Below are positions 1 to 64,000 of a DNA stretch of 64,000 nucleotides, piece by piece (the first letter of the stretch is position 1; the number at the start of each line of letters is the position of its first letter). This stretch comes from Litoreibacter ascidiaceicola (GTDB lineage Bacteria; Pseudomonadota; Alphaproteobacteria; Rhodobacterales; Rhodobacteraceae). The notes beneath the pieces are model-generated. The model was not told the DNA's origin. It did no database searches and worked only from the letters and a program-made list of their open reading frames with translations. The stretch covers positions 1-64,000 of the forward strand of contig NZ_FQUV01000007.1 in the NCBI RefSeq assembly GCF_900129235.1, in the 5' to 3' direction. The translations under genes were made by a program, and so were the position numbers.

Positions 1-64
<64 letters not shown>

Positions 65-197
65 AAACTAATACCCCAGAAATACCATAGTTTACAAACC
101 GCCCTCGGGTGGCTTGCACAGTGATGTTGGAATGATGCGTCGGGCAAGCACGCCACCGACAAAACGGTGACGCGTCCCTAACGAAACCCTGAGCGGG

Positions 198-1556
198 TTA
201 AGCGCTAACGGCGGACAAGCCGGCGTCGAGCGCTTCCAATATGGTCGCAACTTCACCTTCGGAAATGATGAGTGGTGGTGACATCAGCAAATTGTTCCCG
301 CCGATACGCACCATTGCACCAGCTTCATAGGCCACATTGAACACTTCCGAGACCGTGGACGGTGCGGCAGGTGATTTGGCGTTTGCATCTGACACCAACT
401 CCAAAGCAGCCATCAACCCATGGCCACCACGCACGTCGCCAACGATATCATACTTGTCTTTCAAGGCCAGCAGGCCGTTGAACAGCTGCGATCCGCGCGG
501 AGCCGCGTTCTCGTTGATCTTCATCCGTTGGGTTTCTCTGATGCACGCCAAAGCAGCGGCCGAACCGACGGGATGCGCCGAATATGTGTAGCCGTGGAAG
601 ATGGCCGCGAGGTCTGGGTCGCCGGACTCGAAAGTTTCGGCCACTGCTTCGGACACCATACAAGCACCGAAGGGGAAGTAGCCGGAGGTGATACCCTTGG
701 CCATCGTCATCATGTCGGGCTGAACACCCCAGTGGCGCGAACCGGACCAGTCGCCGGTTCGACCAAAGCCGGTAATGACTTCATCAGCGATCATCAGGAT
801 GCCGTAACGGGTGCAGATGTCGCGCATCAGACCCATAAAGGTGGCATCCGGTACGATGACGCCGCCAGCGCCCTGGATCGGTTCCATGATGAAAGCCGCG
901 ATGGTGTTGGCCCCCTGAAACTCGATCTCATCAACCATCGCTGCCGCGCAAAGCTGTGCCAGATTGGTGGGGTCGCTCTCGTTGAATGGATTGCGATAGG
1001 GGTAGGGCGAGGGAATGTGAAAGCAGCCCGGCAAAAGGGGCTCGTAATTGATGCGGAAACGATTGTTGCCGTTGACCGAGGCACCGCCAAAATGCGTGCC
1101 ATGGTAGCCCTTCTTCAAGGACAGGAATTTGGTGCGGGACGGCTCTCCACGCACCTTATGATACTGTCTCGCCAAACGTAGCGCGGTTTCCACAGCGTCG
1201 GACCCACCTGAGGTAAAGAACGCCCGCCCCATTCCATCGGGCGCGAACATTTCGCGCAGCTCGTAGCTTAGTTCAATGGCTGGCTCGTTGGAGGTTCCAG
1301 CGAAGGCGGAGTAGTAGGGAAGCACCTGCAATTGATCGGCGATGGCCTTCTTGATCGGATCACATGAGTAGCCGACATTCACGCACCAAAGGCCCCCAAC
1401 GCCATCCACAACCGTCTTCCCGCTCATGTCGGTAATGGTCGAGCCTTGCGCCGATGAAATGATGCGCGGCGGGTGAGCTTGCATGGCGCCCGGGTGGCCC
1501 ATTGGATGCCACATGTGGCGCGCGTTGTTTTCGTTGAGGAAGTTAGAGTCTTTCAT
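198..1556 (-). CDS. Class III (omega) aminotransferase, PLP-dependent
   Basis: A 452-residue fold-type I aminotransferase of the omega-amino acid/polyamine--pyruvate group. The cofactor phosphate loop SGGSDAVE lies near residues 116-123, the GYHGT segment near 150, the PLP-ring aspartate in DEVITGFGR near 258-266, and the Schiff-base lysine in MAKGITSG at about 287. Length is normal for the family. The ATG at 1556 is chosen over one 39 nt upstream because GGGAG stands 7 nt before it. The amino donor (putrescine, beta-alanine, taurine or another omega-amine) cannot be read from sequence, and no neighbour narrows it. It is transcribed alone, divergent from the SppA-like gene. Confidence 0.88.
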   Translation of the reverse strand: MKDSNFLNENNARHMWHPMGHPGAMQAHPPRIISSAQGSTITDMSGKTVVDGVGGLWCVNVGYSCDPIKKAIADQLQVLPYYSAFAGTSNEPAIELSYELREMFAPDGMGRAFFTSGGSDAVETALRLARQYHKVRGEPSRTKFLSLKKGYHGTHFGGASVNGNNRFRINYEPLLPGCFHIPSPYPYRNPFNESDPTNLAQLCAAAMVDEIEFQGANTIAAFIMEPIQGAGGVIVPDATFMGLMRDICTRYGILMIADEVITGFGRTGDWSGSRHWGVQPDMMTMAKGITSGYFPFGACMVSEAVAETFESGDPDLAAIFHGYTYSAHPVGSAAALACIRETQRMKINENAAPRGSQLFNGLLALKDKYDIVGDVRGGHGLMAALELVSDANAKSPAAPSTVSEVFNVAYEAGAMVRIGGNNLLMSPPLIISEGEVATILEALDAGLSAVSA

Positions 1557-1667
1557 TTGGCGTCTCCCGAAGCTGTTGGCCAAGGGTTGCGCCAAAAGGC
1601 AACGCCTGCAAGCCCGTTTCCGACATCGCCCTTGTTTGGAACGGAGGGGGGCTCTACATGGCTAGGA

Positions 1668-2468
1668 ATGAAACGTTTTATTCCTTTTGTGAAGTCGCCG
1701 CCGACGGTCAACGTCGTCGCGATGAGCGGTGTGATCGCGGCTGGCGGTCGGGGCGGCAATCTTAACGACGCGGGGTTGGCGTCGATCCTGCACAAAGCCT
1801 TCAAAAAGGGTAAACCGGCTGCTGTTGCCCTGCAGTTAAACTCACCCGGTGGCTCTCCCGCTCAAAGCTCTCTGATCGGCGCGCGCATCCGGCGTTTGGC
1901 CGATGAAAACGATGTACCCGTCTTCGCGTTTGTCGAGGACGTGGCGGCGTCGGGGGGATACTGGCTCGCCGCGAGTGCGGACCACATCTATGTGGATCAC
2001 AGCTCTATCGTCGGTTCTATTGGTGTGATCTCTGCAAGCTTCGGGTTTCACGAGTTGATGCAACGCCAAGGCGTCGAGCGTCGCGTGCATACAGCGGGCA
2101 AGGACAAATCGATGCTTGATCCGTTCCGGCCGGAGCGGCCCGCCGACATCAAGCGCTTGAAGGCGTTGCAGGCGCAAATCCACGACACATTCATCGCGCA
2201 TGTCAAATCCCGCCGGGCGGCCAAACTGTCCGACGATAGCGACTTGTTTACGGGTGAGATTTGGGTGGGCGAGAGAGCGATAGAGGTTGGCCTTGCAGAC
2301 GAAGTCGGCCACTTGGTGCCGGTGATGAAAGATCGGTTTGGCGACAATGTCCGCTTCAACACCTTTGGGCCAAAACGCTCCCTGTTTCAACGGTTTGGGG
2401 CGCGGGTTCTGACGGACACGATTGATCAGCTCGATGAAAAAGCGCTTTGGGCGCAGTTCGGGCTTTGA
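1668..2468 (+). CDS. S49 family signal-peptide peptidase (SppA-like, short form)
   Basis: A 266-residue serine protease of the SppA/SohB family, expected to degrade signal peptides or membrane-protein fragments. The substrate-strand motif SPGGSPA is near residues 59-65. The nucleophile is Ser95 in VAASGGYW and the likely general base is Lys147 in AGKDKSM. The 52-residue Ser-Lys spacing equals that of the short Bacillus SppA (S147/K199). GSIGVIS follows the nucleophile, as in the family. There is no clear N-terminal membrane helix or signal peptide, so it may act at the cytoplasmic face. The start is uncertain: the ATG at 1668 has only weak ribosome-binding potential, with a purine run about 20 nt upstream. 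It is followed after 4 nt by a small membrane protein gene. Confidence 0.87.
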   Translation: MKRFIPFVKSPPTVNVVAMSGVIAAGGRGGNLNDAGLASILHKAFKKGKPAAVALQLNSPGGSPAQSSLIGARIRRLADENDVPVFAFVEDVAASGGYWLAASADHIYVDHSSIVGSIGVISASFGFHELMQRQGVERRVHTAGKDKSMLDPFRPERPADIKRLKALQAQIHDTFIAHVKSRRAAKLSDDSDLFTGEIWVGERAIEVGLADEVGHLVPVMKDRFGDNVRFNTFGPKRSLFQRFGARVLTDTIDQLDEKALWAQFGL

Positions 2469-2472
2469 CCTC

Positions 2473-2649
2473 ATGATATTCAAGATCATCACATTGTTTC
2501 TTGTCGGCATGGCTGTGTTGGCGATGTTTGGTAAGCTTAAGTTCCCAAAAATTGGCCCGAAACTGGGAGCGAAAACCGCGTTGAAATGCAGCAAATGCGG
2601 AAGTTACAGAATAGGCAAGGGTCCGTGCCCCTGTCAGAAAAAGGGCTAA
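2473..2649 (+). CDS. Small membrane protein with C-terminal zinc-ribbon-like cysteines
   Basis: A 58-residue protein not assigned to a known family. Residues about 2-18 form one hydrophobic helix. A basic linker follows, then a CSKCGSYRIGKGPCPC segment whose four cysteines (CxxC and CxC) could bind one zinc. It starts 4 nt after the SppA-like stop and ends 3 nt before the antiporter start, so it is almost certainly in the same transcript. A start further upstream at 2422 would run into the peptidase reading frame and is less likely. Role unknown; the context suggests membrane-protein quality control or transport. Confidence 0.7.
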   Translation: MIFKIITLFLVGMAVLAMFGKLKFPKIGPKLGAKTALKCSKCGSYRIGKGPCPCQKKG

Positions 2650-2652
2650 GGC

Positions 2653-3600
2653 ATGCTTGAAGTTCTAGGGGCGCTCGGCGGGCTGATTATCCTGCTGTTG
2701 GCTGGCGATGCCCTTGTGCGTGGCGCGGTAAACTTGTCTTTGCGGCTTGGCATTCCGGCATTGATCGTAAGCCTTACCGTCGTTGCCTTCGGCACGTCAG
2801 CGCCAGAGCTTCTCATTGCAATTCAAGCGGTGATTGACGGTGTTCCCGGTTTGGCTTTGGGCAATGTTGTAGGCTCGAACACGGCCAACGTGTTGCTGGT
2901 GTTGGGTATACCCGCGTTGTTTTACGGGCTTCCGTCAAGCCAGTCACGTACGCAAAAAAGCTACCTCCAGATGATCGCGGCGACACTCCTCTTCATTGCT
3001 GTCAGTTTCTTCGGACCAATCACATGGGTGCACGCTTTGGTGCTGCTAGCGGGTATGGCGCTGATTCTGACGGATCAGTTCCGCGACGCGCTTAGTGGCC
3101 GTGCCGCCGCAGCGCAGGAGGAACCGGAGGGTGCAGACCCTACGATGCGCGGTTGGAAAATCGCGGCCTACCTGATTGTGGGCCTTATTGGACTTCCGCT
3201 CGGGGCGAGTCTTTTAGTTGAAAACGCCAGCGCGATCGCGACCCGTATGGGGGTGTCTGATACTGTCATCGGCCTGACCCTCGTCGCCGTTGGCACCTCA
3301 CTTCCGGAACTCGCGACCACTGTGGTTGCCGCAATGCGCAAGCACGCCGATGTGGCTTTGGGCAACGTGATCGGGTCCAACATATTCAACCTACTTGTGA
3401 TTATCGGCATTGCTGGTTTGGTTGGCCCGCTCCCTGTTCCACCCGCGTTCCTACGCTTTGATTTGTGGGTGATGTTGGCCTCATCATTGATCCTGTTTCC
3501 AGTTGTGTTCTGGCACAAAGATCTGGGCAAACGTTGGGGCTTCGCGCTGTGCGCGTTATATGTCATCTACATTGTGATTGTGTTGGGCGCAGAGGCGTAA
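2653..3600 (+). CDS. Calcium/sodium antiporter, CaCA family (YrbG type)
   Basis: A 315-residue inner-membrane cation exchanger with about ten hydrophobic segments. It carries the two inverted alpha-repeats of the CaCA superfamily, each with the cation-binding motif: GTSAPE at 47-52 followed by GNVVGSN, and GTSLPE at 214-219 followed by GNVIGSN. A charged cytoplasmic loop (about 142-166) separates the halves. The family exchanges Ca2+ (or another cation) for Na+ or H+; the actual ion is not predictable. The stop codon abuts the start of the next gene, so the two are co-transcribed. Confidence 0.92.
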   Translation: MLEVLGALGGLIILLLAGDALVRGAVNLSLRLGIPALIVSLTVVAFGTSAPELLIAIQAVIDGVPGLALGNVVGSNTANVLLVLGIPALFYGLPSSQSRTQKSYLQMIAATLLFIAVSFFGPITWVHALVLLAGMALILTDQFRDALSGRAAAAQEEPEGADPTMRGWKIAAYLIVGLIGLPLGASLLVENASAIATRMGVSDTVIGLTLVAVGTSLPELATTVVAAMRKHADVALGNVIGSNIFNLLVIIGIAGLVGPLPVPPAFLRFDLWVMLASSLILFPVVFWHKDLGKRWGFALCALYVIYIVIVLGAEA

Positions 3601-4386
3601 ATGACGAACGGGCGGGCATTGGTAACAGGGGCATCGGACCGGCTGGGTCGCGCTATGGCGCTGAAGCTGGCCGATATGGGGTTTGATGTAGCGGTGCACT
3701 ACGCCTCGTCCTCCGAAGCCGCCGCAGAGACTGTCGCGCTGATAGAGGCGAAGGGGCGCAAAGCCGTGGCTTTGCAAGCAGACCTGCTGGACATGGACGC
3801 AGCAGAGGAGTTGGTTCCCGCCGCTGCCAAAGCAGTGGGGCAACCGCTGACAGTCCTCATCAACAACGCCTCGATATTCGAGTACGACACTCTTCACTCT
3901 GCCACCCGCGAGGGGTGGGACCGCCACATGGGGTCCAACTTTCAGGCGCCGTTTCTTCTGACGCAGGCCTTTGCCAATCAGGCACCGCAAGTGGGTGAAG
4001 ATCAAAACGGTGAACGGATAGCGCAGGCAGTGATCATAAACATGATCGACCAGCGCGTTGAGAAACTGACACCTGAATTCATGACCTATACGCTCGCCAA
4101 GATGGGGTTGTGGGCACTCACACAGACCAGCGCACAGGCACTAGCCCCGGCGATCCGCGTCAACGCGATTGGACCCGGACCGACATTGCAAGGCGCACGG
4201 CAGTCGGATGATCACTTCGCGCGTCAGCGTGCTGCAACCATTCTGGAGCGCGGATCAAACACCGACGATATCACGTCTGCGGTGGAATATATTGTCAGAT
4301 CACCGGCGCTGACGGGGCAACTTTTATGCATCGACGGGGGCCAACATCTTGGATGGCGCACTCCCGACGTTCTGGGCGTTGAATAG
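3601..4386 (+). CDS. SDR oxidoreductase of the pteridine reductase/FolM type
   Basis: A 261-residue NADPH-dependent short-chain reductase. The nucleotide motif is TGASDRLG (residues 10-17), the TGxxxRxG form seen in PTR1 and FolM in place of TGxxxGxG. The active site reads NMID...YTLAK: Asp150 replaces the usual Ser, with Tyr163 and Lys167. The 13- and 4-residue spacings equal those of trypanosomatid PTR1 (D181, Y194, K198). This supports reduction of dihydropterin or dihydrofolate-type substrates, for example dihydromonapterin reductase, over a generic alcohol substrate. The ATG directly follows the antiporter TAA. No folate gene is adjacent. Confidence 0.82.
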   Translation: MTNGRALVTGASDRLGRAMALKLADMGFDVAVHYASSSEAAAETVALIEAKGRKAVALQADLLDMDAAEELVPAAAKAVGQPLTVLINNASIFEYDTLHSATREGWDRHMGSNFQAPFLLTQAFANQAPQVGEDQNGERIAQAVIINMIDQRVEKLTPEFMTYTLAKMGLWALTQTSAQALAPAIRVNAIGPGPTLQGARQSDDHFARQRAATILERGSNTDDITSAVEYIVRSPALTGQLLCIDGGQHLGWRTPDVLGVE

Positions 4387-4694
4387 AGGAAAAGTACTAG
4401 CTTTTTGCCGTATCGGGATTGACTTGTCCACGTCAGCGATTGCCGTCACGAATCTGTTACTAAAAGCTTAATGTTTTCAGATGTTTGCCAAAGTTGATAA
4501 AAAATAACATTTAAAAACAATGCCTTAATTTACTGCCTAATTTTTGTGCAACTAGCTGGTGGCCCCGAAAACTAACGATAATTTCCAGCTCACCGCATTT
4601 CCCCCACAAGGTTATCCACAGGAACAGTGGAAACCTTTTATCTTGAACCCATCTGCGCGACATTGCAGCGAAGGTAAGGAATCACGCAGTACTC
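4387..4694. other. AT-rich intergenic region upstream of uvrC with a perfect DnaA box
   Basis: A 308-bp gap with no convincing gene. About 4440-4560 is clearly AT-rich against the GC-rich flanks and has several A and T runs. A consensus DnaA box lies at 4612-4620. I looked for the alphaproteobacterial LexA operator (GTTC-N7-GTTC) because uvrC follows, and saw none. The region most likely holds the uvrC promoter; a replication-linked function is possible but unproven. Confidence 0.6.
4612..4620 (+). promoter_or_regulatory. DnaA box, perfect match TTATCCACA
   Basis: This is an exact match to the high-affinity DnaA-binding 9-mer, 75 nt upstream of the uvrC start, beside an AT-rich stretch. Only weak, multi-mismatch relatives (such as TTGTCCACG near 4424) are visible nearby, so a full origin cluster is not evident. 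Confidence 0.55.
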
Positions 4695-6584
4695 ATGACT
4701 GACGCTAAGTCACCCTCAGACGCCACCCCCGAAGCTTCCGTAACGTTAACGGGGCATGCCTGCGTGCAGTCCTATCTCAAGACGCTCGACAACTCTCCGG
4801 GCGTGTACCGAATGCTCGATGCGCAGCAACGCGTGCTTTACGTTGGCAAAGCGCGGTCACTGAAGAAGCGCGTGTCCAACTACGCCAATCCCAACGGCCA
4901 CAGTCCGAGGATCGAGCGGATGATTTCGGAAACATCGTCAATGATGTTTCTGACGACAAAGACCGAAACGGAGGCGCTGCTGCTGGAGCAGAACCTGATC
5001 AAGCAGCTGAAGCCGAAATTCAACGTGCTGCTTCGTGACGATAAAAGCTTCCCGAATATTCTGGTGACCAGCACGCACAAGTTTCCGCAGATCAAAAAAC
5101 ATCGCGGCGCTAAACGCGAGAAGGGGGATTATTACGGCCCCTTCGCGTCTGCCGGCGCGGTGAACCGGACGTTGAACCAATTGCAGCGCGCGTTTTTGCT
5201 GCGCAATTGTTCCGACAGCGATTTCGAGACGCGGTCGCGTCCGTGCCTGCAATACCAGATCAAGCGGTGTTCAGCGCCCTGTGTTGGGAAGGTCAGCGAG
5301 GCTGATTACGAAAAGCTGGTGCGCGATGCGCAGAAGTTTCTTTCAGGTCGCTCTACCGACATGCAGGAGACCTTGGCAAAACAGATGCAACAAGCTTCCG
5401 AGGATATGGAGTTCGAACGCGCCGCCGCCCTGCGCGACCGCATCCGCGCGTTGACCCAAGTGCAGACCACACAAGGCATCAATCCGCAAACGGTGGCCGA
5501 GGCCGACATCATCGCCCTGCATCTGGAACACGGGCAGGCCTGCGTGCAGGTCTTCTTCATTCGCGCCAACCAGAACTGGGGCAATCGCGACTTCTATCCC
5601 AAGACCGCAAACGCGGCGGAGCCCGAGATTTTGCAAGCCTTCTTGGGGCAGTTCTATTCTGACAAAGAGCCACCTCGCCAGATCATCCTGTCGCACGGGA
5701 TCGAAGACCCTGACCTGATGGCGGAGGCCTTGGGGCAGAAAATCGGGCGCAAGGTTGAAATCTTGGTCCCGCAACGTGGCGAGAAGCAGGAGCTGGTCAC
5801 CAGTGCCCTGCGAAATGCGCGCGAAAGTCTGGCGCGCAAGATGTCCGAAAGCGCGACCCAAACGAAACTTCTGAAAGGCGTGGCCGAGGCGTTCGATCTG
5901 CCGGAGCCACCGAAGCGGATCGAGGTCTACGACAACTCGCACATCCAAGGAACCAATGCCGTCGGCGGCATGATCGTCGCGGGCGAGGAGGGCTTCCTGC
6001 GCAACCAATATCGCAAGTTCAACATCAAGGGAGAGGAGCTGGTGCCTGGCGACGACTTTGGCATGATGAAGGAAGTGCTGCAAAGACGCTTCAAGCGCCT
6101 GCAAAAGGAAGACCCGGAGCGTAAGACCGACATGTGGCCCGACCTCCTGCTTATCGACGGTGGCGCGGGGCAGGTGTCAGCTGTTCGCGAGATCATGCGA
6201 GAAATGGATGTAGAGGATATCGCCATGATCGGCGTCGCCAAAGGCGTCGATCGCGACGCTGGCAAAGAGGAATTCCACCGCACCGGCAAGCGCCCCTTCG
6301 CGCTGCGCCACAACGACCCCGTGCTTTACTTCATCCAGCGTCTGCGCGACGAAGCGCACCGTTTCGCAATCGGAACCCACCGTGCCAAACGCGCCAAGTC
6401 GCAATTGAAGAATCCGCTAGACGAGGTCGAAGGCGTGGGACCGAAGCGTAAGAAAGCACTGCTTTTGCATTTCGGATCCGCCAAAGCAGTGGCCCGCGCG
6501 AACTTGAGCGATCTGACAAGTGTTGAGGGCGTGTCGGAAGCGATGGCCCGCGCAATCTACGATCATTTCCACGAAAAAGGATAA
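4695..6584 (+). CDS. uvrC: Excinuclease ABC subunit C
   Basis: The 629-residue nuclease subunit of UvrABC nucleotide excision repair, which makes the 3' and 5' incisions around bulky lesions. The N-terminal GIY-YIG nuclease domain is clear (GVY at 36-38, YVG at 49-51, then the conserved KARSLKKRV). A UVR helix-hairpin domain for UvrB contact is near residues 205-245. The RNase H-like endonuclease domain in the second half includes IEVYDNSH and LLIDGGAGQ. Tandem helix-hairpin-helix motifs end the protein ([14 protein letters not shown]). The first about 25 residues are a polar extension. It is the first plus-strand gene after the AT-rich gap. No LexA operator was seen. Confidence 0.98.
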
Positions 6585-6638
6585 GGGGCGGGTCGCGCGC
6601 ACTTGGCAGACACTCCGGTTCTCCATAGCTTGTCAGGT

Positions 6639-7919
6639 ATGAAGACTGACACAGCATTGAGCACCCGTATCGACGCAAAGCGTGACGATCTAATTGCGCT
6701 CACCCAAGAGTTGGTGCGCATCCCGACCTTGAACCCGCCGGGCGAGAACTACCGCGAGATTTGCGAATACCTAAAGCAGCGGCTAGAGGCGCGCGGATTC
6801 ACCTGCGACCTGATCCGCGCCTTTGGGACCCCCGGCGACAGCGAAAAATATCCGCGTTGGAACATTGTCGCCCGATATGACGGCAAGCGTGCTGGCGATT
6901 GCGTCCATTTCAACAGTCACACAGATGTGGTCGAAGTCGGGGCCGGCTGGACCAAGGACCCGTTTGGCGGCGAGCTGTTTGACGGAAAAATCTACGGACG
7001 CGGCACCTGCGACATGAAAGGCGGCCTTGCCGCATCTATCATCGCGGCCGAGGCGTTCATCGAGCAGCACCCCGATTTTTCTGGCAGCATCGAGATCAGC
7101 GGTACCGCCGACGAGGAAACCGGCGGCTACGGCGGCGTGGCCTATCTGGCAGAGCAGGGCCACTACAAAAACGTCCAGCATGTGATCATCCCGGAGCCGC
7201 TTCAAAAGGACCGGATTTGCCTAGGCCACCGTGGCGTCTGGTGGGCGGAGGTCGAAACTCATGGCGAGATCGCCCATGGCTCCATGCCCTTCCTTGGCGA
7301 CTGCGCCGTGCGCCACATGGGCGCGGTCCTGCACGAGATGGAAGAGAGCCTGTTTCCTGCCTTGGCGCAGAAAAAGACGGCGATGCCTGTGGTACCGGTC
7401 GGCGCGCGGTCGTCCACGATGAACATCAACTCGCTGCATGGCGGGCAGGCGGAACCTGAGGCGGACTTTACCGGACTGCCCTCTGCTTGCGTCCCCGACC
7501 ACGCCAAGATGATCATCGACCGCCGCTACCTCATGGAGGAAAGCAAGGGCGAGGTGGAGAGCGAGATACGCGCGATCCTTGAGAAGGTGAAATCAGAGCG
7601 CGAAAACTTCCGCTATGACTTGAACGAGATCTGGTCTGTGGAGCCGACCATGGCCCCGAAAGATGCACCGGTAGTGACGTCCGTGGCGAAGGCCATCGGT
7701 GATGTTTTGGGGGTCGAAGCCGAATACGTAGTGTCACCCGGTACCTATGACCAGAAACACATCGACCGGATCGGCAAGCTTGATAACTGCATCGCCTACG
7801 GGCCGGGCCTGTTGGAACTGGCGCATAAACCTGACGAATACGTCGGGGTAGACGACATGCTCGACAGCGCCAAGGTCATGGCGCTGGTTCTGGTGGATTT
7901 GCTGGTGCCCAAGGCGTAG
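6639..7919 (+). CDS. M20 family amidohydrolase (ArgE/DapE-like)
   Basis: A 426-residue dinuclear zinc hydrolase related to acetylornithine deacetylase and succinyl-diaminopimelate desuccinylase. Visible landmarks are NSHTDVV (first metal ligand), GRGTCDMKGG (bridging Asp and dimer region) and GTADEETGG (catalytic Glu and ligand). A histidine near the C-terminus (AHKPDEY) fits the last ligand. No arg or dap gene is adjacent, so the substrate is open; N-acyl amino acid deacylation is the safe description. A TTG start at 6603 would add 12 residues. The ATG at 6639 is preferred because the sequence from MKTDTALSTRID resembles the family N-terminus. Confidence 0.88.
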   Translation: MKTDTALSTRIDAKRDDLIALTQELVRIPTLNPPGENYREICEYLKQRLEARGFTCDLIRAFGTPGDSEKYPRWNIVARYDGKRAGDCVHFNSHTDVVEVGAGWTKDPFGGELFDGKIYGRGTCDMKGGLAASIIAAEAFIEQHPDFSGSIEISGTADEETGGYGGVAYLAEQGHYKNVQHVIIPEPLQKDRICLGHRGVWWAEVETHGEIAHGSMPFLGDCAVRHMGAVLHEMEESLFPALAQKKTAMPVVPVGARSSTMNINSLHGGQAEPEADFTGLPSACVPDHAKMIIDRRYLMEESKGEVESEIRAILEKVKSERENFRYDLNEIWSVEPTMAPKDAPVVTSVAKAIGDVLGVEAEYVVSPGTYDQKHIDRIGKLDNCIAYGPGLLELAHKPDEYVGVDDMLDSAKVMALVLVDLLVPKA

Positions 7920-7962
7920 CTAGGAATTCATCCGTTTGTCCTGCGGACGAAGCACAGTTTTG

Positions 7963-8382
7963 CTATGCCTTTTGTCCACGTCGAATTTCACCGCGCCAAA
8001 AAACCAATATTGGCATCAGTATCGCTGTGACCACTTCAGCAAGCATAATCAGAAAAAACAGACCAATGTTCGCTCCGCCCGTGCGATTCTGGGTTTGGTA
8101 GAAATAGCCGTCTATAGAGAGCCACACAAAGAACGCCGTCAGAATGGCTAAGCCAATTCCGGCGATGCGCCATGCAGTTGCCCGTGGCAAATCTACAAAC
8201 AGTGTTGCTATCGCGCCTAGAATAAATGGGACGGCGGGGGTCGACATTCTTTGCAACAATGCATCGTCCATCCATGATCGGTCTGTATCTCCGATAGCGA
8301 TCCATGTCAGCACATCAAGGGCGAGAACGATGGCTGCTGCTATGATTGCAGCAAAGACGAATATCTTAGTTTCAGATCGCAC
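7963..8382 (-). CDS. Uncharacterised four-helix membrane protein
   Basis: A 139-residue protein I cannot assign. Four hydrophobic segments are visible at about 8-28, 50-64, 70-90 and 105-128, with a short basic C-terminus, so it is an inner-membrane protein. No catalytic motif stands out. It lies downstream of panC on the same strand, 148 nt away, and converges on the M20 gene. Confidence 0.65.
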   Translation of the reverse strand: MRSETKIFVFAAIIAAAIVLALDVLTWIAIGDTDRSWMDDALLQRMSTPAVPFILGAIATLFVDLPRATAWRIAGIGLAILTAFFVWLSIDGYFYQTQNRTGGANIGLFFLIMLAEVVTAILMPILVFWRGEIRRGQKA

Positions 8383-8530
8383 GTGTCAACTCCTTGAACG
8401 CCGTTCATATTTTACTAATCCAGATATGGGCTTTGGCAGAAATATAAAAGGGTTACCCCAGAAATAGCTGCCATGGCTGCATCGCATGGTTTTGGAAAAG
8501 CTGATCCCGAGGCAAATTCCGGCACTCCAA

Positions 8531-9376
8531 CTACCCCACCGCAATATTGTCGATTAATCGCACTCCGGCCAGCCATGCGGCGGCCAGCAGTCGTGCGGGG
8601 CGGGTGGGGGAGGTCAGCTCCTCCAACGTATCGCAGGCGCGCAGGTCTAGGTATTCGACGTCGGTAAAGCCCGCCCGCTCGATACGGGCCACAGCCTGCG
8701 CGCGCAGATCGGCGGCATCTCCTCCGGCCAACAACCCTTCGGCCAATTCCTCCATCGCTGCATTCAGCTCTGGTGCCCAAACGCGGGCGCGGTCGGACAG
8801 TAGCAGGTTGCGTGACGACATGGCCAATCCATCCTCCTCGCGGATGGTCGGGCAACCTACAACTTCAATCGGAATATCCAAGTCAGCGGCCAAGCGTGTG
8901 ACCACCTGCAATTGCTGGAAATCCTTCTCGCCAAAATAGGCGCGGTCGGCTTGGGTTTGCAGGAACAGCTTGCTGACCACAGTCGCGACGCCGTCAAAAT
9001 GGCCTGGCCTGTGCGCGCCGCACAGCACATTCGTCAGCCCGCCAACAGATACATTGGTGGCAAAACCGTCAGGATACATTGTCGGCCCATCGGGAACATA
9101 GACGGCATCAACATCAAGAGGCCCAAGCTTGCGGGCGTCGTCTTCCTCCGTACGCGGATAGTTCTCGTAGTCCTCGGGGTTATTGAACTGCTTGGGGTTG
9201 ATGAAAATAGTCACGATCACGCGGTCGCAGCCTTCCTTGGCCGCGCGCACAAGGCTCAGATGCCCCTGATGCAACGCTCCCATGGTCGGCACCACGCCCA
9301 CGGTTTCACCGCTCTGTTTCCATCTCGCAACCATCCCGCGCAAGTCGCTCAGGGAGCGGACAATAGGCGCGCTCAT
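8531..9376 (-). CDS. panC: Pantothenate synthetase
   Basis: A 281-residue enzyme that condenses pantoate and beta-alanine with ATP in coenzyme A synthesis. It has the HIGH-type nucleotidyltransferase signature as VPTMGALHQGHL near residues 31-42, the second block FINPKQFNNPEDY, and GEKDFQQL plus the KMSKS-like SSRN loop, as in known PanC proteins. The ATG at 9376 is preferred over 9412 because GGAG stands 8 nt before it and the protein then begins at the usual place. The frequent partner panB is not next to it. Confidence 0.96.
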   Translation of the reverse strand: MSAPIVRSLSDLRGMVARWKQSGETVGVVPTMGALHQGHLSLVRAAKEGCDRVIVTIFINPKQFNNPEDYENYPRTEEDDARKLGPLDVDAVYVPDGPTMYPDGFATNVSVGGLTNVLCGAHRPGHFDGVATVVSKLFLQTQADRAYFGEKDFQQLQVVTRLAADLDIPIEVVGCPTIREEDGLAMSSRNLLLSDRARVWAPELNAAMEELAEGLLAGGDAADLRAQAVARIERAGFTDVEYLDLRACDTLEELTSPTRPARLLAAAWLAGVRLIDNIAVG

Positions 9377-9621
9377 GTCAATTGCTCCGGTGCTGTCTTC
9401 GTAAATATGCACCCCGACGCAGGGTCGCTGCGGGGGGCATCTGCGTGGGCTTTACGGGCAGTGGCGCTCATGAGGGCGGGCTTTCTCGCAACAAAGTTGC
9501 GCAGGGCCTAGCAATTTAGCGTCTGTGTTACCAGTGGCTTGCGCTTGATTACCTTGCAAATCCGTTACAGACTTCTACCAACGGCGCGGCTGTCGCGTTT
9601 ACCCGAACGGAGGATACCCCC

Positions 9622-11094
9622 ATGACCCGCTGGATTTTAGGAACCGTGGCAGCAACTGCGCTGCTAACAGGGGCGGCCATCGCCAAAACCGATGTAACCA
9701 TCGGGCTGCAACTGGAGCCGCCGCATCTTGACCCGACTTCTGCCGCAGCAGGTGCAATCGACCAGGTGCTGTATTCCAACGTGTTCGAGGGGCTGATGCG
9801 CTTCGCGTCCGACGGCTCGGTCATTAATGGCTTGGCCGAAGACTGGGACATTTCCGAGGACGGCAAAACCTATACCTTCAAACTGCATCGCGGCGTGAAA
9901 TTCCACGACGGCACGGATCTGGATTCTGCCGATGTTAAATTCTCGCTCGACCGTGCGCGGGCCGAAGATTCGGTGAACGCTCAAAAGGCGCTGTTCGCCA
10001 ATATCGCCAGCGTCGAAGCCGTGGATCCACTGACCGTCAAAGTCACGCTGACTGCGCCGCAAGGCAACTTCCTGTTCAACATGGCTTGGGGCGATGCCGT
10101 GATTGTGGCCCCCGAAAGCATCGACGACATCAAGATCAAGCCTATTGGCACCGGCGCGTTCAAGTTCGATGATTGGAAGCAAGGCGACAGTATCACCTTG
10201 GTGAAGAACGCAGATTACTGGGGTGATGCGGCCAAGCTGGACAAAGCCACGTTCAAGTTCATCTCCGAACCGACCGCCGCCTTCGGCGCTATGATGGCCG
10301 AAGACGTGGACGCATTTTACAGCTACCCCGCGCCGGAGAACCTGGCCCAGTTTGAAGCCGACCCGCGCTTTACCGTGCTGGCAGGGAACACCGAGGGCGA
10401 AACGATCCTTGCGATGAACAACAAGCAGGCCCCCTTCGACAACAAACTGGTGCGCGAGGCCGTCAGCCATGCCATCGACCGGCAAGCCATCATCGACGGG
10501 GCGATGTTCGGATACGGCACGCCCATCGGCTCCCACTTCGCGCCGCATAATCCGGCCTATATCGACTTGACGGGGAACTCTGAATACGACCCCGAGAAAG
10601 CCAAAGCCTTACTGGCCGAGGCGGGCATGGCGGACGGCTTCAAGACCACATTGAAACTGCCGCCGCCCTCCTACGCGCGCCGCGGCGGCGAGATCATTGC
10701 GGCGCAACTGCGCGCCGTGGGCATCGAGACGGAAATCAGCAACCTTGAATGGGCGCAATGGCTGGAACAGGCTTTCCGTGGCAAGGATTTCGGCCTGACC
10801 ATCGTGTCGCATACAGAACCGATGGACATCGGCATCTATGCGCGGCCCGACTACTACTTCCAGTATGACAATGCCGACCTGCAAAAGCTGATGGCCGATT
10901 TCGATGTCGAGGCGGATGGCGCTAAACGCACCGAGATGCTGCAACAGGCGCAGACCATCATCTCTGAGGATTACGTCAATGCCTACCTTTTCCAGCTGGC
11001 CCTGACCTCGGTGGTCAATGCTAAGCTGCAAGGTATCTGGCCAGACGCACCGACGCAGGCGATTGATCTGACCGCCGTCAGCTGGTCCGAGTAA
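9622..11094 (+). CDS. ABC transporter periplasmic solute-binding protein, family 5 (peptide type)
   Basis: A 490-residue SBP_bac_5 protein that would capture a di- or oligopeptide-like ligand in the periplasm. Residues 1-21 form a typical Sec signal peptide ending AIA. The family opening (LDPTSAAAG, VFEGLMRF, GLAEDW) and the YTFKLHRGVKFHDG motif follow directly. An AGGA ribosome-binding site precedes the ATG. It heads a run of genes through gluconokinase near 18.9 kb, with permease and ATPase genes immediately downstream. The family also binds opines, nickel chelates, glutathione and sugars, so the ligand is not certain. The P1 aminopeptidase encoded downstream suggests a peptide or amide. 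Confidence 0.92.
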   Translation: MTRWILGTVAATALLTGAAIAKTDVTIGLQLEPPHLDPTSAAAGAIDQVLYSNVFEGLMRFASDGSVINGLAEDWDISEDGKTYTFKLHRGVKFHDGTDLDSADVKFSLDRARAEDSVNAQKALFANIASVEAVDPLTVKVTLTAPQGNFLFNMAWGDAVIVAPESIDDIKIKPIGTGAFKFDDWKQGDSITLVKNADYWGDAAKLDKATFKFISEPTAAFGAMMAEDVDAFYSYPAPENLAQFEADPRFTVLAGNTEGETILAMNNKQAPFDNKLVREAVSHAIDRQAIIDGAMFGYGTPIGSHFAPHNPAYIDLTGNSEYDPEKAKALLAEAGMADGFKTTLKLPPPSYARRGGEIIAAQLRAVGIETEISNLEWAQWLEQAFRGKDFGLTIVSHTEPMDIGIYARPDYYFQYDNADLQKLMADFDVEADGAKRTEMLQQAQTIISEDYVNAYLFQLALTSVVNAKLQGIWPDAPTQAIDLTAVSWSE

Positions 11095-11116
11095 GCGCGG
11101 GGCATAGCGCACCATA

Positions 11117-12061
11117 ATGCTACGCTATGCCATCAAAAGAGTAGGCTCGCTCGCGATCTCGCTGATCGTGGCGAGCCTTGTCATTTTTGCCTGTATTGAA
11201 GTGATCCCCGGCGACCCCGCATCCTTCATGCTGGGCCTTAACGCGCAGCCCGACACGGTCGCAGCGCTGCGTGAAGAACTGGGGCTGAACGCGTCCCTCG
11301 CCACGCGCTATCTGTCGTGGGTAACCGGAATGCTGTCGGGCGACTTTGGTACCTCCTACACGTATCGCTCACCAGTGGCCGAGATCATCGGTGACCGTCT
11401 CTGGATATCCCTTCCGCTTGCGCTTATCGCGCTGGGCCTCACGGTCCTCATCGCCTTTCCGGTCGGCATCCTCGCCGCCACCAAACGCGGCTCTTGGGCA
11501 GATATGTCGGTGATGGGGGCCACACAACTGGGCATCGCCATCCCGAATTTCTGGTTCGCCATGCTGATGGTCCTGCTCTTTGCCATCAACCTGCGCTGGT
11601 TCTCGGCGGGTGGCTTCCCCGGATGGGAAAATCCCGCCGCCGCTTTGAAAGCCTTAACCCTGCCCGCAATCGCGCTGGCCCTGCCGCAAGCCTCGATCCT
11701 TGCCCGCGTCATGCGCTCCGCTCTGCTGGATACCTTGTCGGAGGATTACATCCGCACCTGCCGCGCCAAGGGACTAACCCAACGCCAAGCGCTCTGGCGG
11801 CACGCCCTGCGCAACGCCATGATCCCGGTTCTGACCATCATCGGCCTGCAATTCTCGTTCCTGCTGGCAGGCGCGATCATCATTGAAAACGTCTTCTACC
11901 TGCCGGGCCTTGGGCGCCTTGTCTTCCAAGCCATTTCGCAGCGCGATCTGATCATGGTGGAAAGCGTGGTCTTCCTGCTGGTTTTCGCCGTCATCATGGT
12001 CAATTTCGCCGTCGATCTGGCCTATGCGTGGGTGGACCCCCGCCTCAGGGGGCGCGCATGA
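11117..12061 (+). CDS. ABC transporter permease, DppB type
   Basis: A 314-residue inner-membrane permease of the peptide/nickel class. Six membrane spans are expected. The first helix (RVGSLAISLIVASLVIF) and the following GDPASFMLG periplasmic segment are typical of DppB. The coupling-helix region RTCRAKGLTQRQALWRHALRN, which contacts the ATPase, is intact. It overlaps the next permease by 4 nt (ATGA), which indicates translational coupling. Confidence 0.93.
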   Translation: MLRYAIKRVGSLAISLIVASLVIFACIEVIPGDPASFMLGLNAQPDTVAALREELGLNASLATRYLSWVTGMLSGDFGTSYTYRSPVAEIIGDRLWISLPLALIALGLTVLIAFPVGILAATKRGSWADMSVMGATQLGIAIPNFWFAMLMVLLFAINLRWFSAGGFPGWENPAAALKALTLPAIALALPQASILARVMRSALLDTLSEDYIRTCRAKGLTQRQALWRHALRNAMIPVLTIIGLQFSFLLAGAIIIENVFYLPGLGRLVFQAISQRDLIMVESVVFLLVFAVIMVNFAVDLAYAWVDPRLRGRA

Positions 12062-12867
12062 GGAGTCTCATCTTCGGCCTCGCGCTCACTGTTATGTTTG
12101 CGCTGGGCGCGTTGGTTTCCTTCGTCTGGACGCCCTACGACGTCACCGTTCTGGAAATCGCCAACAAGCTGAAGCCCCCCACCGCCGACCACTGGTTCGG
12201 CACCGACCATTTCGGGCGCGACATCTTCTCGATGATCATGGTCGGCGCACGCACTTCCATCGCCGTGGCAATCGTCGCGGTCGTCATTGGCATGGGACTT
12301 GGCGTGCCCCTTGGCCTTGCCGCCGCTGCCCGCAAAGGCTCGCTTCTGGACGAGGTTATCATGCGCGGCAACGACTTGATCTTCGCTTTTCCCTCGCTGC
12401 TGATCGCCATCCTGATCACTGCCATCTTCGGCCCCTCCGCCGTCAACGCCATCATCGCCATCGGCATCTTCAACATCCCCGTTTTCGCCCGCCTGACGCG
12501 TGGTGCTGCGCTGTCTCTTTGGACCCGTGACTATGTGCTTGCGGCAAGGGTCGCGGGCAAAGGTGCCACCCGTATCTCGGTCGAACACATCCTGCCCAAC
12601 GTCGCCAACCTACTGATCGTGCAAGGCACCATCCAGTTCAGTTTGGGCATTCTGGCCGAGGCTGCCCTATCCTATGTCGGCCTCGGCGCGCAGCCCCCAA
12701 CGCCAAGCTGGGGCCGGATGCTCGCCGACGCGCAAACCCTGATAGCACTTGCGCCCCATGTCGCCCTGTTCCCCGGCTTCGCCATCCTGTTCACCGTCTT
12801 GGGCCTGAACCTTGCAGGCGACGGGTTGCGTGACGCGCTGGACCCGAAGCTGAGGGTGATGCGATGA
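12058..12867 (+). CDS. ABC transporter permease, DppC type
   Basis: A 269-residue second permease. The HWFGTDHFGRDIFS segment after the first helix is the hallmark of DppC proteins. The EAA-like coupling loop is at VLAARVAGKGATRIS. The start is taken at the ATGA overlap with the DppB-type gene; an upstream ATG at 12028 would add ten unlikely residues. It also overlaps the ATPase gene by 4 nt. Confidence 0.93.
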   Translation: MRSLIFGLALTVMFALGALVSFVWTPYDVTVLEIANKLKPPTADHWFGTDHFGRDIFSMIMVGARTSIAVAIVAVVIGMGLGVPLGLAAAARKGSLLDEVIMRGNDLIFAFPSLLIAILITAIFGPSAVNAIIAIGIFNIPVFARLTRGAALSLWTRDYVLAARVAGKGATRISVEHILPNVANLLIVQGTIQFSLGILAEAALSYVGLGAQPPTPSWGRMLADAQTLIALAPHVALFPGFAILFTVLGLNLAGDGLRDALDPKLRVMR

Positions 12868-14417
12868 CACTCCTGTCCATCGAAAACCTGTCCCTGTCGA
12901 TCCGCGGCACTCCGATATTGCGGGACGTGTCCCTGTCCGTCGGTCACGGTGAAATCCTTGGCGTCATCGGCGAAAGTGGTTCCGGCAAGTCGCTGACCGC
13001 GTTCTCGGTCCTGCAATTGCTGCCAAGTGGCGCGAGCTGCGAAGGGCGCATCAACCTGCTTGGCGAGGACGTGCTGGCCAAATCGGAGTCTGCCCTCTGC
13101 GCCATGCGGGGCCGCGACGTGGGTATGGTGTTTCAAGAGCCGATGACTGCGCTGAACCCCGTGCAAACCATCGGCGCACAGGTGGCTGAAACCATCCTGA
13201 TCCACGAGCCGGACACCTCCAAGGTGGACGCAATGAAGCGCGCCGCCCATGCCCTGACCCGCTGCGAGTTGCCGCAAGACAAGTTCCCCCTCAGCCGCTA
13301 TCCGCACGAGATGTCCGGTGGCCAGCGCCAGCGCGTGGTGATCGCCATGGCGATTGCCTTACAGCCGAAACTGCTGATCGCGGACGAGCCGACAACGGCC
13401 CTCGACGTGACCACACAAGCCGAAATCCTCGACCTGTTGGCCCGACTTGTACGCGAGGATGACATGGGCTTGATGCTCATTTCTCACGACCTTGCCGTTG
13501 TCACCGACATGGCCCACCGCATCGCCATCATGAAGAACGGCGCGGTAGTGGAGGAAGGCGGCGCGGACCTGCACCGCACCATGAGCCACCCCTACACCAA
13601 GGCCCTGTTCAAGGCGTCCAGCCACCAGCCCGACCGCAACGTAACTCCGCAAGACACGCCACTTTTGCAGGTCCAAAGCGCCACCCGTGACTACACGTTG
13701 CCGCGCAAATCCCTGTTCGGTCAGGCGGACAAATTCCGCGCCGTGGACAACGTGAGCTTCCAGATCAAGCGCGGCGAAAGCCTCGGCCTCGTGGGCGAAA
13801 GCGGCTGCGGAAAATCGACCTTGACGCGGGCGATCCTCGGGCTTGAACCATTGCAAGGCGGCACAATCCTGCTCGACGGCCAACCCGTCGGCCCAGAGGT
13901 GCGCCGCAAGATGCAGGTCGTGTTCCAAGACCCCTATGGCAGCTTCAATCCCCGTCACAAGGTCGCCCGTCTGGTGTCTGAGCCGTTCCATCTGCTGGGC
14001 CGCAAAGCCACCGAAGCGGAGATCGACGAAGCGCTCATCTCCGTCGGCCTCACCCCCGCCGACAAGACCAAATACATCCACGAGTTTTCCGGCGGCCAGC
14101 GCCAACGCATCGCCATCGCACGCGCCCTGATCATCAAGCCCGAACTCATCGTACTGGACGAGGCCGTATCGGCCCTCGACGTGTCGATCAGGGCGCAAAT
14201 CCTCGATTTGCTGGCCGATCTGTCCGACCGGTTCGGCCTGACCTATCTGTTCATCTCCCACGATCTGTCCGTGGTTCGCGCCATCACCGACCGTTGCCTT
14301 GTGATGCAATCGGGGAAAATCGTGGAGGAGGGCGACACTGAACACCTGTTCACCGCGCCCTCACACCCCTACACTCAAACCCTGATCGCCGCCGCACCGA
14401 CGCTGCCCGACTTGTAG
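12864..14417 (+). CDS. Fused dipeptide-type ABC ATPase (DppD-DppF fusion)
   Basis: A 517-residue protein carrying two complete nucleotide-binding domains in one chain. The first has Walker A GESGSGKS, signature MSGGQRQR and Walker B LLIADEPT. The second has Walker A GESGCGKS, signature FSGGQRQR and Walker B LIVLDEAV. The oligopeptide-type C-terminal segments (SHPYTKALF and SHPYTQTLI) follow each half. In many bacteria the two halves are separate proteins; the fusion fixes the heterodimer. It closes the transporter set, and the aldehyde dehydrogenase gene starts 12 nt later. Confidence 0.95.
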
Positions 14418-14429
14418 AAAGGCCCGAAC

Positions 14430-15884
14430 ATGAGCATCCAAGACATCTGGTTCGACACTGCCCTGTGCTTCATCGGCGGTGCATGGGTCGACCCCGCCGC
14501 AGGGCAGACGCTTGAGCTTGGCAACCCCTCCACGGGCGAGGTCATCTGCCTGATTGCCCGCGGTCAGCAGGACGATATCGACCGCGCGGTGACCGCCGCG
14601 CAGGAGGCCCTGCAAGGCCCATGGGCCCGCATGACGGCCCCTGAACGCGGACGCATCCTCGCCAAGATCGGCCTGTTGGTTCTGGAAAACGCCGACAGAC
14701 TCGCGCGGCTAGAGGCCATGGATGTCGGCAAACCGCTGAAACAGGCGAAAGCCGACGCTCTCGCGCTGGCCCGTTACATGGAATTTTATGGTGGCGCTGC
14801 TGACAAGCTGCACGGCCACACGATCCCCTATCTCGACGGCTATACGGTCTACACCCTGCGCGAGCCGCATGGCGTCACCGGCCACATCATCCCGTGGAAC
14901 TATCCGATGCAGATCATCGGTCGCTCCGTTGGCGCGGCATTGGCCATGGGCAACGCCGCCGTGCTGAAACCGGCGGAGGAGGCCTGCCTGACCGCGTTGG
15001 CTTTTGCCGACCTCGCTCGCCAAGCGGGTCTGCCCGAAGGGGTGCTGAACGTGGTTCCCGGCCTAGGCATCGAAGCAGGCGCGGCGCTGTCGGGCCATGC
15101 GGGCGTCAATCACGTGTCTTTCACCGGCTCCGTCGGTGTGGGCAAGCTGATCCAGCGCCAAGCGTCCGAACACATCGTCCCCGTCACGCTGGAGCTTGGC
15201 GGCAAGTCCCCGCAACTGGTCTTTGACGACGCCGACATCGAGGCGGCCTTGCCGTTCCTCGTGAACGCGGGTGTGCAAAACGCGGGCCAGACCTGCTCTG
15301 CCTCGTCACGCATCCTCGTGCAGCGCGGCGTGTTTGACGAGGTGCTGGACCGCATGGCGGCCCGCTACGGCGAGCTACAAGTCGGCCCCGCCATGTCGGA
15401 CCTTGATGTCGGCCCGCTAATTTCCGCCCGCCAAAAAGAAATCGTTGAAGGCTTCCTCGCCCAAGGCGCATCACTGGAAAAAGCCGCCCAAGGTCAGATC
15501 GTTAGCGACGCCCCCGCAGGCGGACACTACGTTGCCCCCACACTATTCGCAGGCGTCAGCCCTGGCCATATCCTCGCCCAAGAGGAAATCTTCGGCCCCG
15601 TCCAAGTAGTCATCCCCTTCGATGACGAGGCCGAGGCGCTGTCGATCGCCAACGGCACCCAGTTCGGCCTTGTGGCCTCCGTCTGGTCCCGCGACGGCGC
15701 GCGTCAGATGCGGCTGGCAAAAGCGCTGCGCTCGGGTCAGGTATTCCTGAATAACTATGGCGCAGGCGGCGGGGTGGAGCTTCCGTTTGGCGGCACAGGC
15801 CTGTCCGGCCATGGACGCGAAAAGGGTTTCGAGGCGCTTTACGGCTTCTCGACCCTCAAAACCGTGGCCGCCCTGCACGGCTGA
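14430..15884 (+). CDS. NAD(P)-dependent aldehyde dehydrogenase
   Basis: A 484-residue ALDH-superfamily enzyme oxidising an aldehyde to the acid. The catalytic Cys is in NAGQTCSASSR, the general-base Glu in LELGGKSPQ, the oxyanion Asn in PWNYPMQ and the cofactor loop in FTGSVGVGK. It resembles betaine-aldehyde, aminobutyraldehyde and general aldehyde dehydrogenases; the substrate is not determined by these motifs. It lies 12 nt after the ABC ATPase and 23 nt before an SDR gene, so it is probably in the same catabolic transcript. Confidence 0.9.
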   Translation: MSIQDIWFDTALCFIGGAWVDPAAGQTLELGNPSTGEVICLIARGQQDDIDRAVTAAQEALQGPWARMTAPERGRILAKIGLLVLENADRLARLEAMDVGKPLKQAKADALALARYMEFYGGAADKLHGHTIPYLDGYTVYTLREPHGVTGHIIPWNYPMQIIGRSVGAALAMGNAAVLKPAEEACLTALAFADLARQAGLPEGVLNVVPGLGIEAGAALSGHAGVNHVSFTGSVGVGKLIQRQASEHIVPVTLELGGKSPQLVFDDADIEAALPFLVNAGVQNAGQTCSASSRILVQRGVFDEVLDRMAARYGELQVGPAMSDLDVGPLISARQKEIVEGFLAQGASLEKAAQGQIVSDAPAGGHYVAPTLFAGVSPGHILAQEEIFGPVQVVIPFDDEAEALSIANGTQFGLVASVWSRDGARQMRLAKALRSGQVFLNNYGAGGGVELPFGGTGLSGHGREKGFEALYGFSTLKTVAALHG

Positions 15885-15907
15885 ACATAACATAAGGGAG
15901 ACACCAC

Positions 15908-16648
15908 ATGCGTCTTGAAGGAAAAACAGCAATCGTCACCGGTGGCGCGTCGGGCTTCGGCGCAGGGATCGCGCGTAAGTTTGTGGCCGAAGGCGCGAAT
16001 GTCATGATCGCAGATTTGAACATGGCGGATGACTTGGTGGCAGAGCTTGGCCAAAACGCCCGCGCGGTAGAGACCAACGTCGCCCAAGACGCCAGCGTTC
16101 AAGCCATGGTGCAAGCCACGCTCGACGCCTTCGGGCGCATCGACATCCTGATCAACAACGCAGGCACCACGCACCTGCCGACCCCGATGGAAGACGTCTC
16201 CGAAGACGACTTTGACAAGGTGTTCGCGGTGAACTGCAAGTCCGTCTACCTGACCGCCAAACACCTTGTTCCGCTGCTCAAGAAACAGGGCAGCGGGGCC
16301 ATCCTCAACGTGGCCTCCACCGCTGGCGTCAGTCCGCGCCCGCGCCTGAACTGGTACAACGCCTCCAAAGGCTGGATGAACACCGCGACCAAGGCAATGG
16401 CGGTGGAGCTTGCCCCCGAAGGCGTCCGCGTCAACGCGATCAACCCCGTGGCGGGCGAGACGCCCTTGCTCAAAAGTTTCATGGGCGAAGACACACCGGA
16501 AATCCGCGCAAAATTCCTGTCCACCATCCCCTTGGGCCGCTTTTCCACGCCCGAGGACATGGCCAACGCCGCCTGCTTCCTCTGCTCCGACGAGGCGTCG
16601 ATGATTACCGGCGTCTGCATGGAAGTCGACGGCGGGCGGTGCATCTGA
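15908..16648 (+). CDS. SDR family oxidoreductase (classical)
   Basis: A 246-residue classical short-chain dehydrogenase. The NAD(P) motif is TGGASGFG (residues 12-19), followed by NNAG and the catalytic S...YNASK triad, with Ser near 137 and Tyr/Lys near 149-153. An acidic Asp at the end of the second beta strand (IADLN) suggests NAD preference. A GGGAG box precedes the ATG. The stop overlaps the next start (TGATG), coupling it to the P1 peptidase. Substrate unknown. Confidence 0.88.
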   Translation: MRLEGKTAIVTGGASGFGAGIARKFVAEGANVMIADLNMADDLVAELGQNARAVETNVAQDASVQAMVQATLDAFGRIDILINNAGTTHLPTPMEDVSEDDFDKVFAVNCKSVYLTAKHLVPLLKKQGSGAILNVASTAGVSPRPRLNWYNASKGWMNTATKAMAVELAPEGVRVNAINPVAGETPLLKSFMGEDTPEIRAKFLSTIPLGRFSTPEDMANAACFLCSDEASMITGVCMEVDGGRCI

Positions 16649-17622
16649 TGAAAGCCGGTCCGCGCAACCTGATCACCGATGTGGTGGGCCTGAAAGTCGG
16701 CAACGCCCAAGACGCCACGCTGAAATCCGGCGTCACCGTGTTGACTGCGGACGTGCCTTTCATGGCGTCGGTGCATGTCATGGGCGGCGCACCCGGCTCG
16801 CGGGAAACGGACTTGCTCGACCCTGATAAATCCGTCGAAGGCGTGGACGCGCTGGTCCTCTCTGGCGGCTCTGCTTTTGGGCTGGACGCCGCCTCTGGCG
16901 TGACTGCTGGCCTGCGTGAGCAAGGGCGCGGCTTTACGGTGGGCGATATGCGCGTGCCGATCATTCCCGCCGCGATCATATTCGATCTGCTCAATGGCGG
17001 GCGCAAGGACTGGGGCGAGAACCCCTACGCCAAACTGGGCCGCGCAGCACTCGACAACGCAACGGCAGATTTCGCTTTGGGGTCGGTCGGAGCTGGCACA
17101 GGTGCGACCTCCGCCACCTACAAGGGCGGACTGGGTTCCGCCTCCATCATCCTCGACGACGGCGTGACCGTTGCTGCCATCGTTGCCGCCAACCCCATCG
17201 GCTCAGTCGTCACGCCCGCCGGAAAGTTCTGGGCGGCACAGTCCGAGATCGACGCTGAATTCGGCGGTCTTGGCGGCGATCCCGCGTCTTATGGCGCGGT
17301 CAGGCTGCCGCTGAAAACCGACGCGGGCGAGGGCGCAAACACCACCATCGCCATCGTCGCCACCGACGCCAAGCTGACCAAGCCGCAGGCCAAACGCATG
17401 GCCGTCGCCGCCCATGACGGCATGGCGCGGGCCATCGTTCCGTCGCACACGCCGATGGACGGGGACTTGGTTTTCGCCGTCTCCGCAGGCGAAAAGCAAG
17501 GTGATCCACTGATGATCGGTCACGCCGCCGCGACCTGCCTTGCCCGCGCCATCGCCCGCGCGATCTTTGAGGCGACCCCCGCCGAAAACGATCCGCTGCC
17601 CTGCTTCAACCCCAATACATAA
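16648..17622 (+). CDS. P1 family peptidase (DmpA-like aminopeptidase, self-processing)
   Basis: A 324-residue member of the DmpA/BapA N-terminal nucleophile family, which cleaves itself into two chains and then hydrolyses N-terminal residues, D-amino-acid amides or small peptides. The opening NLITDVVGLKVGNA and the LSGGSAFGLDAASGV block are characteristic. The likely self-cleavage point is in GGLGSAS (about residues 165-171), exposing Ser as nucleophile. No signal peptide, so it acts in the cytoplasm. It overlaps the SDR stop by one base. Beside a peptide-type importer it is a good candidate for processing the imported compound. Confidence 0.85.
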   Translation: MKAGPRNLITDVVGLKVGNAQDATLKSGVTVLTADVPFMASVHVMGGAPGSRETDLLDPDKSVEGVDALVLSGGSAFGLDAASGVTAGLREQGRGFTVGDMRVPIIPAAIIFDLLNGGRKDWGENPYAKLGRAALDNATADFALGSVGAGTGATSATYKGGLGSASIILDDGVTVAAIVAANPIGSVVTPAGKFWAAQSEIDAEFGGLGGDPASYGAVRLPLKTDAGEGANTTIAIVATDAKLTKPQAKRMAVAAHDGMARAIVPSHTPMDGDLVFAVSAGEKQGDPLMIGHAAATCLARAIARAIFEATPAENDPLPCFNPNT

Positions 17623-17685
17623 GCGCTTTTCGGCACGCCGTTTTTCGTGCCACAATACCAGCACTCACACATCAAGGATGACACC

Positions 17686-18447
17686 ATGACCAAGGGCGCC
17701 GCTCTTTTCGACCTCACAGGCAAGCGCGCGCTTGTCACCGGCTCCTCTCAGGGCATCGGCTACGCCTTGGCGCAAGGGCTGAAAGACGCAGGGGCCGAGA
17801 TCATCCTGAACGGGCGTGATGAGGCCAAGCTCGCCGCCGCCGCCAAGGCGCTCGACACGCCGCACACGCTGGCATTCGATGCAACTGACCACGAGGCCGT
17901 GCGCAAAGCCGTTGACGACTTCGAGGCCAAAACCGGCCCCATCGACATCCTGATCAACAACGCCGGCATGCAGCACCGCACGGAGTTGGAAAACTTCCCC
18001 GCCGAGGCGTTCGAGAAGCTGCTGCAAACCAATATCGCCTCGGTCTTCCATGTCGGCCAAGCCGTCGCGCGCCACATGATCGAACGGGGCGCGGGCAAGA
18101 TCATCAACATCGCCTCCGTGCAAACTGCCTTGGCCCGTCCCGGCATCGCGCCTTACACGGCGACCAAGGGCGCGGTTGGCAACCTGACCAAGGGCATGGC
18201 GACCGACTGGGCCAAACACGGGCTGCAATGCAACGCCATCGCGCCGGGCTATTTCGACACGCCGCTGAACGCTGCACTGGTCGCCGACGCGGACTTCTCC
18301 TCTTGGCTGGAGAAACGCACCCCCGCAGGCCGCTGGGGCAACGTCGACGAGCTCGTCGGCGCGGCGGTGTTCCTGTCCTCGCCTGCGTCCAGCTTCGTCA
18401 ACGGCCACATCCTCTATGTCGATGGTGGCATCACGGCCTCGTTGTAA
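17686..18447 (+). CDS. Gluconate 5-dehydrogenase-type SDR
   Basis: A 253-residue SDR that fits gluconate 5-dehydrogenase (5-keto-D-gluconate reductase). The opening FDLTGKRALVTGSSQGIG, the NGRD strand end typical of NADP-using members and the NNAGMQHR segment are characteristic of this group. The catalytic Ser-Tyr-Lys is at ASVQ...YTATK. The ATG at 17686 has AAGGA upstream; an in-frame ATG 39 nt earlier is not needed. Gluconokinase starts at the very next base after its stop, which supports a role in gluconate/ketogluconate use. Confidence 0.82.
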   Translation: MTKGAALFDLTGKRALVTGSSQGIGYALAQGLKDAGAEIILNGRDEAKLAAAAKALDTPHTLAFDATDHEAVRKAVDDFEAKTGPIDILINNAGMQHRTELENFPAEAFEKLLQTNIASVFHVGQAVARHMIERGAGKIINIASVQTALARPGIAPYTATKGAVGNLTKGMATDWAKHGLQCNAIAPGYFDTPLNAALVADADFSSWLEKRTPAGRWGNVDELVGAAVFLSSPASSFVNGHILYVDGGITASL

Positions 18448-18945
18448 ATGCTGAAAGTCATCGTCATGGGCGTTGCCGGATGCGGTAAGTCCTCGGTCGG
18501 GCAAGCCGTTGCAGCCAGGCTCGGCGCGCAGTATTTCGATGGCGACGATCTGCACCCGCAAAGCAATATCGACAAGATGGCCGCAGGTACGCCGCTCAAC
18601 GACACCGACCGCGCGCCATGGCTCGACAAGGTTGGGATGGCGTTGGCAGAGGCCACCGAGCCGACGCTGATCGGCTGCTCCGCCCTCAAACGCGCCTACC
18701 GCAACCGCATCCGCGCGGCCTGCCCGCAAACGCAATTCGCGCACCTTATGGGGGACCGCGCGGTGATCGAGGGGCGCATGTCCGCGCGCAGCGGCCATTT
18801 TATGCCCGTCAGCCTGCTCGACAGTCAATTCGCGACGCTGGAACCGTTGCAAGCTAACGAGGCAGGCTTCGCCGTCGACATCGCACAAGACCTGGACGCC
18901 GTGGTGCAGCAAATGATCGCCTGCCTGAGCTATCCGAACTCGTGA
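18448..18945 (+). CDS. Gluconokinase
   Basis: A 165-residue P-loop kinase phosphorylating D-gluconate to 6-phosphogluconate, feeding the Entner-Doudoroff or pentose phosphate routes. Walker A is GVAGCGKSS (residues 7-15). FDGDDLHP and NIDKMAAGTPLNDTDR form the substrate region typical of GntK/IdnK. The SALKRAYR segment and LxSQFATLEP end also fit. It directly follows the gluconate 5-dehydrogenase. No gluconate permease is visible in the window. Confidence 0.93.
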   Translation: MLKVIVMGVAGCGKSSVGQAVAARLGAQYFDGDDLHPQSNIDKMAAGTPLNDTDRAPWLDKVGMALAEATEPTLIGCSALKRAYRNRIRAACPQTQFAHLMGDRAVIEGRMSARSGHFMPVSLLDSQFATLEPLQANEAGFAVDIAQDLDAVVQQMIACLSYPNS

Positions 18946-18981
18946 CTTCCCCCCGACGCGACCCTCGGCTACATATGGCGC

Positions 18982-19653
18982 ATGACGTGGAATATTCCTA
19001 ATATCCTGACGCTTCTGCGTTTGTTGGCGGCCCCGGGCGTGGCTGTCATGTTTCTGTATTTTCAGCGACCGTGGGCCGACTGGTTTGCGCTCATTTTGTT
19101 TGTAACGGCGGCGCTGACGGATTGGATCGATGGCTACCTCGCGCGCGCATGGAAGCAGGAAAGCAAGTTCGGCGCGATGCTGGACCCGATTGCCGACAAG
19201 GCGATGGTGATCATCGCGTTGCTGGTCATCACAGGCTTTTCCGGCATGAACCCGTGGGTGCTGCTGCCCTCGACCCTGATCATGTTCCGCGAGGTCTTCG
19301 TCTCGGGCCTGCGCGAGTTCCTTGGCGACACGGCTGGCCTGTTGAAGGTGACCAATCTGGCGAAGTGGAAAACCACGGCGCAAATGACCGCCATCGCGGT
19401 GCTATTCGCCACCGGCTTGTTCGAGCACGAGTTTTTAGACCGCACCTCCGGCATGGATAACGAAACGCTGGACGCCATCATGTCGGGCGCGGCCGAAGAC
19501 CCGCTTGGCCTGACATGGTTCGCGGGTGCCGCCGAGATCACCTTCAACATTGGCGCTGTTTTGCTCTGGGCAGCTGCGCTTCTGACTTTGATCACCGGAT
19601 GGGATTATCTGCGCAAGGCGATGCCCTTTCTGCGAGAGGAGGGTAAAACATGA
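18982..19653 (+). CDS. pgsA: CDP-diacylglycerol--glycerol-3-phosphate 3-phosphatidyltransferase
   Basis: A 223-residue integral membrane enzyme making phosphatidylglycerol phosphate, the committed step to phosphatidylglycerol and cardiolipin. The CDP-alcohol phosphotransferase motif is complete at about residues 52-75: DWIDGYLARAW, then FGAMLDPIADK, supplying the four metal-binding aspartates. Several membrane helices follow. It overlaps moaD by 4 nt (ATGA), so lipid and molybdopterin genes share a transcript here. Confidence 0.96.
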   Translation: MTWNIPNILTLLRLLAAPGVAVMFLYFQRPWADWFALILFVTAALTDWIDGYLARAWKQESKFGAMLDPIADKAMVIIALLVITGFSGMNPWVLLPSTLIMFREVFVSGLREFLGDTAGLLKVTNLAKWKTTAQMTAIAVLFATGLFEHEFLDRTSGMDNETLDAIMSGAAEDPLGLTWFAGAAEITFNIGAVLLWAAALLTLITGWDYLRKAMPFLREEGKT

Positions 19654-19898
19654 TCGACGTTTTGTACTTCGCTTGGGTGCGGGAACGCATCGGCATCCCG
19701 AAAGAAAAGCTCCAGACCTCTGCCGTGACGGTAATGGACCTGGTTGAAGAACTCCGCGCGCGCGAGGACCGCTACGCGCTGGCGTTCTCCGACCTGTCGG
19801 CCTTGCGCGTGGCACTGGATCAGGACTTGTCCGAATTCGATGCACCCTTGGACGGCGTGCGCGAGGTCGCGTTCTTCCCGCCCATGACGGGCGGCTGA
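19650..19898 (+). CDS. moaD: Molybdopterin synthase sulfur carrier subunit
   Basis: An 82-residue ubiquitin-fold protein ending in Gly-Gly (PPMTGG), whose C-terminal thiocarboxylate donates sulfur in converting cPMP to molybdopterin. The DVLYFAWVRERIG start is typical of MoaD. It overlaps pgsA by 4 nt, and moaE follows 3 nt after the stop; MoaE is its obligate partner in the synthase heterotetramer. Confidence 0.95.
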   Translation: MIDVLYFAWVRERIGIPKEKLQTSAVTVMDLVEELRAREDRYALAFSDLSALRVALDQDLSEFDAPLDGVREVAFFPPMTGG

Positions 19899-19901
19899 CC
19901 C

Positions 19902-20345
19902 ATGCGTGTCGTCGTGCAGGAAGCCCCGTTTGATCCGGGCGCGGAACTCAACGCTTTCGGCAACGGCGACACTGACATCGGCGCGGTGGTCAGCTTCACT
20001 GGGGTGACCCGGGATGTCTCCGGCGGGCTATCCCGCATGCAGATAGAACACTACCCCGGTATGACCGAACGCGCCTTGATGCAGATCTGCGAAGAGGCGC
20101 AAACACGCTGGAGCCTCGCAGACGTGCTGGTGATCCACCGGTTCGGCACCATGGAGCCGGGTGATAATATCATGATGGTCGCCACGGCATCGCGACACCG
20201 CGCTGACGCCTTCGCAGCAGCAGAGTTCCTGATGGACTACCTAAAATCCCGCGCGCCGTTCTGGAAGAAAGAAATCACCTCCGACGGATCAGAATGGGTT
20301 GCCGCAAAAGACAGTGACGAGGATGCGCTCAATCGTTGGGACTAG
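19902..20345 (+). CDS. moaE: Molybdopterin synthase catalytic subunit
   Basis: A 147-residue MoaE. Conserved blocks include GAVVSFTGVTRD, the EHYPGMTE segment, the IHRFGTMEPGD active-site region, the basic RHRADAF segment and the KSRAPFWKKE motif with the catalytic lysines. Length is normal. It lies 3 nt after moaD. The terminus is about 50 nt from the convergent small membrane protein, with a Rhodobacteraceae-type repeat between them. Confidence 0.96.
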   Translation: MRVVVQEAPFDPGAELNAFGNGDTDIGAVVSFTGVTRDVSGGLSRMQIEHYPGMTERALMQICEEAQTRWSLADVLVIHRFGTMEPGDNIMMVATASRHRADAFAAAEFLMDYLKSRAPFWKKEITSDGSEWVAAKDSDEDALNRWD

Positions 20346-20356
20346 CGCGTTTCCGG

Positions 20357-20385
20357 CTTCATCTTGGCAAAAATATTCCCGCCGG
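20357..20385. repeat. Short Rhodobacteraceae intergenic repeat (TTGGCAAAAATA type)
   Basis: Between the convergent ends of moaE and a small membrane protein gene lies the string CTTCATCTTGGCAAAAATAT followed by TCCCGCCGG. From memory, this motif (often CATCTTGGCAAAAATACTCC) recurs at gene 3' ends across Rhodobacter, Paracoccus and Roseobacter genomes. It is the only clear copy in this window. Function unknown; position suggests transcription end or mRNA 3' processing. Confidence 0.5.
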
Positions 20386-20393
20386 AGGCCCCG

Positions 20394-20723
20394 TCAGGCG
20401 CCTTGGTTGGCCCGCTCGATATAGCCGCGCAGCTCTTCCGCCTCGTGGCGCGCATCGCGCAACCCGTCCATTGCCGCCCTCAACTCCGCTTCGGTCTGTG
20501 ACAGCTGGTTGGTCAGCTCTGCCTCACGCTGTTGCAGATAGGTGATCGCCTGATCGCGGGTCTCTTCGGCGTCGTGCAGGGCTTTGGCCATCTCGTCCAG
20601 CTCTGCCACATCCGCCGTGGTCACGCGGCTGAACCGTTGCACCAGCCAGCAGGTGAACCAGCCGACACAGAACGCCAGAAACAGGATGAATGCGGTGGCG
20701 ATGATGAATTCTGATCTATTCAC
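20394..20723 (-). CDS. Small membrane-anchored coiled-coil protein
   Basis: A 109-residue protein with one N-terminal membrane helix (about residues 5-27) followed by a long charged helix rich in Glu, Ala, Gln and Leu that looks like a coiled coil (about 40-105). Its GTG start lies inside the last codons of the OmpA-type gene (8-nt overlap), so translation is coupled. No known family recognised. It may be a partner of the OmpA-family protein, linking it to the inner membrane or to other envelope factors. Confidence 0.7.
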   Translation of the reverse strand: MNRSEFIIATAFILFLAFCVGWFTCWLVQRFSRVTTADVAELDEMAKALHDAEETRDQAITYLQQREAELTNQLSQTEAELRAAMDGLRDARHEAEELRGYIERANQGA

Positions 20724-22593
20724 TTGGTGTCTCGGTTTCTGCTTCAGTTGTGTCGCCCTCAGGCTCGTCTGTGGCCGCCGCACGAGCGTCTGTCAACAGC
20801 TTGAACTCGATGCGGCGGTTGGCTTCCCGCCCGTCAGCGGTGTCGTTATCGGCAATCGGGTCAGTCTCGCCATACCCCTTGGAGGAGATGTTGCTCGTCA
20901 GAACTCTACGAGCTAGCAATGCTGCCCGCACCGCATCTGCGCGTTGTTGGCTCAGGGCCGTATTCATTTCTTCGCGGCCTTGGCTATCGGTGTAGCCGCC
21001 AATTTCCATCCTCACACGCTCGCATTGCTTTGCAATCTCCGCGATCCGGTCAACCGTGCGACCTGCGGCCTCTGTAATCTCCGAGGATGACGGCTCGAAC
21101 ACAATCTTGGCCGAGTTCAGGATCGTGTTTATCCGCGCCACGCATTCTTCGGGTGTCGGAAGGTCCAGGGTTGTGTCCAGCATCTCGTCATACCGGACAT
21201 TTACCTCGAAATTCTCCGAGTCGCCCAATTTGTCTGCAAGCTTTCTGGAGATGGTATCCGAAGCCGATTGGTCACCGCTGACGCCGCGAATTTCGACATA
21301 GTCTTTCTGAACGACAGCGCTGCCGTTTTCCAAACTTGCCAATGCCTCAAGCGCTGCCAGCACACGTACGGGCCAGCTTTCCGGAAGCGTGGAATCGTCG
21401 CGCGTTGCCAAATAGACCTTGTCGCTGCCAAACTGCGCGCGTGCGAACGAGCCAACAATCTGTTCGACATTGTCATCGGGCAGCCTGCCGCGAAGTTGCA
21501 CCAGACCTTCCGGGCTTCGGGTCGCGACGAACTCGATAGCGGCCTCTGCACCGGTGCCGTCCACAACGACTTTCTCCGGCAGCACCGCGTGCAGCGAGAA
21601 CACTTCGGGCAGCGCCGCATCGACTTCACCGACCACGCGGTCAAAGGTGCCTTGGCCGGTCGTATCAAGTGCTACCATGGTGATGTCGGCATCCGAAAAC
21701 GTCAAAGAGCCGCCACCAACATCTTTGAGCCCCGCAATCGCAACCTCGACAGCTTTGGCCCAGTTGGGGGATGGGACACCCAGCCCGATGGCGCATTCCG
21801 GCTTCTCGATGCGGCCTGCGGCACTGGCTGCAAGAAGAATACGGCGCTTGGTTTCTTCGGTATCGGCAGAGCAGGCGTCGAAAGCGGCCACACCTTCCGC
21901 ATCCAGCGTGAACCGAAGGGTGAACGGCGTGATGACCGGTCGCGGCGCAGAAATATTCAGAGCAAGGCGCACCCCGTTTGGCGCGCTGCGGGCCAGTTGC
22001 GATTCGATGCGCCGTTTGCTGTCGGGACTATCGGAAATGGCCGTGATTTCGATCAGGTCGGCGGACACAGATATTTTCGAGCGTTCCAGATCGCGTAGCG
22101 CTTTGATCGAATACGCCAGTGCCGGCTCCCAGTTGGCGGGCACCGGGTAATTGGCGGTTTCCAGAAGGTCGGTGATCTCGGACCCTTCGGCCAGATCACG
22201 CAGCTGGTCGGCGATACTGTCGCCTTCCTCGGTAGGCGGGATCAGCCCGATCAACGAGATACCTTCGCCATTGCGCAGCATCTCGACCGAAAAACGCGGC
22301 GCTTCGATTTTTTCACGCGCCTTCACATCCATGTTGTCGACGATCCGGTCGGGATCAACCACCGCTCCAACGGCAGATACAACGCGAAAACGGGTGGCTT
22401 CGTCAGGGGCTTCCCCGCCCAAAGCAACAAGCAGTCCGTCTGTGGTGACAGTTGTCCAATCGTGCTCCCCGTCGATCAGCTTGGAGGTCACAACCTCCGC
22501 AGATCGGGTCTCCACCAGCCCAGCCGACACCCACGCGCCCCCAACGGATAGGGCGGCAGCAAAGCAGAAAGCAGCAATTGTCTTTAGTCTCAT
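20716..22593 (-). CDS. OmpA family protein with BON-like repeats
   Basis: A 625-residue envelope protein. Residues 1-24 form a hydrophobic segment without a strong cleavage site, so it may be a signal anchor. The long middle region appears to hold several BON-like alpha/beta repeats (segments such as VRLALNISAP, VQLRGRLPDDN and VEIRGVSGD). Residues about 470-605 are an OmpA-type peptidoglycan-binding domain, with GGYTDSQG, LSQQRADAV and ANRRIEF. The acidic Thr/Glu-rich tail is probably disordered. It is co-transcribed with the coiled-coil membrane protein. Likely role: anchoring the envelope to peptidoglycan. Confidence 0.83.
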   Translation of the reverse strand: MRLKTIAAFCFAAALSVGGAWVSAGLVETRSAEVVTSKLIDGEHDWTTVTTDGLLVALGGEAPDEATRFRVVSAVGAVVDPDRIVDNMDVKAREKIEAPRFSVEMLRNGEGISLIGLIPPTEEGDSIADQLRDLAEGSEITDLLETANYPVPANWEPALAYSIKALRDLERSKISVSADLIEITAISDSPDSKRRIESQLARSAPNGVRLALNISAPRPVITPFTLRFTLDAEGVAAFDACSADTEETKRRILLAASAAGRIEKPECAIGLGVPSPNWAKAVEVAIAGLKDVGGGSLTFSDADITMVALDTTGQGTFDRVVGEVDAALPEVFSLHAVLPEKVVVDGTGAEAAIEFVATRSPEGLVQLRGRLPDDNVEQIVGSFARAQFGSDKVYLATRDDSTLPESWPVRVLAALEALASLENGSAVVQKDYVEIRGVSGDQSASDTISRKLADKLGDSENFEVNVRYDEMLDTTLDLPTPEECVARINTILNSAKIVFEPSSSEITEAAGRTVDRIAEIAKQCERVRMEIGGYTDSQGREEMNTALSQQRADAVRAALLARRVLTSNISSKGYGETDPIADNDTADGREANRRIEFKLLTDARAAATDEPEGDTTEAETETPSE

Positions 22594-22663
22594 ACGGTTC
22601 GTCTACCATTGAAGGTGCGGCAAGGCACTCATACCGTCTAAAGCGGACGGCTGGGTTGTTCAA

Positions 22664-23629
22664 TCACAGCAACGCCGCAGCGGCAAGAAACAGCGCACAA
22701 ATTAGACCCGCGTCGCGATTGGATCGGAACAAGCGCATGCAGACGGTCCAGTCCTCGGTATCCAGACGGCGCAACTGCCAGACCATATGCCACCCGAAAG
22801 CCCACGCCCCCGATAGGGCGAGCGTCAAAGCCATAATATTTGCATCAGGAACAAGCCCCACGATGATGGCGATGGCCATCAACAGGACCGACACTGCCAT
22901 GAACAGGCGCAACCACCAAACAGAGTCCTCGCCAAACAGCCGCGCGGTTGATTTGATACCGATCAGCGCGTCGTCTTCTTTGTCTTGGTGGGCGTAAATC
23001 GTGTCGTAAAACAGCGTCCACGAGATACCGGCGAGGTACAAAATCACCGGAGCGGCACTCAAAGACCCCGTATGCGCGGTCCACGCCAGCAGTGCACCCC
23101 AGTTGAACGCAAGTCCCAGAAACACCTGCGGCCACCATGTGAACCGCTTGGCAAACGGGTAGATCGCGACTGGCAGCAGCGCCAGAATGCCCAGCACAAT
23201 GGCTGCGGTGTTGAAGGTGAGCAAAATGAAGAAGGACACCAAGGCCTGCACAGCCATCCAGATCACGGCGCCCTTGACCGTCACCTGCCCCGACGGCAGC
23301 GGTCGCGACTTGGTACGCGCAACCTGCGCATCAAGGTCACGGTCGCTGATGTCGTTCCAAGTACACCCCGCGCCGCGCATCAAAAACGCGCCCAAGGCGC
23401 AGCCCACGATGATCCAGAGGTCAAACCAGCTAAGTCCAGCAGGGTCGGCGGCGGCCGCCAACAAGACACCCCACCAGCACGGCAGCAGCAACAACCACGT
23501 CCCGATAGGCCGGTCGGCACGGCTCAACCGCAGATAGGGACGGGTGACAGCGGGGGCCCAAGTGTCGACCCAGTTCTGATCGACAGCATCAATGACTTGG
23601 CCCTCTGGCGTTTGGCGTGTCTCGCTCAT
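22664..23629 (-). CDS. ubiA: 4-hydroxybenzoate octaprenyltransferase (polyprenyltransferase)
   Basis: A 321-residue integral membrane prenyltransferase that attaches the polyprenyl tail to 4-hydroxybenzoate in ubiquinone synthesis. Both aspartate-rich motifs are present: NDISDRDLDAQV (about residue 95) and the later DTIYAHQDKEDD. GRP-type segments such as SRADRPIGTWLL and RTKSRPLPSG fit UbiA. Bases upstream stay open to 23869, but the ATG at 23629 gives the usual N-terminus, and the extra 80 residues would be antisense to rsmE. Its start codon abuts that of divergent rsmE. Confidence 0.94.
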   Translation of the reverse strand: MSETRQTPEGQVIDAVDQNWVDTWAPAVTRPYLRLSRADRPIGTWLLLLPCWWGVLLAAAADPAGLSWFDLWIIVGCALGAFLMRGAGCTWNDISDRDLDAQVARTKSRPLPSGQVTVKGAVIWMAVQALVSFFILLTFNTAAIVLGILALLPVAIYPFAKRFTWWPQVFLGLAFNWGALLAWTAHTGSLSAAPVILYLAGISWTLFYDTIYAHQDKEDDALIGIKSTARLFGEDSVWWLRLFMAVSVLLMAIAIIVGLVPDANIMALTLALSGAWAFGWHMVWQLRRLDTEDWTVCMRLFRSNRDAGLICALFLAAAALL

Positions 23630-23641
23630 ATGTTCAGCCCC

Positions 23642-24367
23642 ATGGAACGCGCAAAAATCAGGTTGTTTGTAGAGCAGCCATTGGGGCAGGGCAATTCCGT
23701 CCCGATGACGCAGCCGCAGGCGAATTATCTTTTCAACGTCATGCGCCTTGGCGTCGGTGACGTGGTCGCCCTGTTCAACGGTCAGGACGGCGAATGGACC
23801 GCTCGCGTCGTCGACGCCGCCAAGCGGCGCGGCATGGTGGTCTGCGAGCAGCAGACCTTGCCCCTGCAAACGCCCCCCGACCTGTGGCTCCTGTTCGCGC
23901 CGATCAAAAAGGCCCGCACGGATTTCATCGTGGAAAAAGCTGCCGAAATGGGGGCCGCCAAGATTTTTCCCGTAAACACCGACTACACCAATTCAGACCG
24001 CATCCGGCAGGACAAGCTGCAAGCCCACGCCATCGAGGCCGCAGAACAATGCGGCGGCACTTATGTGCCGGAGGTGGCGAATATCCAGAAGCTGTCCGCC
24101 ATGCTCGACACATGGCCCGAGGATCGCCACCTTCTGTTCTGCGACGAATCCATGGCGGGGGAGCCGTCCCGCCTGAATGATTTGCCCCAAGGACCGTGGG
24201 CAATCGTCATCGGTCCCGAAGGCGGCTTCTCCGAACGCGAACGGGACATCCTCCGCAACCACTCCAACAGCCACGCCATCAGCCTCGGCCCGCGCATCCT
24301 GCGCGCTGACACAGCCGCCGTCGCGGCCTTGGCACTTTGGCAAACAGCCCTCGGGGACTGGGTGTGA
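23642..24367 (+). CDS. rsmE: 16S rRNA m3U1498 methyltransferase
   Basis: A 241-residue SPOUT methyltransferase that methylates N3 of U1498 in 16S rRNA. The PUA-like N-terminus (KIRLFVEQPL, HYLFNVMRL-type NYLFNVMRL) and the SAM knot motifs VIGPEGGFS and LGPRILRADTA are diagnostic. Translation may begin at 23642 or four codons earlier at 23630; neither has a clear ribosome-binding site, so the start is uncertain. The stop overlaps the GTG of the next gene. Confidence 0.93.
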   Translation: MERAKIRLFVEQPLGQGNSVPMTQPQANYLFNVMRLGVGDVVALFNGQDGEWTARVVDAAKRRGMVVCEQQTLPLQTPPDLWLLFAPIKKARTDFIVEKAAEMGAAKIFPVNTDYTNSDRIRQDKLQAHAIEAAEQCGGTYVPEVANIQKLSAMLDTWPEDRHLLFCDESMAGEPSRLNDLPQGPWAIVIGPEGGFSERERDILRNHSNSHAISLGPRILRADTAAVAALALWQTALGDWV

Positions 24368-24888
24368 TCCGTCCCGAACTGCAAGACCTGTTCTGGCGCT
24401 ATTTCGAGCTGCTGGTCGGCGCGGCAATCACTGTGGTTGGCGTGATGATCTTCAATCTTCACGGCCTGCTCTGGCAGGGCATCGGCGGGGTGTTTGCTGT
24501 CGCAGGCCTCGCAATCTCATGGACGGCATGGCGTCGCGCACGCCTAACTTCCAAACGCCATGACGGCCCCGGCGTGGTCGAGGTGGACGAGCGCCAAATC
24601 ACCTATTTCGCCCCCCTTGGTGGCGGTGCCGTGTCGATTAATGATCTGGCGCGCGTGACCATCCTGACCAACGACCAAGGGCCGTTTGCCGAAGACATCC
24701 ATTGGCTACTGGAAGAAAACGGCGGACCCCGCCTGCTGATCCCCAACTCTGCCGAAGGGGCGGCCCAGCTGTTTGACGCGCTGGCACCATTGAAGGGTGT
24801 GGATTTCGAGGCCGCGATCCGCGCCATGGGGTCGACCACCCCTGACAGCTTTGTGATCTGGGCCAAAGAGCCGGTTCGCCTGCATTGA
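24364..24888 (+). CDS. Uncharacterised two-helix membrane protein
   Basis: A 174-residue protein not recognised. Two hydrophobic helices lie at about residues 18-36 and 38-56, followed by a soluble domain of about 110 residues with alternating beta-strand character (VVEVDERQITYFAP, GGAVSINDLARVTIL), reminiscent of PH-like domains attached to membrane pairs. The GTG start at 24364 overlaps the rsmE stop (GTGA), so it is translationally coupled to rsmE. Confidence 0.75.
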   Translation: MIRPELQDLFWRYFELLVGAAITVVGVMIFNLHGLLWQGIGGVFAVAGLAISWTAWRRARLTSKRHDGPGVVEVDERQITYFAPLGGGAVSINDLARVTILTNDQGPFAEDIHWLLEENGGPRLLIPNSAEGAAQLFDALAPLKGVDFEAAIRAMGSTTPDSFVIWAKEPVRLH

Positions 24889-24946
24889 CATCCCCCGCAA
24901 ATCGCCTCACCCCTAGACGTCAAACCAGTTAGGCGGAGCCTCCGAC

Positions 24947-26317
24947 ATGTCCATTCCCCAATCCGGCGGCGGCCTGATCACCGACCATTCCCAACTTGCG
25001 CAACTGCTGGCCGACGGCTGCAAGCCCAAGGAAGATTGGCGCATTGGCACCGAGCACGAGAAATTCGGCTACTGCCAAGACACCCACAAACCGCTGCCCT
25101 ATGAGGGCGACCGCTCCATCAACGCCGTCCTGTCCGGCTTGCGCGACCGCTTCGGCTGGGCACCTGTTGAGGAAGGCGGGTACCTGATCGGCCTGACCAA
25201 GGATGGCGCTAACGTTTCGTTGGAACCCGGCGGTGCGCTTGAGCTGTCCGGCGCACCTTTGGAGACCGTCCACCAAACCTGCGATGAGGTAAACATCCAC
25301 TTGGCCGAGGTGAAGTCCGTCTCCGACGAGATTGGCGTCAAATTTATCGGCCTCGGGGCCGCGCCGGAATGGAGCCATGAGGAAATGCCCCTCATGCCCA
25401 AGGGCCGCTACAAGCTGATGAACAACTACATGGAAAAAGTCGGCACCATGGGCACCGCCATGATGCGCCGCACTTGCACCGTGCAAGTGAACCTCGATTT
25501 CGGCTCCGAGGCCGACATGGTCCAAAAGATGCGCGTCGCCTTGGCATTGCAACCCGTGGCCACGGCCCTTTTCGCCAACTCGCCTTTCTTTGAAGGCAAG
25601 CTCAACGGCCACAAATCATGGCGCTCCCGCATCTGGCGCGCGCTGGATGACGACCGCACCGGCATGCTGCCTTTCGTCTTCGATGAAGGCATGGGGTTCG
25701 AGGCATGGGTGCAATGGGTGCTCGATGTGCCGATGTATTTCGTCTACCGCGACGGCAAATATATCGACGCGCTGGGCATGTCCTTCCGCGACTTCCTGAA
25801 AGGTAAATTACCTGCTTTGCCGGGTGAAAAGCCGTTGCTGTCAGACTGGGCCGACCACTTGACCACAGTATTCCCCGAAGCGCGGGTCAAGCAGTTCATC
25901 GAAATGCGCGGTGCGGATGGTGGTCCGTGGCGCAGGCTTTGCGCGTTGCCTGCGTTCTGGACGGGGCTTTGTTATGACCAAACCGCGCTCGACGCCGCGT
26001 GGGACGTCGCCAAAGGCTGGGACGCCGAGACCCGCGAGGCATGGCGCGTTGCTGCCTCCGTCGACGGTTTGGCGGCGGAAGTGAACGGCATGAAGATGAT
26101 CGACCTTGCCCGCGAGGTGGTCGCGATCTCCGAAGCCGGCCTGAAAGCCCGCGCCAAACCCGGCGCCGGTGGCTTGGTTCCGGACGAGACGCATTTCCTG
26201 AACGCCTTGAAGGAAAGCATCGAGACGGGCCAAACCCCTGCGGATGAATTGCTGGCAAAGTATCACGGCGATTGGAACGGCGACCTCAGCCGTATCTACG
26301 ACGAGTACAGCTACTAG
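24947..26317 (+). CDS. gshA: Glutamate--cysteine ligase (plant/alphaproteobacterial type)
   Basis: A 456-residue class 3 gamma-glutamylcysteine synthetase, the first step of glutathione synthesis. WRIGTEHEKFGY at about residues 27-38 is the conserved glutamate/ATP site. TCTVQVNLDFGSE and MRGADGGPW are the further signatures of this class. An AGGCGGAG box lies upstream. Its TAG stop is shared in a CTAG with the convergent DUF805 gene. Confidence 0.95.
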   Translation: MSIPQSGGGLITDHSQLAQLLADGCKPKEDWRIGTEHEKFGYCQDTHKPLPYEGDRSINAVLSGLRDRFGWAPVEEGGYLIGLTKDGANVSLEPGGALELSGAPLETVHQTCDEVNIHLAEVKSVSDEIGVKFIGLGAAPEWSHEEMPLMPKGRYKLMNNYMEKVGTMGTAMMRRTCTVQVNLDFGSEADMVQKMRVALALQPVATALFANSPFFEGKLNGHKSWRSRIWRALDDDRTGMLPFVFDEGMGFEAWVQWVLDVPMYFVYRDGKYIDALGMSFRDFLKGKLPALPGEKPLLSDWADHLTTVFPEARVKQFIEMRGADGGPWRRLCALPAFWTGLCYDQTALDAAWDVAKGWDAETREAWRVAASVDGLAAEVNGMKMIDLAREVVAISEAGLKARAKPGAGGLVPDETHFLNALKESIETGQTPADELLAKYHGDWNGDLSRIYDEYSY

Positions 26318-26739
26318 TCGTTGTCGCGGACCAACGGAACGCGGGAGCTACCATAGGTCAGCCCCTCCGGCTTGGCGCGGCCCAGCGGGTCGTCGCCATA
26401 CCCGTTCGGTCCCTCGTCACCCGGCAAGACCGCAAGGATCAGCAGGGCAAGCTGGCCGAAAGGCACAACACCCAAAAGCACCAACCACGTGGTCAGCCCT
26501 TTGTCATGCAACCGCCGCGCCATCACGGCGAGGGATGCCGGAAACAGCCCCAGCAGGAAGACCACTGGCGGCCAAAGCACATCATCGCCGGATTCCACCG
26601 AGAGAATGGTGTAGATGGCGGTGACAATCAGGCCCCCGTAGAAGATCACGAAAAACCACCAGAACTCCGCCCGCGCTGCGCGCCCGCGCCACTGAAAGCT
26701 TTTTGAAAGGCAGGAGCGGAGGGCTGCGACCGGTCCCAT
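26314..26739 (-). CDS. DUF805 family membrane protein
   Basis: A 141-residue membrane protein with the DUF805 pattern: an N-terminal WRGRAARAEFWWF segment, then about four helices, with RRLHDKG before the third. Function of the family is unknown. It is the last gene of the pyrB operon, and its start overlaps the plsY stop (TGATG). Convergent with gshA, overlapping by 4 nt. Confidence 0.88.
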   Translation of the reverse strand: MGPVAALRSCLSKSFQWRGRAARAEFWWFFVIFYGGLIVTAIYTILSVESGDDVLWPPVVFLLGLFPASLAVMARRLHDKGLTTWLVLLGVVPFGQLALLILAVLPGDEGPNGYGDDPLGRAKPEGLTYGSSRVPLVRDND

Positions 26740-27356
26740 CAGCTTTTCCTAAGTTGGATTTTTTTCTCAGTACCGCTCAGAATTCGACGAATATTGCCCG
26801 CATGGCGCATCCAGATCAGCGCGCCCAGCAACGCCGCCAGCATCACGTAACTTGGCAGGCCCATGAAGTGCAGCCAAAGTGGCATCAGCGCCGCTGCGGC
26901 TAATGCGGCGAGCGACGAAATCCGGAAAGCCAGCGCGAAGGCCAGCCATGTCAGGCAAGCCGCCAGCCCCGCGAAGAACGACAGCGCCAGCAGGGTGCCA
27001 AGGTATGTCGCGACGCCCTTGCCGCCGTTGAAATTCAGCCAGACGGGGAAGATGTGGCCGATGAAGGCGGCCAGCCCTGCCAGCTGCGCGGCATCCTCAC
27101 CGATGAAGAACCGTGCCAGCAAAACCGCGATGCCGCCCTTGCCCGCGTCCAGCAACAACGTCGCCAAAGCGGCGCTTTTGGAGCCGGTGCGCAGCACGTT
27201 TGTGGCCCCGATATTGCCCGATCCGATCTGGCGCAGGTCGCCGAGGCCCATGGCCTTGGCAATGACCAACCCGAAGGGGATGGAGCCGAGCAGGTAGGAC
27301 GCGACGGCGACGAAAACCAGAAGGTAGGGGGCGGTAACGATCTCAGGCACGGGCAT
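26739..27356 (-). CDS. plsY: Acyl-phosphate:glycerol-3-phosphate acyltransferase
   Basis: A 205-residue integral membrane enzyme that makes lysophosphatidic acid from acyl-phosphate and glycerol-3-phosphate. All three conserved loops are visible: GSIPFGL near residue 25, RQIGSGNIGATN near 45, and the GHIFPVWLNFNGGKGVAT region near 100. The ATG at 27356 is preferred; it overlaps the dihydroorotase-like gene end by 14 nt. Its place at the end of a pyrimidine operon links membrane lipid synthesis to the genes upstream. Confidence 0.95.
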   Translation of the reverse strand: MPVPEIVTAPYLLVFVAVASYLLGSIPFGLVIAKAMGLGDLRQIGSGNIGATNVLRTGSKSAALATLLLDAGKGGIAVLLARFFIGEDAAQLAGLAAFIGHIFPVWLNFNGGKGVATYLGTLLALSFFAGLAACLTWLAFALAFRISSLAALAAAALMPLWLHFMGLPSYVMLAALLGALIWMRHAGNIRRILSGTEKKIQLRKS

Positions 27357-28641
27357 ACACCTCCGTGCCACCAACGAAGGTGCGCAGCACGCGGCCTTGC
27401 ATCCGTTGCCCGTCAAACGGGGTGTTCTTGGATTTGGACCGGAGCGTTTCGCGATCCATCACGAACGGTGCATCAGGGTCGAACAGCACCAGATCGGCGG
27501 GCGCACCGACGCTTAGGCGACCCCCTTCCAAACCTAGCCGCTTGGCGGGGTTCAGAGACAGCGCGCGCCACAGAGTCGGCAGGTCTATCGCACCGACATG
27601 CAACAGACGCATTGCTGCGGGCAGTAGGGTTTCCAAGGCAACTGCGCCTGACGCGGCTTCCTCGTAAGGCAGGCGTTTGCTTTCCTCGTCCTGCGGCGTG
27701 TGCATTGAGCAGATAATATCGATCAGGCCGGACGCCACGGCCTCCACCATCGCCACGCGGTCATCTTCGGACCGTAGCGGCGGCTTGACCTTGAAGAAGG
27801 TACGGTAGTCGCCGACGTCCAGATCGTTCAGCGTCAGGTGATGGATCGACACGCCAGCGGTTACGTCCAGACCGGCCGCCTTGGCGCGTTCCAGAACCGG
27901 CAGGGCCACGGCCGTGGATATCTGGTCGGCGTGGTAGCGCACGCCGGTCATCTCGACCAAGGCTAAGTCCCGCTCCAGCCCCATCCGTTCCGCCATGGGG
28001 GAAACGGCGGGTAGCGCGCGTAGCGAGGCGAACTTGCCCGACGTCACGGCGCTGCCTTTCGACAATCCCGGGTCTTGCGGGTGGCCCATGACCAGCGCGC
28101 CAAGGCCGCGGGCATAGGTCATCGCGCGGCTGAGAACTTTGTTGTCGGTGACCACGTTGTCGCCATCGGAAAACGCCACCGCGCCTGCGTCCATCAGGAA
28201 ACCCATCTCGACCATCTCGCGGCCTGCGCGGTCTTTGGTCAGCGACGCCATCGGCGCGATGCGGACGGGGGCCATCTCCGCGCCGCGACGTTTGGTGAAT
28301 TCCAGCGTTTCGGGGGTGTCGACCGTGGGAATGGTGTCGGGGCGGGTGACCATGGTGGTGACCCCACCTGCTGCTGCCGCCAGCCCTGCCGTGCGGAAGC
28401 TTTCTTTATGCCGCTCGCCGGGTTCGCAAACCTTCACGCCGATATCCACGATGCCGGGGGCAAGGCACTTGCCGCCGCAGTCCACACGGTTCCCCGCGGG
28501 GAACCTTTTGTCATTCAGATCAACATCTTGCGTTAATATTTCGTTTATCCGCCCGTCCTTGACGAGCAAAGCGCCAAGAGTCAGCGTTCCGGCCTCGGGG
28601 TCGATCAGTCGCGCGTTGGTTAAAAGCAGGTCAGCCATCAA
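27343..28641 (-). CDS. Dihydroorotase-like protein lacking metal ligands (PyrX-type pseudo-enzyme)
   Basis: A 432-residue amidohydrolase-fold protein clearly homologous to class I dihydroorotase: overall length, APGIVD, FSDGDNV, ISTA, HHLTLND and LNPAKRLGL all align. However, the first metal motif HxH is replaced by Gly68-Val-Lys70, and the catalytic Asp of the TDHAPH block is Met313 (CSMHTPQ). It is therefore probably inactive. In Pseudomonas a similar degenerate homologue (PyrC', PyrX) is needed as a structural partner of aspartate carbamoyltransferase; being two genes downstream of pyrB supports that role. An active pyrC should exist elsewhere. It overlaps the upstream gene by 4 nt. Confidence 0.88.
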   Translation of the reverse strand: MMADLLLTNARLIDPEAGTLTLGALLVKDGRINEILTQDVDLNDKRFPAGNRVDCGGKCLAPGIVDIGVKVCEPGERHKESFRTAGLAAAAGGVTTMVTRPDTIPTVDTPETLEFTKRRGAEMAPVRIAPMASLTKDRAGREMVEMGFLMDAGAVAFSDGDNVVTDNKVLSRAMTYARGLGALVMGHPQDPGLSKGSAVTSGKFASLRALPAVSPMAERMGLERDLALVEMTGVRYHADQISTAVALPVLERAKAAGLDVTAGVSIHHLTLNDLDVGDYRTFFKVKPPLRSEDDRVAMVEAVASGLIDIICSMHTPQDEESKRLPYEEAASGAVALETLLPAAMRLLHVGAIDLPTLWRALSLNPAKRLGLEGGRLSVGAPADLVLFDPDAPFVMDRETLRSKSKNTPFDGQRMQGRVLRTFVGGTEVYARA

Positions 28642-29177
28642 AGCCCCGTGTAATAAAAGTACATGATTGCGGCGGCCGAAACCATCGCCGCCATCGCGAT
28701 CACCGCCAGTCGCGCCCCAAATCCACGCCCTTGCTTCGCATCGGCCGCGGGGCCCTCGAGCACACCTTTGGCGGCGTCGCTGTCCAGCGGGGTAAACTTC
28801 GGCGCGGGGGCGCGGCCTTCGGTGAAGGTGGCGACCAGCTTGGCGTTTTCAGTTAGCTTCAACAGCACAGGTTTTTTCTCAAACGCGGCGCTGCGGATCA
28901 GCATCAACGCGGATGTGGTATGTGGAATTTTCGACATGTTGACGGCTTCCGGAGCGATGTCATAGCCCTCGACCAGCAGGCGTCTCAATTCATCCTCGGA
29001 AAGCTCACCTGCATTTAGGCTCTGCATTTCTTGTGGGTCCAGACGTGTGCCCCCCAAGGCGCGCTCCAAGTTTTCGCTGTCACCCTTCAACGAATAGGGG
29101 AGCGCCACGTCGTCGGTGATTTGGAATACGCGTAGCAAACCGGTTTCGTGTTTCGATATCTCGAGTGGATTGTCCAT
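28638..29177 (-). CDS. Tail-anchored protein of unknown function in the pyrB operon
   Basis: A 179-residue protein not assigned to a family. Residues 1-145 are soluble and acidic, with a middle segment that looks like an alpha/beta domain (LMLIRSAAFEKKPVLLKL). Residues about 155-176 are a single hydrophobic helix at the extreme C-terminus, preceded by a basic KQGRGFGAR, so it is likely tail-anchored with the bulk in the cytoplasm. It begins 3 nt after the 33-aa mini-protein stop and overlaps the pseudo-dihydroorotase start by 4 nt. Context suggests a membrane link for the PyrB complex; that is inference. Confidence 0.75.
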   Translation of the reverse strand: MDNPLEISKHETGLLRVFQITDDVALPYSLKGDSENLERALGGTRLDPQEMQSLNAGELSEDELRRLLVEGYDIAPEAVNMSKIPHTTSALMLIRSAAFEKKPVLLKLTENAKLVATFTEGRAPAPKFTPLDSDAAKGVLEGPAADAKQGRGFGARLAVIAMAAMVSAAAIMYFYYTGL

Positions 29178-29180
29178 TGG

Positions 29181-29282
29181 TCAGCCCCCCAGCCAAATCA
29201 TAAGACCCGTGAACGCAAAGATGCCGAGCAGGGCATACATGGCCACCTTGCCAGAGGTGCGCGGGTCTTTGGGTTCGTTCAC
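29181..29282 (-). CDS. 33-residue single-helix membrane mini-protein between pyrB and the tail-anchored gene
   Basis: A 34-codon frame read directly from the minus strand: GTG start at 29282 overlapping the pyrB stop as GTGA, and TGA stop at 29183-29181, 3 nt before the next start. The product has a polar basic head ([11 protein letters not shown]) and one hydrophobic helix (about residues 15-31: [17 protein letters not shown]), ending Gly-Gly. The exact nesting between two coupled genes makes chance unlikely. No family recognised. Confidence 0.72.
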
Positions 29283-30235
29283 ACCATCACCCCTTGCTCT
29301 TGCGCGGCCTCGCGCCGCGTTCGCACGAGCAGCTCCATGGCGGCCATGCGGACGGCGACGCCCATTTCGACCTGCTCTTGGATTACGCTTCGGTTGATGT
29401 CGTCGGCCAGCACGCCGTCAATCTCTACGCCGCGGTTCATCGGGCCGGGATGCATAATGATGGCGTCGGATTTGGCGTAGGACAGCTTTTCCGGGTCCAG
29501 CCCGTAGCGGTGGTAATACTCGCGCTCGGACGGGATGAAGCCGCCATCCATGCGCTCCTTCTGGAGGCGCAGCATCATCACCACTTCCACGTCTTTGAGG
29601 CCCTTGCGCATGTCCTCGAACACTTCGACGCCGAACTCCTCCATGCCTGATGGCATCAGGGTTGGCGGGCCGATCAGGCGGACGCGGTTTTCCATTTTGC
29701 CCAGCAGCAGGATGTTGGAGCGCGCGACGCGGCTATGGGCGATATCACCGCAAATGGCGATAGACAGGCGGTGCAGGCGCCCCTTGGCGCGGCGGATGGT
29801 CAGGGCGTCCAGCAAGGCCTGCGTGGGATGTTCGTGCCGCCCGTCGCCCGCGTTCAGCACGGCGCAGTTGACCTTCTGGGCCAGCAAATCCACCGCACCC
29901 GAATGCGGGTGGCGCACGACCAAAAGGTCGGGGTGCATGGCGTTCAGCGTCAGGGCGGTGTCGATCAGGGTTTCGCCCTTCTTCACCGAAGACGCCTGCA
30001 TCGCCATGTTCATCACATCGGCGCCTAGGCGCTTGCCTGCGATTTCGAACGACGCCTGCGTGCGGGTGGAGTTCTCGAAGAACATGTTGATCTGGGTCAG
30101 GCCCGCCAGCGTGTCGGAATGTTTCACGTCGCGGCGGTTCAGGTCGACATATTGGTCGGCCAGATCAAGCAGGGTGGTGATTTCATCGGGGGCAAGATGT
30201 TCAATCCCTAGCAGATGCTTCGCGCGGAATGTCAT
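29279..30235 (-). CDS. pyrB: Aspartate carbamoyltransferase catalytic subunit
   Basis: A 318-residue enzyme making N-carbamoyl-aspartate in pyrimidine synthesis. The carbamoyl-phosphate loop [13 protein letters not shown] is near residues 53-65, with the HPTQALLD and MMLRLQKER blocks further on. [11 protein letters not shown] near the end is the aspartate-binding motif. No regulatory pyrI is adjacent; instead a degenerate dihydroorotase lies downstream, as in the class A ATCase arrangement of Pseudomonas. It leads a six-gene coupled minus-strand operon. Confidence 0.97.
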
Positions 30236-30349
30236 GGAGGCCCTCTCGTGATTTTATCGGGTTATAAGGGGGAGCGTTCAGTCGGGCAAGGCCGCCCTGC
30301 GACGGTTATGCCATTGTGGGGCCAGTGCGGCCAGACTAGGTTTACCCCC

Positions 30350-31123
30350 ATGGAATCGGGACTGGACTTTCATACGGCCAAAGCGCTGTTGGACTGGCAT
30401 GTGGACCTTGGCGCTGACGAGGCGATCGGGGACGTGCCGATCAACCGCTATGAGGTGCCCAAAGAAGCCCCGAAAGCCGCCAAGCCCGAACCTGCCGCCG
30501 CCGCGCCTGTTGTGACGCAGCAAGGCCCCGACGCTGTGGGCATCGCCCGCCAGCTGGCTCAAGGCGCGCAAGATCTGGAAGGGTTGAAGGCGGCAATGGC
30601 GTCCTTTCCGCATTGCGACCTGAAAAACGGCGCCCGCAATCTGGTGTTCAGCGATGGGATTGTCGGTGCGCGGGTTATGGTGATCGGCGAGGCCCCCGGT
30701 CGCGAAGAGGATCAGCAAGCCAAGCCGTTTGTCGGGCCTGCCGGTCAGCTGCTGGACGCGATGTTTGCTGCCATTGATCATGGTCGCGACCATGCCGAGA
30801 ACCCGATTTATATCACCAACGTCCTGCCGTGGCGCCCGCCCCAAAATCGCGACCCGAAGCCCGACGAGGTGGCGATGATGCTGCCGTTTCTGGAGCGTCA
30901 CATCGCGCTCGCCGATCCGGATTTTCTGGTGTTGATGGGCAACCATTCCTGTCAGGCGCTTTTGGGCCGCAAAGGGATCACTAAAATGCGCGGCCAGTGG
31001 GACGAGGTGTTTGGCAAACCGGCGCTGCCAATGCTTCACCCCGCATATTTGCTGCGGATGCCCCATGCCAAACGCGAGACATGGGCGGATTTGTTAAGTT
31101 TAAAGGACAGGCTGCGCGGCTGA
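30350..31123 (+). CDS. Uracil-DNA glycosylase, family 4-like, without the full Fe-S cysteine set
   Basis: A 257-residue uracil-DNA glycosylase-superfamily protein. After an Ala/Pro-rich N-terminal extension (about residues 40-60), GEAPGREEDQQAKPFVGPAG (113-132) is the family 4/5 active-site block and HPAYLL (His230) the leucine-loop region. Of the four cysteines that hold the 4Fe-4S cluster in family 4, only Cys89 remains; the others align with Phe86, Trp161 (PWRPPQNRDP) and Met177. It probably removes uracil from DNA but cannot carry the canonical cluster. The ATG at 30350 is preferred to 30215, which overlaps pyrB. Divergent from pyrB. Confidence 0.85.
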   Translation: MESGLDFHTAKALLDWHVDLGADEAIGDVPINRYEVPKEAPKAAKPEPAAAAPVVTQQGPDAVGIARQLAQGAQDLEGLKAAMASFPHCDLKNGARNLVFSDGIVGARVMVIGEAPGREEDQQAKPFVGPAGQLLDAMFAAIDHGRDHAENPIYITNVLPWRPPQNRDPKPDEVAMMLPFLERHIALADPDFLVLMGNHSCQALLGRKGITKMRGQWDEVFGKPALPMLHPAYLLRMPHAKRETWADLLSLKDRLRG

Positions 31124-31154
31124 AGATCTGTGCCGTGCTTCGAAAGGAGCCCCT

Positions 31155-31697
31155 ATGAGCCGCATTGACGAAAGCAAGGACTTTGTGCCGGTCCGGATTG
31201 CAGTGATGACCGTGTCGGATACGCGCACGCCCGACGACGACAAATCCGGCTCGACGCTGGTGGACCGGTTGGAAGCCGCGGGCCACAAGCTGGCGGACCG
31301 CATGATCTTGCGCGATGAGCGGGCCGAGATTGCCGCACAGCTTCGCACGTGGTGTGCGCACCCTGAAATTGACGTGATCCTGACGACGGGCGGCACGGGG
31401 CTGACGGGCCGTGATGTCACCGTTGAGGCGCATCGCGATGTGTATGAGAAAGAGATCGAGGCTTTTGGAACCGTGTTCACCATCGTCTCGATGAATAAGA
31501 TCGGGACATCCGCCGTTCAAAGCCGAGCCACAGGCGGAGTCTCGAACGGGACATACCTGTTTGCGCTGCCGGGCAGTCCCGGCGCTTGCAAGGATGCGTG
31601 GGATGAGATTCTGTCGCTACAACTGGATTATCGTCACCGTCCTTGCAACTTTGTGGAGATTTTTCCGCGATTGGACGAGCACAAGCGACGGAAATGA
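31155..31697 (+). CDS. moaB: Molybdenum cofactor biosynthesis protein B
   Basis: A 180-residue MoaB/MogA-family protein, which adenylates molybdopterin before molybdate insertion. The signature TTGGTGLTGRDVT is near residues 76-88, with the VSDTRTPDDDKSG start and the LPGSPGACKDAW block. A strong AAAGGAG stands before the ATG. It lies about 11 kb from moaD-moaE, so the molybdopterin genes are dispersed. Confidence 0.94.
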   Translation: MSRIDESKDFVPVRIAVMTVSDTRTPDDDKSGSTLVDRLEAAGHKLADRMILRDERAEIAAQLRTWCAHPEIDVILTTGGTGLTGRDVTVEAHRDVYEKEIEAFGTVFTIVSMNKIGTSAVQSRATGGVSNGTYLFALPGSPGACKDAWDEILSLQLDYRHRPCNFVEIFPRLDEHKRRK

Positions 31698-31785
31698 CGG
31701 AACGACACGTTTAAGTCAGTGGAGTTGGACGTGCGCATGTTTGCGCTCTACATGTTATAAGTGATTTTTCGGAGCCCGATCGCCC

Positions 31786-33240
31786 ATGCGCTTTTTCCGC
31801 CGTAGCCTTGTCGGCTTGTTTCTGATGGCCCTGACAGTGGGCCTGCTCGCTGTGGGCGGCAACACGATCTATAGCTCCTTGCAGGAGCGTTGGGCGCGGG
31901 AAGGTGTGACGCGACCGGCCCGCGAACGGGTATTCTCGGTCAATGTCGTCGCACTTGAGCCTGCAACCGTTACCCCCGTACTGACCAGTTTTGGCGAAGT
32001 GCGGTCCCGCCGCACGCTGGATTTAAGGGCACCGGTCGGTGGTACTGTGGTTGAACTGTCACCGGATTTCCAAGAAGGGGGCACCGTACGCAAGGGACAG
32101 CTTCTGGCGCGTATTGATCCTGCGGATGCCCAGACAGCCGTAGATGTGTCCCGCACCGATTTGGTCGAAGCCGAGGCTGACCTGCGCGAAGCACGCAACG
32201 CTTTGGCGCTGGCACAGGACGATTTGGCGGCTGCGCAAGAACAACTGGCCTTGCGCGCGCGCGCGCTTCAACGCCAGCGCGACCTGAAAACGCGCGGTGT
32301 CGGTACTGAAGCGACCGTCGAGACGGCGGAACTTGCGGAAGCCAGCGCCAAGCAATCGGTCCTGTCGCGCCGGCAAGCCATCCAACAGGCCGAAGCGCGG
32401 GTAAGCCAGACGCAAACCCTGATCGAGCGACGCCGCATCAACCTGACGAATGCGGAGCGTCTGTTGGCAGACACCGAAGTGTTCGCAGCCTTTGACGGGC
32501 GGCTGTCCGGCGTGACTGCTACCGAAGGCGGGCTTGTCGCCAATAACGAGCAACTGGCGGAACTGATTGATCCTGACGATCTGGAAGTGTCTTTCCGTGT
32601 GTCCACCGCGCAATATGCACGGCTTTTGGATAGTGAAGGAAAGCTTACTGTCGCGCCCGTTACCGTCACGCTGGATGTGCTTGGCACTGACCTGAGCTTT
32701 CAGGGCCGTATGACCCGCGAAAGCGCCGCTGTCAGTGAAGGCACCACGGGACGGCTTCTGTTTGCGGAACTGACTGACACAGGCGGGCTGCGCCCCGGCG
32801 ACTTTGTGACGGTCGCGATTGAGGAGCCCGCGTTGGAACGCGTGGCGGTTGTGCCGTCTGCTGCCGTCGATGCGGCTGGCACAGTGCTGGTCTTGGGCGA
32901 CGAAGACCGGCTGGAGAACGCAGAGGTCACCGTTCTGCGGCGGCAGGGTGATGATGTGTTAGTGCGCGCGCGCGGCCTTCAGGGTCGTGAGATTGTCGCC
33001 GAACGCTCGCAACTGTTGGGGGCCGGCATCAAGGTTAAACCGCTGCGCGGTGATCGCGCGGCTCCCGAGGAGCCGGAAATGGTCGAATTGGACCAAGATC
33101 GCCGCGCTAAGCTGATTGCATTTGTCGAGGCGAATACCCGCATTCCCGACGAGGTTAAAACCCGCATGTTGGTTCGACTGGCCGAACCGCAGGTGCCTGC
33201 TGACATGATCGAGCGGCTTGAAAGCCGGATGGGAAGCTAG
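31786..33240 (+). CDS. RND efflux periplasmic adaptor (membrane fusion protein)
   Basis: A 484-residue HlyD/AcrA-family adaptor. A hydrophobic N-terminal helix (about residues 9-28) anchors or exports it. The lipoyl half-motif APVGGTVVELSPDFQEG and its second half bracket a long alpha-hairpin coiled coil (about 125-225) rich in Ala, Glu, Gln and Arg that would contact an outer-membrane channel. Beta-barrel and membrane-proximal domains follow. An extra C-terminal stretch of about 60 residues is charged. CGGAG precedes the start. The permease gene starts 3 nt after its stop; no outer-membrane TolC gene is adjacent. Confidence 0.9.
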   Translation: MRFFRRSLVGLFLMALTVGLLAVGGNTIYSSLQERWAREGVTRPARERVFSVNVVALEPATVTPVLTSFGEVRSRRTLDLRAPVGGTVVELSPDFQEGGTVRKGQLLARIDPADAQTAVDVSRTDLVEAEADLREARNALALAQDDLAAAQEQLALRARALQRQRDLKTRGVGTEATVETAELAEASAKQSVLSRRQAIQQAEARVSQTQTLIERRRINLTNAERLLADTEVFAAFDGRLSGVTATEGGLVANNEQLAELIDPDDLEVSFRVSTAQYARLLDSEGKLTVAPVTVTLDVLGTDLSFQGRMTRESAAVSEGTTGRLLFAELTDTGGLRPGDFVTVAIEEPALERVAVVPSAAVDAAGTVLVLGDEDRLENAEVTVLRRQGDDVLVRARGLQGREIVAERSQLLGAGIKVKPLRGDRAAPEEPEMVELDQDRRAKLIAFVEANTRIPDEVKTRMLVRLAEPQVPADMIERLESRMGS

Positions 33241-33243
33241 GCC

Positions 33244-36200
33244 ATGAGGGATGTCATCGCATCCAAAACCGGTGGTGTGCTTTCGTATTTTACGCGCCAC
33301 CGCACTGCCGCGAACCTATTGCTGGTGATGATGATCGCGATTGGCGCTGCCGCCGTACCGCGCATGAACACGCAGTTTTTTCCTGATGTTGTAATTGATA
33401 ACGTCTCGGTCAGCGTTCAGTGGGACGGGGCCGGCGCGGACGATGTCGATGGGGCGATTGTCCAGCTGCTTGAACCTGCGTTGTTGTCGGTTGAGGGGGT
33501 GGAAAGCTCCAGCTCCCAATCGCGCGAAGGCAGCGCCAATATCAGCCTTGAGTTCGAGCCTGACTGGGACATGTCGCGTGCCGCGGATGACGTGCAAGTG
33601 GCTGTCGACAGCGTATCGAACCTGCCTGACGACGCCGAAGAGCCGAATGTGCGACGGGGGGCGTGGCGTGACAGGGTGACGGATGTCGTCATTACCGGCC
33701 CTGTCTCCGTCGACCAGTTGGGGCGGTTTGCCGACGAATTTGTAACGCGACTGTTTGCGGCTGGTGTGACGCGGGCCACTATTCGGGGCGTGGCTGCTCC
33801 CGAAACGATTGTCGAGGTGTCCTCGCTGTCGCTGATCCGCAACGACGTCACGATGGCCGAAATTGCCGAAGCCATTCGCGGCGAAGCCTCTGCCGATCCG
33901 GCGGGCGACGTGGACGGGGCGAATGCCCGTGTGCGCACGGGGGTGGCCAAACGCAGCGCAGACCAGATTTCAGGGATTGTTCTGCGGTCCAATGCTGACG
34001 GCTCCAAGCTGACAATTGGCGATGTGGCGAGCATTTTTGTTGAAGGAACCGACCGCGAGCGGGCCTATTTTGTGGGCGAGAATCCTGCGGTCTCTGTGCG
34101 GGTCGACCGTAGCAACCGCGGTGACGCCATTGCCATTCAGGAGACGGTTCAGAAGGTTGCGGAAGATCTGGAGCTGACGCTGCCCGAAGGCACCAAAGTC
34201 GACCTGATCCGCACCCGCTCAGAGGCTATCACCGGACGCTTGAACATCCTGCTTGATAACGGGCTTGTCGGGCTTGGGCTGGTGGTCTTGCTGCTGTTCC
34301 TGTTTCTCAATGCCCGCACCGCGTTCTGGGTGGCTGCGGGGGTTCCCGTTGCGATGCTCGGGGCCATTGCGCTGATGTATGCGGCGGGAATTACCATCAA
34401 CATGATTTCGCTTTTTGCGTTGATTATCACGCTCGGGATCGTGGTCGATGATGCCATCGTGGTGGGCGAACACGCCGATTTTCGGGCCTCAAGGCTGGGC
34501 GAAGATCCGGCCACCGCCTCTGAAAACGCGGCGCGGCGCATGGCACAGCCGGTGTTTGCGGCGACAATCACCACGGTGATCGCGTTCTTCGGCTTGGTCG
34601 CTGTTGGCGGGCGTTTCGGCGATCTGATCGCAGACATTCCGTTTACAGTGATCGTGGTGTTGCTGGCGTCGCTGGTGGAGTGCTTCCTGATATTGCCGAA
34701 CCACATGTCGCACGCCTTGGCCGCGCAAGCGAAGGAACGCTGGTATGACTGGCCGTCGCGCACGGTGACGCGCGGGTTTGACTGGGTGCGGGAAAATGTC
34801 TTTCGTCCCTTCATCGCGGGTGTGATCTGGGCGCGCTATCCGGTGATGGCAGGTGCGTTGCTTTTGTTGATGTCGCAGGCCGCGTTGTTCATCAAAGGCG
34901 ACGTGACATGGCGGTTCTTCAACGCGCCTGAACAAGGCTCCATTTCTGGTAACTTCGCCATGCTACCCGGGGCAACCCGCGACGACACGATCGAGATGAT
35001 GCGCGAGATGCAGCGCGCCACGGACGAGCTGGCTGCAAAATACGAGGCCGAGCACGGGCGCAATCCCATCGACTATGTGCTGGCCGAGGTTGGCGGCACC
35101 ACAGGGCGCGGCTTGGCCGGACAGGAAACCAAGGACAGCGACCAGCTTGGCTCGATTGCGATCGAGTTGATCGACGCCGACCTGCGGTCCTATTCCAGCT
35201 TCCAGTTCGTGGGCGAGTTGCAGGATGCTGTGCGCCGCCATCCGATGCTGGAGACGGTCAGCTTCCGTGGATGGCGCTCCGGTCCGGGCGGTGATGCGCT
35301 GGACGTGCAGATTTATGGCGCCGATGCGGAAACCTTGAAACAAGCGGCTGAGAGGTTGAAAACCGCGCTCGCTAAATTCTCGGAGGTCTCGGCGCTTGAG
35401 GACAATCTTGCCTATGACAAGGAAGAATTGATCCTTGATTTGACCGCACAAGGCCAAGCGTTGGGCTTCACCATCGACGACTTGGGGCGCGTGTTGCGCA
35501 ACCGGCTAAATGGCATTGAGGCCGCGACCTATCCCGACGGCCCGCGATCTGCCGCGATCCGCGTTGAGTTGCCAAGGGGAGAGCTGACAGCCGACTTCCT
35601 AGAGCGGACATTCCTGCGCGCGCAGTCCGGCGAGTATGTCCCGCTGAGCGACATCGTGGCCGTTGTCCGGCAATCGGGGTTCTCCACTGTGCGGCGGGAG
35701 AACGGCATACGTCTGGTGACGGTGACGGGCGACATTTCCGAGGACGATCCCGTGCGTGCCGAGGAGATCATGGCAAGCCTCGAGGACACCATTTTGCCGA
35801 TGATCGAGCAGGATTTTGGCGTGGCCACCAACATGTCCGGCTTGGCCGAACAAGAAGCGGAGTTTCTGACGGATGCCGGCCTTGGCTTCCTGTTTTGCCT
35901 GATCGGCATATACCTGACACTGGCGTGGGTATTCTCCAGCTGGACGCGGCCCATCGTCATTATGCTGATTATCCCATTCGGGCTCGTCGGGACGATTTAC
36001 GGCCACAACGCTTGGGATATTCCGTTGTCGATGTTCACCGTGGTCGGGCTGATCGGCATGACAGGCATCATCATCAACGACTCGATTGTTCTGGTCTCGA
36101 CGGTGGATGAATACGCTCAGGAACGGGGCCTGATTCCCGCGATCATTGACGGGGCAGCGGACCGGTTGCGGCCTGTTCTTCTGACGACCTTGACGACGGT

Positions 36201-36630
36201 TCTGGGTCTTGCGCCGCTCTTGTTTGAAACATCGTCACAGGCGCAATTTCTGAAGCCGACTGTGGTCACGTTGTGCTACGGGCTTGGCTTCGGGCTGGTG
36301 CTGGTGCTGTTGGTTGTTCCGTCCTTGATGGCCATGCAGGCGGATGTGTCGAGGCAGGTGAAGGCGCTGCGCCGCGCGGTTCAATCCGCGGGTGGCCTTC
36401 GTTGGGTGACTTTCGGGCTGGTCGCTGCTGTCGTCGGGCTTTTTGCCGCGACATTGGGCAGCGCAATTTTCAGCGGTTCTCTTCCGGGCCCGCTTGCCAG
36501 TGTCGCGGGGGAAGGCTCTCAAGTGTCCTCGGCGCTTTTGCTGTTTTTGGCGGGGACCGGCGTATTGCTGGCAATCAGCTGGCTGGTTGCTGCGGTGGCG
36601 CATGGCGCTCTGCGTCGAAAACAGACCTAG
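33244..36630 (+). CDS. RND family efflux permease with extra C-terminal helices
   Basis: An 1128-residue AcrB-type proton-driven pump. The N-terminal helix (TRHRTAANLLLVMMIAIG) and the TM4 proton-relay pair in GIVVDDAIVVGEH (Asp-Asp, about residues 400-412) are intact. The second-half counterpart is GMTGIIINDSIVLVSTV. The usual core ends near residue 1035; after it about 95 residues contain two further hydrophobic stretches (about 1052-1075 and 1092-1115), giving 14 predicted spans instead of 12. Substrate unknown; metal-cation and drug pumps cannot be separated here. Shares a CTAG stop overlap with the convergent DsbD-like gene. Confidence 0.93.
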   Translation: MRDVIASKTGGVLSYFTRHRTAANLLLVMMIAIGAAAVPRMNTQFFPDVVIDNVSVSVQWDGAGADDVDGAIVQLLEPALLSVEGVESSSSQSREGSANISLEFEPDWDMSRAADDVQVAVDSVSNLPDDAEEPNVRRGAWRDRVTDVVITGPVSVDQLGRFADEFVTRLFAAGVTRATIRGVAAPETIVEVSSLSLIRNDVTMAEIAEAIRGEASADPAGDVDGANARVRTGVAKRSADQISGIVLRSNADGSKLTIGDVASIFVEGTDRERAYFVGENPAVSVRVDRSNRGDAIAIQETVQKVAEDLELTLPEGTKVDLIRTRSEAITGRLNILLDNGLVGLGLVVLLLFLFLNARTAFWVAAGVPVAMLGAIALMYAAGITINMISLFALIITLGIVVDDAIVVGEHADFRASRLGEDPATASENAARRMAQPVFAATITTVIAFFGLVAVGGRFGDLIADIPFTVIVVLLASLVECFLILPNHMSHALAAQAKERWYDWPSRTVTRGFDWVRENVFRPFIAGVIWARYPVMAGALLLLMSQAALFIKGDVTWRFFNAPEQGSISGNFAMLPGATRDDTIEMMREMQRATDELAAKYEAEHGRNPIDYVLAEVGGTTGRGLAGQETKDSDQLGSIAIELIDADLRSYSSFQFVGELQDAVRRHPMLETVSFRGWRSGPGGDALDVQIYGADAETLKQAAERLKTALAKFSEVSALEDNLAYDKEELILDLTAQGQALGFTIDDLGRVLRNRLNGIEAATYPDGPRSAAIRVELPRGELTADFLERTFLRAQSGEYVPLSDIVAVVRQSGFSTVRRENGIRLVTVTGDISEDDPVRAEEIMASLEDTILPMIEQDFGVATNMSGLAEQEAEFLTDAGLGFLFCLIGIYLTLAWVFSSWTRPIVIMLIIPFGLVGTIYGHNAWDIPLSMFTVVGLIGMTGIIINDSIVLVSTVDEYAQERGLIPAIIDGAADRLRPVLLTTLTTVLGLAPLLFETSSQAQFLKPTVVTLCYGLGFGLVLVLLVVPSLMAMQADVSRQVKALRRAVQSAGGLRWVTFGLVAAVVGLFAATLGSAIFSGSLPGPLASVAGEGSQVSSALLLFLAGTGVLLAISWLVAAVAHGALRRKQT

Positions 36631-37451
36631 GAGCAGCCGTGGATGTCGACCGCGCGTTGGGTCGTCAGAACGGTTAGTCGCAGGCGTTCCAAATTCAGGC
36701 GAAACGGCTTGCCGTTGCGGGTGATCACCTCGGCTGTTGCGCTTAGGGTGTCGCCAACCCGTGTGATGAACGGCTCGCTGATCCAAAGGCTTGGGTCTGA
36801 CGCTTCGATCACCATCGCTTCGCCCTTACCCCCGAGCGGCGGCATGAGCAGTTCTACGTCAATCCACGCGCGGCCGTCACGGACGGAGGCCCGGCACCTG
36901 ACCTGCCGCACCATGGCCTGCGCTGCGCTGATCGGCTGCTTGCCTAGGGCTGCCGCGATTTCCTCAACGGGAGTTGTTTGCTCGGGCGGCAACATCAGGT
37001 GCAGGTCGAGCGTCACCGGAAGGCAGAATTCGTCGCAAACACCGAAATTCAGTTGGCCGTCGACGAAGATGGGACCATCAGAGGTTGCCTGAAAAGACAG
37101 CGGCAGAACGAATTCAGTGTGATACCCGATGGAGCGCAAACCGTTCTGGCGAAACACCTGCGGCTTTGGCCAAAGGATCGTCACGTCCTTAAGGTTTTGC
37201 GATGATGACCAGTTCAACCGCGTGGGGAAGCCGCCATCCCCTGGTGCGCGCCAAAAGGTCTTCCAGCCGGGGGCCAAATCGAATTTGAGCGCGGCGAAAT
37301 GGCGCCCGCCATCTGCGCGCCACCCGTTCAGCATCGTCACCTTCACCACATCGGAAGCATCATATTGCACCACCTGCGCTGTCGCGGGGGTAATCAACGC
37401 GAGGCTGGTGGCGCAAGTGGCTAGGAACTGGGTGATGCGGTTGAGTGTCAT
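36627..37451 (-). CDS. Periplasmic DsbD N-terminal-domain protein
   Basis: A 274-residue exported protein with a Sec signal peptide (cleavage near ATAQ, residue 25) and the thiol:disulfide interchange DsbD alpha-domain fold. Family signs are WKTFWRAPGDGGFP and the redox-type pair in FGVCDEFCLP (about residues 138-147). It lacks the membrane and thioredoxin domains of full DsbD, so it would need an electron donor encoded elsewhere. It could serve cytochrome c maturation, copper handling or thiol repair; no linked partner is visible. Confidence 0.8.
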   Translation of the reverse strand: MTLNRITQFLATCATSLALITPATAQVVQYDASDVVKVTMLNGWRADGGRHFAALKFDLAPGWKTFWRAPGDGGFPTRLNWSSSQNLKDVTILWPKPQVFRQNGLRSIGYHTEFVLPLSFQATSDGPIFVDGQLNFGVCDEFCLPVTLDLHLMLPPEQTTPVEEIAAALGKQPISAAQAMVRQVRCRASVRDGRAWIDVELLMPPLGGKGEAMVIEASDPSLWISEPFITRVGDTLSATAEVITRNGKPFRLNLERLRLTVLTTQRAVDIHGCS

Positions 37452-37576
37452 TGCAACGTCGATAGCCGTTCCGAATATGACAATAAACTCACGTTTAGGC
37501 GATGCGCTGACACAAGTTGCGACCTGCGCTCTTAAGGTCGCTTGAATGAGCCGTCGCTTGCCGCCACCTTGAGGGC

Positions 37577-38146
37577 ATGAGTTTTGATTCGACCAAGCTG
37601 GCAGGCAAGCTGCTGATCGCGATGCCGGATATGGGCGACCCGCGCTTCGAGCGGTCCGTGATCTTCATGTGTTCCCACTCCGAGGAGCGGGCGATGGGGC
37701 TTATCGTCAACAAGCCAGCTCGGGATTTGAAGTTTAACGACCTGCTGAAGCAGTTGGACATCCCCGAAGCGCCGCGGTCCCGCGAGATCAGGGTACATGT
37801 TGGTGGGCCGGTGGATTATGGGCGCGGGTTCGTGCTGCATTCGCCGGATTATCACAGCGACGATAGCACTTTGACGATCGAAGGCGGCTACGGGCTGACA
37901 GCGACGCTTGATATTCTAGAAGACATCTCGCTTGGCGAGGGGCCGGAGCGGTGCCTGCTGACCATGGGCTATGCTGGCTGGGGGCCGGGGCAGCTGGAAG
38001 ACGAAATTCAGCGCAATGGCTGGCTGATTTGTGATGCAGACAGCGATTTGGTGTTCAAGGGCGCTAACGAGGCCAAATGGGAGGGTGCGCTTGACCTGTT
38101 GGGGATCAACCCGTTGCTCTTGTCACCGGGCGGCGGGTCAGCCTAA
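37577..38146 (+). CDS. YqgE/AlgH family protein
   Basis: A 189-residue UPF0301 (DUF179) protein. Typical blocks are KLLIAMPDMGDPRFERSVI, GLIVNKPA, VHVGGPVDYGRGFVLHS and the GYAGWGPGQLEDEI segment. Molecular function is not established. It converges on the Sua5-type gene and overlaps its end by 9 nt. The start has a GAGGGC box upstream. Confidence 0.95.
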   Translation: MSFDSTKLAGKLLIAMPDMGDPRFERSVIFMCSHSEERAMGLIVNKPARDLKFNDLLKQLDIPEAPRSREIRVHVGGPVDYGRGFVLHSPDYHSDDSTLTIEGGYGLTATLDILEDISLGEGPERCLLTMGYAGWGPGQLEDEIQRNGWLICDADSDLVFKGANEAKWEGALDLLGINPLLLSPGGGSA

Positions 38147-39079
38147 TCTTGGTGCTGCGGCACGCGTCAAGCGGTCATTGATCGCGAGGCCAAGCCCCGT
38201 CATCGGGATCGGGGCGACGCGGATTGTGTCAGTGTCGGAGGCCAACTCGTCCATCTGTCGCAACATCGCAAACAGATTGGCGGCCGCCTCATGCAGATCA
38301 CCAGAGGGCGAGAGGTTGAGCTGCCCGTTGACTGCCCCGAACCCCAGCATGAAAGCACCGTCGGTTTGATTGAGCGCCACGCGGGCATTCGGGGCGTAAT
38401 GCGAGACCAGCTGACCGGGCGCGCTGGGCGTGTCGGGGTTGGTGTCTTCGGCGAGAGGGCTGCCCAAAGCGGCGTTCAACGCTTCCACGGGCAAGCCGCC
38501 GGGGCGCAGCAGGCGAAGGGGGGAGGTCGCGACGATGGTGCTTTCCACGCCAACCTTGCATGGGCCGCCATCCAACACAGCGTCGATCCGGCCTGACAGG
38601 CCCGCCAACACATGCGCTGCGGTTGTAGGGCTGATCTGTCCGGACGGGTTGGCCGAAGGGGCGGCGACGGGGCAGTCGGCCAGTGCAAGCAAGTCCCGAG
38701 CCAAGAGCTGCGCGGGCATCCGGATGGCGACGGTATCAAGACCTGCGGTAACCAGTGACGACAGCCCGTGCCCGTCCTTCAGGGGAAGGACCAATGACAA
38801 CGGGCCGGGCCAGAACGCTTGTGCCAAAGCGCGGGCGTCATGGTCGAAATGGGCCAGCGCTTCGGCTTGTTCCATGCTGGCAACATGGACGATCAGCGGG
38901 TTGAAACTGGGCCGCCCTTTGGCGGCGTAAATGGCGGCGACGGCGGAGCCATTTCGCGCATCAGCGCCCAAACCGTAGACCGTTTCTGTGGGGAAAGCGA
39001 CAAGCTGTCCCGACTGCAACATCTTGGCGACCTTGGCCAAATCGGCGGGGCCAAGTAAAAGCGTGTCGAGGTCGGTCAT
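38138..39079 (-). CDS. L-threonylcarbamoyladenylate synthase (Sua5/YwlC type)
   Basis: A 313-residue enzyme that makes threonylcarbamoyl-AMP from threonine, bicarbonate and ATP for t6A37 of ANN-decoding tRNAs. The YrdC domain (residues about 10-200) has FPTETVYGLGADA, KGRPSFNPLIVH and PSANPSGQISPT. An APGQLVSHYAP linker leads to the smaller Sua5 C-terminal domain, so this is the two-domain form. Bases upstream stay open for 600 more codons but are antisense to an acyl-CoA dehydrogenase; the ATG at 39079 matches the family start. Confidence 0.94.
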   Translation of the reverse strand: MTDLDTLLLGPADLAKVAKMLQSGQLVAFPTETVYGLGADARNGSAVAAIYAAKGRPSFNPLIVHVASMEQAEALAHFDHDARALAQAFWPGPLSLVLPLKDGHGLSSLVTAGLDTVAIRMPAQLLARDLLALADCPVAAPSANPSGQISPTTAAHVLAGLSGRIDAVLDGGPCKVGVESTIVATSPLRLLRPGGLPVEALNAALGSPLAEDTNPDTPSAPGQLVSHYAPNARVALNQTDGAFMLGFGAVNGQLNLSPSGDLHEAAANLFAMLRQMDELASDTDTIRVAPIPMTGLGLAINDRLTRAAAPRLG

Positions 39080-39220
39080 AAGGGATGGCCCAATTTTGAC
39101 GTTGCGTTTCGCTTGATGCCTTGGCGTCGGAGCGGCACAGTGAACGGTATTGATGATGGACCCCTTATCTGATCCGACGGCCCGTTGCAAAGCCGTGTGA
39201 CACCTATTCGAGGACTGAAT

Positions 39221-40927
39221 ATGCCTTATCGTGCCCCCGCCGCTGACTACCAATTCCTGCTCGACCATGTCGTCGGGTTCGACAAAGTCGCTGCAACCGA
39301 ACGCTTTGCGGAGGCGACACCGGACATGGTTTCGGCAATTCTTGATGAAGCAGCCAAAATGTCGAACGAGGTCCTTGCGCCGTTGAACCGCAATGGCGAC
39401 TTGCACCCCGCAAAGCTGGAAAACGGTGTCGTGCGTACATCGCCGGGCTTTGCGGACGGCTACAAAGCCATCGCGGAAGGGGGCTGGATCGGCATGGCCG
39501 CCAGCCCCGAATACGGCGGCATGGGGCTGCCGTTTTCCATTCAGAATGCGGTAAACGAAATGATGGGAGGCAGCTGCCTTGCGTTGCAGCTGAACCCGCT
39601 GATGAGCCAAGGCCAGATCGAGGCGCTCGAGCATCATGCGTCCGACGCGATCAAGGACCTTTACCTGCCCAAGCTGATCTCGGGCGAGTGGTGCGGCACG
39701 ATGAACCTGACGGAGCCGCAGGCGGGCTCTGACGTGGGGGCGTTGAAGTCGAAGGCCGAGGACAATGGCGACGGCACTTACGCGATCTCCGGTCAGAAAA
39801 TCTACATCAGCTGGGCAGATAACGACTTCAGCGAAAACGTGTGCCACTTGGTGCTGGCCCGTTTGCCAGACGGTGTACCCGGCACGAAGGGCATTTCGCT
39901 GTTCATGGTGCCCAAACTGATCCCTGACGAGAACGGCAAGCCTGGCGTGGCGAACTCGCTGAAAGTGGTATCGCTGGAACATAAAATGGGCCTGCACGGC
40001 TCGCCCACTGCCGTGATGCAATATGACGGCGCGACGGGCTGGCTGGTGGGCAAGCCTCATGGCGGCATGGCCGCGATGTTCACCATGATGAACAACGCAC
40101 GCGTGGGCGTTGGCGGTCAGGGCGTTGCGGTGGCGGAAGCCGCCTATCAACATGCGCTGACCTACGCGCAGGAGCGCAAGCAGGGCAAAGCGGCCGAGGG
40201 CGAGACGATCTTGGGCCATGCCGACGTGCGCCGGATGCTGGCGCAGATGAAGGCGGATGTCTTCGTGGCCCGCGCGATCGCAGCGGCCTGTGCGGCGGCG
40301 ATTGATATGCAAACGGCCACAGGCGCCCCTGAATGGACTGCCCGCGCCGCCTTGCTGACACCAATTGCCAAGGCGTTTGGCACGGACACCGGTATCGAGG
40401 TCGCGCAACAAGGCATTCAAGTCCATGGCGGCATGGGATTCATCGAGGAAACCGGCGCGGCTCAATACCTGCGCGACGTGCGGGTGACGGCGATTTACGA
40501 GGGCACTAACGGCATTCAGGCGATGGACCTTGTGGCCCGCAAGATGATGGATGGCGGTGAGGCGGCTTATGCTTTGATCGACGAGATCGAGGCATATGCG
40601 GAAAGCTGCAAAGCGACAATGCCAGAGCTGGCAGGCCCTGTCTTCACCGCAGCTGAAACCTTGCGCGAAACCACGGAATGGTTGGTTGAGCAGGAGATGA
40701 ATGACCGGTTTGCAGGCGCTGTTTCCTATCTGCGGATGTTCGCGCGTGTTCTGGGGGGCTACTACCACCTCTGTGCCGCGAACGCTGCGGGCTTGGACAG
40801 CGCGCGCGGGCGTTTGGCGACGATCTTCATTCAGCGTCTTCTGCCAGAGCATGGAAGTCTGGCTGATCAAGCGCGCCAAGGGGCAGATGACTTATACGCC
40901 TTGAGCGAAGAGGATTTGGTGGCTTGA
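39221..40927 (+). CDS. Acyl-CoA dehydrogenase (DmdC-like, with C-terminal extension)
   Basis: A 568-residue FAD enzyme of the long acyl-CoA dehydrogenase subgroup with a C-terminal helical domain. MNLTEPQAGSDVG is the FAD/substrate block, and the catalytic Glu is expected in IYEGTNGIQAMDLV near residue 427. IHGGMGF appears as VHGGMGFIEETGA. The MPYRAPAADYQFLL start and length resemble DmdC, the 3-methylmercaptopropionyl-CoA dehydrogenase of marine bacteria, but paralogues with other acyl-CoA substrates are common. CGAGGA precedes the ATG. Coupled by TTGA overlap to the MBL gene. Confidence 0.9.
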   Translation: MPYRAPAADYQFLLDHVVGFDKVAATERFAEATPDMVSAILDEAAKMSNEVLAPLNRNGDLHPAKLENGVVRTSPGFADGYKAIAEGGWIGMAASPEYGGMGLPFSIQNAVNEMMGGSCLALQLNPLMSQGQIEALEHHASDAIKDLYLPKLISGEWCGTMNLTEPQAGSDVGALKSKAEDNGDGTYAISGQKIYISWADNDFSENVCHLVLARLPDGVPGTKGISLFMVPKLIPDENGKPGVANSLKVVSLEHKMGLHGSPTAVMQYDGATGWLVGKPHGGMAAMFTMMNNARVGVGGQGVAVAEAAYQHALTYAQERKQGKAAEGETILGHADVRRMLAQMKADVFVARAIAAACAAAIDMQTATGAPEWTARAALLTPIAKAFGTDTGIEVAQQGIQVHGGMGFIEETGAAQYLRDVRVTAIYEGTNGIQAMDLVARKMMDGGEAAYALIDEIEAYAESCKATMPELAGPVFTAAETLRETTEWLVEQEMNDRFAGAVSYLRMFARVLGGYYHLCAANAAGLDSARGRLATIFIQRLLPEHGSLADQARQGADDLYALSEEDLVA

Positions 40928-41955
40928 GCGGAACGCTCCGCTACCCGTTCCCCGATATCCCCGCAGAGGGCGAAGCCATAGAGGTCGCGGAAGGCATCCT
41001 TTGGATGCGCCTGCCGCTGCCGATGAAGCTGGACCACGTCAATATCTATGCGCTGGATGACGGGGATGCGTGGACGATTGTTGATACGGGTTTCCATTCC
41101 AAACGCGGCGTCGCGATCTGGGAAAAGCTGCTTGCCGGGCCTCTGGCGGGCAAGCCGGTTCGCCGCGTGATCGTGACCCATCATCACCCCGACCACATTG
41201 GCATGGCGGGTTGGTTCCAGTCCGAACATGGTGCGGAACTGGTGACAACGCGCACCGCGTGGCTCATGGCACGGATGCTGGTGCTGGACGAGCAGGATCG
41301 CCCCACGGCGGAATCTCTACAGTTCTGGAAACGCGCCGGTATGGAGCCTGCGATTTTTGCGCAACGGGCAGCTGAGCGACCATTCAATTTTGCCGATTGC
41401 GTTGCGCCAATGCCGCTTGGGTATCGTCGTGTCCGTGAAGGTGACACGCTGAGTGCAGGCGGTCGGGGCTGGACAGTGCGTATGGGCAATGGCCACGCAC
41501 CGGAACACGCGACCTTGTGGGCGGATGGTGTCGTATTGGGCGGCGACCAGCTGCTGCCTTCAATCAGCCCGAACCTCGGTGTGTATCCGACCGAGCCGGA
41601 GGCCGACCCCGTTTCAGACTGGCTGGAGGCCTGCGAGCGGCTTGGGGCCTATGCGACGCCGGACCAGCTGGTTTTGCCCGGCCACAAACTGCCGTTTACT
41701 GGCCTGCCACTGCGGATGCGACAATTGATCGACAATCATCACGGCGCGTTGGAGCGGCTATTGCAGCACCTCGACACCCCCAAAACCGCTCATGAGTGTT
41801 TCCTGCCGCTGTTCAAGCGTGAAATCCGTGGCGGTGAGTACGGGTTGGCCTTGGTCGAAAGCGTGGCGCATTGTGCTCACCTATATTTGGCTGGACAAGC
41901 GACCCGGTCTTTGCGCGAAGATGGGGCATATGTTTACCAGCGCAAAGGGGCTTGA
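40924..41955 (+). CDS. MBL-fold metallo-hydrolase
   Basis: A 343-residue metallo-beta-lactamase-fold hydrolase. The zinc motif is THHHPDHIG (about residues 81-89), with later ligands at NGHAPEH and the GGDQLL and PGHKLPF segments. The PLPMKLDHVNIYAL opening is typical of a group often located beside acyl-CoA dehydrogenases. The TTG start overlaps the dehydrogenase stop. It could be a thioesterase or lactonase acting on the dehydrogenase product; that is inference. Confidence 0.88.
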   Translation: MSGTLRYPFPDIPAEGEAIEVAEGILWMRLPLPMKLDHVNIYALDDGDAWTIVDTGFHSKRGVAIWEKLLAGPLAGKPVRRVIVTHHHPDHIGMAGWFQSEHGAELVTTRTAWLMARMLVLDEQDRPTAESLQFWKRAGMEPAIFAQRAAERPFNFADCVAPMPLGYRRVREGDTLSAGGRGWTVRMGNGHAPEHATLWADGVVLGGDQLLPSISPNLGVYPTEPEADPVSDWLEACERLGAYATPDQLVLPGHKLPFTGLPLRMRQLIDNHHGALERLLQHLDTPKTAHECFLPLFKREIRGGEYGLALVESVAHCAHLYLAGQATRSLREDGAYVYQRKGA

Positions 41956-41958
41956 GGC

Positions 41959-42417
41959 ATGGATGACAAAATCGAGACCACTGCCGAGGCAGTTGAAGCC
42001 TATGCATTGCGCCGTGCGGGTGTCGTTCACGTAAATGAATGTAGCCCGACGCCCGAAGAAGAGCCGCTCCCCGAGTCGATGTGCAAAACGCCGATAGAGC
42101 AGAAATCACCGGCGGAATGGGCATACGAGCGGATAATCCTCTACATCAAGAACTTCGAAGAAAAGCTCGATAACGACCATGAGATCGCGATGGGTTTCGT
42201 GGGTGGCGATACAGGCGTCATGCGCATCGAGGGAATCGGATTTTACGCACCTGATGTCATTACTTTTTATGGCGCTGATTTGGGCGGCGCGCGGACGCAA
42301 CAAATCCAGCATGTCAGCCAGTTGAATGTGCAATTGAGGGCGCTGCCCAAGCATGTGGATCAGCCTGAACCCAACCGCATCGGGTTCAGGCTGGCGGAAG
42401 TTCTGGAAAAAGCATGA
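41959..42417 (+). CDS. DUF6173-like protein of unknown function
   Basis: A 152-residue soluble protein, probably of the DUF6173 family. It begins 3 nt after the MBL gene stop. The first about 50 residues are acidic and likely flexible; the rest (SPAEWAYERIILYIKNFE onwards) looks like a compact alpha/beta domain with GFVGGDTGVMRIEGIGFY in the centre. No catalytic motif is evident. Confidence 0.7.
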   Translation: MDDKIETTAEAVEAYALRRAGVVHVNECSPTPEEEPLPESMCKTPIEQKSPAEWAYERIILYIKNFEEKLDNDHEIAMGFVGGDTGVMRIEGIGFYAPDVITFYGADLGGARTQQIQHVSQLNVQLRALPKHVDQPEPNRIGFRLAEVLEKA

Positions 42418-42503
42418 TCTTGCTGCGCCCGCGTCTCCCTGACGCGTGACAGCGGTGAGAGAATCCGCTACTTCACCCAAAACGCCAACAACGGAGAAGA
42501 CCA

Positions 42504-42638
42504 ATGGCTGAGCACAAACATGGCTCCATGGATACCAGCGACCACGAGAAGACCTTCGCAGGTTTCGTAAAATTCACCACATACGCGGTCATCGGCATCC
42601 TGATTTTTCTGGTTCTGCTGGCGATGGTGAACGGGTAA
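42504..42638 (+). CDS. aa3-type cytochrome c oxidase subunit IV (44-residue)
   Basis: A 44-residue single-helix membrane subunit. The translation from the ATG at 42504 gives a polar head with HGSMDTSDHEKTFAGFVK followed by one helix (about residues 25-42) ending AMVNG. This matches the bacterial COX IV family (Paracoccus/Rhodobacter subunit IV), which packs against subunit I of the aa3 oxidase. A GGAGA box lies 7 nt upstream. The other oxidase genes are not in this window. Confidence 0.9.
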   Translation: MAEHKHGSMDTSDHEKTFAGFVKFTTYAVIGILIFLVLLAMVNG

Positions 42639-42649
42639 TCCGGTCACAA

Positions 42650-43243
42650 ATGAAACGATTGTTTTTATCAATTTGGCTGGTTGCTTTTGTAGCAGCTTGC
42701 GGGGCCGAACCTGTTTGGGCGCCGGAAGAAGAAGTCCGTGCCAAGGCTTACCGGCATAGCGGCCCAGCTTCGATTACTTTGATCACGGTGATAAACAACC
42801 GGTCGGGTGCGGGTGGCCATACTGGCTTGTTGATCAACGGGTCTCAACGGGTCGTTTGGGACCCCGCAGGAACATGGTGGAGCCCCAACGCGCCGGAACG
42901 CAATGACCTGCATTACGGGATGACCGACCGCATGGTCGACGTCTACGTGGATTACCACACCCGCGAGACCTATCACACGGTGCTGCAAGAGCTGCAGGTT
43001 TCGCCAGAAGTCGCAGAGCAGGCGATCAAAGAAGCGGCGGCCTACGGCGCGGTGCCAAAGGCATCCTGTTCGCAATCAACCAGCGCCATTCTTGGCCGTT
43101 TGCCCGGTTTCGAGAGCATCAAATCCACGTTTTTCCCTGTGAAGACGATGGAAGCCTTCGCCAAGTTTCAGGGTGTAAAAACCCGCAAGGTGTTTGACGA
43201 CGATCCGGACGACAATTCTGCCAAACTTCCGGACGGCGCTTAA
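42650..43243 (+). CDS. Predicted lipoprotein
   Basis: A 197-residue exported protein. The first 16 residues are a hydrophobic signal ending in a lipobox-like VAAC with Cys17, so it is probably lipid-anchored. The mature part contains GGHTGLLINGSQRVVWDPAGTWW, resembling a bacterial NlpC/DUF4105-like cysteine-hydrolase opening, and a later Cys in KASCSQST, but I cannot confirm catalysis. It begins 11 nt after the COX IV stop and may share its transcript. Confidence 0.75.
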   Translation: MKRLFLSIWLVAFVAACGAEPVWAPEEEVRAKAYRHSGPASITLITVINNRSGAGGHTGLLINGSQRVVWDPAGTWWSPNAPERNDLHYGMTDRMVDVYVDYHTRETYHTVLQELQVSPEVAEQAIKEAAAYGAVPKASCSQSTSAILGRLPGFESIKSTFFPVKTMEAFAKFQGVKTRKVFDDDPDDNSAKLPDGA

Positions 43244-43332
43244 GCGCGCAGACGAAACTCACAGTTTTTGCACACCTCGGATCGCTAAATTGCTGTCATA
43301 GAGGGGCATTGGTAGAGTTGTGAGTATCTGAG

Positions 43333-44010
43333 TTGTTTCACTTTTTGCATGGTCTCATCGGGAGTCCGCTTCATTTCCAGCAGGTGATGCGACAGCTTCG
43401 GCCGTCCGGTGTTGCCCTATGTGCACCCACGCTGGATTACCTTTCCCATGATTTGCTCAGCTTAGCCCGGAAGGTTGCAGGCGACGCGAACAGCTCCTCG
43501 GCGGTTATTGTCGGGAATTCAATCGGATGCCAGCTGGCGCTGCAGTTGCCGACAAAAGCCCGCGCCTACGTCCTGACCGCGCCGCCATTCGACTATTCCA
43601 GAGGCTCAGTACCGCTGAGACGCGCACAGATCGAGCCTTGGGTGGACGATTTGTATCAGGGTAAAGGACATATTACCGACGAAGCCGAAATTCGTGCCGA
43701 AGCCTGCACGCAGTTGGCGCAGCTTCTTGCCAACAGGCACAACATCGGCAGGATCCGTTCGCTCAAGGCGCAATCACAGGACTTTCTTTCAAATCCCAAG
43801 CTGAAGCAGGCGCAGGCACGCATCCATTTCGTCATTGGCGAGGATGATTACACAACTCCGGTCGATGCGTTCCGGGCGTTCGTTGCGGAAAATGCACCCG
43901 GGGCAAGGGTCACTGTAATTCCAAACTGCGGTCACGCGGTGCCAGTGGAGCGTCCCGATGTCGTCGCCAAGATTATACGCGAAGAGGCATGTCTTCACGC
44001 CGAGGCGTAG
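43333..44010 (+). CDS. Alpha/beta hydrolase
   Basis: A 225-residue alpha/beta-hydrolase-fold protein. The oxyanion segment is FLHGLIGSPLHF, the nucleophile elbow is GNSIG (Ser about 66), the acid is probably Asp in GEDDYTTP and the base His in NCGHAVP (about residue 205). An in-frame stop at 43321 and no early ATG make TTG at 43333 the only start giving the full fold. Substrate not predictable; no linked pathway. Confidence 0.78.
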   Translation: MFHFLHGLIGSPLHFQQVMRQLRPSGVALCAPTLDYLSHDLLSLARKVAGDANSSSAVIVGNSIGCQLALQLPTKARAYVLTAPPFDYSRGSVPLRRAQIEPWVDDLYQGKGHITDEAEIRAEACTQLAQLLANRHNIGRIRSLKAQSQDFLSNPKLKQAQARIHFVIGEDDYTTPVDAFRAFVAENAPGARVTVIPNCGHAVPVERPDVVAKIIREEACLHAEA

Positions 44011-44023
44011 TTGCGCTGTTCCC

Positions 44024-44057
44024 CAAAAACAAACCCCCGCGGCTTGCGCTGCGGGGG
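44024..44057 (-). terminator. Rho-independent terminator of rpsU
   Basis: On the minus strand, downstream of rpsU, a GC-rich hairpin (44034-44057, arms CCCCCGCGGC and GCTGCGGGGG) is followed by a T-rich run TTTGTTTTT. It also lies just past the stop of the convergent alpha/beta hydrolase. Confidence 0.85.
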
Positions 44058-44086
44058 TCGTTATTCTTGTGCTGAAAAGTCGGGGT

Positions 44087-44293
44087 TTACCCGCCGTTTT
44101 CGCGCTGGAGCTTCTTACGAGCCAGCTTGCGGGAACGGCGAATTGCTTCGGCTTTCTCGCGTGCTTTCTTCTCAGACGGCTTTTCGAAATGTTGCTTGAG
44201 CTTCATTTCCCGAAAAACGCCTTCGCGCTGAAGTTTCTTCTTCAGAGCGCGGAGAGCCTGATCGACGTTGTTGTCGCGAACGCTTACCTGCAT
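44087..44293 (-). CDS. rpsU: 30S ribosomal protein S21
   Basis: A 68-residue ribosomal protein S21, which binds near the 3' end of 16S rRNA and the mRNA start region. The [20 protein letters not shown] start and the very basic helix ([17 protein letters not shown]) are diagnostic. The gene is monocistronic with its own terminator and diverges from coq9. Confidence 0.97.
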
Positions 44294-44405
44294 GTGGTGT
44301 CACCACCTTCCTAGGTTAGATTTTGCAAGATTGCAGGAAGTGGCGATATAGCAAAGCCGCTCTAACTTGTCTACCAAGGAAGTATGCACCCGAAAGGAGC
44401 CCGCT

Positions 44406-45089
44406 ATGGAAGACCTGAAGACCAAAATCCTTGACGCAAGCCTGCCGCACGTCGCTTTTGACGGCTGGTCGAAAGAGACATTCGACGCAGCAATTGAAGA
44501 CTGTGACATTGATCCGGGGTTGGCGAAGTCAATTTACCCGCGCGGGGCTCTGGATCTGGCAATTGCGTTCCACAAACGGGGCGACGCGCAGATGGTGGCG
44601 CGACTGAAATCGGAAAACCTGATGTCGATGCGGTTCCGCGACCGAATCGCGGCTGGTGTGCGCTATCGTTTGGAAGCGGCAGCCGTCGATAAGGAAGCGG
44701 TCCGCCGCGGCTCTGCGCTGTTTGCGTTGCCAACGAACGCGGCCGAGGGGGCCAAGCTGATATGGGGCACCGCTGACGCTATTTGGACGGCCTTGGGTGA
44801 CCAATCCAAGGACCACAACTGGTACACGAAACGCACGATACTCTCGGCGGTGTATGGTGCGACGGTCTTGTTCTGGTTGGGTGACGAAAGCGAAGATAAC
44901 GCGGCGACTTGGGAGTTTCTTGACCGGCGCATCGACAACGTGATGCAATTCGAGAAGGTCAAAGCACAAGTGAACGCGAACCCTGTGGCCTCCAAGCTGA
45001 TGGCAGGACCGAACTGGCTGTTGTCGCAACTCAAAGCGCCGGGGTCCGGCTTTGTTTCAGACCTGCCCGGTCACACCAACTCTAAATAA
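44406..45089 (+). CDS. COQ9 family ubiquinone biosynthesis protein
   Basis: A 227-residue COQ9 homologue, an auxiliary lipid-binding protein that supports ring hydroxylation in ubiquinone synthesis. The TetR-like helices at the start (KILDASLPHVAFDGW) and the C-terminal COQ9 domain with NWYTKRTILSAVY and DESEDNAATWEFLDRRI are typical. AAAGGAG stands before the ATG at 44406. The quinone oxidoreductase gene follows 9 nt later. Confidence 0.93.
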   Translation: MEDLKTKILDASLPHVAFDGWSKETFDAAIEDCDIDPGLAKSIYPRGALDLAIAFHKRGDAQMVARLKSENLMSMRFRDRIAAGVRYRLEAAAVDKEAVRRGSALFALPTNAAEGAKLIWGTADAIWTALGDQSKDHNWYTKRTILSAVYGATVLFWLGDESEDNAATWEFLDRRIDNVMQFEKVKAQVNANPVASKLMAGPNWLLSQLKAPGSGFVSDLPGHTNSK

Positions 45090-45098
45090 GGACTGCAT

Positions 45099-46085
45099 AT
45101 GTCGCTTCCAGAAATGATGCGGGTTGTGGAGATCACCAAGCCCGGTGCGCCAGAAGTCCTGCAATCGGCGATGATGCCGCTTCCCAGCCCACGTTATGGC
45201 GAGGTGCTGATCAAACTGGCCTATGCAGGCGTAAATCGGCCCGACGCCCTACAGCGCGCTGGCATGTATGATCCGCCGAAAGGGGCCTCGCCCCTTCCCG
45301 GACTTGAGGGTGCGGGGATTATCGCAGCGCTTGGGGACGGGGTCACGGGATTGAGTGTCGGGGATGAGGTTTGCGCGTTGCTGCCGGGCGGTGGCTACGC
45401 GGAATATGTTCGGACGCCCGCCGCGCATTGCCTGCCGGTTCCGTCTGGGCTGAGCATGGCCCAAGCGGCAGCGCTGCCAGAGACGTTCTTTACGGTCTAC
45501 TCCAACGTCATCATGCGGGGTGGCCTAAAAGCGGGGGAGCGGTTCCTGGTGCATGGCGGATCGTCCGGCATTGGGACCACGGCTATTCAATTGGCGAACG
45601 CCATGGGCGCGCGCGTTTTTACGACCGCCGGATCAGATGAGAAATGCAACGCCTGTTCGAAGCTGGGCGCAGAACAGGCGATGAACTATCGCAACGTCGA
45701 TTTTGTCGAGGTGTTGAAAGCCGAAGGTGGTGCAAACCTGATCCTTGATATGGTCGGCGGAGACTACCTGCCGCGAAACATTCGCGCGTTGGCGGATGAC
45801 GGACGATTGGTGCAGATTGCGTTTTTGCAGGGCCCGAAGATCGAACTGAACTTTGCGCAGGTGATGATGCGACGCCTGACCATCACTGGCTCGACCTTGC
45901 GCCCGCAAAGCGACCTTGCGAAGGCGCGGATAGCTGAGGAGTTGAAGCACAAGGTTTGGCCGCTGATCGAAGCGGGCCGCATTGCGCCGGTTATGGATAG
46001 TGAGTTTGCTTTGGATGACGCAGCAAGGGCGCATGCGCACATGGAAAGCTCTGCGCATATCGGAAAAATCGTGCTGAAGGTTTGA
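45099..46085 (+). CDS. NAD(P)H-quinone oxidoreductase, PIG3/zeta-crystallin type
   Basis: A 328-residue zinc-independent medium-chain dehydrogenase/reductase. The GroES-like domain has GVNRPDALQRAGMYDPP, and the nucleotide domain has VHGGSSGIGTTAIQLA (about residues 149-164). NMVGGDY-like DMVGGDYL and the HAHMESSAHIGKIVL end match the PIG3 group. It reduces quinones, or possibly enoyl compounds, with NADPH. Being next to coq9 suggests a link to quinone metabolism. Confidence 0.9.
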   Translation: MSLPEMMRVVEITKPGAPEVLQSAMMPLPSPRYGEVLIKLAYAGVNRPDALQRAGMYDPPKGASPLPGLEGAGIIAALGDGVTGLSVGDEVCALLPGGGYAEYVRTPAAHCLPVPSGLSMAQAAALPETFFTVYSNVIMRGGLKAGERFLVHGGSSGIGTTAIQLANAMGARVFTTAGSDEKCNACSKLGAEQAMNYRNVDFVEVLKAEGGANLILDMVGGDYLPRNIRALADDGRLVQIAFLQGPKIELNFAQVMMRRLTITGSTLRPQSDLAKARIAEELKHKVWPLIEAGRIAPVMDSEFALDDAARAHAHMESSAHIGKIVLKV

Positions 46086-46391
46086 GGAATTAAGCCGGGT
46101 CGGGGGCGACCCGGCTTGAACCGCCTAAATCTTTGGTTGCCCAAAGAGCTACAAAACTCGTGACCATCCCTGACAGTAGATGCCAAGTTCCGGATTGAGG
46201 TGACGCACTATACTCGAGCGCAAGTTTCAACCAAATCCGATGTTTAAAAAAAAACAATGATTCCTTCCCCCAGGAAGTAACGCACAGGTATGGAATACCA
46301 TACCTAGAGCAAAATTAATAAGGGGGATTTTAGAAACAGTCCGTTTTTTGCGTCATCCAGTTAAGCGTGAAGCAGTAAATACCATTTACTT
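46086..46391. other. Intergenic region with several perfect inverted repeats
   Basis: A 306-bp gap between convergent genes, without a supported ORF and lower in GC than its flanks. It holds a perfect 11-bp hairpin at 46092-46117 (arms AAGCCGGGTCG, loop GGGG), an 8-bp palindrome at 46286-46305 (arms AGGTATGG, loop AATA) and a 7-bp palindrome at 46374-46390 (arms AGTAAAT, loop ACC), which lies 1 nt after the RNase T2 stop. A nine-base A run is near 46250. The first and last may be 3' hairpins of the flanking genes. Confidence 0.65.
46092..46117. terminator. Strong 3' hairpin after the quinone oxidoreductase gene
   Basis: A perfect 11-bp GC-rich stem with a GGGG loop starts 6 nt after the stop codon. 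There is no T run behind it on either strand, so it is either an imperfect intrinsic terminator or an mRNA-stabilising 3' hairpin. Confidence 0.55.
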
Positions 46392-47024
46392 TCAACGGAT
46401 TGGATCGAATAGCGCGTCTTTTATAGAGCAGTCTCCAACTACATCTTCTCCGCAGATTCTAGGTTCCAGATCCTTGTTCAGGCAGAGGCGCACCTCCTGA
46501 ATGCGGCGATTCTTGCAGGTTATTGTGATCATATCCGGAGACAATCGCGGGTTTGATTCTAGAAATGCTTCCTCAACGACCTTTGCCGGCAATTTGACGG
46601 GTTTTTCTAGATTTCGAAACACCGCAGGGCGGGTAAGCGACGCATAGGCGCGGCGCGAAATCTCGAAATACGCGTCAGATGACAACCCAGAGCACCGCCC
46701 GTGCTTTTTCCATTGATGCCACGCAAGCCCTCCCGACCCCATGATGTCAGCCATGGCTTTGGTCTGCCCGCGGGAAGGATCACGTTCCACGGTGCGGCAA
46801 TAGGATGGCCAGCCGCGTTCGTTCTGGGGCCAAAGCCCGTGCAGGGTCCAGCCGAAGTCGTGCCGATCATCGCATTGATCTGCCCCACGTGCGTCGCCTT
46901 CCAAGGCGCACCATGTGGGCGACCAGCTGAGCGAAAGGACATAGTAGTCAAACTTACCGGCGCGCTCTTCTTCGGCCCATAGAGGTGCGCCCCAGATCAG
47001 CAGACCGAGTAACAAGATGCGCAT
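46392..47024 (-). CDS. Ribonuclease T2 family protein with altered active site
   Basis: A 210-residue exported RNase T2/RNase I homologue. A signal peptide covers about residues 1-17 (ending LWA). The first active-site block FGWTLHGLWPQ carries the catalytic His62. The second block is HQWKKHGRC, with His98 and Lys97 present, but the position of the usual catalytic Glu is Gln94. Six or more cysteines fit periplasmic disulfides. It would degrade RNA to nucleotides in the periplasm if active. The ATG at 47024 follows GGGAAAGAG. Divergent from trcR. Confidence 0.88.
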   Translation of the reverse strand: MRILLLGLLIWGAPLWAEEERAGKFDYYVLSLSWSPTWCALEGDARGADQCDDRHDFGWTLHGLWPQNERGWPSYCRTVERDPSRGQTKAMADIMGSGGLAWHQWKKHGRCSGLSSDAYFEISRRAYASLTRPAVFRNLEKPVKLPAKVVEEAFLESNPRLSPDMITITCKNRRIQEVRLCLNKDLEPRICGEDVVGDCSIKDALFDPIR

Positions 47025-47164
47025 TTTCTCTTTCCCTACGATCAATCCGCCCCTATATAGCCTCCAAGTTCCCCAACATCACGAACTTGTTCCAAACGGG
47101 ACAGCCCCTAAGCCGGGTGACGGGGAAGATGTGTCCGCAGATGCGGCAATTAGGAGAAAGCAAA

Positions 47165-47920
47165 ATGGCACTACCCATTATGGCGAAAGCCACCGCCGTC
47201 TGGCTCGTGGACAACACCACATTGACCTTCATTCAAATCGCCGAGTTCTGCGGCCTGCACGAGCTGGAAGTTCAAGGCATTGCTGACGGCGATGTGGCGC
47301 AAGGTGTGAAGGGTTTTGACCCGATTGCGAACAACCAGCTGACGCAAGAAGAAATCGACAAGGCCGAGGAAGACAAAAAGTACCGCCTCCAGCTGAAATA
47401 CAACGCTGCTGCCGAGGGCGAAGAAGTCCGCCGCGGCCCGCGCTATACGCCACTGTCAAAGCGTCAGGACCGCCCTGCGTCGATCTTGTGGTTGGTGAAG
47501 TTCCACCCCGAATTATCGGACGGTCAAGTGTCCAAACTGGTCGGGACCACCAAGCCAACGATCAACGCGATCCGCGAGCGGACGCACTGGAACATCTCGA
47601 ACATCCAGCCGATTGATCCGGTCGCCTTGGGCTTGTGCAAACAGTCCGAGCTGGATGCCGCTGTGCAAAAGGCCAACGCCAAGCGCCTGAAAGAGGGCAC
47701 CGCCCTGTCCGACGAGGAGCGCCGCAAGCTGGTGTCCACCGAGCAATCGTTGGGGCAAGCGCCCGAGCCGGAGCTGCCTACAGCGATTTCGGGTCTTGAG
47801 ACATTTACCTTGTCTGGCAATGACGATGCGGATGAGGAAGAGGATGACAACCTGTTGGTGGATGCCGACAGCCTGTTCAATCTGCCAGACGCACCAAGCG
47901 CGGATGAAGACGACGACTGA
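47165..47920 (+). CDS. trcR: Cell cycle transcriptional regulator TrcR (DUF1013)
   Basis: A 251-residue DUF1013 protein, the alphaproteobacterial TrcR. The conserved core MALPIMAKATAVWLVDNTTL and SDGQVSKLVGTTKPTI (a helix-turn-helix-like stretch) spans residues 1-165. The C-terminus is a long acidic low-complexity tail (runs of Asp and Glu from about residue 215). TTAGGAGA precedes the ATG. TrcR was described as associating with RNA polymerase to promote transcription of cell-cycle genes. A terminator follows. Confidence 0.92.
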   Translation: MALPIMAKATAVWLVDNTTLTFIQIAEFCGLHELEVQGIADGDVAQGVKGFDPIANNQLTQEEIDKAEEDKKYRLQLKYNAAAEGEEVRRGPRYTPLSKRQDRPASILWLVKFHPELSDGQVSKLVGTTKPTINAIRERTHWNISNIQPIDPVALGLCKQSELDAAVQKANAKRLKEGTALSDEERRKLVSTEQSLGQAPEPELPTAISGLETFTLSGNDDADEEEDDNLLVDADSLFNLPDAPSADEDDD

Positions 47921-47945
47921 TCTTCTTCAGCGATGCTGACGATTG

Positions 47946-47975
47946 CGCCGCTGCCCCATGGGTGGCGGCGTTTTT
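47946..47975 (+). terminator. Rho-independent terminator of trcR
   Basis: A GC-rich stem (CGCCGC ... GCGGCG around a CCCCATGGG centre) is followed by TTTTTC, 25 nt after the trcR stop. Confidence 0.8.
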
Positions 47976-47984
47976 CGTGGTGGC

Positions 47985-49505
47985 TTATGTGCCGGTAAAC
48001 AGGGTGTCGAACTGATCGCGCAGAATGTTCTTTTGCACCTTGCCCATGGTGTTGCGCGGTAAATCCTGCATTACCACCAGCTTGCGGGGGAGTTTAAACT
48101 TCGCGAGTGACTGGCTTAAGGCGTCCAGTATTCCGTCCAGATCCGGAGATTGGTCTGCCTGGGGGATGATGACCCCCAACACGGTTTCGCCAAAATCTGG
48201 GTGTGGCACTCCGATCACCGCGCTTTCCGCGACACCGGGCTGCTCGTCGAGAACCAGCTCAATTTCCTTCGGGTAGATGTTGTAGCCACCCGAGATTATC
48301 AAATCCTTGTTGCGACCGACGATGTGTACATACCCGTCAGGATCAACCTTCCCAAGATCGCCGGTGATGAAGAAGCCATCTTCGCGAAGCTCGGCGGCAG
48401 TTTTCTCCGGCATGTGCCAGTAGCCTTTGAACACATTGGCCCCACGCACCTCGATCTGGCCAATCTCGCCTTCTGGAAGCGGTTCACCATTTTCAGGGTT
48501 GGTGATTTTCAATTCTACGCCGGGCAGGGGGAAGCCGACCGTGCCCGCGCGCCGATCGCCGTCATAGGGGTTGGACGTATTCATGTTGGTTTCGGTCATG
48601 CCATAGCGTTCGAGAATACGGTGACCGGTCCGGTCCTCGAACTGGACATGCGTTTCCGCCAACAAAGGGGCGGAGCCGGACACAGACAGGCGCATATGCT
48701 GGGTTAGGTCTCGCGTGAAGCGGGCGTCGGACAGCAGCCGTGTGTAGAAGGTCGGGACGCCCATCAGGGTGGTCGCCTCGGGCAACAGGTCTATCACCTC
48801 GTCGGTATCGAACTTCGGTAGGAAGATCATGCTGCCACCTGCGATCAGTGTCACATTGGTGGCCACAAAAAGCCCGTGCGTGTGGAAAATCGGCAAGGCG
48901 TGCAGCAAGACGTCGTTGGCGGTGAATCGCCATTCCTCAACCAGAGTTCTGGCATTTGACAACAGGTTGTCCTGCGTCAGCATCGCCCCTTTGGAGCGGC
49001 CAGTTGTGCCGGACGTGTAGAGCAGCGCCGCCAGATCATCAGATTTGCGGTCCACCGTTGCAAAATCCTTTGGCATCGAGGCGGCTTTCGCCATCAGGCT
49101 ACCGGACCCGTCGCCGTTCAGCGTTTCAACCTGCGCGCCCAAGCGTGAAGCCAAGGTGGCTAGCTTCTCATGGTTCGCACCATCACAGACGATTAGCGCC
49201 GCGCCGCTGTTCTCGATGAAATAGGTCAACTCATCGACGGTGTAGGCGGTATTCAAAGGCAGGAAGATCAGCCCGGCTTGGACGCAGGCCGCATAAAGGG
49301 CAAGCGCCTCTGGGGATTTCTGGACTTGCACGGCGACCCGGTCACCCGCTTTCAAGCCGATCAGCGCGGTGAGTGACGCGATGCGTGCTGCGATGGCGAG
49401 GAAATCCGTGTGGGTGATAATTGTACCGTCAGGGAGGTGCAAAAAGGGTGTGAGCTGCCCGGCGTGAATCCCGAAAAGTTCGTCATAAAGAGGATTTGCC
49501 ATCAT
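47985..49505 (-). CDS. Malonyl-CoA synthetase (AMP-forming acyl-CoA ligase)
   Basis: A 506-residue ANL-superfamily ligase most like MatB, which activates malonate (or methylmalonate) with CoA. The phosphate loop is LLYTSGTTGRSKG (about residues 163-175), the A5 block is ERYGMTETNMN, with GDLGKVDPDGY, GRNKDLIISGG and the catalytic Lys in PRNTMGKVQKN. YTVDELTYFIENSG and HVHIVGRNKD-type sequences fit the malonate group. No malonate decarboxylase or transporter is adjacent, so substrate assignment is probable but not certain. Confidence 0.85.
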   Translation of the reverse strand: MMANPLYDELFGIHAGQLTPFLHLPDGTIITHTDFLAIAARIASLTALIGLKAGDRVAVQVQKSPEALALYAACVQAGLIFLPLNTAYTVDELTYFIENSGAALIVCDGANHEKLATLASRLGAQVETLNGDGSGSLMAKAASMPKDFATVDRKSDDLAALLYTSGTTGRSKGAMLTQDNLLSNARTLVEEWRFTANDVLLHALPIFHTHGLFVATNVTLIAGGSMIFLPKFDTDEVIDLLPEATTLMGVPTFYTRLLSDARFTRDLTQHMRLSVSGSAPLLAETHVQFEDRTGHRILERYGMTETNMNTSNPYDGDRRAGTVGFPLPGVELKITNPENGEPLPEGEIGQIEVRGANVFKGYWHMPEKTAAELREDGFFITGDLGKVDPDGYVHIVGRNKDLIISGGYNIYPKEIELVLDEQPGVAESAVIGVPHPDFGETVLGVIIPQADQSPDLDGILDALSQSLAKFKLPRKLVVMQDLPRNTMGKVQKNILRDQFDTLFTGT

Positions 49506-49736
49506 ATTTCCTTTCGCACGGTTGTCGCCAATGGGGATCGAACACCAAATGCCTCCACCTCAGCAGCGGCTGCAACCATTTTCCGGAATTTGCCGCCTAG
49601 GGTTGCGCCCCGCATTGGCATGTCCGGCGACGGGCAACAGGCCAATTTGGGCGCAAAACACCGGCCATGTTAGAAACTTGTTGTGAGACTCAGGTAATCC
49701 GTTGCTCAATCGGAGACTTACAAAGGGGATACTGAC

Positions 49737-51695
49737 ATGACCAAATTTACGCTTGATCGCCGCCACTTCTTGATGGGCACCGCCGCCCTGATCGCAGTTC
49801 ATCCGTTCTCGGCCCGCGCGGCTGCCAATCAGGCGCATCTGCGGATTATGGAGACGACCGACCTGCACGTGCATGTCTTCCCTTACGACTACTATGCCGA
49901 CAAGCCCATAGACACGGTGGGGCTTGCGCGCACGGCGACCATTATTGATGGCATTCGCGCCGAGGCGACGAATTCCATGCTGCTCGACAATGGGGACTTC
50001 CTGCAAGGCAACCCGATGGGCGACTACATCGCCTATGAGCGCGGGATGAAGGAAGGCGACATGCATCCTGTTATTCAGGCGATGAATGCCGTCGGCTTTG
50101 ATGCGTCGACCTTGGGCAACCATGAATTCAACTACGGGCTGGAGTTCCTAACGAAAGCACTGGCAGGGGCGGACTTCCCCGTGGTGTCAGCCAACATCGT
50201 CAAGGAAATGGGCGCGGAGCCGACCAAGGATAAAACCCTGCTGCCGCCGTTCGTCATTTTGGACCGGACCGTTAAAGACGGCGAGGGCAACAGCCATCCA
50301 ATCAAGGTCGGCCTGATCGGCTTTGTGCCACCGCAGGTGATGAACTGGGACCGCAAGCATCTGGAAGGCAACGTGCAGACGCGCGATATTGTGGACACTG
50401 CCAAGGCCTATGTGCCGATGATGAAAGAGCAGGGGGCGGATATTATCATAGCGTTGAGCCACTCTGGTATTGGGTCGGCGGATCACACGGACGGGATGGA
50501 GAACGCCTCCGTGCCGCTGGCGATGGTCGACGGAATCGACGCGATCATGACGGGGCATAGCCACCTGGTCTTCCCTGGCCCGAAATATGAGGAGTTTGCA
50601 GGCGTCGATGCCGAGAAAGGCACGCTACACGGCAAACCCGCCGCGATGGGCGGCTTCTGGGGGTCGCATCTTGGGGTGATCGACCTGATGCTGGAGCGGT
50701 CTGGTAACGAGTGGAAGATCGTCTCGCATATGTCGGAGGCACGACCGATTTCGCAGCGCAACGAGGACCGTTCGGTCACCGCGCTGGTCGAAAGCGACGA
50801 GGCGGTGCTGGCTGCGGTCGCAAAAGAGCACGAAGAAACGCTCGCCTATGTGCGCCGCGCGGTGGGCAAGACTGACGCGGCCTTGCACAGCTACTTTGCG
50901 CTGGTGGCGGATGATCCGTCAGTGCAGATCGTGTCCAATGCGCAGGTTTGGTATATCGCGGATCAGCTGAAAGGCACCGAGCATGAAGGGCTGCCGATCC
51001 TGTCAGCGGCAGCGCCTTTCAAGGCTGGTGGCCGTGGCGGGCCGGAGTATTTCACTGACGTGCCAGTGGGTGACGTTGCTATCAAGAACGTGGCGGATTT
51101 GTACCTGTACCCCAACACAGTGCGCGCTGTGCGTGTGACAGGCGCGCAGGTGAAGGACTGGTTGGAGCGCTCTGCGGGCATGTTCAATCAGGTGGAGCCG
51201 GGGCAGCCGGATCAGGTGCTGCTGAACCCCGAATTCCCAAGCTACAATTTCGACGTAATCGACGGGGTGGAATACCAGATCGACCTTTCCCAGCCGTCCA
51301 AGTTTACCTCCAAGGGGGAGCCGCAGAACCCGGACGCCAACCGCATTGTGAACCTGACTTTCGAGGGCGCGCCGATTGACCCCGCGCAGGAGTTCATCAT
51401 CGCCACGAACAACTACCGTGCGTCCGGCGGGGGCAGCTTCCCCGGCACCGGAGATACCATCGTGTTTGAGGGGCCGGACACCAACCGTGACGTGATCGTG
51501 CGCTACATCGTTGACAAAGGCACCGTCAGCCCGCGTGCTGATGCAAACTGGACCTTCGCGCCGCTGGAAGGCACGTCGGTGCTGTTCGACACAGGGCCCG
51601 CGGCTTCAAAATACATAGGTGACGTAACCAGCGTGAAGATAGAGCCAGCAGGTGACGGTCCTGACGGGTTCGCGCGGTTCCGCATCACATTGTAG
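49737..51695 (+). CDS. cpdB: Periplasmic 2',3'-cyclic-nucleotide 2'-phosphodiesterase/3'-nucleotidase
   Basis: A 652-residue bifunctional nucleotidase (E. coli CpdB is of similar size). A twin-arginine-type signal opens it ([14 protein letters not shown], cleavage near ARA). The metallophosphatase domain has [30 protein letters not shown] and [10 protein letters not shown]; the C-terminal 5'-nucleotidase domain (about 370-640) has the substrate-stacking [13 protein letters not shown]. It salvages phosphate and nucleosides from RNA degradation products. GGAG and AAAGGGG lie upstream. RNase T2, about 3 kb away, could supply its 2',3'-cyclic substrates. Confidence 0.94.
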
Positions 51696-51743
51696 TACGG
51701 CGAAACACTTGACGGGAGCGGGGGGAGTGGTCTGTTTGGGCCT

Positions 51744-52313
51744 ATGAAATATCTCACCCTGCTCCTGATCGCCCTAATCCCTTTACCTGCGTTGGCGGAT
51801 GACCCATGTGCGGACCTCTGGTGGTCACGCAATCATCTGTTTGATCAAGCGGGGTATTGCTTTGCCTCGCCACTTGGGCAATCGGCATTCTACAATGGCG
51901 ATTGCACGACCTCGACCGCTCCCACATTGTCGCCGGGGGCGACAAACACCGTCTCCGCGATCCGCGAGGAAGAGGCGCGTTGGGGCTGTGATGTCGACAC
52001 GAATAACACTTATCTTGATCTGGACCGAATTGATCTACGCCGCAAGCTGGTTGATGTCGCCGTGAATGACGGTTTGGAGAGCAGCTGTTTGGGTTATCGC
52101 GGCGCGGATATTGCTGTGTTCGCGGGGGCCAACGAGCAAACCGCACAAATTGGGCGCATCCGCGCTGGCGACACTATCGGGCTGGCCCATTACTCGATGT
52201 TCGAGGGCTGGCAGTTTGTGTCTTATGGCAGCGTTGACTCTGGGTCACCCAGCCCGCTGCTTGGATGGGTGAACGTCGATTTCTGGGCGCAGTGTGAAGC
52301 TGTGGCCGGTTAG
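51744..52313 (+). CDS. Exported YARHG/DUF4453-like protein with SH3-like end
   Basis: A 189-residue protein with a signal peptide (about residues 1-18, ending ALA). The mature start CADLWWSRNHLFDQAGYCFASPLGQ resembles the YARHG/DUF4453 domain of Rhodobacteraceae, which I recall as uncharacterised. The C-terminal half (VFAGANEQTAQIGRIRAGDTIG ... GWQFV) resembles a bacterial SH3 domain. Six cysteines suggest disulfides. It shares a TTAG stop overlap with the convergent SDR gene. Confidence 0.75.
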   Translation: MKYLTLLLIALIPLPALADDPCADLWWSRNHLFDQAGYCFASPLGQSAFYNGDCTTSTAPTLSPGATNTVSAIREEEARWGCDVDTNNTYLDLDRIDLRRKLVDVAVNDGLESSCLGYRGADIAVFAGANEQTAQIGRIRAGDTIGLAHYSMFEGWQFVSYGSVDSGSPSPLLGWVNVDFWAQCEAVAG

Positions 52314-53116
52314 TGCGCTGCGGTTCCGACCGGATCCAGAAGCGCGCGGCCACCGTCGACAGTCATGATTTCGCCGGTGATGAAGCTTGCGCCGGGGGAG
52401 CAGAGAAACTGCACAGCCTCAGCGACTTCATTCGCCGGTGCGATGCGTCCCAACGGTGTGTGTTCGATGATGTCTTCCCGAAGGTCGGAGGTTTCTTTCA
52501 ACGAGCTTTTCAAGCTGGCGCTCATCACCGAGCCGAAGGCGACGGCATTGACCCGAATACGGTTCGGGGCCAGCGCAATCGCAAGGGTTCGCGTCATCTG
52601 GTCGAGAGCGGCGCAGGAAATCGAGTATCCCATCAGTCCGGGCCGTGATCTGCGGGCCGCAATGGACGACAAATTCACGATGGAGCCGGCCATCTCCCCT
52701 TCATCCGCACCCTCGGCTTGCTTGATCATGCGCTTGGCGATCAGCTGGCTAAGCCGCAAGCCGGACATCAGGTTTTGTTGCAGCAAATGCTCTACGGAAT
52801 CGTCTTCGTCGTCCATCGGGTCTGTGGGCAGCACCTGACGCGACGCATTGACCAGAATGTCGACGCGATCAAAGGCGTCGATGGTGGCGGACAGCAGGTT
52901 GGCCTGACTTAGCTTTTCGCGCAGGTCACATGAAAAGATCCGCGCGCTGCCGTCGTCATCGGCAATATCACCCATCTCGGCGCGCAGATGCTTTTCATCG
53001 CGGTCAGCCATCATGACATTGGCCCCCTCGGCAATGAAGTGCCGGGCAATCGCGAGACCGACCCCGTTTGCGGCACCAGTGATGATGGCAGTCTTACCAG
53101 CGATGGAAAATGACAT
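52310..53116 (-). CDS. SDR family oxidoreductase
   Basis: A 268-residue classical short-chain dehydrogenase. TGAANGVG (residues 13-20) is the cofactor motif, with acidic ADRDE suggesting NAD. The usual NNAG is NASRQ here, and the triad appears as SSIAA ... YSISCAALDQ: the Tyr is present but the +4 Lys is replaced by Cys-Ala, so activity is doubtful. It follows the RsmC-like gene on the same strand with 39 nt between them. Confidence 0.85.
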   Translation of the reverse strand: MSFSIAGKTAIITGAANGVGLAIARHFIAEGANVMMADRDEKHLRAEMGDIADDDGSARIFSCDLREKLSQANLLSATIDAFDRVDILVNASRQVLPTDPMDDEDDSVEHLLQQNLMSGLRLSQLIAKRMIKQAEGADEGEMAGSIVNLSSIAARRSRPGLMGYSISCAALDQMTRTLAIALAPNRIRVNAVAFGSVMSASLKSSLKETSDLREDIIEHTPLGRIAPANEVAEAVQFLCSPGASFITGEIMTVDGGRALLDPVGTAAH

Positions 53117-53155
53117 GGAAATGTCTCCGGTTGGATTCGGTCAAACTAGGGTGAT

Positions 53156-54166
53156 TCAGCGCTTAGCGCGAGCGCTTTGCGATGCCTTCATCGGACGGCG
53201 GGCGCAGATCACCTTGAAACCCGCCGTTTGGGCAATGGTGTCGACCTGCCCGAACCGCTCGTTCAGGGTCTGCTCGTAGGGGAGGTTGCGGTTGGCAACC
53301 ATCCAGAATTGTCCCTTGGGCATCAGCATGTCCGCGGCGCGGCGGATGAACATTTGCCCAAGCTCCGGCGCGGGTTTGCGGCCAAGGTGAAACGGCGGGT
53401 TCGACACCACGGCGGCATAGTTGCTGCCCACATGGTAGGTCACATCGCCCCAATGGAACGCTGCGCGCGGGTCGGTGATGTTAAGCTTGGCGGCTTCCAG
53501 CGCGGGGTGATCTGCCTCGACCAAATCAACAGATGTGACACCTTCGGAGGTCAGAATTTTGCGGGCGAGGTAGCCCCAGCCAGCGCCAAGGTCGGCGACG
53601 GGGCCTTTGAAATCGGGTAGGTGTTGCGCAAGCAGCGCAGAGCCTTTGTCGATGCCATCAGACGAGAACACGCCCGGATAGGTAGTGAAGCCATCGTCAA
53701 GGGTGATGGGTTTGGCGATCCAGTCAGACAAGTCGGGCAATGTCTCGGGGCGCGTGAACCAGAACAATTTGCCGTGGGCCTTGGAATAGGTCTCCACCCC
53801 GTCAAACCGCGCGCGCACAGATTTGAGCACCGATTCCGCGCCATCGGTCTTGGCACCTTCAATGGCGACGATGCCGCCTGTGGCCGTTTGGCTCAAAGCG
53901 CGGGCGATCAAATCGAACGTGGCGGGTTTGGAGCGGTGGCACATCACCAAGCTGGCCGCCACAGGTGTGGCATCCTCAACGCTGACATTGAACCCGCGCG
54001 ACGACAGCGACTGGTGGTCTGGATAGAAGCTTTGGGTCAGATGCAGGCGGTTGGTGTCTGCAAAGCCAAAGTCCATATCGCCCGCTGCGTTCAGCACGGC
54101 GACATCCCCTTCGGGCAGGCTCAGGAGGTCTTGGTCCAGCGCCAGTGAAAAACGGGTTTCTGTCAT
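53156..54166 (-). CDS. Class I SAM methyltransferase, RsmC-like (16S rRNA m2G1207)
   Basis: A 336-residue protein with the RsmC/RlmG arrangement: a degenerate N-terminal methyltransferase-like half and an active C-terminal half. In the latter, VADLGAGWGYLA is SAM motif I and VSNPPFHLG the NPPF catalytic motif of guanine-N2 methyltransferases. It probably modifies 16S rRNA G1207 or a related base. It starts 21 nt after clpS, so clpS, this gene and the SDR likely form an operon. Confidence 0.85.
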   Translation of the reverse strand: MTETRFSLALDQDLLSLPEGDVAVLNAAGDMDFGFADTNRLHLTQSFYPDHQSLSSRGFNVSVEDATPVAASLVMCHRSKPATFDLIARALSQTATGGIVAIEGAKTDGAESVLKSVRARFDGVETYSKAHGKLFWFTRPETLPDLSDWIAKPITLDDGFTTYPGVFSSDGIDKGSALLAQHLPDFKGPVADLGAGWGYLARKILTSEGVTSVDLVEADHPALEAAKLNITDPRAAFHWGDVTYHVGSNYAAVVSNPPFHLGRKPAPELGQMFIRRAADMLMPKGQFWMVANRNLPYEQTLNERFGQVDTIAQTAGFKVICARRPMKASQSARAKR

Positions 54167-54187
54167 AGGGGGCGGTAGGCGCGGGGC

Positions 54188-54508
54188 CTACTCTTTCTCC
54201 ATGGTGCATTGCAGCGGATGCTGGTTGCGGCGGGCTGATTCCATGACCTGCGCCACTTTGGTTTCCGCGATTTCGAACGCGAATACGCCAACAACCGCCA
54301 GTCCCTTTTTATGGACCGTCAGCATAATCTCGACCGACTGCGCGTGGTTGAGGCCGAAAAACTTCTCCAAAACCAACACGACAAACTCCATAGGAGTATA
54401 GTCGTCATTGAGCAGCATCACCTTATACATAGGTGGCCGCTTGGTTTTTGGCTTTGTCTTGGTGACAACAGAGGTGTCCCCTTCCGGGTTGTCATCCTTG
54501 TCAGACAT
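54188..54508 (-). CDS. clpS: ATP-dependent Clp protease adaptor ClpS
   Basis: A 106-residue adaptor delivering N-degron substrates to ClpA. The folded domain has [13 protein letters not shown] (Asn-Asp-Asp for alpha-amino group binding), VLEKFFG, and [11 protein letters not shown] with the conserved histidine, ending in the [10 protein letters not shown] helix. The first about 25 residues are the flexible arm. The ATG at 54508 is preferred; an in-frame GTG at 54529 would add seven residues. Confidence 0.95.
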
Positions 54509-54620
54509 GGTGATCTCAAACGGGGTCACTTTTGGCTTTCCCTTGCGGCGACAATCTTTCGGTTGGCGAGGCCTACTATATAAGAGGCATATAAGTCCAG
54601 AAAAGGGGGCAAAACGCCAA

Positions 54621-55322
54621 ATGAGTCAAAAGATTACGACGATCGGTTTTGATGCGGACGACACGCTTTGGCAGAACGAGGAATTCTTCCGGCTGACTCA
54701 AGACGTGTTTTACGACCTGCTGCGCGACTATGCCGACCCGGATCATCTGGCTGAACGGCTGTTGCGGTCCGAGCGGAAGAACCTTGGGCAATACGGCTTT
54801 GGCATCAAGGGGTTCATGCTTTCGATGATCGAAACCGCAATTGAGGTCACGGATCAAAAGGTTCCGGTGTCCGTGATCCAGACGATTATTGAAGCCGGAC
54901 AGGAGATGCTAAGCCACCCCGTTCACCTGCTGCCTCATGCGCGTGAGGTGGTGGAAGCGCTTGGGCAAGACTTCCGGCTGGTTCTGATCACCAAGGGTGA
55001 CTTGTTGGATCAGGAACGCAAACTTGCCCAGTCAGGGCTGGGCGAGATGTTCGATGCAGTAGAGATTGTCGCCGACAAAACGCCGGAGACCTATATTCGC
55101 GCGTTTATGCGTCACGGGCATGGGCCCGACCGTGCTATTATGGTGGGCAACTCGATGAAGTCCGACGTGGTGCCCGCCATTGAAGCAGGTGGTTGGGGCA
55201 TACACGTTCCAGCGAAGTTCGAGTGGGAAGTGGAGAGGGCGGAGGCACCGGTGGATCACCCGAGATTTCGGGTGATGAAGGATTTGGGCGAGCTTGAGGC
55301 GCTGGTCGCTCAGTTGGTCTGA
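54621..55322 (+). CDS. HAD family hydrolase
   Basis: A 233-residue haloacid-dehalogenase-type phosphatase. Motif I is GFDADDTLW (nucleophile Asp about 11, acid Asp 13), motif II is LITKGD, the Lys is in VADKTPETY and motif IV is VGNSMKSDV. The long helical insert (about 20-90) is a C1-type cap. Substrate not predictable. It overlaps the convergent GlcD-type gene by 13 nt. The frame stays open upstream, but the clpS promoter lies there. Confidence 0.88.
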
Positions 55323-56725
55323 GGCAGAACCTTTCCGGGGTTCATGATGTTGTCGGGGTCGATTGCGGCCTTCACTGACCGCATGATTGCCAACGCCACC
55401 TTGTCTTTGCGCCGTGCCATGGACGGCTTTTTGGTTAACCCGATCCCGTGCTCCGCCGAGAAGCTGCCGCCCAAAGACAAAACAACATCTTCAACGGCTT
55501 CAGTCAGCACGTCTATGTGCTGGGCGTCGTCCTTTGTCGGGAACAGCAGGAAGTGAATATTGCCGTCACCGAGGTGGCTAACGGAAGAATGCAATGCCTT
55601 CGGGTCCAGTTCTGCGAGCCGCGCGTCGATGCGTTCAAAGAAGTCGTCGACCTTGTCTACCGGCACGCAGATGTCGTTGTTGATCATCGTTTTGCGCAGC
55701 AACATGACCTCGCCCGCCGCTTCGCGGCGTTCCCACATCTCGCGACGTTGGGCGTCGTTTTGGGCGACGACAGCATCGACGATACGACCGTCTTCCATCA
55801 TTTGCCCCAAGGTGTCTTCTAACAATGTGACTAGCGGGATCGTGCCGTCGGGTTGCAGGTCGGTCAGGTTTGGAGCGGTTGCGCCGACCTCGACCATGAT
55901 GTTGATGTCGTGCTTGTCCTCAAACGGCGCGCGGGCTTTCGGGAACATGGTCAGGTGGTCAGCGACATACAACGCATCCATGTACTCGAACGCTTCGACA
56001 AGGCCACCGGTGGCGGCTTGTAGATCGTTGAGCAGTCTGAGCGCGTCTGAAAAGGCGGGAACCGCGACCATTGCGGTGGCGTATGCACGTGGTTTCGGGA
56101 ACAGTTTCAAAACGGCAGAGGTGATGAGCCCAAGCGTACCTTCCGCGCCGATCATCAGGTTTTTCAGATCATAGCCGGAGTTGTCTTTGTGCAGCTCGCT
56201 CATAAGGTTCATAATCTGGCCGTCGGGCAACACGACCTCCAAGCCAAGGCACAAGCCGCGCGTCGAGCCGTAGCGCACCACGTTGGACCCGCCGGCATTG
56301 GTGCTAAGCGCCCCGCCGATCATCGCGGAGCCTTTTGCACCGAAAGTCAGCGGAAACACGAGATCATGCGCGTCGGCAGCATCGTGAATCGAGGAAAGCA
56401 CGGCGCCCGCGCCAACAATCGCGATACGGGCATCGGGGCGGATATCGCGGATATCGTTCATGCGCTCCATAGAGATCATAACGGCGTCTTTGCCGTAAGT
56501 GCCGCCAGCAAGAGAGGTATTGCCTGAAACAGGAACGATCGCGGTTTTTGCGGCGGCGCAGATTTTAACGATGTCGCTGACTTCTTGGGTGGAGGCAGGG
56601 CGCACCACGGCAATCGGCGTGGCCTGATATTTGCCTGTCCAGTCGTGGTCATACTTGGCGGTTTCGATATCGGTCAAAACGTGGTTGTCACCTACGATTT
56701 CGCGCAATTGGGTCAGCAGTGTCAT
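55310..56725 (-). CDS. FAD-binding 2-hydroxyacid dehydrogenase (GlcD/D-LDH type)
   Basis: A 471-residue flavoprotein of the FAD-binding oxidase/transferase type 4 family. The FAD site is in VVRPASTQEVSDIV, PVSGNTSLAGG and GAKGSAMIGGALSTNAGGSNVVRYG-like segments, and the C-terminal domain has SSVSHLGDGNIHFL and the FSAEHGIGLTKK histidine region. It oxidises a D-2-hydroxyacid such as D-lactate, glycolate or D-2-hydroxyglutarate. GGAGGA before 56725 fixes the start. No glcE/glcF are adjacent, favouring a stand-alone D-lactate or D-2-hydroxyglutarate enzyme. Confidence 0.88.
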   Translation of the reverse strand: MTLLTQLREIVGDNHVLTDIETAKYDHDWTGKYQATPIAVVRPASTQEVSDIVKICAAAKTAIVPVSGNTSLAGGTYGKDAVMISMERMNDIRDIRPDARIAIVGAGAVLSSIHDAADAHDLVFPLTFGAKGSAMIGGALSTNAGGSNVVRYGSTRGLCLGLEVVLPDGQIMNLMSELHKDNSGYDLKNLMIGAEGTLGLITSAVLKLFPKPRAYATAMVAVPAFSDALRLLNDLQAATGGLVEAFEYMDALYVADHLTMFPKARAPFEDKHDINIMVEVGATAPNLTDLQPDGTIPLVTLLEDTLGQMMEDGRIVDAVVAQNDAQRREMWERREAAGEVMLLRKTMINNDICVPVDKVDDFFERIDARLAELDPKALHSSVSHLGDGNIHFLLFPTKDDAQHIDVLTEAVEDVVLSLGGSFSAEHGIGLTKKPSMARRKDKVALAIMRSVKAAIDPDNIMNPGKVLPQTN

Positions 56726-56836
56726 GGGTTCCTCCGTCTTCGGTGAGAAGTTCCTCTGCGCTGGCGGTGTTGGCAAGCCCCAAACCATCGATTCCCGCTT
56801 GACCCCGTCGCCGCGTTTTCATATCCCCCGCCCAGC

Positions 56837-56913
<77 letters not shown>

Positions 56914-56919
56914 AATAAG

Positions 56920-56953
56920 CCCGCGGATGCATGGATGCTTTCGCGGGTTTTTT
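56920..56953. terminator. Rho-independent terminator after the CAU tRNA
   Basis: A stem CCCGCG/CGCGGG (56920-56925 and 56942-56947) is followed by six T on the plus strand. On the minus strand the hairpin is followed by CTTATTT, so it may also stop the SMP-30 gene. Confidence 0.82.
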
Positions 56954-56960
56954 GTTGCGG

Positions 56961-57818
56961 CTAAAGGATGATCCGTGGCGCGGGAAGCCCGCTTAGATCT
57001 GTTTTGACTGCAAACGTCTTGCCCGCATCCGGCTGGGCCTGCCGTTTTGCCGCAGATAGGCCCTGTTGTGCAGACGTCGCAAACAACGTGGCCATATCCG
57101 GACCACCCAAGGCGGGACAGGTTATGTGGTCTGTGGGCATGTCATAGCTGTCTTGGAAGTCGCCGAACTTATTGTACCGCGCGACACGGGCCGCCCCCCA
57201 CAAGGCGATAAGAACGTCGCCATCCGCAGTGGTGACGGCCCCGTCGGGGTTCAACCCGTCCTTACTTAGGTCAAGGAACAACTGAGGCGCCGCGCGCGGC
57301 CACCCTTTTGCGTCCAAAGGGACGCTCATAACGCGGGAATAGTAGGTGTCGGTGAAATACGCGACGGTGCCATCGGGCGAAAAGCAGATGGCGTTGGAAA
57401 TGGTGATCGGCGCGAACAGGCGGCGCAACTCGCCTTTGTAAAAGCGGTAGATTGCGCCGGATTCCAGTTCGGCCTGCTTGCCCATGGTGCCGATCCAGAA
57501 GCCTCCTTGTAGGTCCGCACGCCCGTCATTCGAACGGGTGGCTGGATTGTCGGCTTCCAGATCGCAAAGCTTCGTTTTGACATGTGTTCCAAGATCGAAA
57601 CTGAACAAGGCGGTTTCGCTGGCGATGAAGAGCAGTGTTTCGCTGATCCATCCGATGGCGGAGATATGTTCGTCGAACATCCATTCGGTGCCGTCATCAC
57701 ACAGCAGCCGACGCCCCATAATATCGCACCAGAAAAGCTTGTTCAGTTCGGGATGCCAGAAAGCTCCCTCGCCCAATATGCAGGCGCGCTCATCGTGGAC
57801 TTTTGCACTCATACTCAT
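56961..57818 (-). CDS. SMP-30/gluconolactonase family protein
   Basis: A 285-residue six-bladed beta-propeller lactonase. Metal ligands are seen in GEGAFWHPE (Glu), RSNDGRADLQGGFWIGTMG (Asn, Asp) and NAICFSPDG with the catalytic Asp near LNPDGAVTTADGD. It would open a sugar lactone such as galactono-, glucono- or arabinono-lactone. Next on the same strand and 52 nt upstream is a 2-dehydro-3-deoxygalactonokinase, pointing to galactonate-type metabolism. Confidence 0.88.
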   Translation of the reverse strand: MSMSAKVHDERACILGEGAFWHPELNKLFWCDIMGRRLLCDDGTEWMFDEHISAIGWISETLLFIASETALFSFDLGTHVKTKLCDLEADNPATRSNDGRADLQGGFWIGTMGKQAELESGAIYRFYKGELRRLFAPITISNAICFSPDGTVAYFTDTYYSRVMSVPLDAKGWPRAAPQLFLDLSKDGLNPDGAVTTADGDVLIALWGAARVARYNKFGDFQDSYDMPTDHITCPALGGPDMATLFATSAQQGLSAAKRQAQPDAGKTFAVKTDLSGLPAPRIIL

Positions 57819-57870
57819 ACCGCATCATATTTTGCGACCTTGGTGGCCGTGGTTGCTTACTTGCTCGCGC

Positions 57871-58779
57871 CTAGCACGTGAGCTCATTGTAGGCCGCTGT
57901 GAGCCCTCGGAGGGTCGTTGCGTCCGCATCATGTACCGATGGTTCGACGCCTTGCGCCATGAGCGCCTTTTTGTAGAGCGTGTTCAACGCTGGCGTCCCG
58001 ATCAATGCCACAGGCTGACCCAGCCAGTAGGGCCGCGCCGCCGCCAGCTCCAACCCCATCAAAACGCCAGACAGGCGTGCGCGTGAAACCGCAGGGTCCG
58101 CCCCGTGCAAAAGATCGACGGCGCGAATTTTGAACAACTGGGTTGCAACGGCTTCCGGCCGGCTGATTGTATCTGCGATAGCGCCTGCGAATGCCTCTTG
58201 GTCAAGTGCGCTGCCTTCACCGATAGAATGGCGCAACACGGAGTCCCTTCCCAGAAGATCGAAGAGTTCTCCGGTCATGAAGGTCTGGAAGGAGACCACT
58301 TCGCCCGCGCTAATATGAGCCCACTTTGTGTGCGTTCCGGGAAGGCACAGGATGCCGTCAAAATCCGGCGCATCAGCCAGATAGCCCGCAATTTGGGTTT
58401 CCTCACCTCGCATGACATCTGCCGAGCGTTCTTGCTTGAGACCGGGAAGAATATGCATGGCGATGCGACTGTCTTTGCAAGGCGCAGCATGCGATTGCCC
58501 GAGCGGTGTCGTCGGAACAGCGCGATAAGGTGCTTCTGCCCAGCCTTGTCGTGACCCCACCATGCCGCACGCAATCACCGGTGTGGTATCACGCCCCAAC
58601 CATGGCGCGATATGAGACAGCAGCGTGACCTCAAACTCGTCAGGCGCGAGGTCCGACATGCCATGTTCAGACCCGTTCCGGGCCAAAACTTCGCCATCCG
58701 AAGTCATAGCCCAAACCCGCAGGTTGGACGTGCCCCAATCGACTGCAATCCAGTCGGGATATGTGAGTTGGCTCGTCAT
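57871..58779 (-). CDS. dgoK: 2-dehydro-3-deoxygalactonokinase
   Basis: A 302-residue kinase phosphorylating 2-keto-3-deoxy-D-galactonate at O6. The IAVDWGTSNLRVWAM start is the ATP-binding phosphate-1 motif of DgoK. CGMVGSRQGWAEAPY, LPGTHTKWA and SFQTFMTGELFDLL are the family blocks. The ATG at 58779 is chosen; the frame is open further but only antisense to galM. The aldolase dgoA, often adjacent, is not present here. Confidence 0.93.
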   Translation of the reverse strand: MTSQLTYPDWIAVDWGTSNLRVWAMTSDGEVLARNGSEHGMSDLAPDEFEVTLLSHIAPWLGRDTTPVIACGMVGSRQGWAEAPYRAVPTTPLGQSHAAPCKDSRIAMHILPGLKQERSADVMRGEETQIAGYLADAPDFDGILCLPGTHTKWAHISAGEVVSFQTFMTGELFDLLGRDSVLRHSIGEGSALDQEAFAGAIADTISRPEAVATQLFKIRAVDLLHGADPAVSRARLSGVLMGLELAAARPYWLGQPVALIGTPALNTLYKKALMAQGVEPSVHDADATTLRGLTAAYNELTC

Positions 58780-58967
58780 GTGGCGGTTACTAGCACACTC
58801 TTGCCTGTGACCAAGCCCCGAGCGACACCAAACTGCGTGGTTATACTTAGCCAGAATTTGATCAATCCAGATCAGAACTGTTCTTGCAGGATGGCGATTG
58901 GTCAGGTTGTGTGTGCTGGGGCAGTCTTCGCAGCCCCTGAAGCCACAATGATTGTCGGAGTCACGCT

Positions 58968-59954
58968 TTGATTTTTGGAGAAATGCCAGATGGCAGCGCG
59001 GTTCTAAAGCACCGGATTTCGGGCGGCGGGCTTGTGGCCGATGTGCTGTCCTTTGGGGCGGTGTTGCAAAACTTGAGGTTAGACGGGCACGAAGCGCCGC
59101 TTGTGCTGGGGTTCGAGACCTTTGCACCATATCTGACTGATAGCCCCTATTTCGGGGCGATCGTAGGTCGATGCGCCAATCGCATCGGAAACGGGGCATT
59201 CGAGATTGACGGAACGCCTTTTCAGGTGGACCGAAACTTTAAGGCCCAACACCACCTGCATGGCGGGTCGGCGGGCGTTGGCAAGCGCAATTGGACGGTA
59301 GAGCATGTCGAAGCGGACCGTGTAACCCTGCGGATTGATTTGGCAGATGGCGAAATGGGCTATCCGGGAAACATGGTGGCGCGGTGCACCTACGCCTGTT
59401 TGGCGGGAGGAGTTTTCGATATGAGAATCGAAGCTGAAACAGATGCCCCGACCTTGTGCAATTTCGCGCATCACAGCTATTGGAACTTGGATGGCGGGCA
59501 GGATACGCGCGACCATGTCCTGCAAGTCGACGCCGACCGCATGACAGTCGTGGATGACGGCTTTATCCCGACCGGTGAAAGTCGCGATGTGTCGGGAACG
59601 CGATACGATTTTCGCACTGAACGACCGATCCATGACAAGGTGTTTATCGACCACAACCTGTGCCTGTCTGATGAACGGCAAGCAATTCGCCGTATCGGGT
59701 CGCTCAGGTCGCTTGCGTCGGGCGTGTCGATGGAGATGCGCTCGACGGAGCCGGGGCTGCACGTGTATGATGGCTTCAAGTTGTCGGTGAGACCGACGGG
59801 GCTTGGGGAGCGCGTATACGGTGCCAATTCCGGCGTAGCGCTGGAGCCGCAGATTTGGCCCGACGCAATCAATCACGAAGGGTTTCCCAACGCAGTGTTG
59901 CGTCCGGGGGAAACCTACAAACAACACGCGCAATTCGCATTTACCAAGGGGTGA
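58968..59954 (+). CDS. Aldose 1-epimerase (mutarotase)
   Basis: A 328-residue galactose mutarotase-type protein. Catalytic residues fit GRCANRIGNG (Arg), HHLHGG (His about 91) and NFAHHSYWNL (second His), with the general-base Glu near VALEPQIWPDAINH. TTG at 58968 gives the family N-terminus FGEMPDG and has GGAG 7 nt upstream; the ATG at 58983 would cut it. Divergent from dgoK, 188 nt apart, so a regulator could act on both promoters. Confidence 0.9.
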   Translation: MIFGEMPDGSAVLKHRISGGGLVADVLSFGAVLQNLRLDGHEAPLVLGFETFAPYLTDSPYFGAIVGRCANRIGNGAFEIDGTPFQVDRNFKAQHHLHGGSAGVGKRNWTVEHVEADRVTLRIDLADGEMGYPGNMVARCTYACLAGGVFDMRIEAETDAPTLCNFAHHSYWNLDGGQDTRDHVLQVDADRMTVVDDGFIPTGESRDVSGTRYDFRTERPIHDKVFIDHNLCLSDERQAIRRIGSLRSLASGVSMEMRSTEPGLHVYDGFKLSVRPTGLGERVYGANSGVALEPQIWPDAINHEGFPNAVLRPGETYKQHAQFAFTKG

Positions 59955-59960
59955 TCCGCT

Positions 59961-61403
59961 ATGAGCTATAAGAAATACATGAAAGAGGCCAACTTCATCG
60001 GTGGTGAATGGATCGGTGCGGACAGCGGTGACACCATCGACGTGACCAACCCCGCAACGGGTGAAGTTATCGGCACCGTGCCTGCGTGCGGGGACGTGGA
60101 AACGCGCCGCGCCATCGACGCCGCCGCGGCTGCGTTTGACGGACTGGCTGGCATGGCCCTGATGGAGCGCGTCGGAATGCTGTGGAAGCTGCACGACGCC
60201 TTGATGGACAACCAGAAAACGCTGGCCGAGTTGCTGACCGTCGAGATGGGTAAACCACTGGCCGAGGCCATGGGTGAGATCGGCATCGGGGCGCAATATG
60301 TGCGTTGGTTTGCGGAGGAGGTCCGGCGCGCCAAGGGCGAGATTGTTCCAGCGCCGACGAATGGACGGCGCTTTTTGGTGACCAACCACCCGATTGGTGT
60401 CGTCGGTATGATTACGCCGTGGAATTTCCCGTCCTCAATGCTGGCGCGCAAGATCGCACCGGCACTGGCAGTAGGATGTACTGTGGTGGCAAAACCTGCA
60501 ACCGCGACACCATATAGCGGGTTGGCTTGGGGCGCGTTGGCCGAAGAGGCCGGTTATCCCAAGGGTTCCGTCAATATCGTGACGGGGTCCGCGCGCAAGA
60601 TTGGCGGCGCGATTATGGACGACCCGCGTGTGCGGAAGGTGACGTTCACAGGCTCGACCGAGGTTGGCAAAGAACTGATCCGCCAATCGGCGGATACGGT
60701 GAAGAAAGTTTCGATGGAGCTGGGTGGCAACGCGCCGTTCCTGGTCTTTGACGACGCGGATGTGGATGCGGCGGTGACGGGTGCGATGGTGTCCAAGTTC
60801 CGCAACTCTGGCCAAACCTGTGTCTGCGCGAACCGCATCTATGTGCAGTCGGGGGTCTATGACGAGTTCGTCTCAAAGCTGAAAACAGCCGTCGAAAAAA
60901 TGAAAGTCGGCGATGGTCGGGAAGATGGCGTTGAGCAAGGGCCATTGATCGACATGGATGCGGTCGAAAAGGTCGAGGAATTCATCGCGGATGCGGCAGC
61001 CAAAGGTGGCAAGATTGTTACCGGCGGCGCGCGTCATGGAAACGGGCATAGCTTCTTCGAGCCGACAATTGTGACCGACGCCACGCAGGACATGAAATTC
61101 GCCAAAGAAGAAATCTTCGGGCCACTCGCGCCTGTGTTCCGCTTTACGGACGAAGATGACGCGATTGCGTGGGCCAATGATACCGATTTCGGATTGGCCT
61201 CTTACGCATATACGCGTGACGTCGGGCGGATTTTCAAGCTGAACGAGAAGCTGCAATATGGCATGATCGGCATCAACTCCGGCCTGATTACCACGGTTGA
61301 AGCGCCGTTCGGCGGGGTGAAAGAAAGCGGCCTTGGGAAAGAGGGTGGCAGCCAAGGGCTCGCCGACTATCAAGACGTTAAATACACGGCAGTCGACTTC
61401 TGA
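59961..61403 (+). CDS. NAD(P)-dependent semialdehyde dehydrogenase (GabD-like)
   Basis: A 480-residue ALDH close to succinate-semialdehyde dehydrogenase. The catalytic Cys is in FRNSGQTCVCANR, the Glu in MELGGNAPF, the Asn in TPWNFPSS and the cofactor loop in FTGSTEVGK. EANFIGGEW and PATGEVIGTVP fit GabD. Members also oxidise 2-ketoglutarate semialdehyde in pentose and hexuronate pathways, which would suit this sugar-acid neighbourhood. It begins 6 nt after galM and ends at a terminator. Confidence 0.9.
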   Translation: MSYKKYMKEANFIGGEWIGADSGDTIDVTNPATGEVIGTVPACGDVETRRAIDAAAAAFDGLAGMALMERVGMLWKLHDALMDNQKTLAELLTVEMGKPLAEAMGEIGIGAQYVRWFAEEVRRAKGEIVPAPTNGRRFLVTNHPIGVVGMITPWNFPSSMLARKIAPALAVGCTVVAKPATATPYSGLAWGALAEEAGYPKGSVNIVTGSARKIGGAIMDDPRVRKVTFTGSTEVGKELIRQSADTVKKVSMELGGNAPFLVFDDADVDAAVTGAMVSKFRNSGQTCVCANRIYVQSGVYDEFVSKLKTAVEKMKVGDGREDGVEQGPLIDMDAVEKVEEFIADAAAKGGKIVTGGARHGNGHSFFEPTIVTDATQDMKFAKEEIFGPLAPVFRFTDEDDAIAWANDTDFGLASYAYTRDVGRIFKLNEKLQYGMIGINSGLITTVEAPFGGVKESGLGKEGGSQGLADYQDVKYTAVDF

Positions 61404-61407
61404 ACAG

Positions 61408-61428
61408 GGGCGCTTCGGCGCCCTTTTT
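61408..61428 (+). terminator. Rho-independent terminator after the semialdehyde dehydrogenase
   Basis: Perfect stem GGGCGC/GCGCCC with a stable TTCG loop followed by TTTTT, starting 5 nt after the stop codon. Confidence 0.93.
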
Positions 61429-61463
61429 CTTGCGTTTGATTAGCTTTCTGGCAGGGTGAAGGT

Positions 61464-62447
61464 ATGAAACCAGCTGTTATTGACAACCTGCAATATGTGA
61501 ACTGGTCCGAGACCGCGTTTCGCCAGCTTCGGATCGGTGGCGTCGACGCTATCCATGTCACCATCGCCTATCACGAGAGCTTCCGCGAGGCCGTTTTGAA
61601 CGTCTCGCGATGGAACCGTTGGTTCGAGCAATATCCTGATCTGATCGTGCGCGGTACGTCGGGGGATTGCGTGCGCAAGGCCATCGAGACGGGTCGCACG
61701 GCGGTGTTTTTCGGGTTTCAAAACCCGTCCCCGATTGAAGATGATATCGGGCTGATCGAGGTTTGGCACCAGCTTGGCATCCGGTTCATGCAACTGACCT
61801 ACAACAACCAGTCGCTGCTCGCGACGGGGTGTTATGAGGACGACGACACCGGACTGACCCGCTTCGGGCGGCAAGCGGTAGACGAGATGAACCGCGTGGG
61901 CTTGGTAATTGATATGAGCCATTCCGGCGACCGCTCGACGCTTGAAGCGATAGAGCATTCCAGCCGGCCAATCGCGATCACCCATGCCAATCCGAAATGG
62001 TGGCATAATGCGTTGCGCAACAAGTCGGACGAGGTGCTGAAAGCGCTGACAGGGTCCGGCGGGATGCTTGGGTTTTCGATGTATCCGCATCACTTGAAAG
62101 ATGGAACAGACTGCACCCTCGACAGCTTTTGCGAGATGATCGCCGAAGCCGCCACGCGCTACGGCGTGGAAAATCTGGGGATCGGGTCGGATCTGTGCCA
62201 AGATCAACCCGACAGCATTGTAACTTGGATGCGCAACGGTCGGTGGTCCAAGCAAATGGATTACGGCGAGGGGTCCGCCGATCAGGCGGGCTTCCCCCCT
62301 CAACCGGATTGGTTTGTCGACAATCGTGATATGCCAAACCTCAGTGCCGGACTGCTCGCAACGGGGTTTTCCCAGACCGAAGTTGACGCGATTATGGGGG
62401 AGAACTGGTTGCGGTTTTATGATCAATCCTTCGGAGGTGCGGAATGA
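61464..62447 (+). CDS. M19 dipeptidase-like protein without the beta-metal site
   Basis: A 327-residue amidohydrolase-fold protein of the renal dipeptidase family. The C-terminal half keeps IDMSHSG (His153), ITHANP (His174) and GIGSDLCQD. The usual N-terminal HxD metal motif is absent: the start reads IDNLQYVNW, with Leu9 and Tyr11 at those places, and the bridging Glu block reads GFQNP (Gln86). From memory the same start pattern occurs in PA5396 next to dgcAB (dimethylglycine demethylase) in Pseudomonas. It is coupled by ATGA to the next gene. Likely not a standard dipeptidase. Confidence 0.82.
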   Translation: MKPAVIDNLQYVNWSETAFRQLRIGGVDAIHVTIAYHESFREAVLNVSRWNRWFEQYPDLIVRGTSGDCVRKAIETGRTAVFFGFQNPSPIEDDIGLIEVWHQLGIRFMQLTYNNQSLLATGCYEDDDTGLTRFGRQAVDEMNRVGLVIDMSHSGDRSTLEAIEHSSRPIAITHANPKWWHNALRNKSDEVLKALTGSGGMLGFSMYPHHLKDGTDCTLDSFCEMIAEAATRYGVENLGIGSDLCQDQPDSIVTWMRNGRWSKQMDYGEGSADQAGFPPQPDWFVDNRDMPNLSAGLLATGFSQTEVDAIMGENWLRFYDQSFGGAE

Positions 62448-64000
62448 CAATAGCCCTGCCACCACAAGAGCCGCTCCGCAGCCCTGACGAGGTGATGCGG
62501 CTGGAACGCATGGGCTCGATGTTCCCCACGCGATTGAGCTTTTTACGTTCGCTGACCAGACGGCTGAGTGCCGACCAGGCCGTGGTGACGCGCCCCGTTT
62601 GGCAGATCAACAAGGACGGGTTCGGTCATGCCGTCTATTCGCTTGAACTGGGCGGACACGTTTATTCCCTAATCGCGTTTTCCAACGAGTTGGACGCCGA
62701 TCAACGGACGGACCGCGTTATCGCGCAGGCTTGGGATGCGGCATTCGTTTTGTATGATGGTGTGCCGGATGCCGCTGAAATCGAGCGCTTGAGGGAGAAC
62801 GCTCCAAAACAGGAAGCCGGACGGTTCACCGAACGGGACTTGGTCCTGAGCCGTGCAAACAAGTCGGTGCGGTTGTTTGCCGAGGTGACCAAGGCCCTGC
62901 GCGAAGGCCGTCAGCCTGACGCGAAGATGATCGGCGACATCGGGTACCTGATGCGCACGACAGCCGTGTATGGAAATGGCAAGTTTGGCATAGCGGATCG
63001 GGATGTAATTGCCGACCGGCCGGGATTGGAGGGTCCGTTCGCCGCGGAAATGCTCACGGTTTGGCTGATCCGCGGCTTCACGCATGATCTTGTGGAACAT
63101 GTCGGCGGCGCTGAACTTGACCGCGGGTTGAAACGGCACTTGGGGATTGGAAACTCTACCGGCCTTGGAATGGCACCCTTCCTGGTGTCCCATCCGGAAT
63201 TGCTGAACAACTGGATGATGGTGCGCGAGACCGCTTTGGCGCGGGTGCGTGCCGTGCCAATGCTAACACAGCCGCAACGCGAGAGGCTTCAACAGCTTGC
63301 CGCCCGCGCGACACAGCACCTGAGCCAATGGGATGTGCTCGACAGCGCGCAGCAAGCGCGCATCGAGCAGCTTCGACAGGATTGGGCGGACTTGGTGCCG
63401 CAGTTGCCTGAGTTGTTGGGCCAACCAAAACCGCTGGATCAGCTGGTTCGTGTGTCCCAAGTGTTTACGCTGGAGTGTCAGGAACTGGTTGTGTCCCTCG
63501 TGATCGAGCCGTTCGGCGATCTGCTTGATGGTTTGACGGAATGTATGGGCACCGCGGCCAGCGCACCGCTTGATCCGCGCACCGACGTTGCTGACTTGCG
63601 GATGGCACTCCAGCGCGACTGCGCTTGGGCTTTGGAATACGACTTCGGCGACCCTCAAGAGGATGCCCAGTTTTGGTATGTCAGCGAGGAGAAGCAAGAG
63701 CCGCGCTTGGGGTCCAGATACGAGGAACCCGGCGGCGAGCTCGAAAGCCCGCTGGATATTGCCCGCCAGATGCAGGGTCTAGCGCGTGATCTGATTGGGG
63801 CCACTGGTGATCTGGCCGCATTCCTGCGGGCGTTTCCGCAACATCGGAACGCAGCGTGTCGGGTCCAGCGGTTGGCGACATACCCCTATGCCGAAATACG
63901 CGAGAACCTGATCTGCGACCGCTGCAAACCGATTGATATGCTGCGCTGTAAGCTGGCGTTCTTTGGGGCGGCGAAATTTGATCCCAAATCGGACAGGTGG
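62444..64000 (+). CDS. Large unrecognised protein, 3' end beyond the window
   Basis: An ATG overlapping the M19 stop opens a frame that I followed without a stop for 519 codons to the window edge. The product is soluble, rich in Leu, Arg, Asp and Gln, with no signal peptide or membrane helix. Largely helical segments (for example AEVTKALREGRQPDAK and RERLQQLAARATQHLSQW) dominate. A cysteine cluster CDRC (Cys491, Cys494) with Cys502 close to the edge could bind metal. I do not recognise a family. Codon use matches its neighbours, and translational coupling implies a shared role with the M19-like protein. Confidence 0.8.
   Translation, partial: MTIALPPQEPLRSPDEVMRLERMGSMFPTRLSFLRSLTRRLSADQAVVTRPVWQINKDGFGHAVYSLELGGHVYSLIAFSNELDADQRTDRVIAQAWDAAFVLYDGVPDAAEIERLRENAPKQEAGRFTERDLVLSRANKSVRLFAEVTKALREGRQPDAKMIGDIGYLMRTTAVYGNGKFGIADRDVIADRPGLEGPFAAEMLTVWLIRGFTHDLVEHVGGAELDRGLKRHLGIGNSTGLGMAPFLVSHPELLNNWMMVRETALARVRAVPMLTQPQRERLQQLAARATQHLSQWDVLDSAQQARIEQLRQDWADLVPQLPELLGQPKPLDQLVRVSQVFTLECQELVVSLVIEPFGDLLDGLTECMGTAASAPLDPRTDVADLRMALQRDCAWALEYDFGDPQEDAQFWYVSEEKQEPRLGSRYEEPGGELESPLDIARQMQGLARDLIGATGDLAAFLRAFPQHRNAACRVQRLATYPYAEIRENLICDRCKPIDMLRCKLAFFGAAKFDPKSDRW

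What the first reader, a model, noticed from the sequence alone, without database searches (positions are those of the whole stretch)
27343..28641. Dihydroorotase homologue that has lost its metal site
The HxH ligands are Gly and Lys and the catalytic Asp is Met, while the rest of the fold is conserved. This is the pattern of a structural pseudo-dihydroorotase (PyrX) working with PyrB. Automatic annotation as pyrC would wrongly assign the third pyrimidine step to this locus.
Basis: partly seen in the sequence, partly recalled or inferred. Interest (0 to 1): 0.55.

Follow-up and report, generated by a model that had tools for sequence, protein, structure and literature searches.

The report
Inactive dihydroorotase that supports PyrB
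A gene that databases would call the pyrimidine enzyme dihydroorotase has lost the residues that hold its metal and is best read as the known kind of inactive partner (PyrX) of the neighbouring enzyme PyrB, while a separate intact dihydroorotase sits elsewhere in the same genome.

Summary
The gene at 27343-28638 (-) encodes a 431-residue type-I dihydroorotase homologue with a confident dihydroorotase fold (pLDDT 92; best match the Aquifex dihydroorotase-ATCase complex). Of six metal/catalytic positions it keeps only the beta-site His180, dispensable in Aquifex; the others read H61G, H63K, D153G, H232Q and D305M. In 81 of 81 closest sequences exactly one of the six positions is kept, and dN/dS is low, as for pyrB. 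pyrB was found beside the gene in 76 of 80 family loci and 29 of 30 class loci. The same assignment is published for Sinorhizobium meliloti smc01361 (disruption gives pyrimidine auxotrophy) and shown biochemically for Pseudomonas aeruginosa. So this is a new member of a known kind, of modest interest. Possibly new, but minor: the dead site carries a near-fixed replacement set among the closest relatives, though not in more distant ones of the family, and small ORFs with hydrophobic segments lie between pyrB and pyrX in part of the family. Inactivity and dependence of PyrB on it were not measured.

The parts
27343..28638 (-). pyrX: type-I dihydroorotase homologue without metal site, 431 aa (ATG at 28638; the listed ORF starts at a TTG at 28641)
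28432..28440 (-). former HxH motif, now G67-V68-K69
28162..28164 (-). G159 in place of alpha-ligand Asp153 (Aquifex numbering)
28081..28083 (-). H186, the only one of six metal/catalytic positions kept (beta-site His180)
27922..27924 (-). Q239 in place of beta-ligand His232
27703..27705 (-). M312 in place of catalytic Asp305
29279..30235 (-). pyrB, aspartate carbamoyltransferase catalytic subunit, 318 aa, upstream of pyrX on the same strand
   Evidence: NF002032 405 bits, cut-off 263
29181..29282 (-). 33-aa ORF (GTG start) with one hydrophobic segment, between pyrB and the 179-aa ORF; similar stretches in 36 of 80 family loci (tblastn E <= 0.01)
28638..29177 (-). 179-aa ORF without a Pfam or NCBIfam match, with a hydrophobic C-terminus, overlapping the pyrX start; similar stretches in 19 of 80 family loci (tblastn E <= 0.01)
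26739..27416 (-). plsY (glycerol-3-phosphate acyltransferase), listed ORF overlaps the 3' end of pyrX; frequent downstream neighbour

Best explanation
This gene encodes PyrX, a catalytically dead type-I dihydroorotase retained as the structural partner of PyrB. As in class A ATCases, dimers of it would hold two PyrB trimers in a dodecamer and so make or stabilise active ATCase. The cyclisation of carbamoyl aspartate would be done by the separate type-II PyrC. Shown here: homology, predicted fold, loss of the metal site, conservation of the substitutions in close relatives, purifying selection, gene order with pyrB, an intact second PyrC, and no PyrI match. Inferred from S. meliloti and Pseudomonas: lack of activity, binding to PyrB, dodecamer formation, and need for PyrX by PyrB.
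For: Five of six metal/catalytic positions are lost, including all three alpha-site ligands and D305. The one kept, His180, was dispensable in Aquifex: the H180A/H232A double mutant kept activity with a 21% lower Vmax (PMC3880350, abstract and passages). The AF2 model has mean pLDDT 92.1 and matches Aquifex DHO in its ATCase complex best (3d6n, TMq 0.94, rmsd 1.8; 4bjh and 3d6n Z 57.8 and 57.2, tied, 422 aligned). Intact type-II PyrC in the same genome. No PyrI: 0 matches in G000, while 7 of 14 control genomes ring. pyrB was found on the same strand in 76 of 80 family loci and 29 of 30 class loci. PyrX homologue at E <= 1e-80 in 99 of 100 family genomes and type-II PyrC over cut-off in 97 of 100. 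dN/dS of pyrX 0.059-0.107 in four pairs, like pyrB 0.042-0.123 (dS is above 1 in three of the four pyrX pairs, so the ratios are rough). Published: S. meliloti smc01361 beside pyrB, disruption gives pyrimidine auxotrophy, proposed as PyrX (PMC5929573, passages); P. aeruginosa pDHO inactive but necessary for ATCase activity (PMC7053772, abstract, introduction and passages).
Against: Nothing was measured for this protein. Loss of zinc ligands does not prove inactivity: PMC2770081 (passages) says a Zur-regulated PyrC paralogue with non-conserved zinc residues was reported to have dihydroorotase activity. One family genome of 100 (G276) has the PyrX but no type-II PyrC match, and the TIGR00857 search of it gave only its PyrX, a dihydropyrimidinase and two weak partial matches; a gap in that draft assembly is possible. 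Of the 99 PyrX matches, one (G254) has an internal TGA and one (G302) covers only residues 183-429; G327 has none at that limit. At class level 57 of 241 genomes had no NF006558 match at all, so the gene is not universal.
Confidence: 0.9

Rival explanations
1. The protein is a dihydroorotase, or a related cyclic amidohydrolase, that works without the canonical zinc site, as a second activity beside PyrC.
For: The predicted fold is intact and the protein exceeds the TIGR00857 cut-off. A Zur-regulated PyrC paralogue without the zinc residues was reported to be active (PMC2770081, passages). Putative dihydroorotases of the PRK09060 family in G256 and G289 read DSQVHFREPG, lacking the first His.
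Against: Here all three alpha ligands and D305 are gone, as are R65, N95 and H309 (substrate role recalled). The two PRK09060 proteins keep the second His and a DHAPH motif. A complete type-II PyrC is present.
Confidence: 0.05
2. Besides its structural role (so not exclusive of the best explanation), the former active site has become a ligand-binding or regulatory pocket that lets PyrX sense a metabolite and tune PyrB.
For: The replacement residues are nearly fixed in the 81 closest sequences (G 80, K 80, M or F 81, D101 81, H186 81 of 81).
Against: Those 81 are close relatives (best-segment identity 71% or more), and fixed packing residues would give the same pattern. More distant family members differ (G256 DMRVFIGEPG, G289 DFNVSIGEPG), as do the class loci (R 22 of 30, F 26 of 30, D305 position variable). 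For P. aeruginosa the authors argue that nucleotides act by destabilising the dodecamer, not allosterically (PMC7053772, abstract). No ligand is known.
Confidence: 0.1
3. The gene is a decaying relic without function.
For: The active site is lost; one of 99 family matches has an internal TGA (G254).
Against: dN/dS 0.059-0.107, an intact ORF here, presence in 99 of 100 family genomes, and auxotrophy on disruption of the S. meliloti relative.
Confidence: 0.01

Closest known systems
Sinorhizobium meliloti smc01361 (proposed PyrX), PMC5929573
   Same: Alphaproteobacterial dihydroorotase homologue next to pyrB, annotated dihydroorotase, with an essential PyrC elsewhere; disruption gives pyrimidine auxotrophy (passages).
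   Different: Its residues at the six positions were not read here by name. The 30 class loci examined mostly carry R and F where the window has G and K.
Pseudomonas aeruginosa pDHO/PyrX and P. putida PyrC' (class A2 ATCase)
   Same: Inactive dihydroorotase homologue required by the ATCase chain, with an E. coli-like PyrC as another paralogue. P. putida paper: seen only as title and citation in other papers.
   Different: Not aligned here residue by residue. The P. aeruginosa catalytic chain is reported monomeric without pDHO; the state of this PyrB is unknown. The window has two small ORFs between pyrB and pyrX.
Aquifex aeolicus DHO-ATC complex (class A1), 3d6n and 4bjh
   Same: Same predicted fold: TMq 0.94, 33% identity to 3d6n.
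   Different: Aquifex DHO has H61, H63, D153 and D305 and is active in the complex; the window protein keeps none of these four.

Membership tests
PyrX / pseudo-dihydroorotase of class A2 ATCase | Type-I dihydroorotase fold and sequence | tested here: met
   TIGR00857 312.7 bits, cut-off 279.05; model pLDDT 92.1, best match 3d6n/4bjh
PyrX / pseudo-dihydroorotase of class A2 ATCase | Loss of zinc ligands and catalytic Asp | tested here: met
   One of six positions kept
PyrX / pseudo-dihydroorotase of class A2 ATCase | Gene paired with pyrB | tested here: met
   pyrB 29279-30235 upstream, same strand, two small ORFs between; pyrB found in 76 of 80 family loci and 29 of 30 class loci
PyrX / pseudo-dihydroorotase of class A2 ATCase | Separate intact PyrC in the same genome | tested here: met
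   C11:221830-222849, six of six E. coli ligands
PyrX / pseudo-dihydroorotase of class A2 ATCase | No dihydroorotase activity | not testable with these tools
   Inferred from the lost site
PyrX / pseudo-dihydroorotase of class A2 ATCase | Needed for PyrB activity or assembly into a dodecamer | not testable with these tools
   Inferred from S. meliloti and P. aeruginosa
Active dihydroorotase PyrC (as automatic annotation would say) | Alpha-site ligands H61, H63, D153 and catalytic D305 | tested here: not met
   G, K, G, M
Class B ATCase with PyrI | pyrI in the genome | tested here: not met
   PF01948: no match in G000, 7 of 14 control genomes ring
NCBIfam NF006558 (PRK09059, dihydroorotase) | Score over the curated cut-off of 645 bits | tested here: not met
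   508.6 bits, the best of the library for this protein but below the cut-off; at class level only 4 of 241 genomes exceed it

The most novel reading that the evidence does not exclude
In the window's closer relatives the dead active site has been rebuilt into a new conserved pocket (G67, K69, D101, H186, M/F312) that binds a ligand or fixes a conformation needed to control PyrB, and in part of the family the small proteins with hydrophobic segments encoded between pyrB and pyrX tether the ATCase complex to the membrane.
Probability: 0.05. Interest if true: 0.5.

Novelty: new member of a known kind. Interest (0 to 1): 0.2.

Why it matters
It corrects a misleading label. 99 of 100 family genomes hold this gene, and the one annotated relative looked at is labelled pyrC, dihydroorotase; how widespread that label is was not surveyed. 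Metabolic models built on it would place the third pyrimidine step at the wrong gene and misread knock-out phenotypes. It also extends the published S. meliloti and Pseudomonas findings to the Rhodobacteraceae-type bacteria around Litoreibacter.

Tried and rejected
Active PyrC as the main reading was rejected on residues, with an intact PyrC elsewhere. Relic rejected on dN/dS and distribution. Sequencing error rejected because L014 has the same residues.

A first idea, that Lys69 takes the place of zinc and pairs with two Asp ligands, was dropped. It rested on reading D158 as D153 and D238 as H232. The alignment with Aquifex numbering shows that the true columns are G159 and Q239, so those two calls and the checkpoint note are corrected.

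The other full-length amidohydrolase of the genome found by these searches (C11:129187-130533) is a dihydropyrimidinase, not a dihydroorotase (TIGR02033 584.8 bits); a weak partial match at C12:94641-94919 (E 8.6e-4) was not followed. The degenerate DNA motif search found 29 of 100 genomes and only shows how exact that motif is; the protein search is the one to count by. Paper searches: 40 papers, 20 listed; 139, 20 listed; none; 19, 15 listed; 7; 8. I saw no Rhodobacteraceae PyrX study in those listings, but they are partial and subscription journals are mostly not held. (plasmids) was used to find an annotated relative.

Full report
What is there. The ORF at 27343-28641 (-) is intact. It probably starts at the ATG at 28638, which overlaps the stop of the upstream ORF as TGATG, giving 431 residues; numbering below uses that start. 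The protein belongs to the type-I dihydroorotases: TIGR00857 312.7 bits over a cut-off of 279.05, and best NCBIfam hit NF006558 at 508.6 bits but below its cut-off of 645. The nearest solved sequences are Aquifex and Bacillus dihydroorotases. A model from 66 aligned sequences has mean pLDDT 92.1. It matches the Aquifex dihydroorotase in its ATCase complex best (3d6n, TMq 0.94), with VIA-align Z 57.8 for 4bjh and 57.2 for 3d6n over 422 residues, which are tied.

The active site. In Aquifex the zinc ligands are H61, H63 and D153, with D305 next closest; H180 and H232 are the beta-site residues, and the H180A/H232A mutant stays active, with a 21% lower Vmax (PMC3880350, abstract and passages). 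Aligned with Aquifex, the window has G67, K69, G159, H186, Q239 and M312 at H61, H63, D153, H180, H232 and D305. So only H180 is kept. R65, N95 and H309, which I recall as substrate-binding, are C71, D101 and Q316. The L. meonggei record L014 has the same nine residues.

Relatives. With the window, 81 of 81 keep exactly one of the six positions. Counts: H61 position G 80, S 1; H63 K 80, Q 1; D153 C 60, G 18, A 3; H180 H 81; H232 Q 68, others 13; D305 M 76, F 5. At class level, 184 of 241 genomes have an NF006558 match at E <= 0.001, which also counts other amidohydrolases, and 57 have none. Among the 30 best-scoring of those loci none has both H61 and H63; they keep 0 (3 loci), 1 (19), 2 (7) or 4 (1) of the six, with R (22 of 30) and F (26 of 30) commonest at the HxH positions. 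These 30 were chosen by score, so they are not a random sample. Two more distant family members, G256 and G289, read DMRVFIGEPG and DFNVSIGEPG there. So none of the PyrX-like relatives whose residues were read keeps both His of HxH, but the G/K set belongs to the closer relatives. dN/dS of pyrX in four pairs is 0.059-0.107, pyrB 0.042-0.123, plsY 0.079-0.230; dS is often above 1, so these are rough.

Surroundings. Upstream on the same strand are pyrB (NF002032 405 bits), a 33-aa ORF and a 179-aa ORF; downstream is plsY. pyrB was found in 76 of 80 family loci and plsY in 78; in class loci, 29 of 30 each. Of the four family loci without pyrB, three have pyrX within 500 bases of a locus end; L029 has the full 4-kb flank and shows none. 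Stretches like the 33-aa ORF were found in 36 of 80 family loci and like the 179-aa ORF in 19 of 80, none in the 30 class loci, at tblastn E <= 0.01. Both have one hydrophobic segment (19-residue Kyte-Doolittle maxima 2.08 and 2.05); membrane insertion is inferred only.

Second dihydroorotase. G000 (22 contigs, 99.98% complete) has one type-II PyrC, 412.8 bits over a cut-off of 292.95, with H16, H18, K102, H139, H177 and D250, the E. coli ligands as listed in PMC2770081 (passages). A dihydropyrimidinase is also present. PyrI gave no match. Across 100 family genomes, PyrX is found in 99 at E <= 1e-80; among these G254 has an internal TGA and G302 a partial match, and G327 has none. Type-II PyrC is over cut-off in 97 of 100. 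Of the three others, G256 and G289 have a PRK09060 dihydroorotase, and their pyrX-like genes also lack HxH; G276 shows only its PyrX, a dihydropyrimidinase and two weak partial matches. G276 is the one case that speaks against the simple picture; it may be an assembly gap.

Literature. PMC5929573 (passages) proposes that S. [quoted passage not shown] its disruption gave pyrimidine auxotrophy and a PyrC encoded elsewhere is essential. PMC7053772 (abstract, introduction, start of methods and passages) reports for P. aeruginosa that the pDHO is inactive, yet necessary for ATCase activity. PMC4581275 (passages) lists ATCase with active or inactive dihydroorotase as one of three prokaryotic types. 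The finding is thus a known kind. A caution is PMC2770081 (passages): a Zur-regulated PyrC paralogue without conserved zinc residues was reported to be active, so residue loss alone is not proof.

Verdict. Observation confirmed; interpretation supported at about 0.9; novelty low. The open points are the near-fixed replacement residues in the dead site of the closer relatives and the small ORFs between pyrB and pyrX; neither has a tested function.

Noticed in passing
window 28638-29282 (-): Two small ORFs with hydrophobic segments (33 aa and 179 aa) lie between pyrB and pyrX; similar stretches occur in 36 and 19 of 80 family loci and in none of 30 class loci (tblastn E <= 0.01), and the pyrB-pyrX gap in family loci varies from nothing (L018) to about 3.4 kb (L065).
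   Followed up: partly
L125 (G289) and L126 (G256): Putative dihydroorotases of the PRK09060 family read DSQVHFREPG, with Gln in place of the first His of HxH but DHAPH kept; an HxH rule alone would misjudge them if they are active.
   Followed up: partly
G276 (L127, L130): A family genome with PyrX but no type-II PyrC match and no other clear dihydroorotase found.
   Followed up: partly
L122: A class-level relative next to pyrB keeps four of six metal/catalytic positions (R for H61 and A for D153), a possible intermediate in loss of the site.
   Followed up: no
L124 (Ruegeria sp. TM1040 megaplasmid): The pyrB-pyrX-plsY group, with a hypothetical gene between pyrB and pyrX, sits on an 822-kb megaplasmid and the pyrX is annotated pyrC, dihydroorotase.
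   Followed up: no
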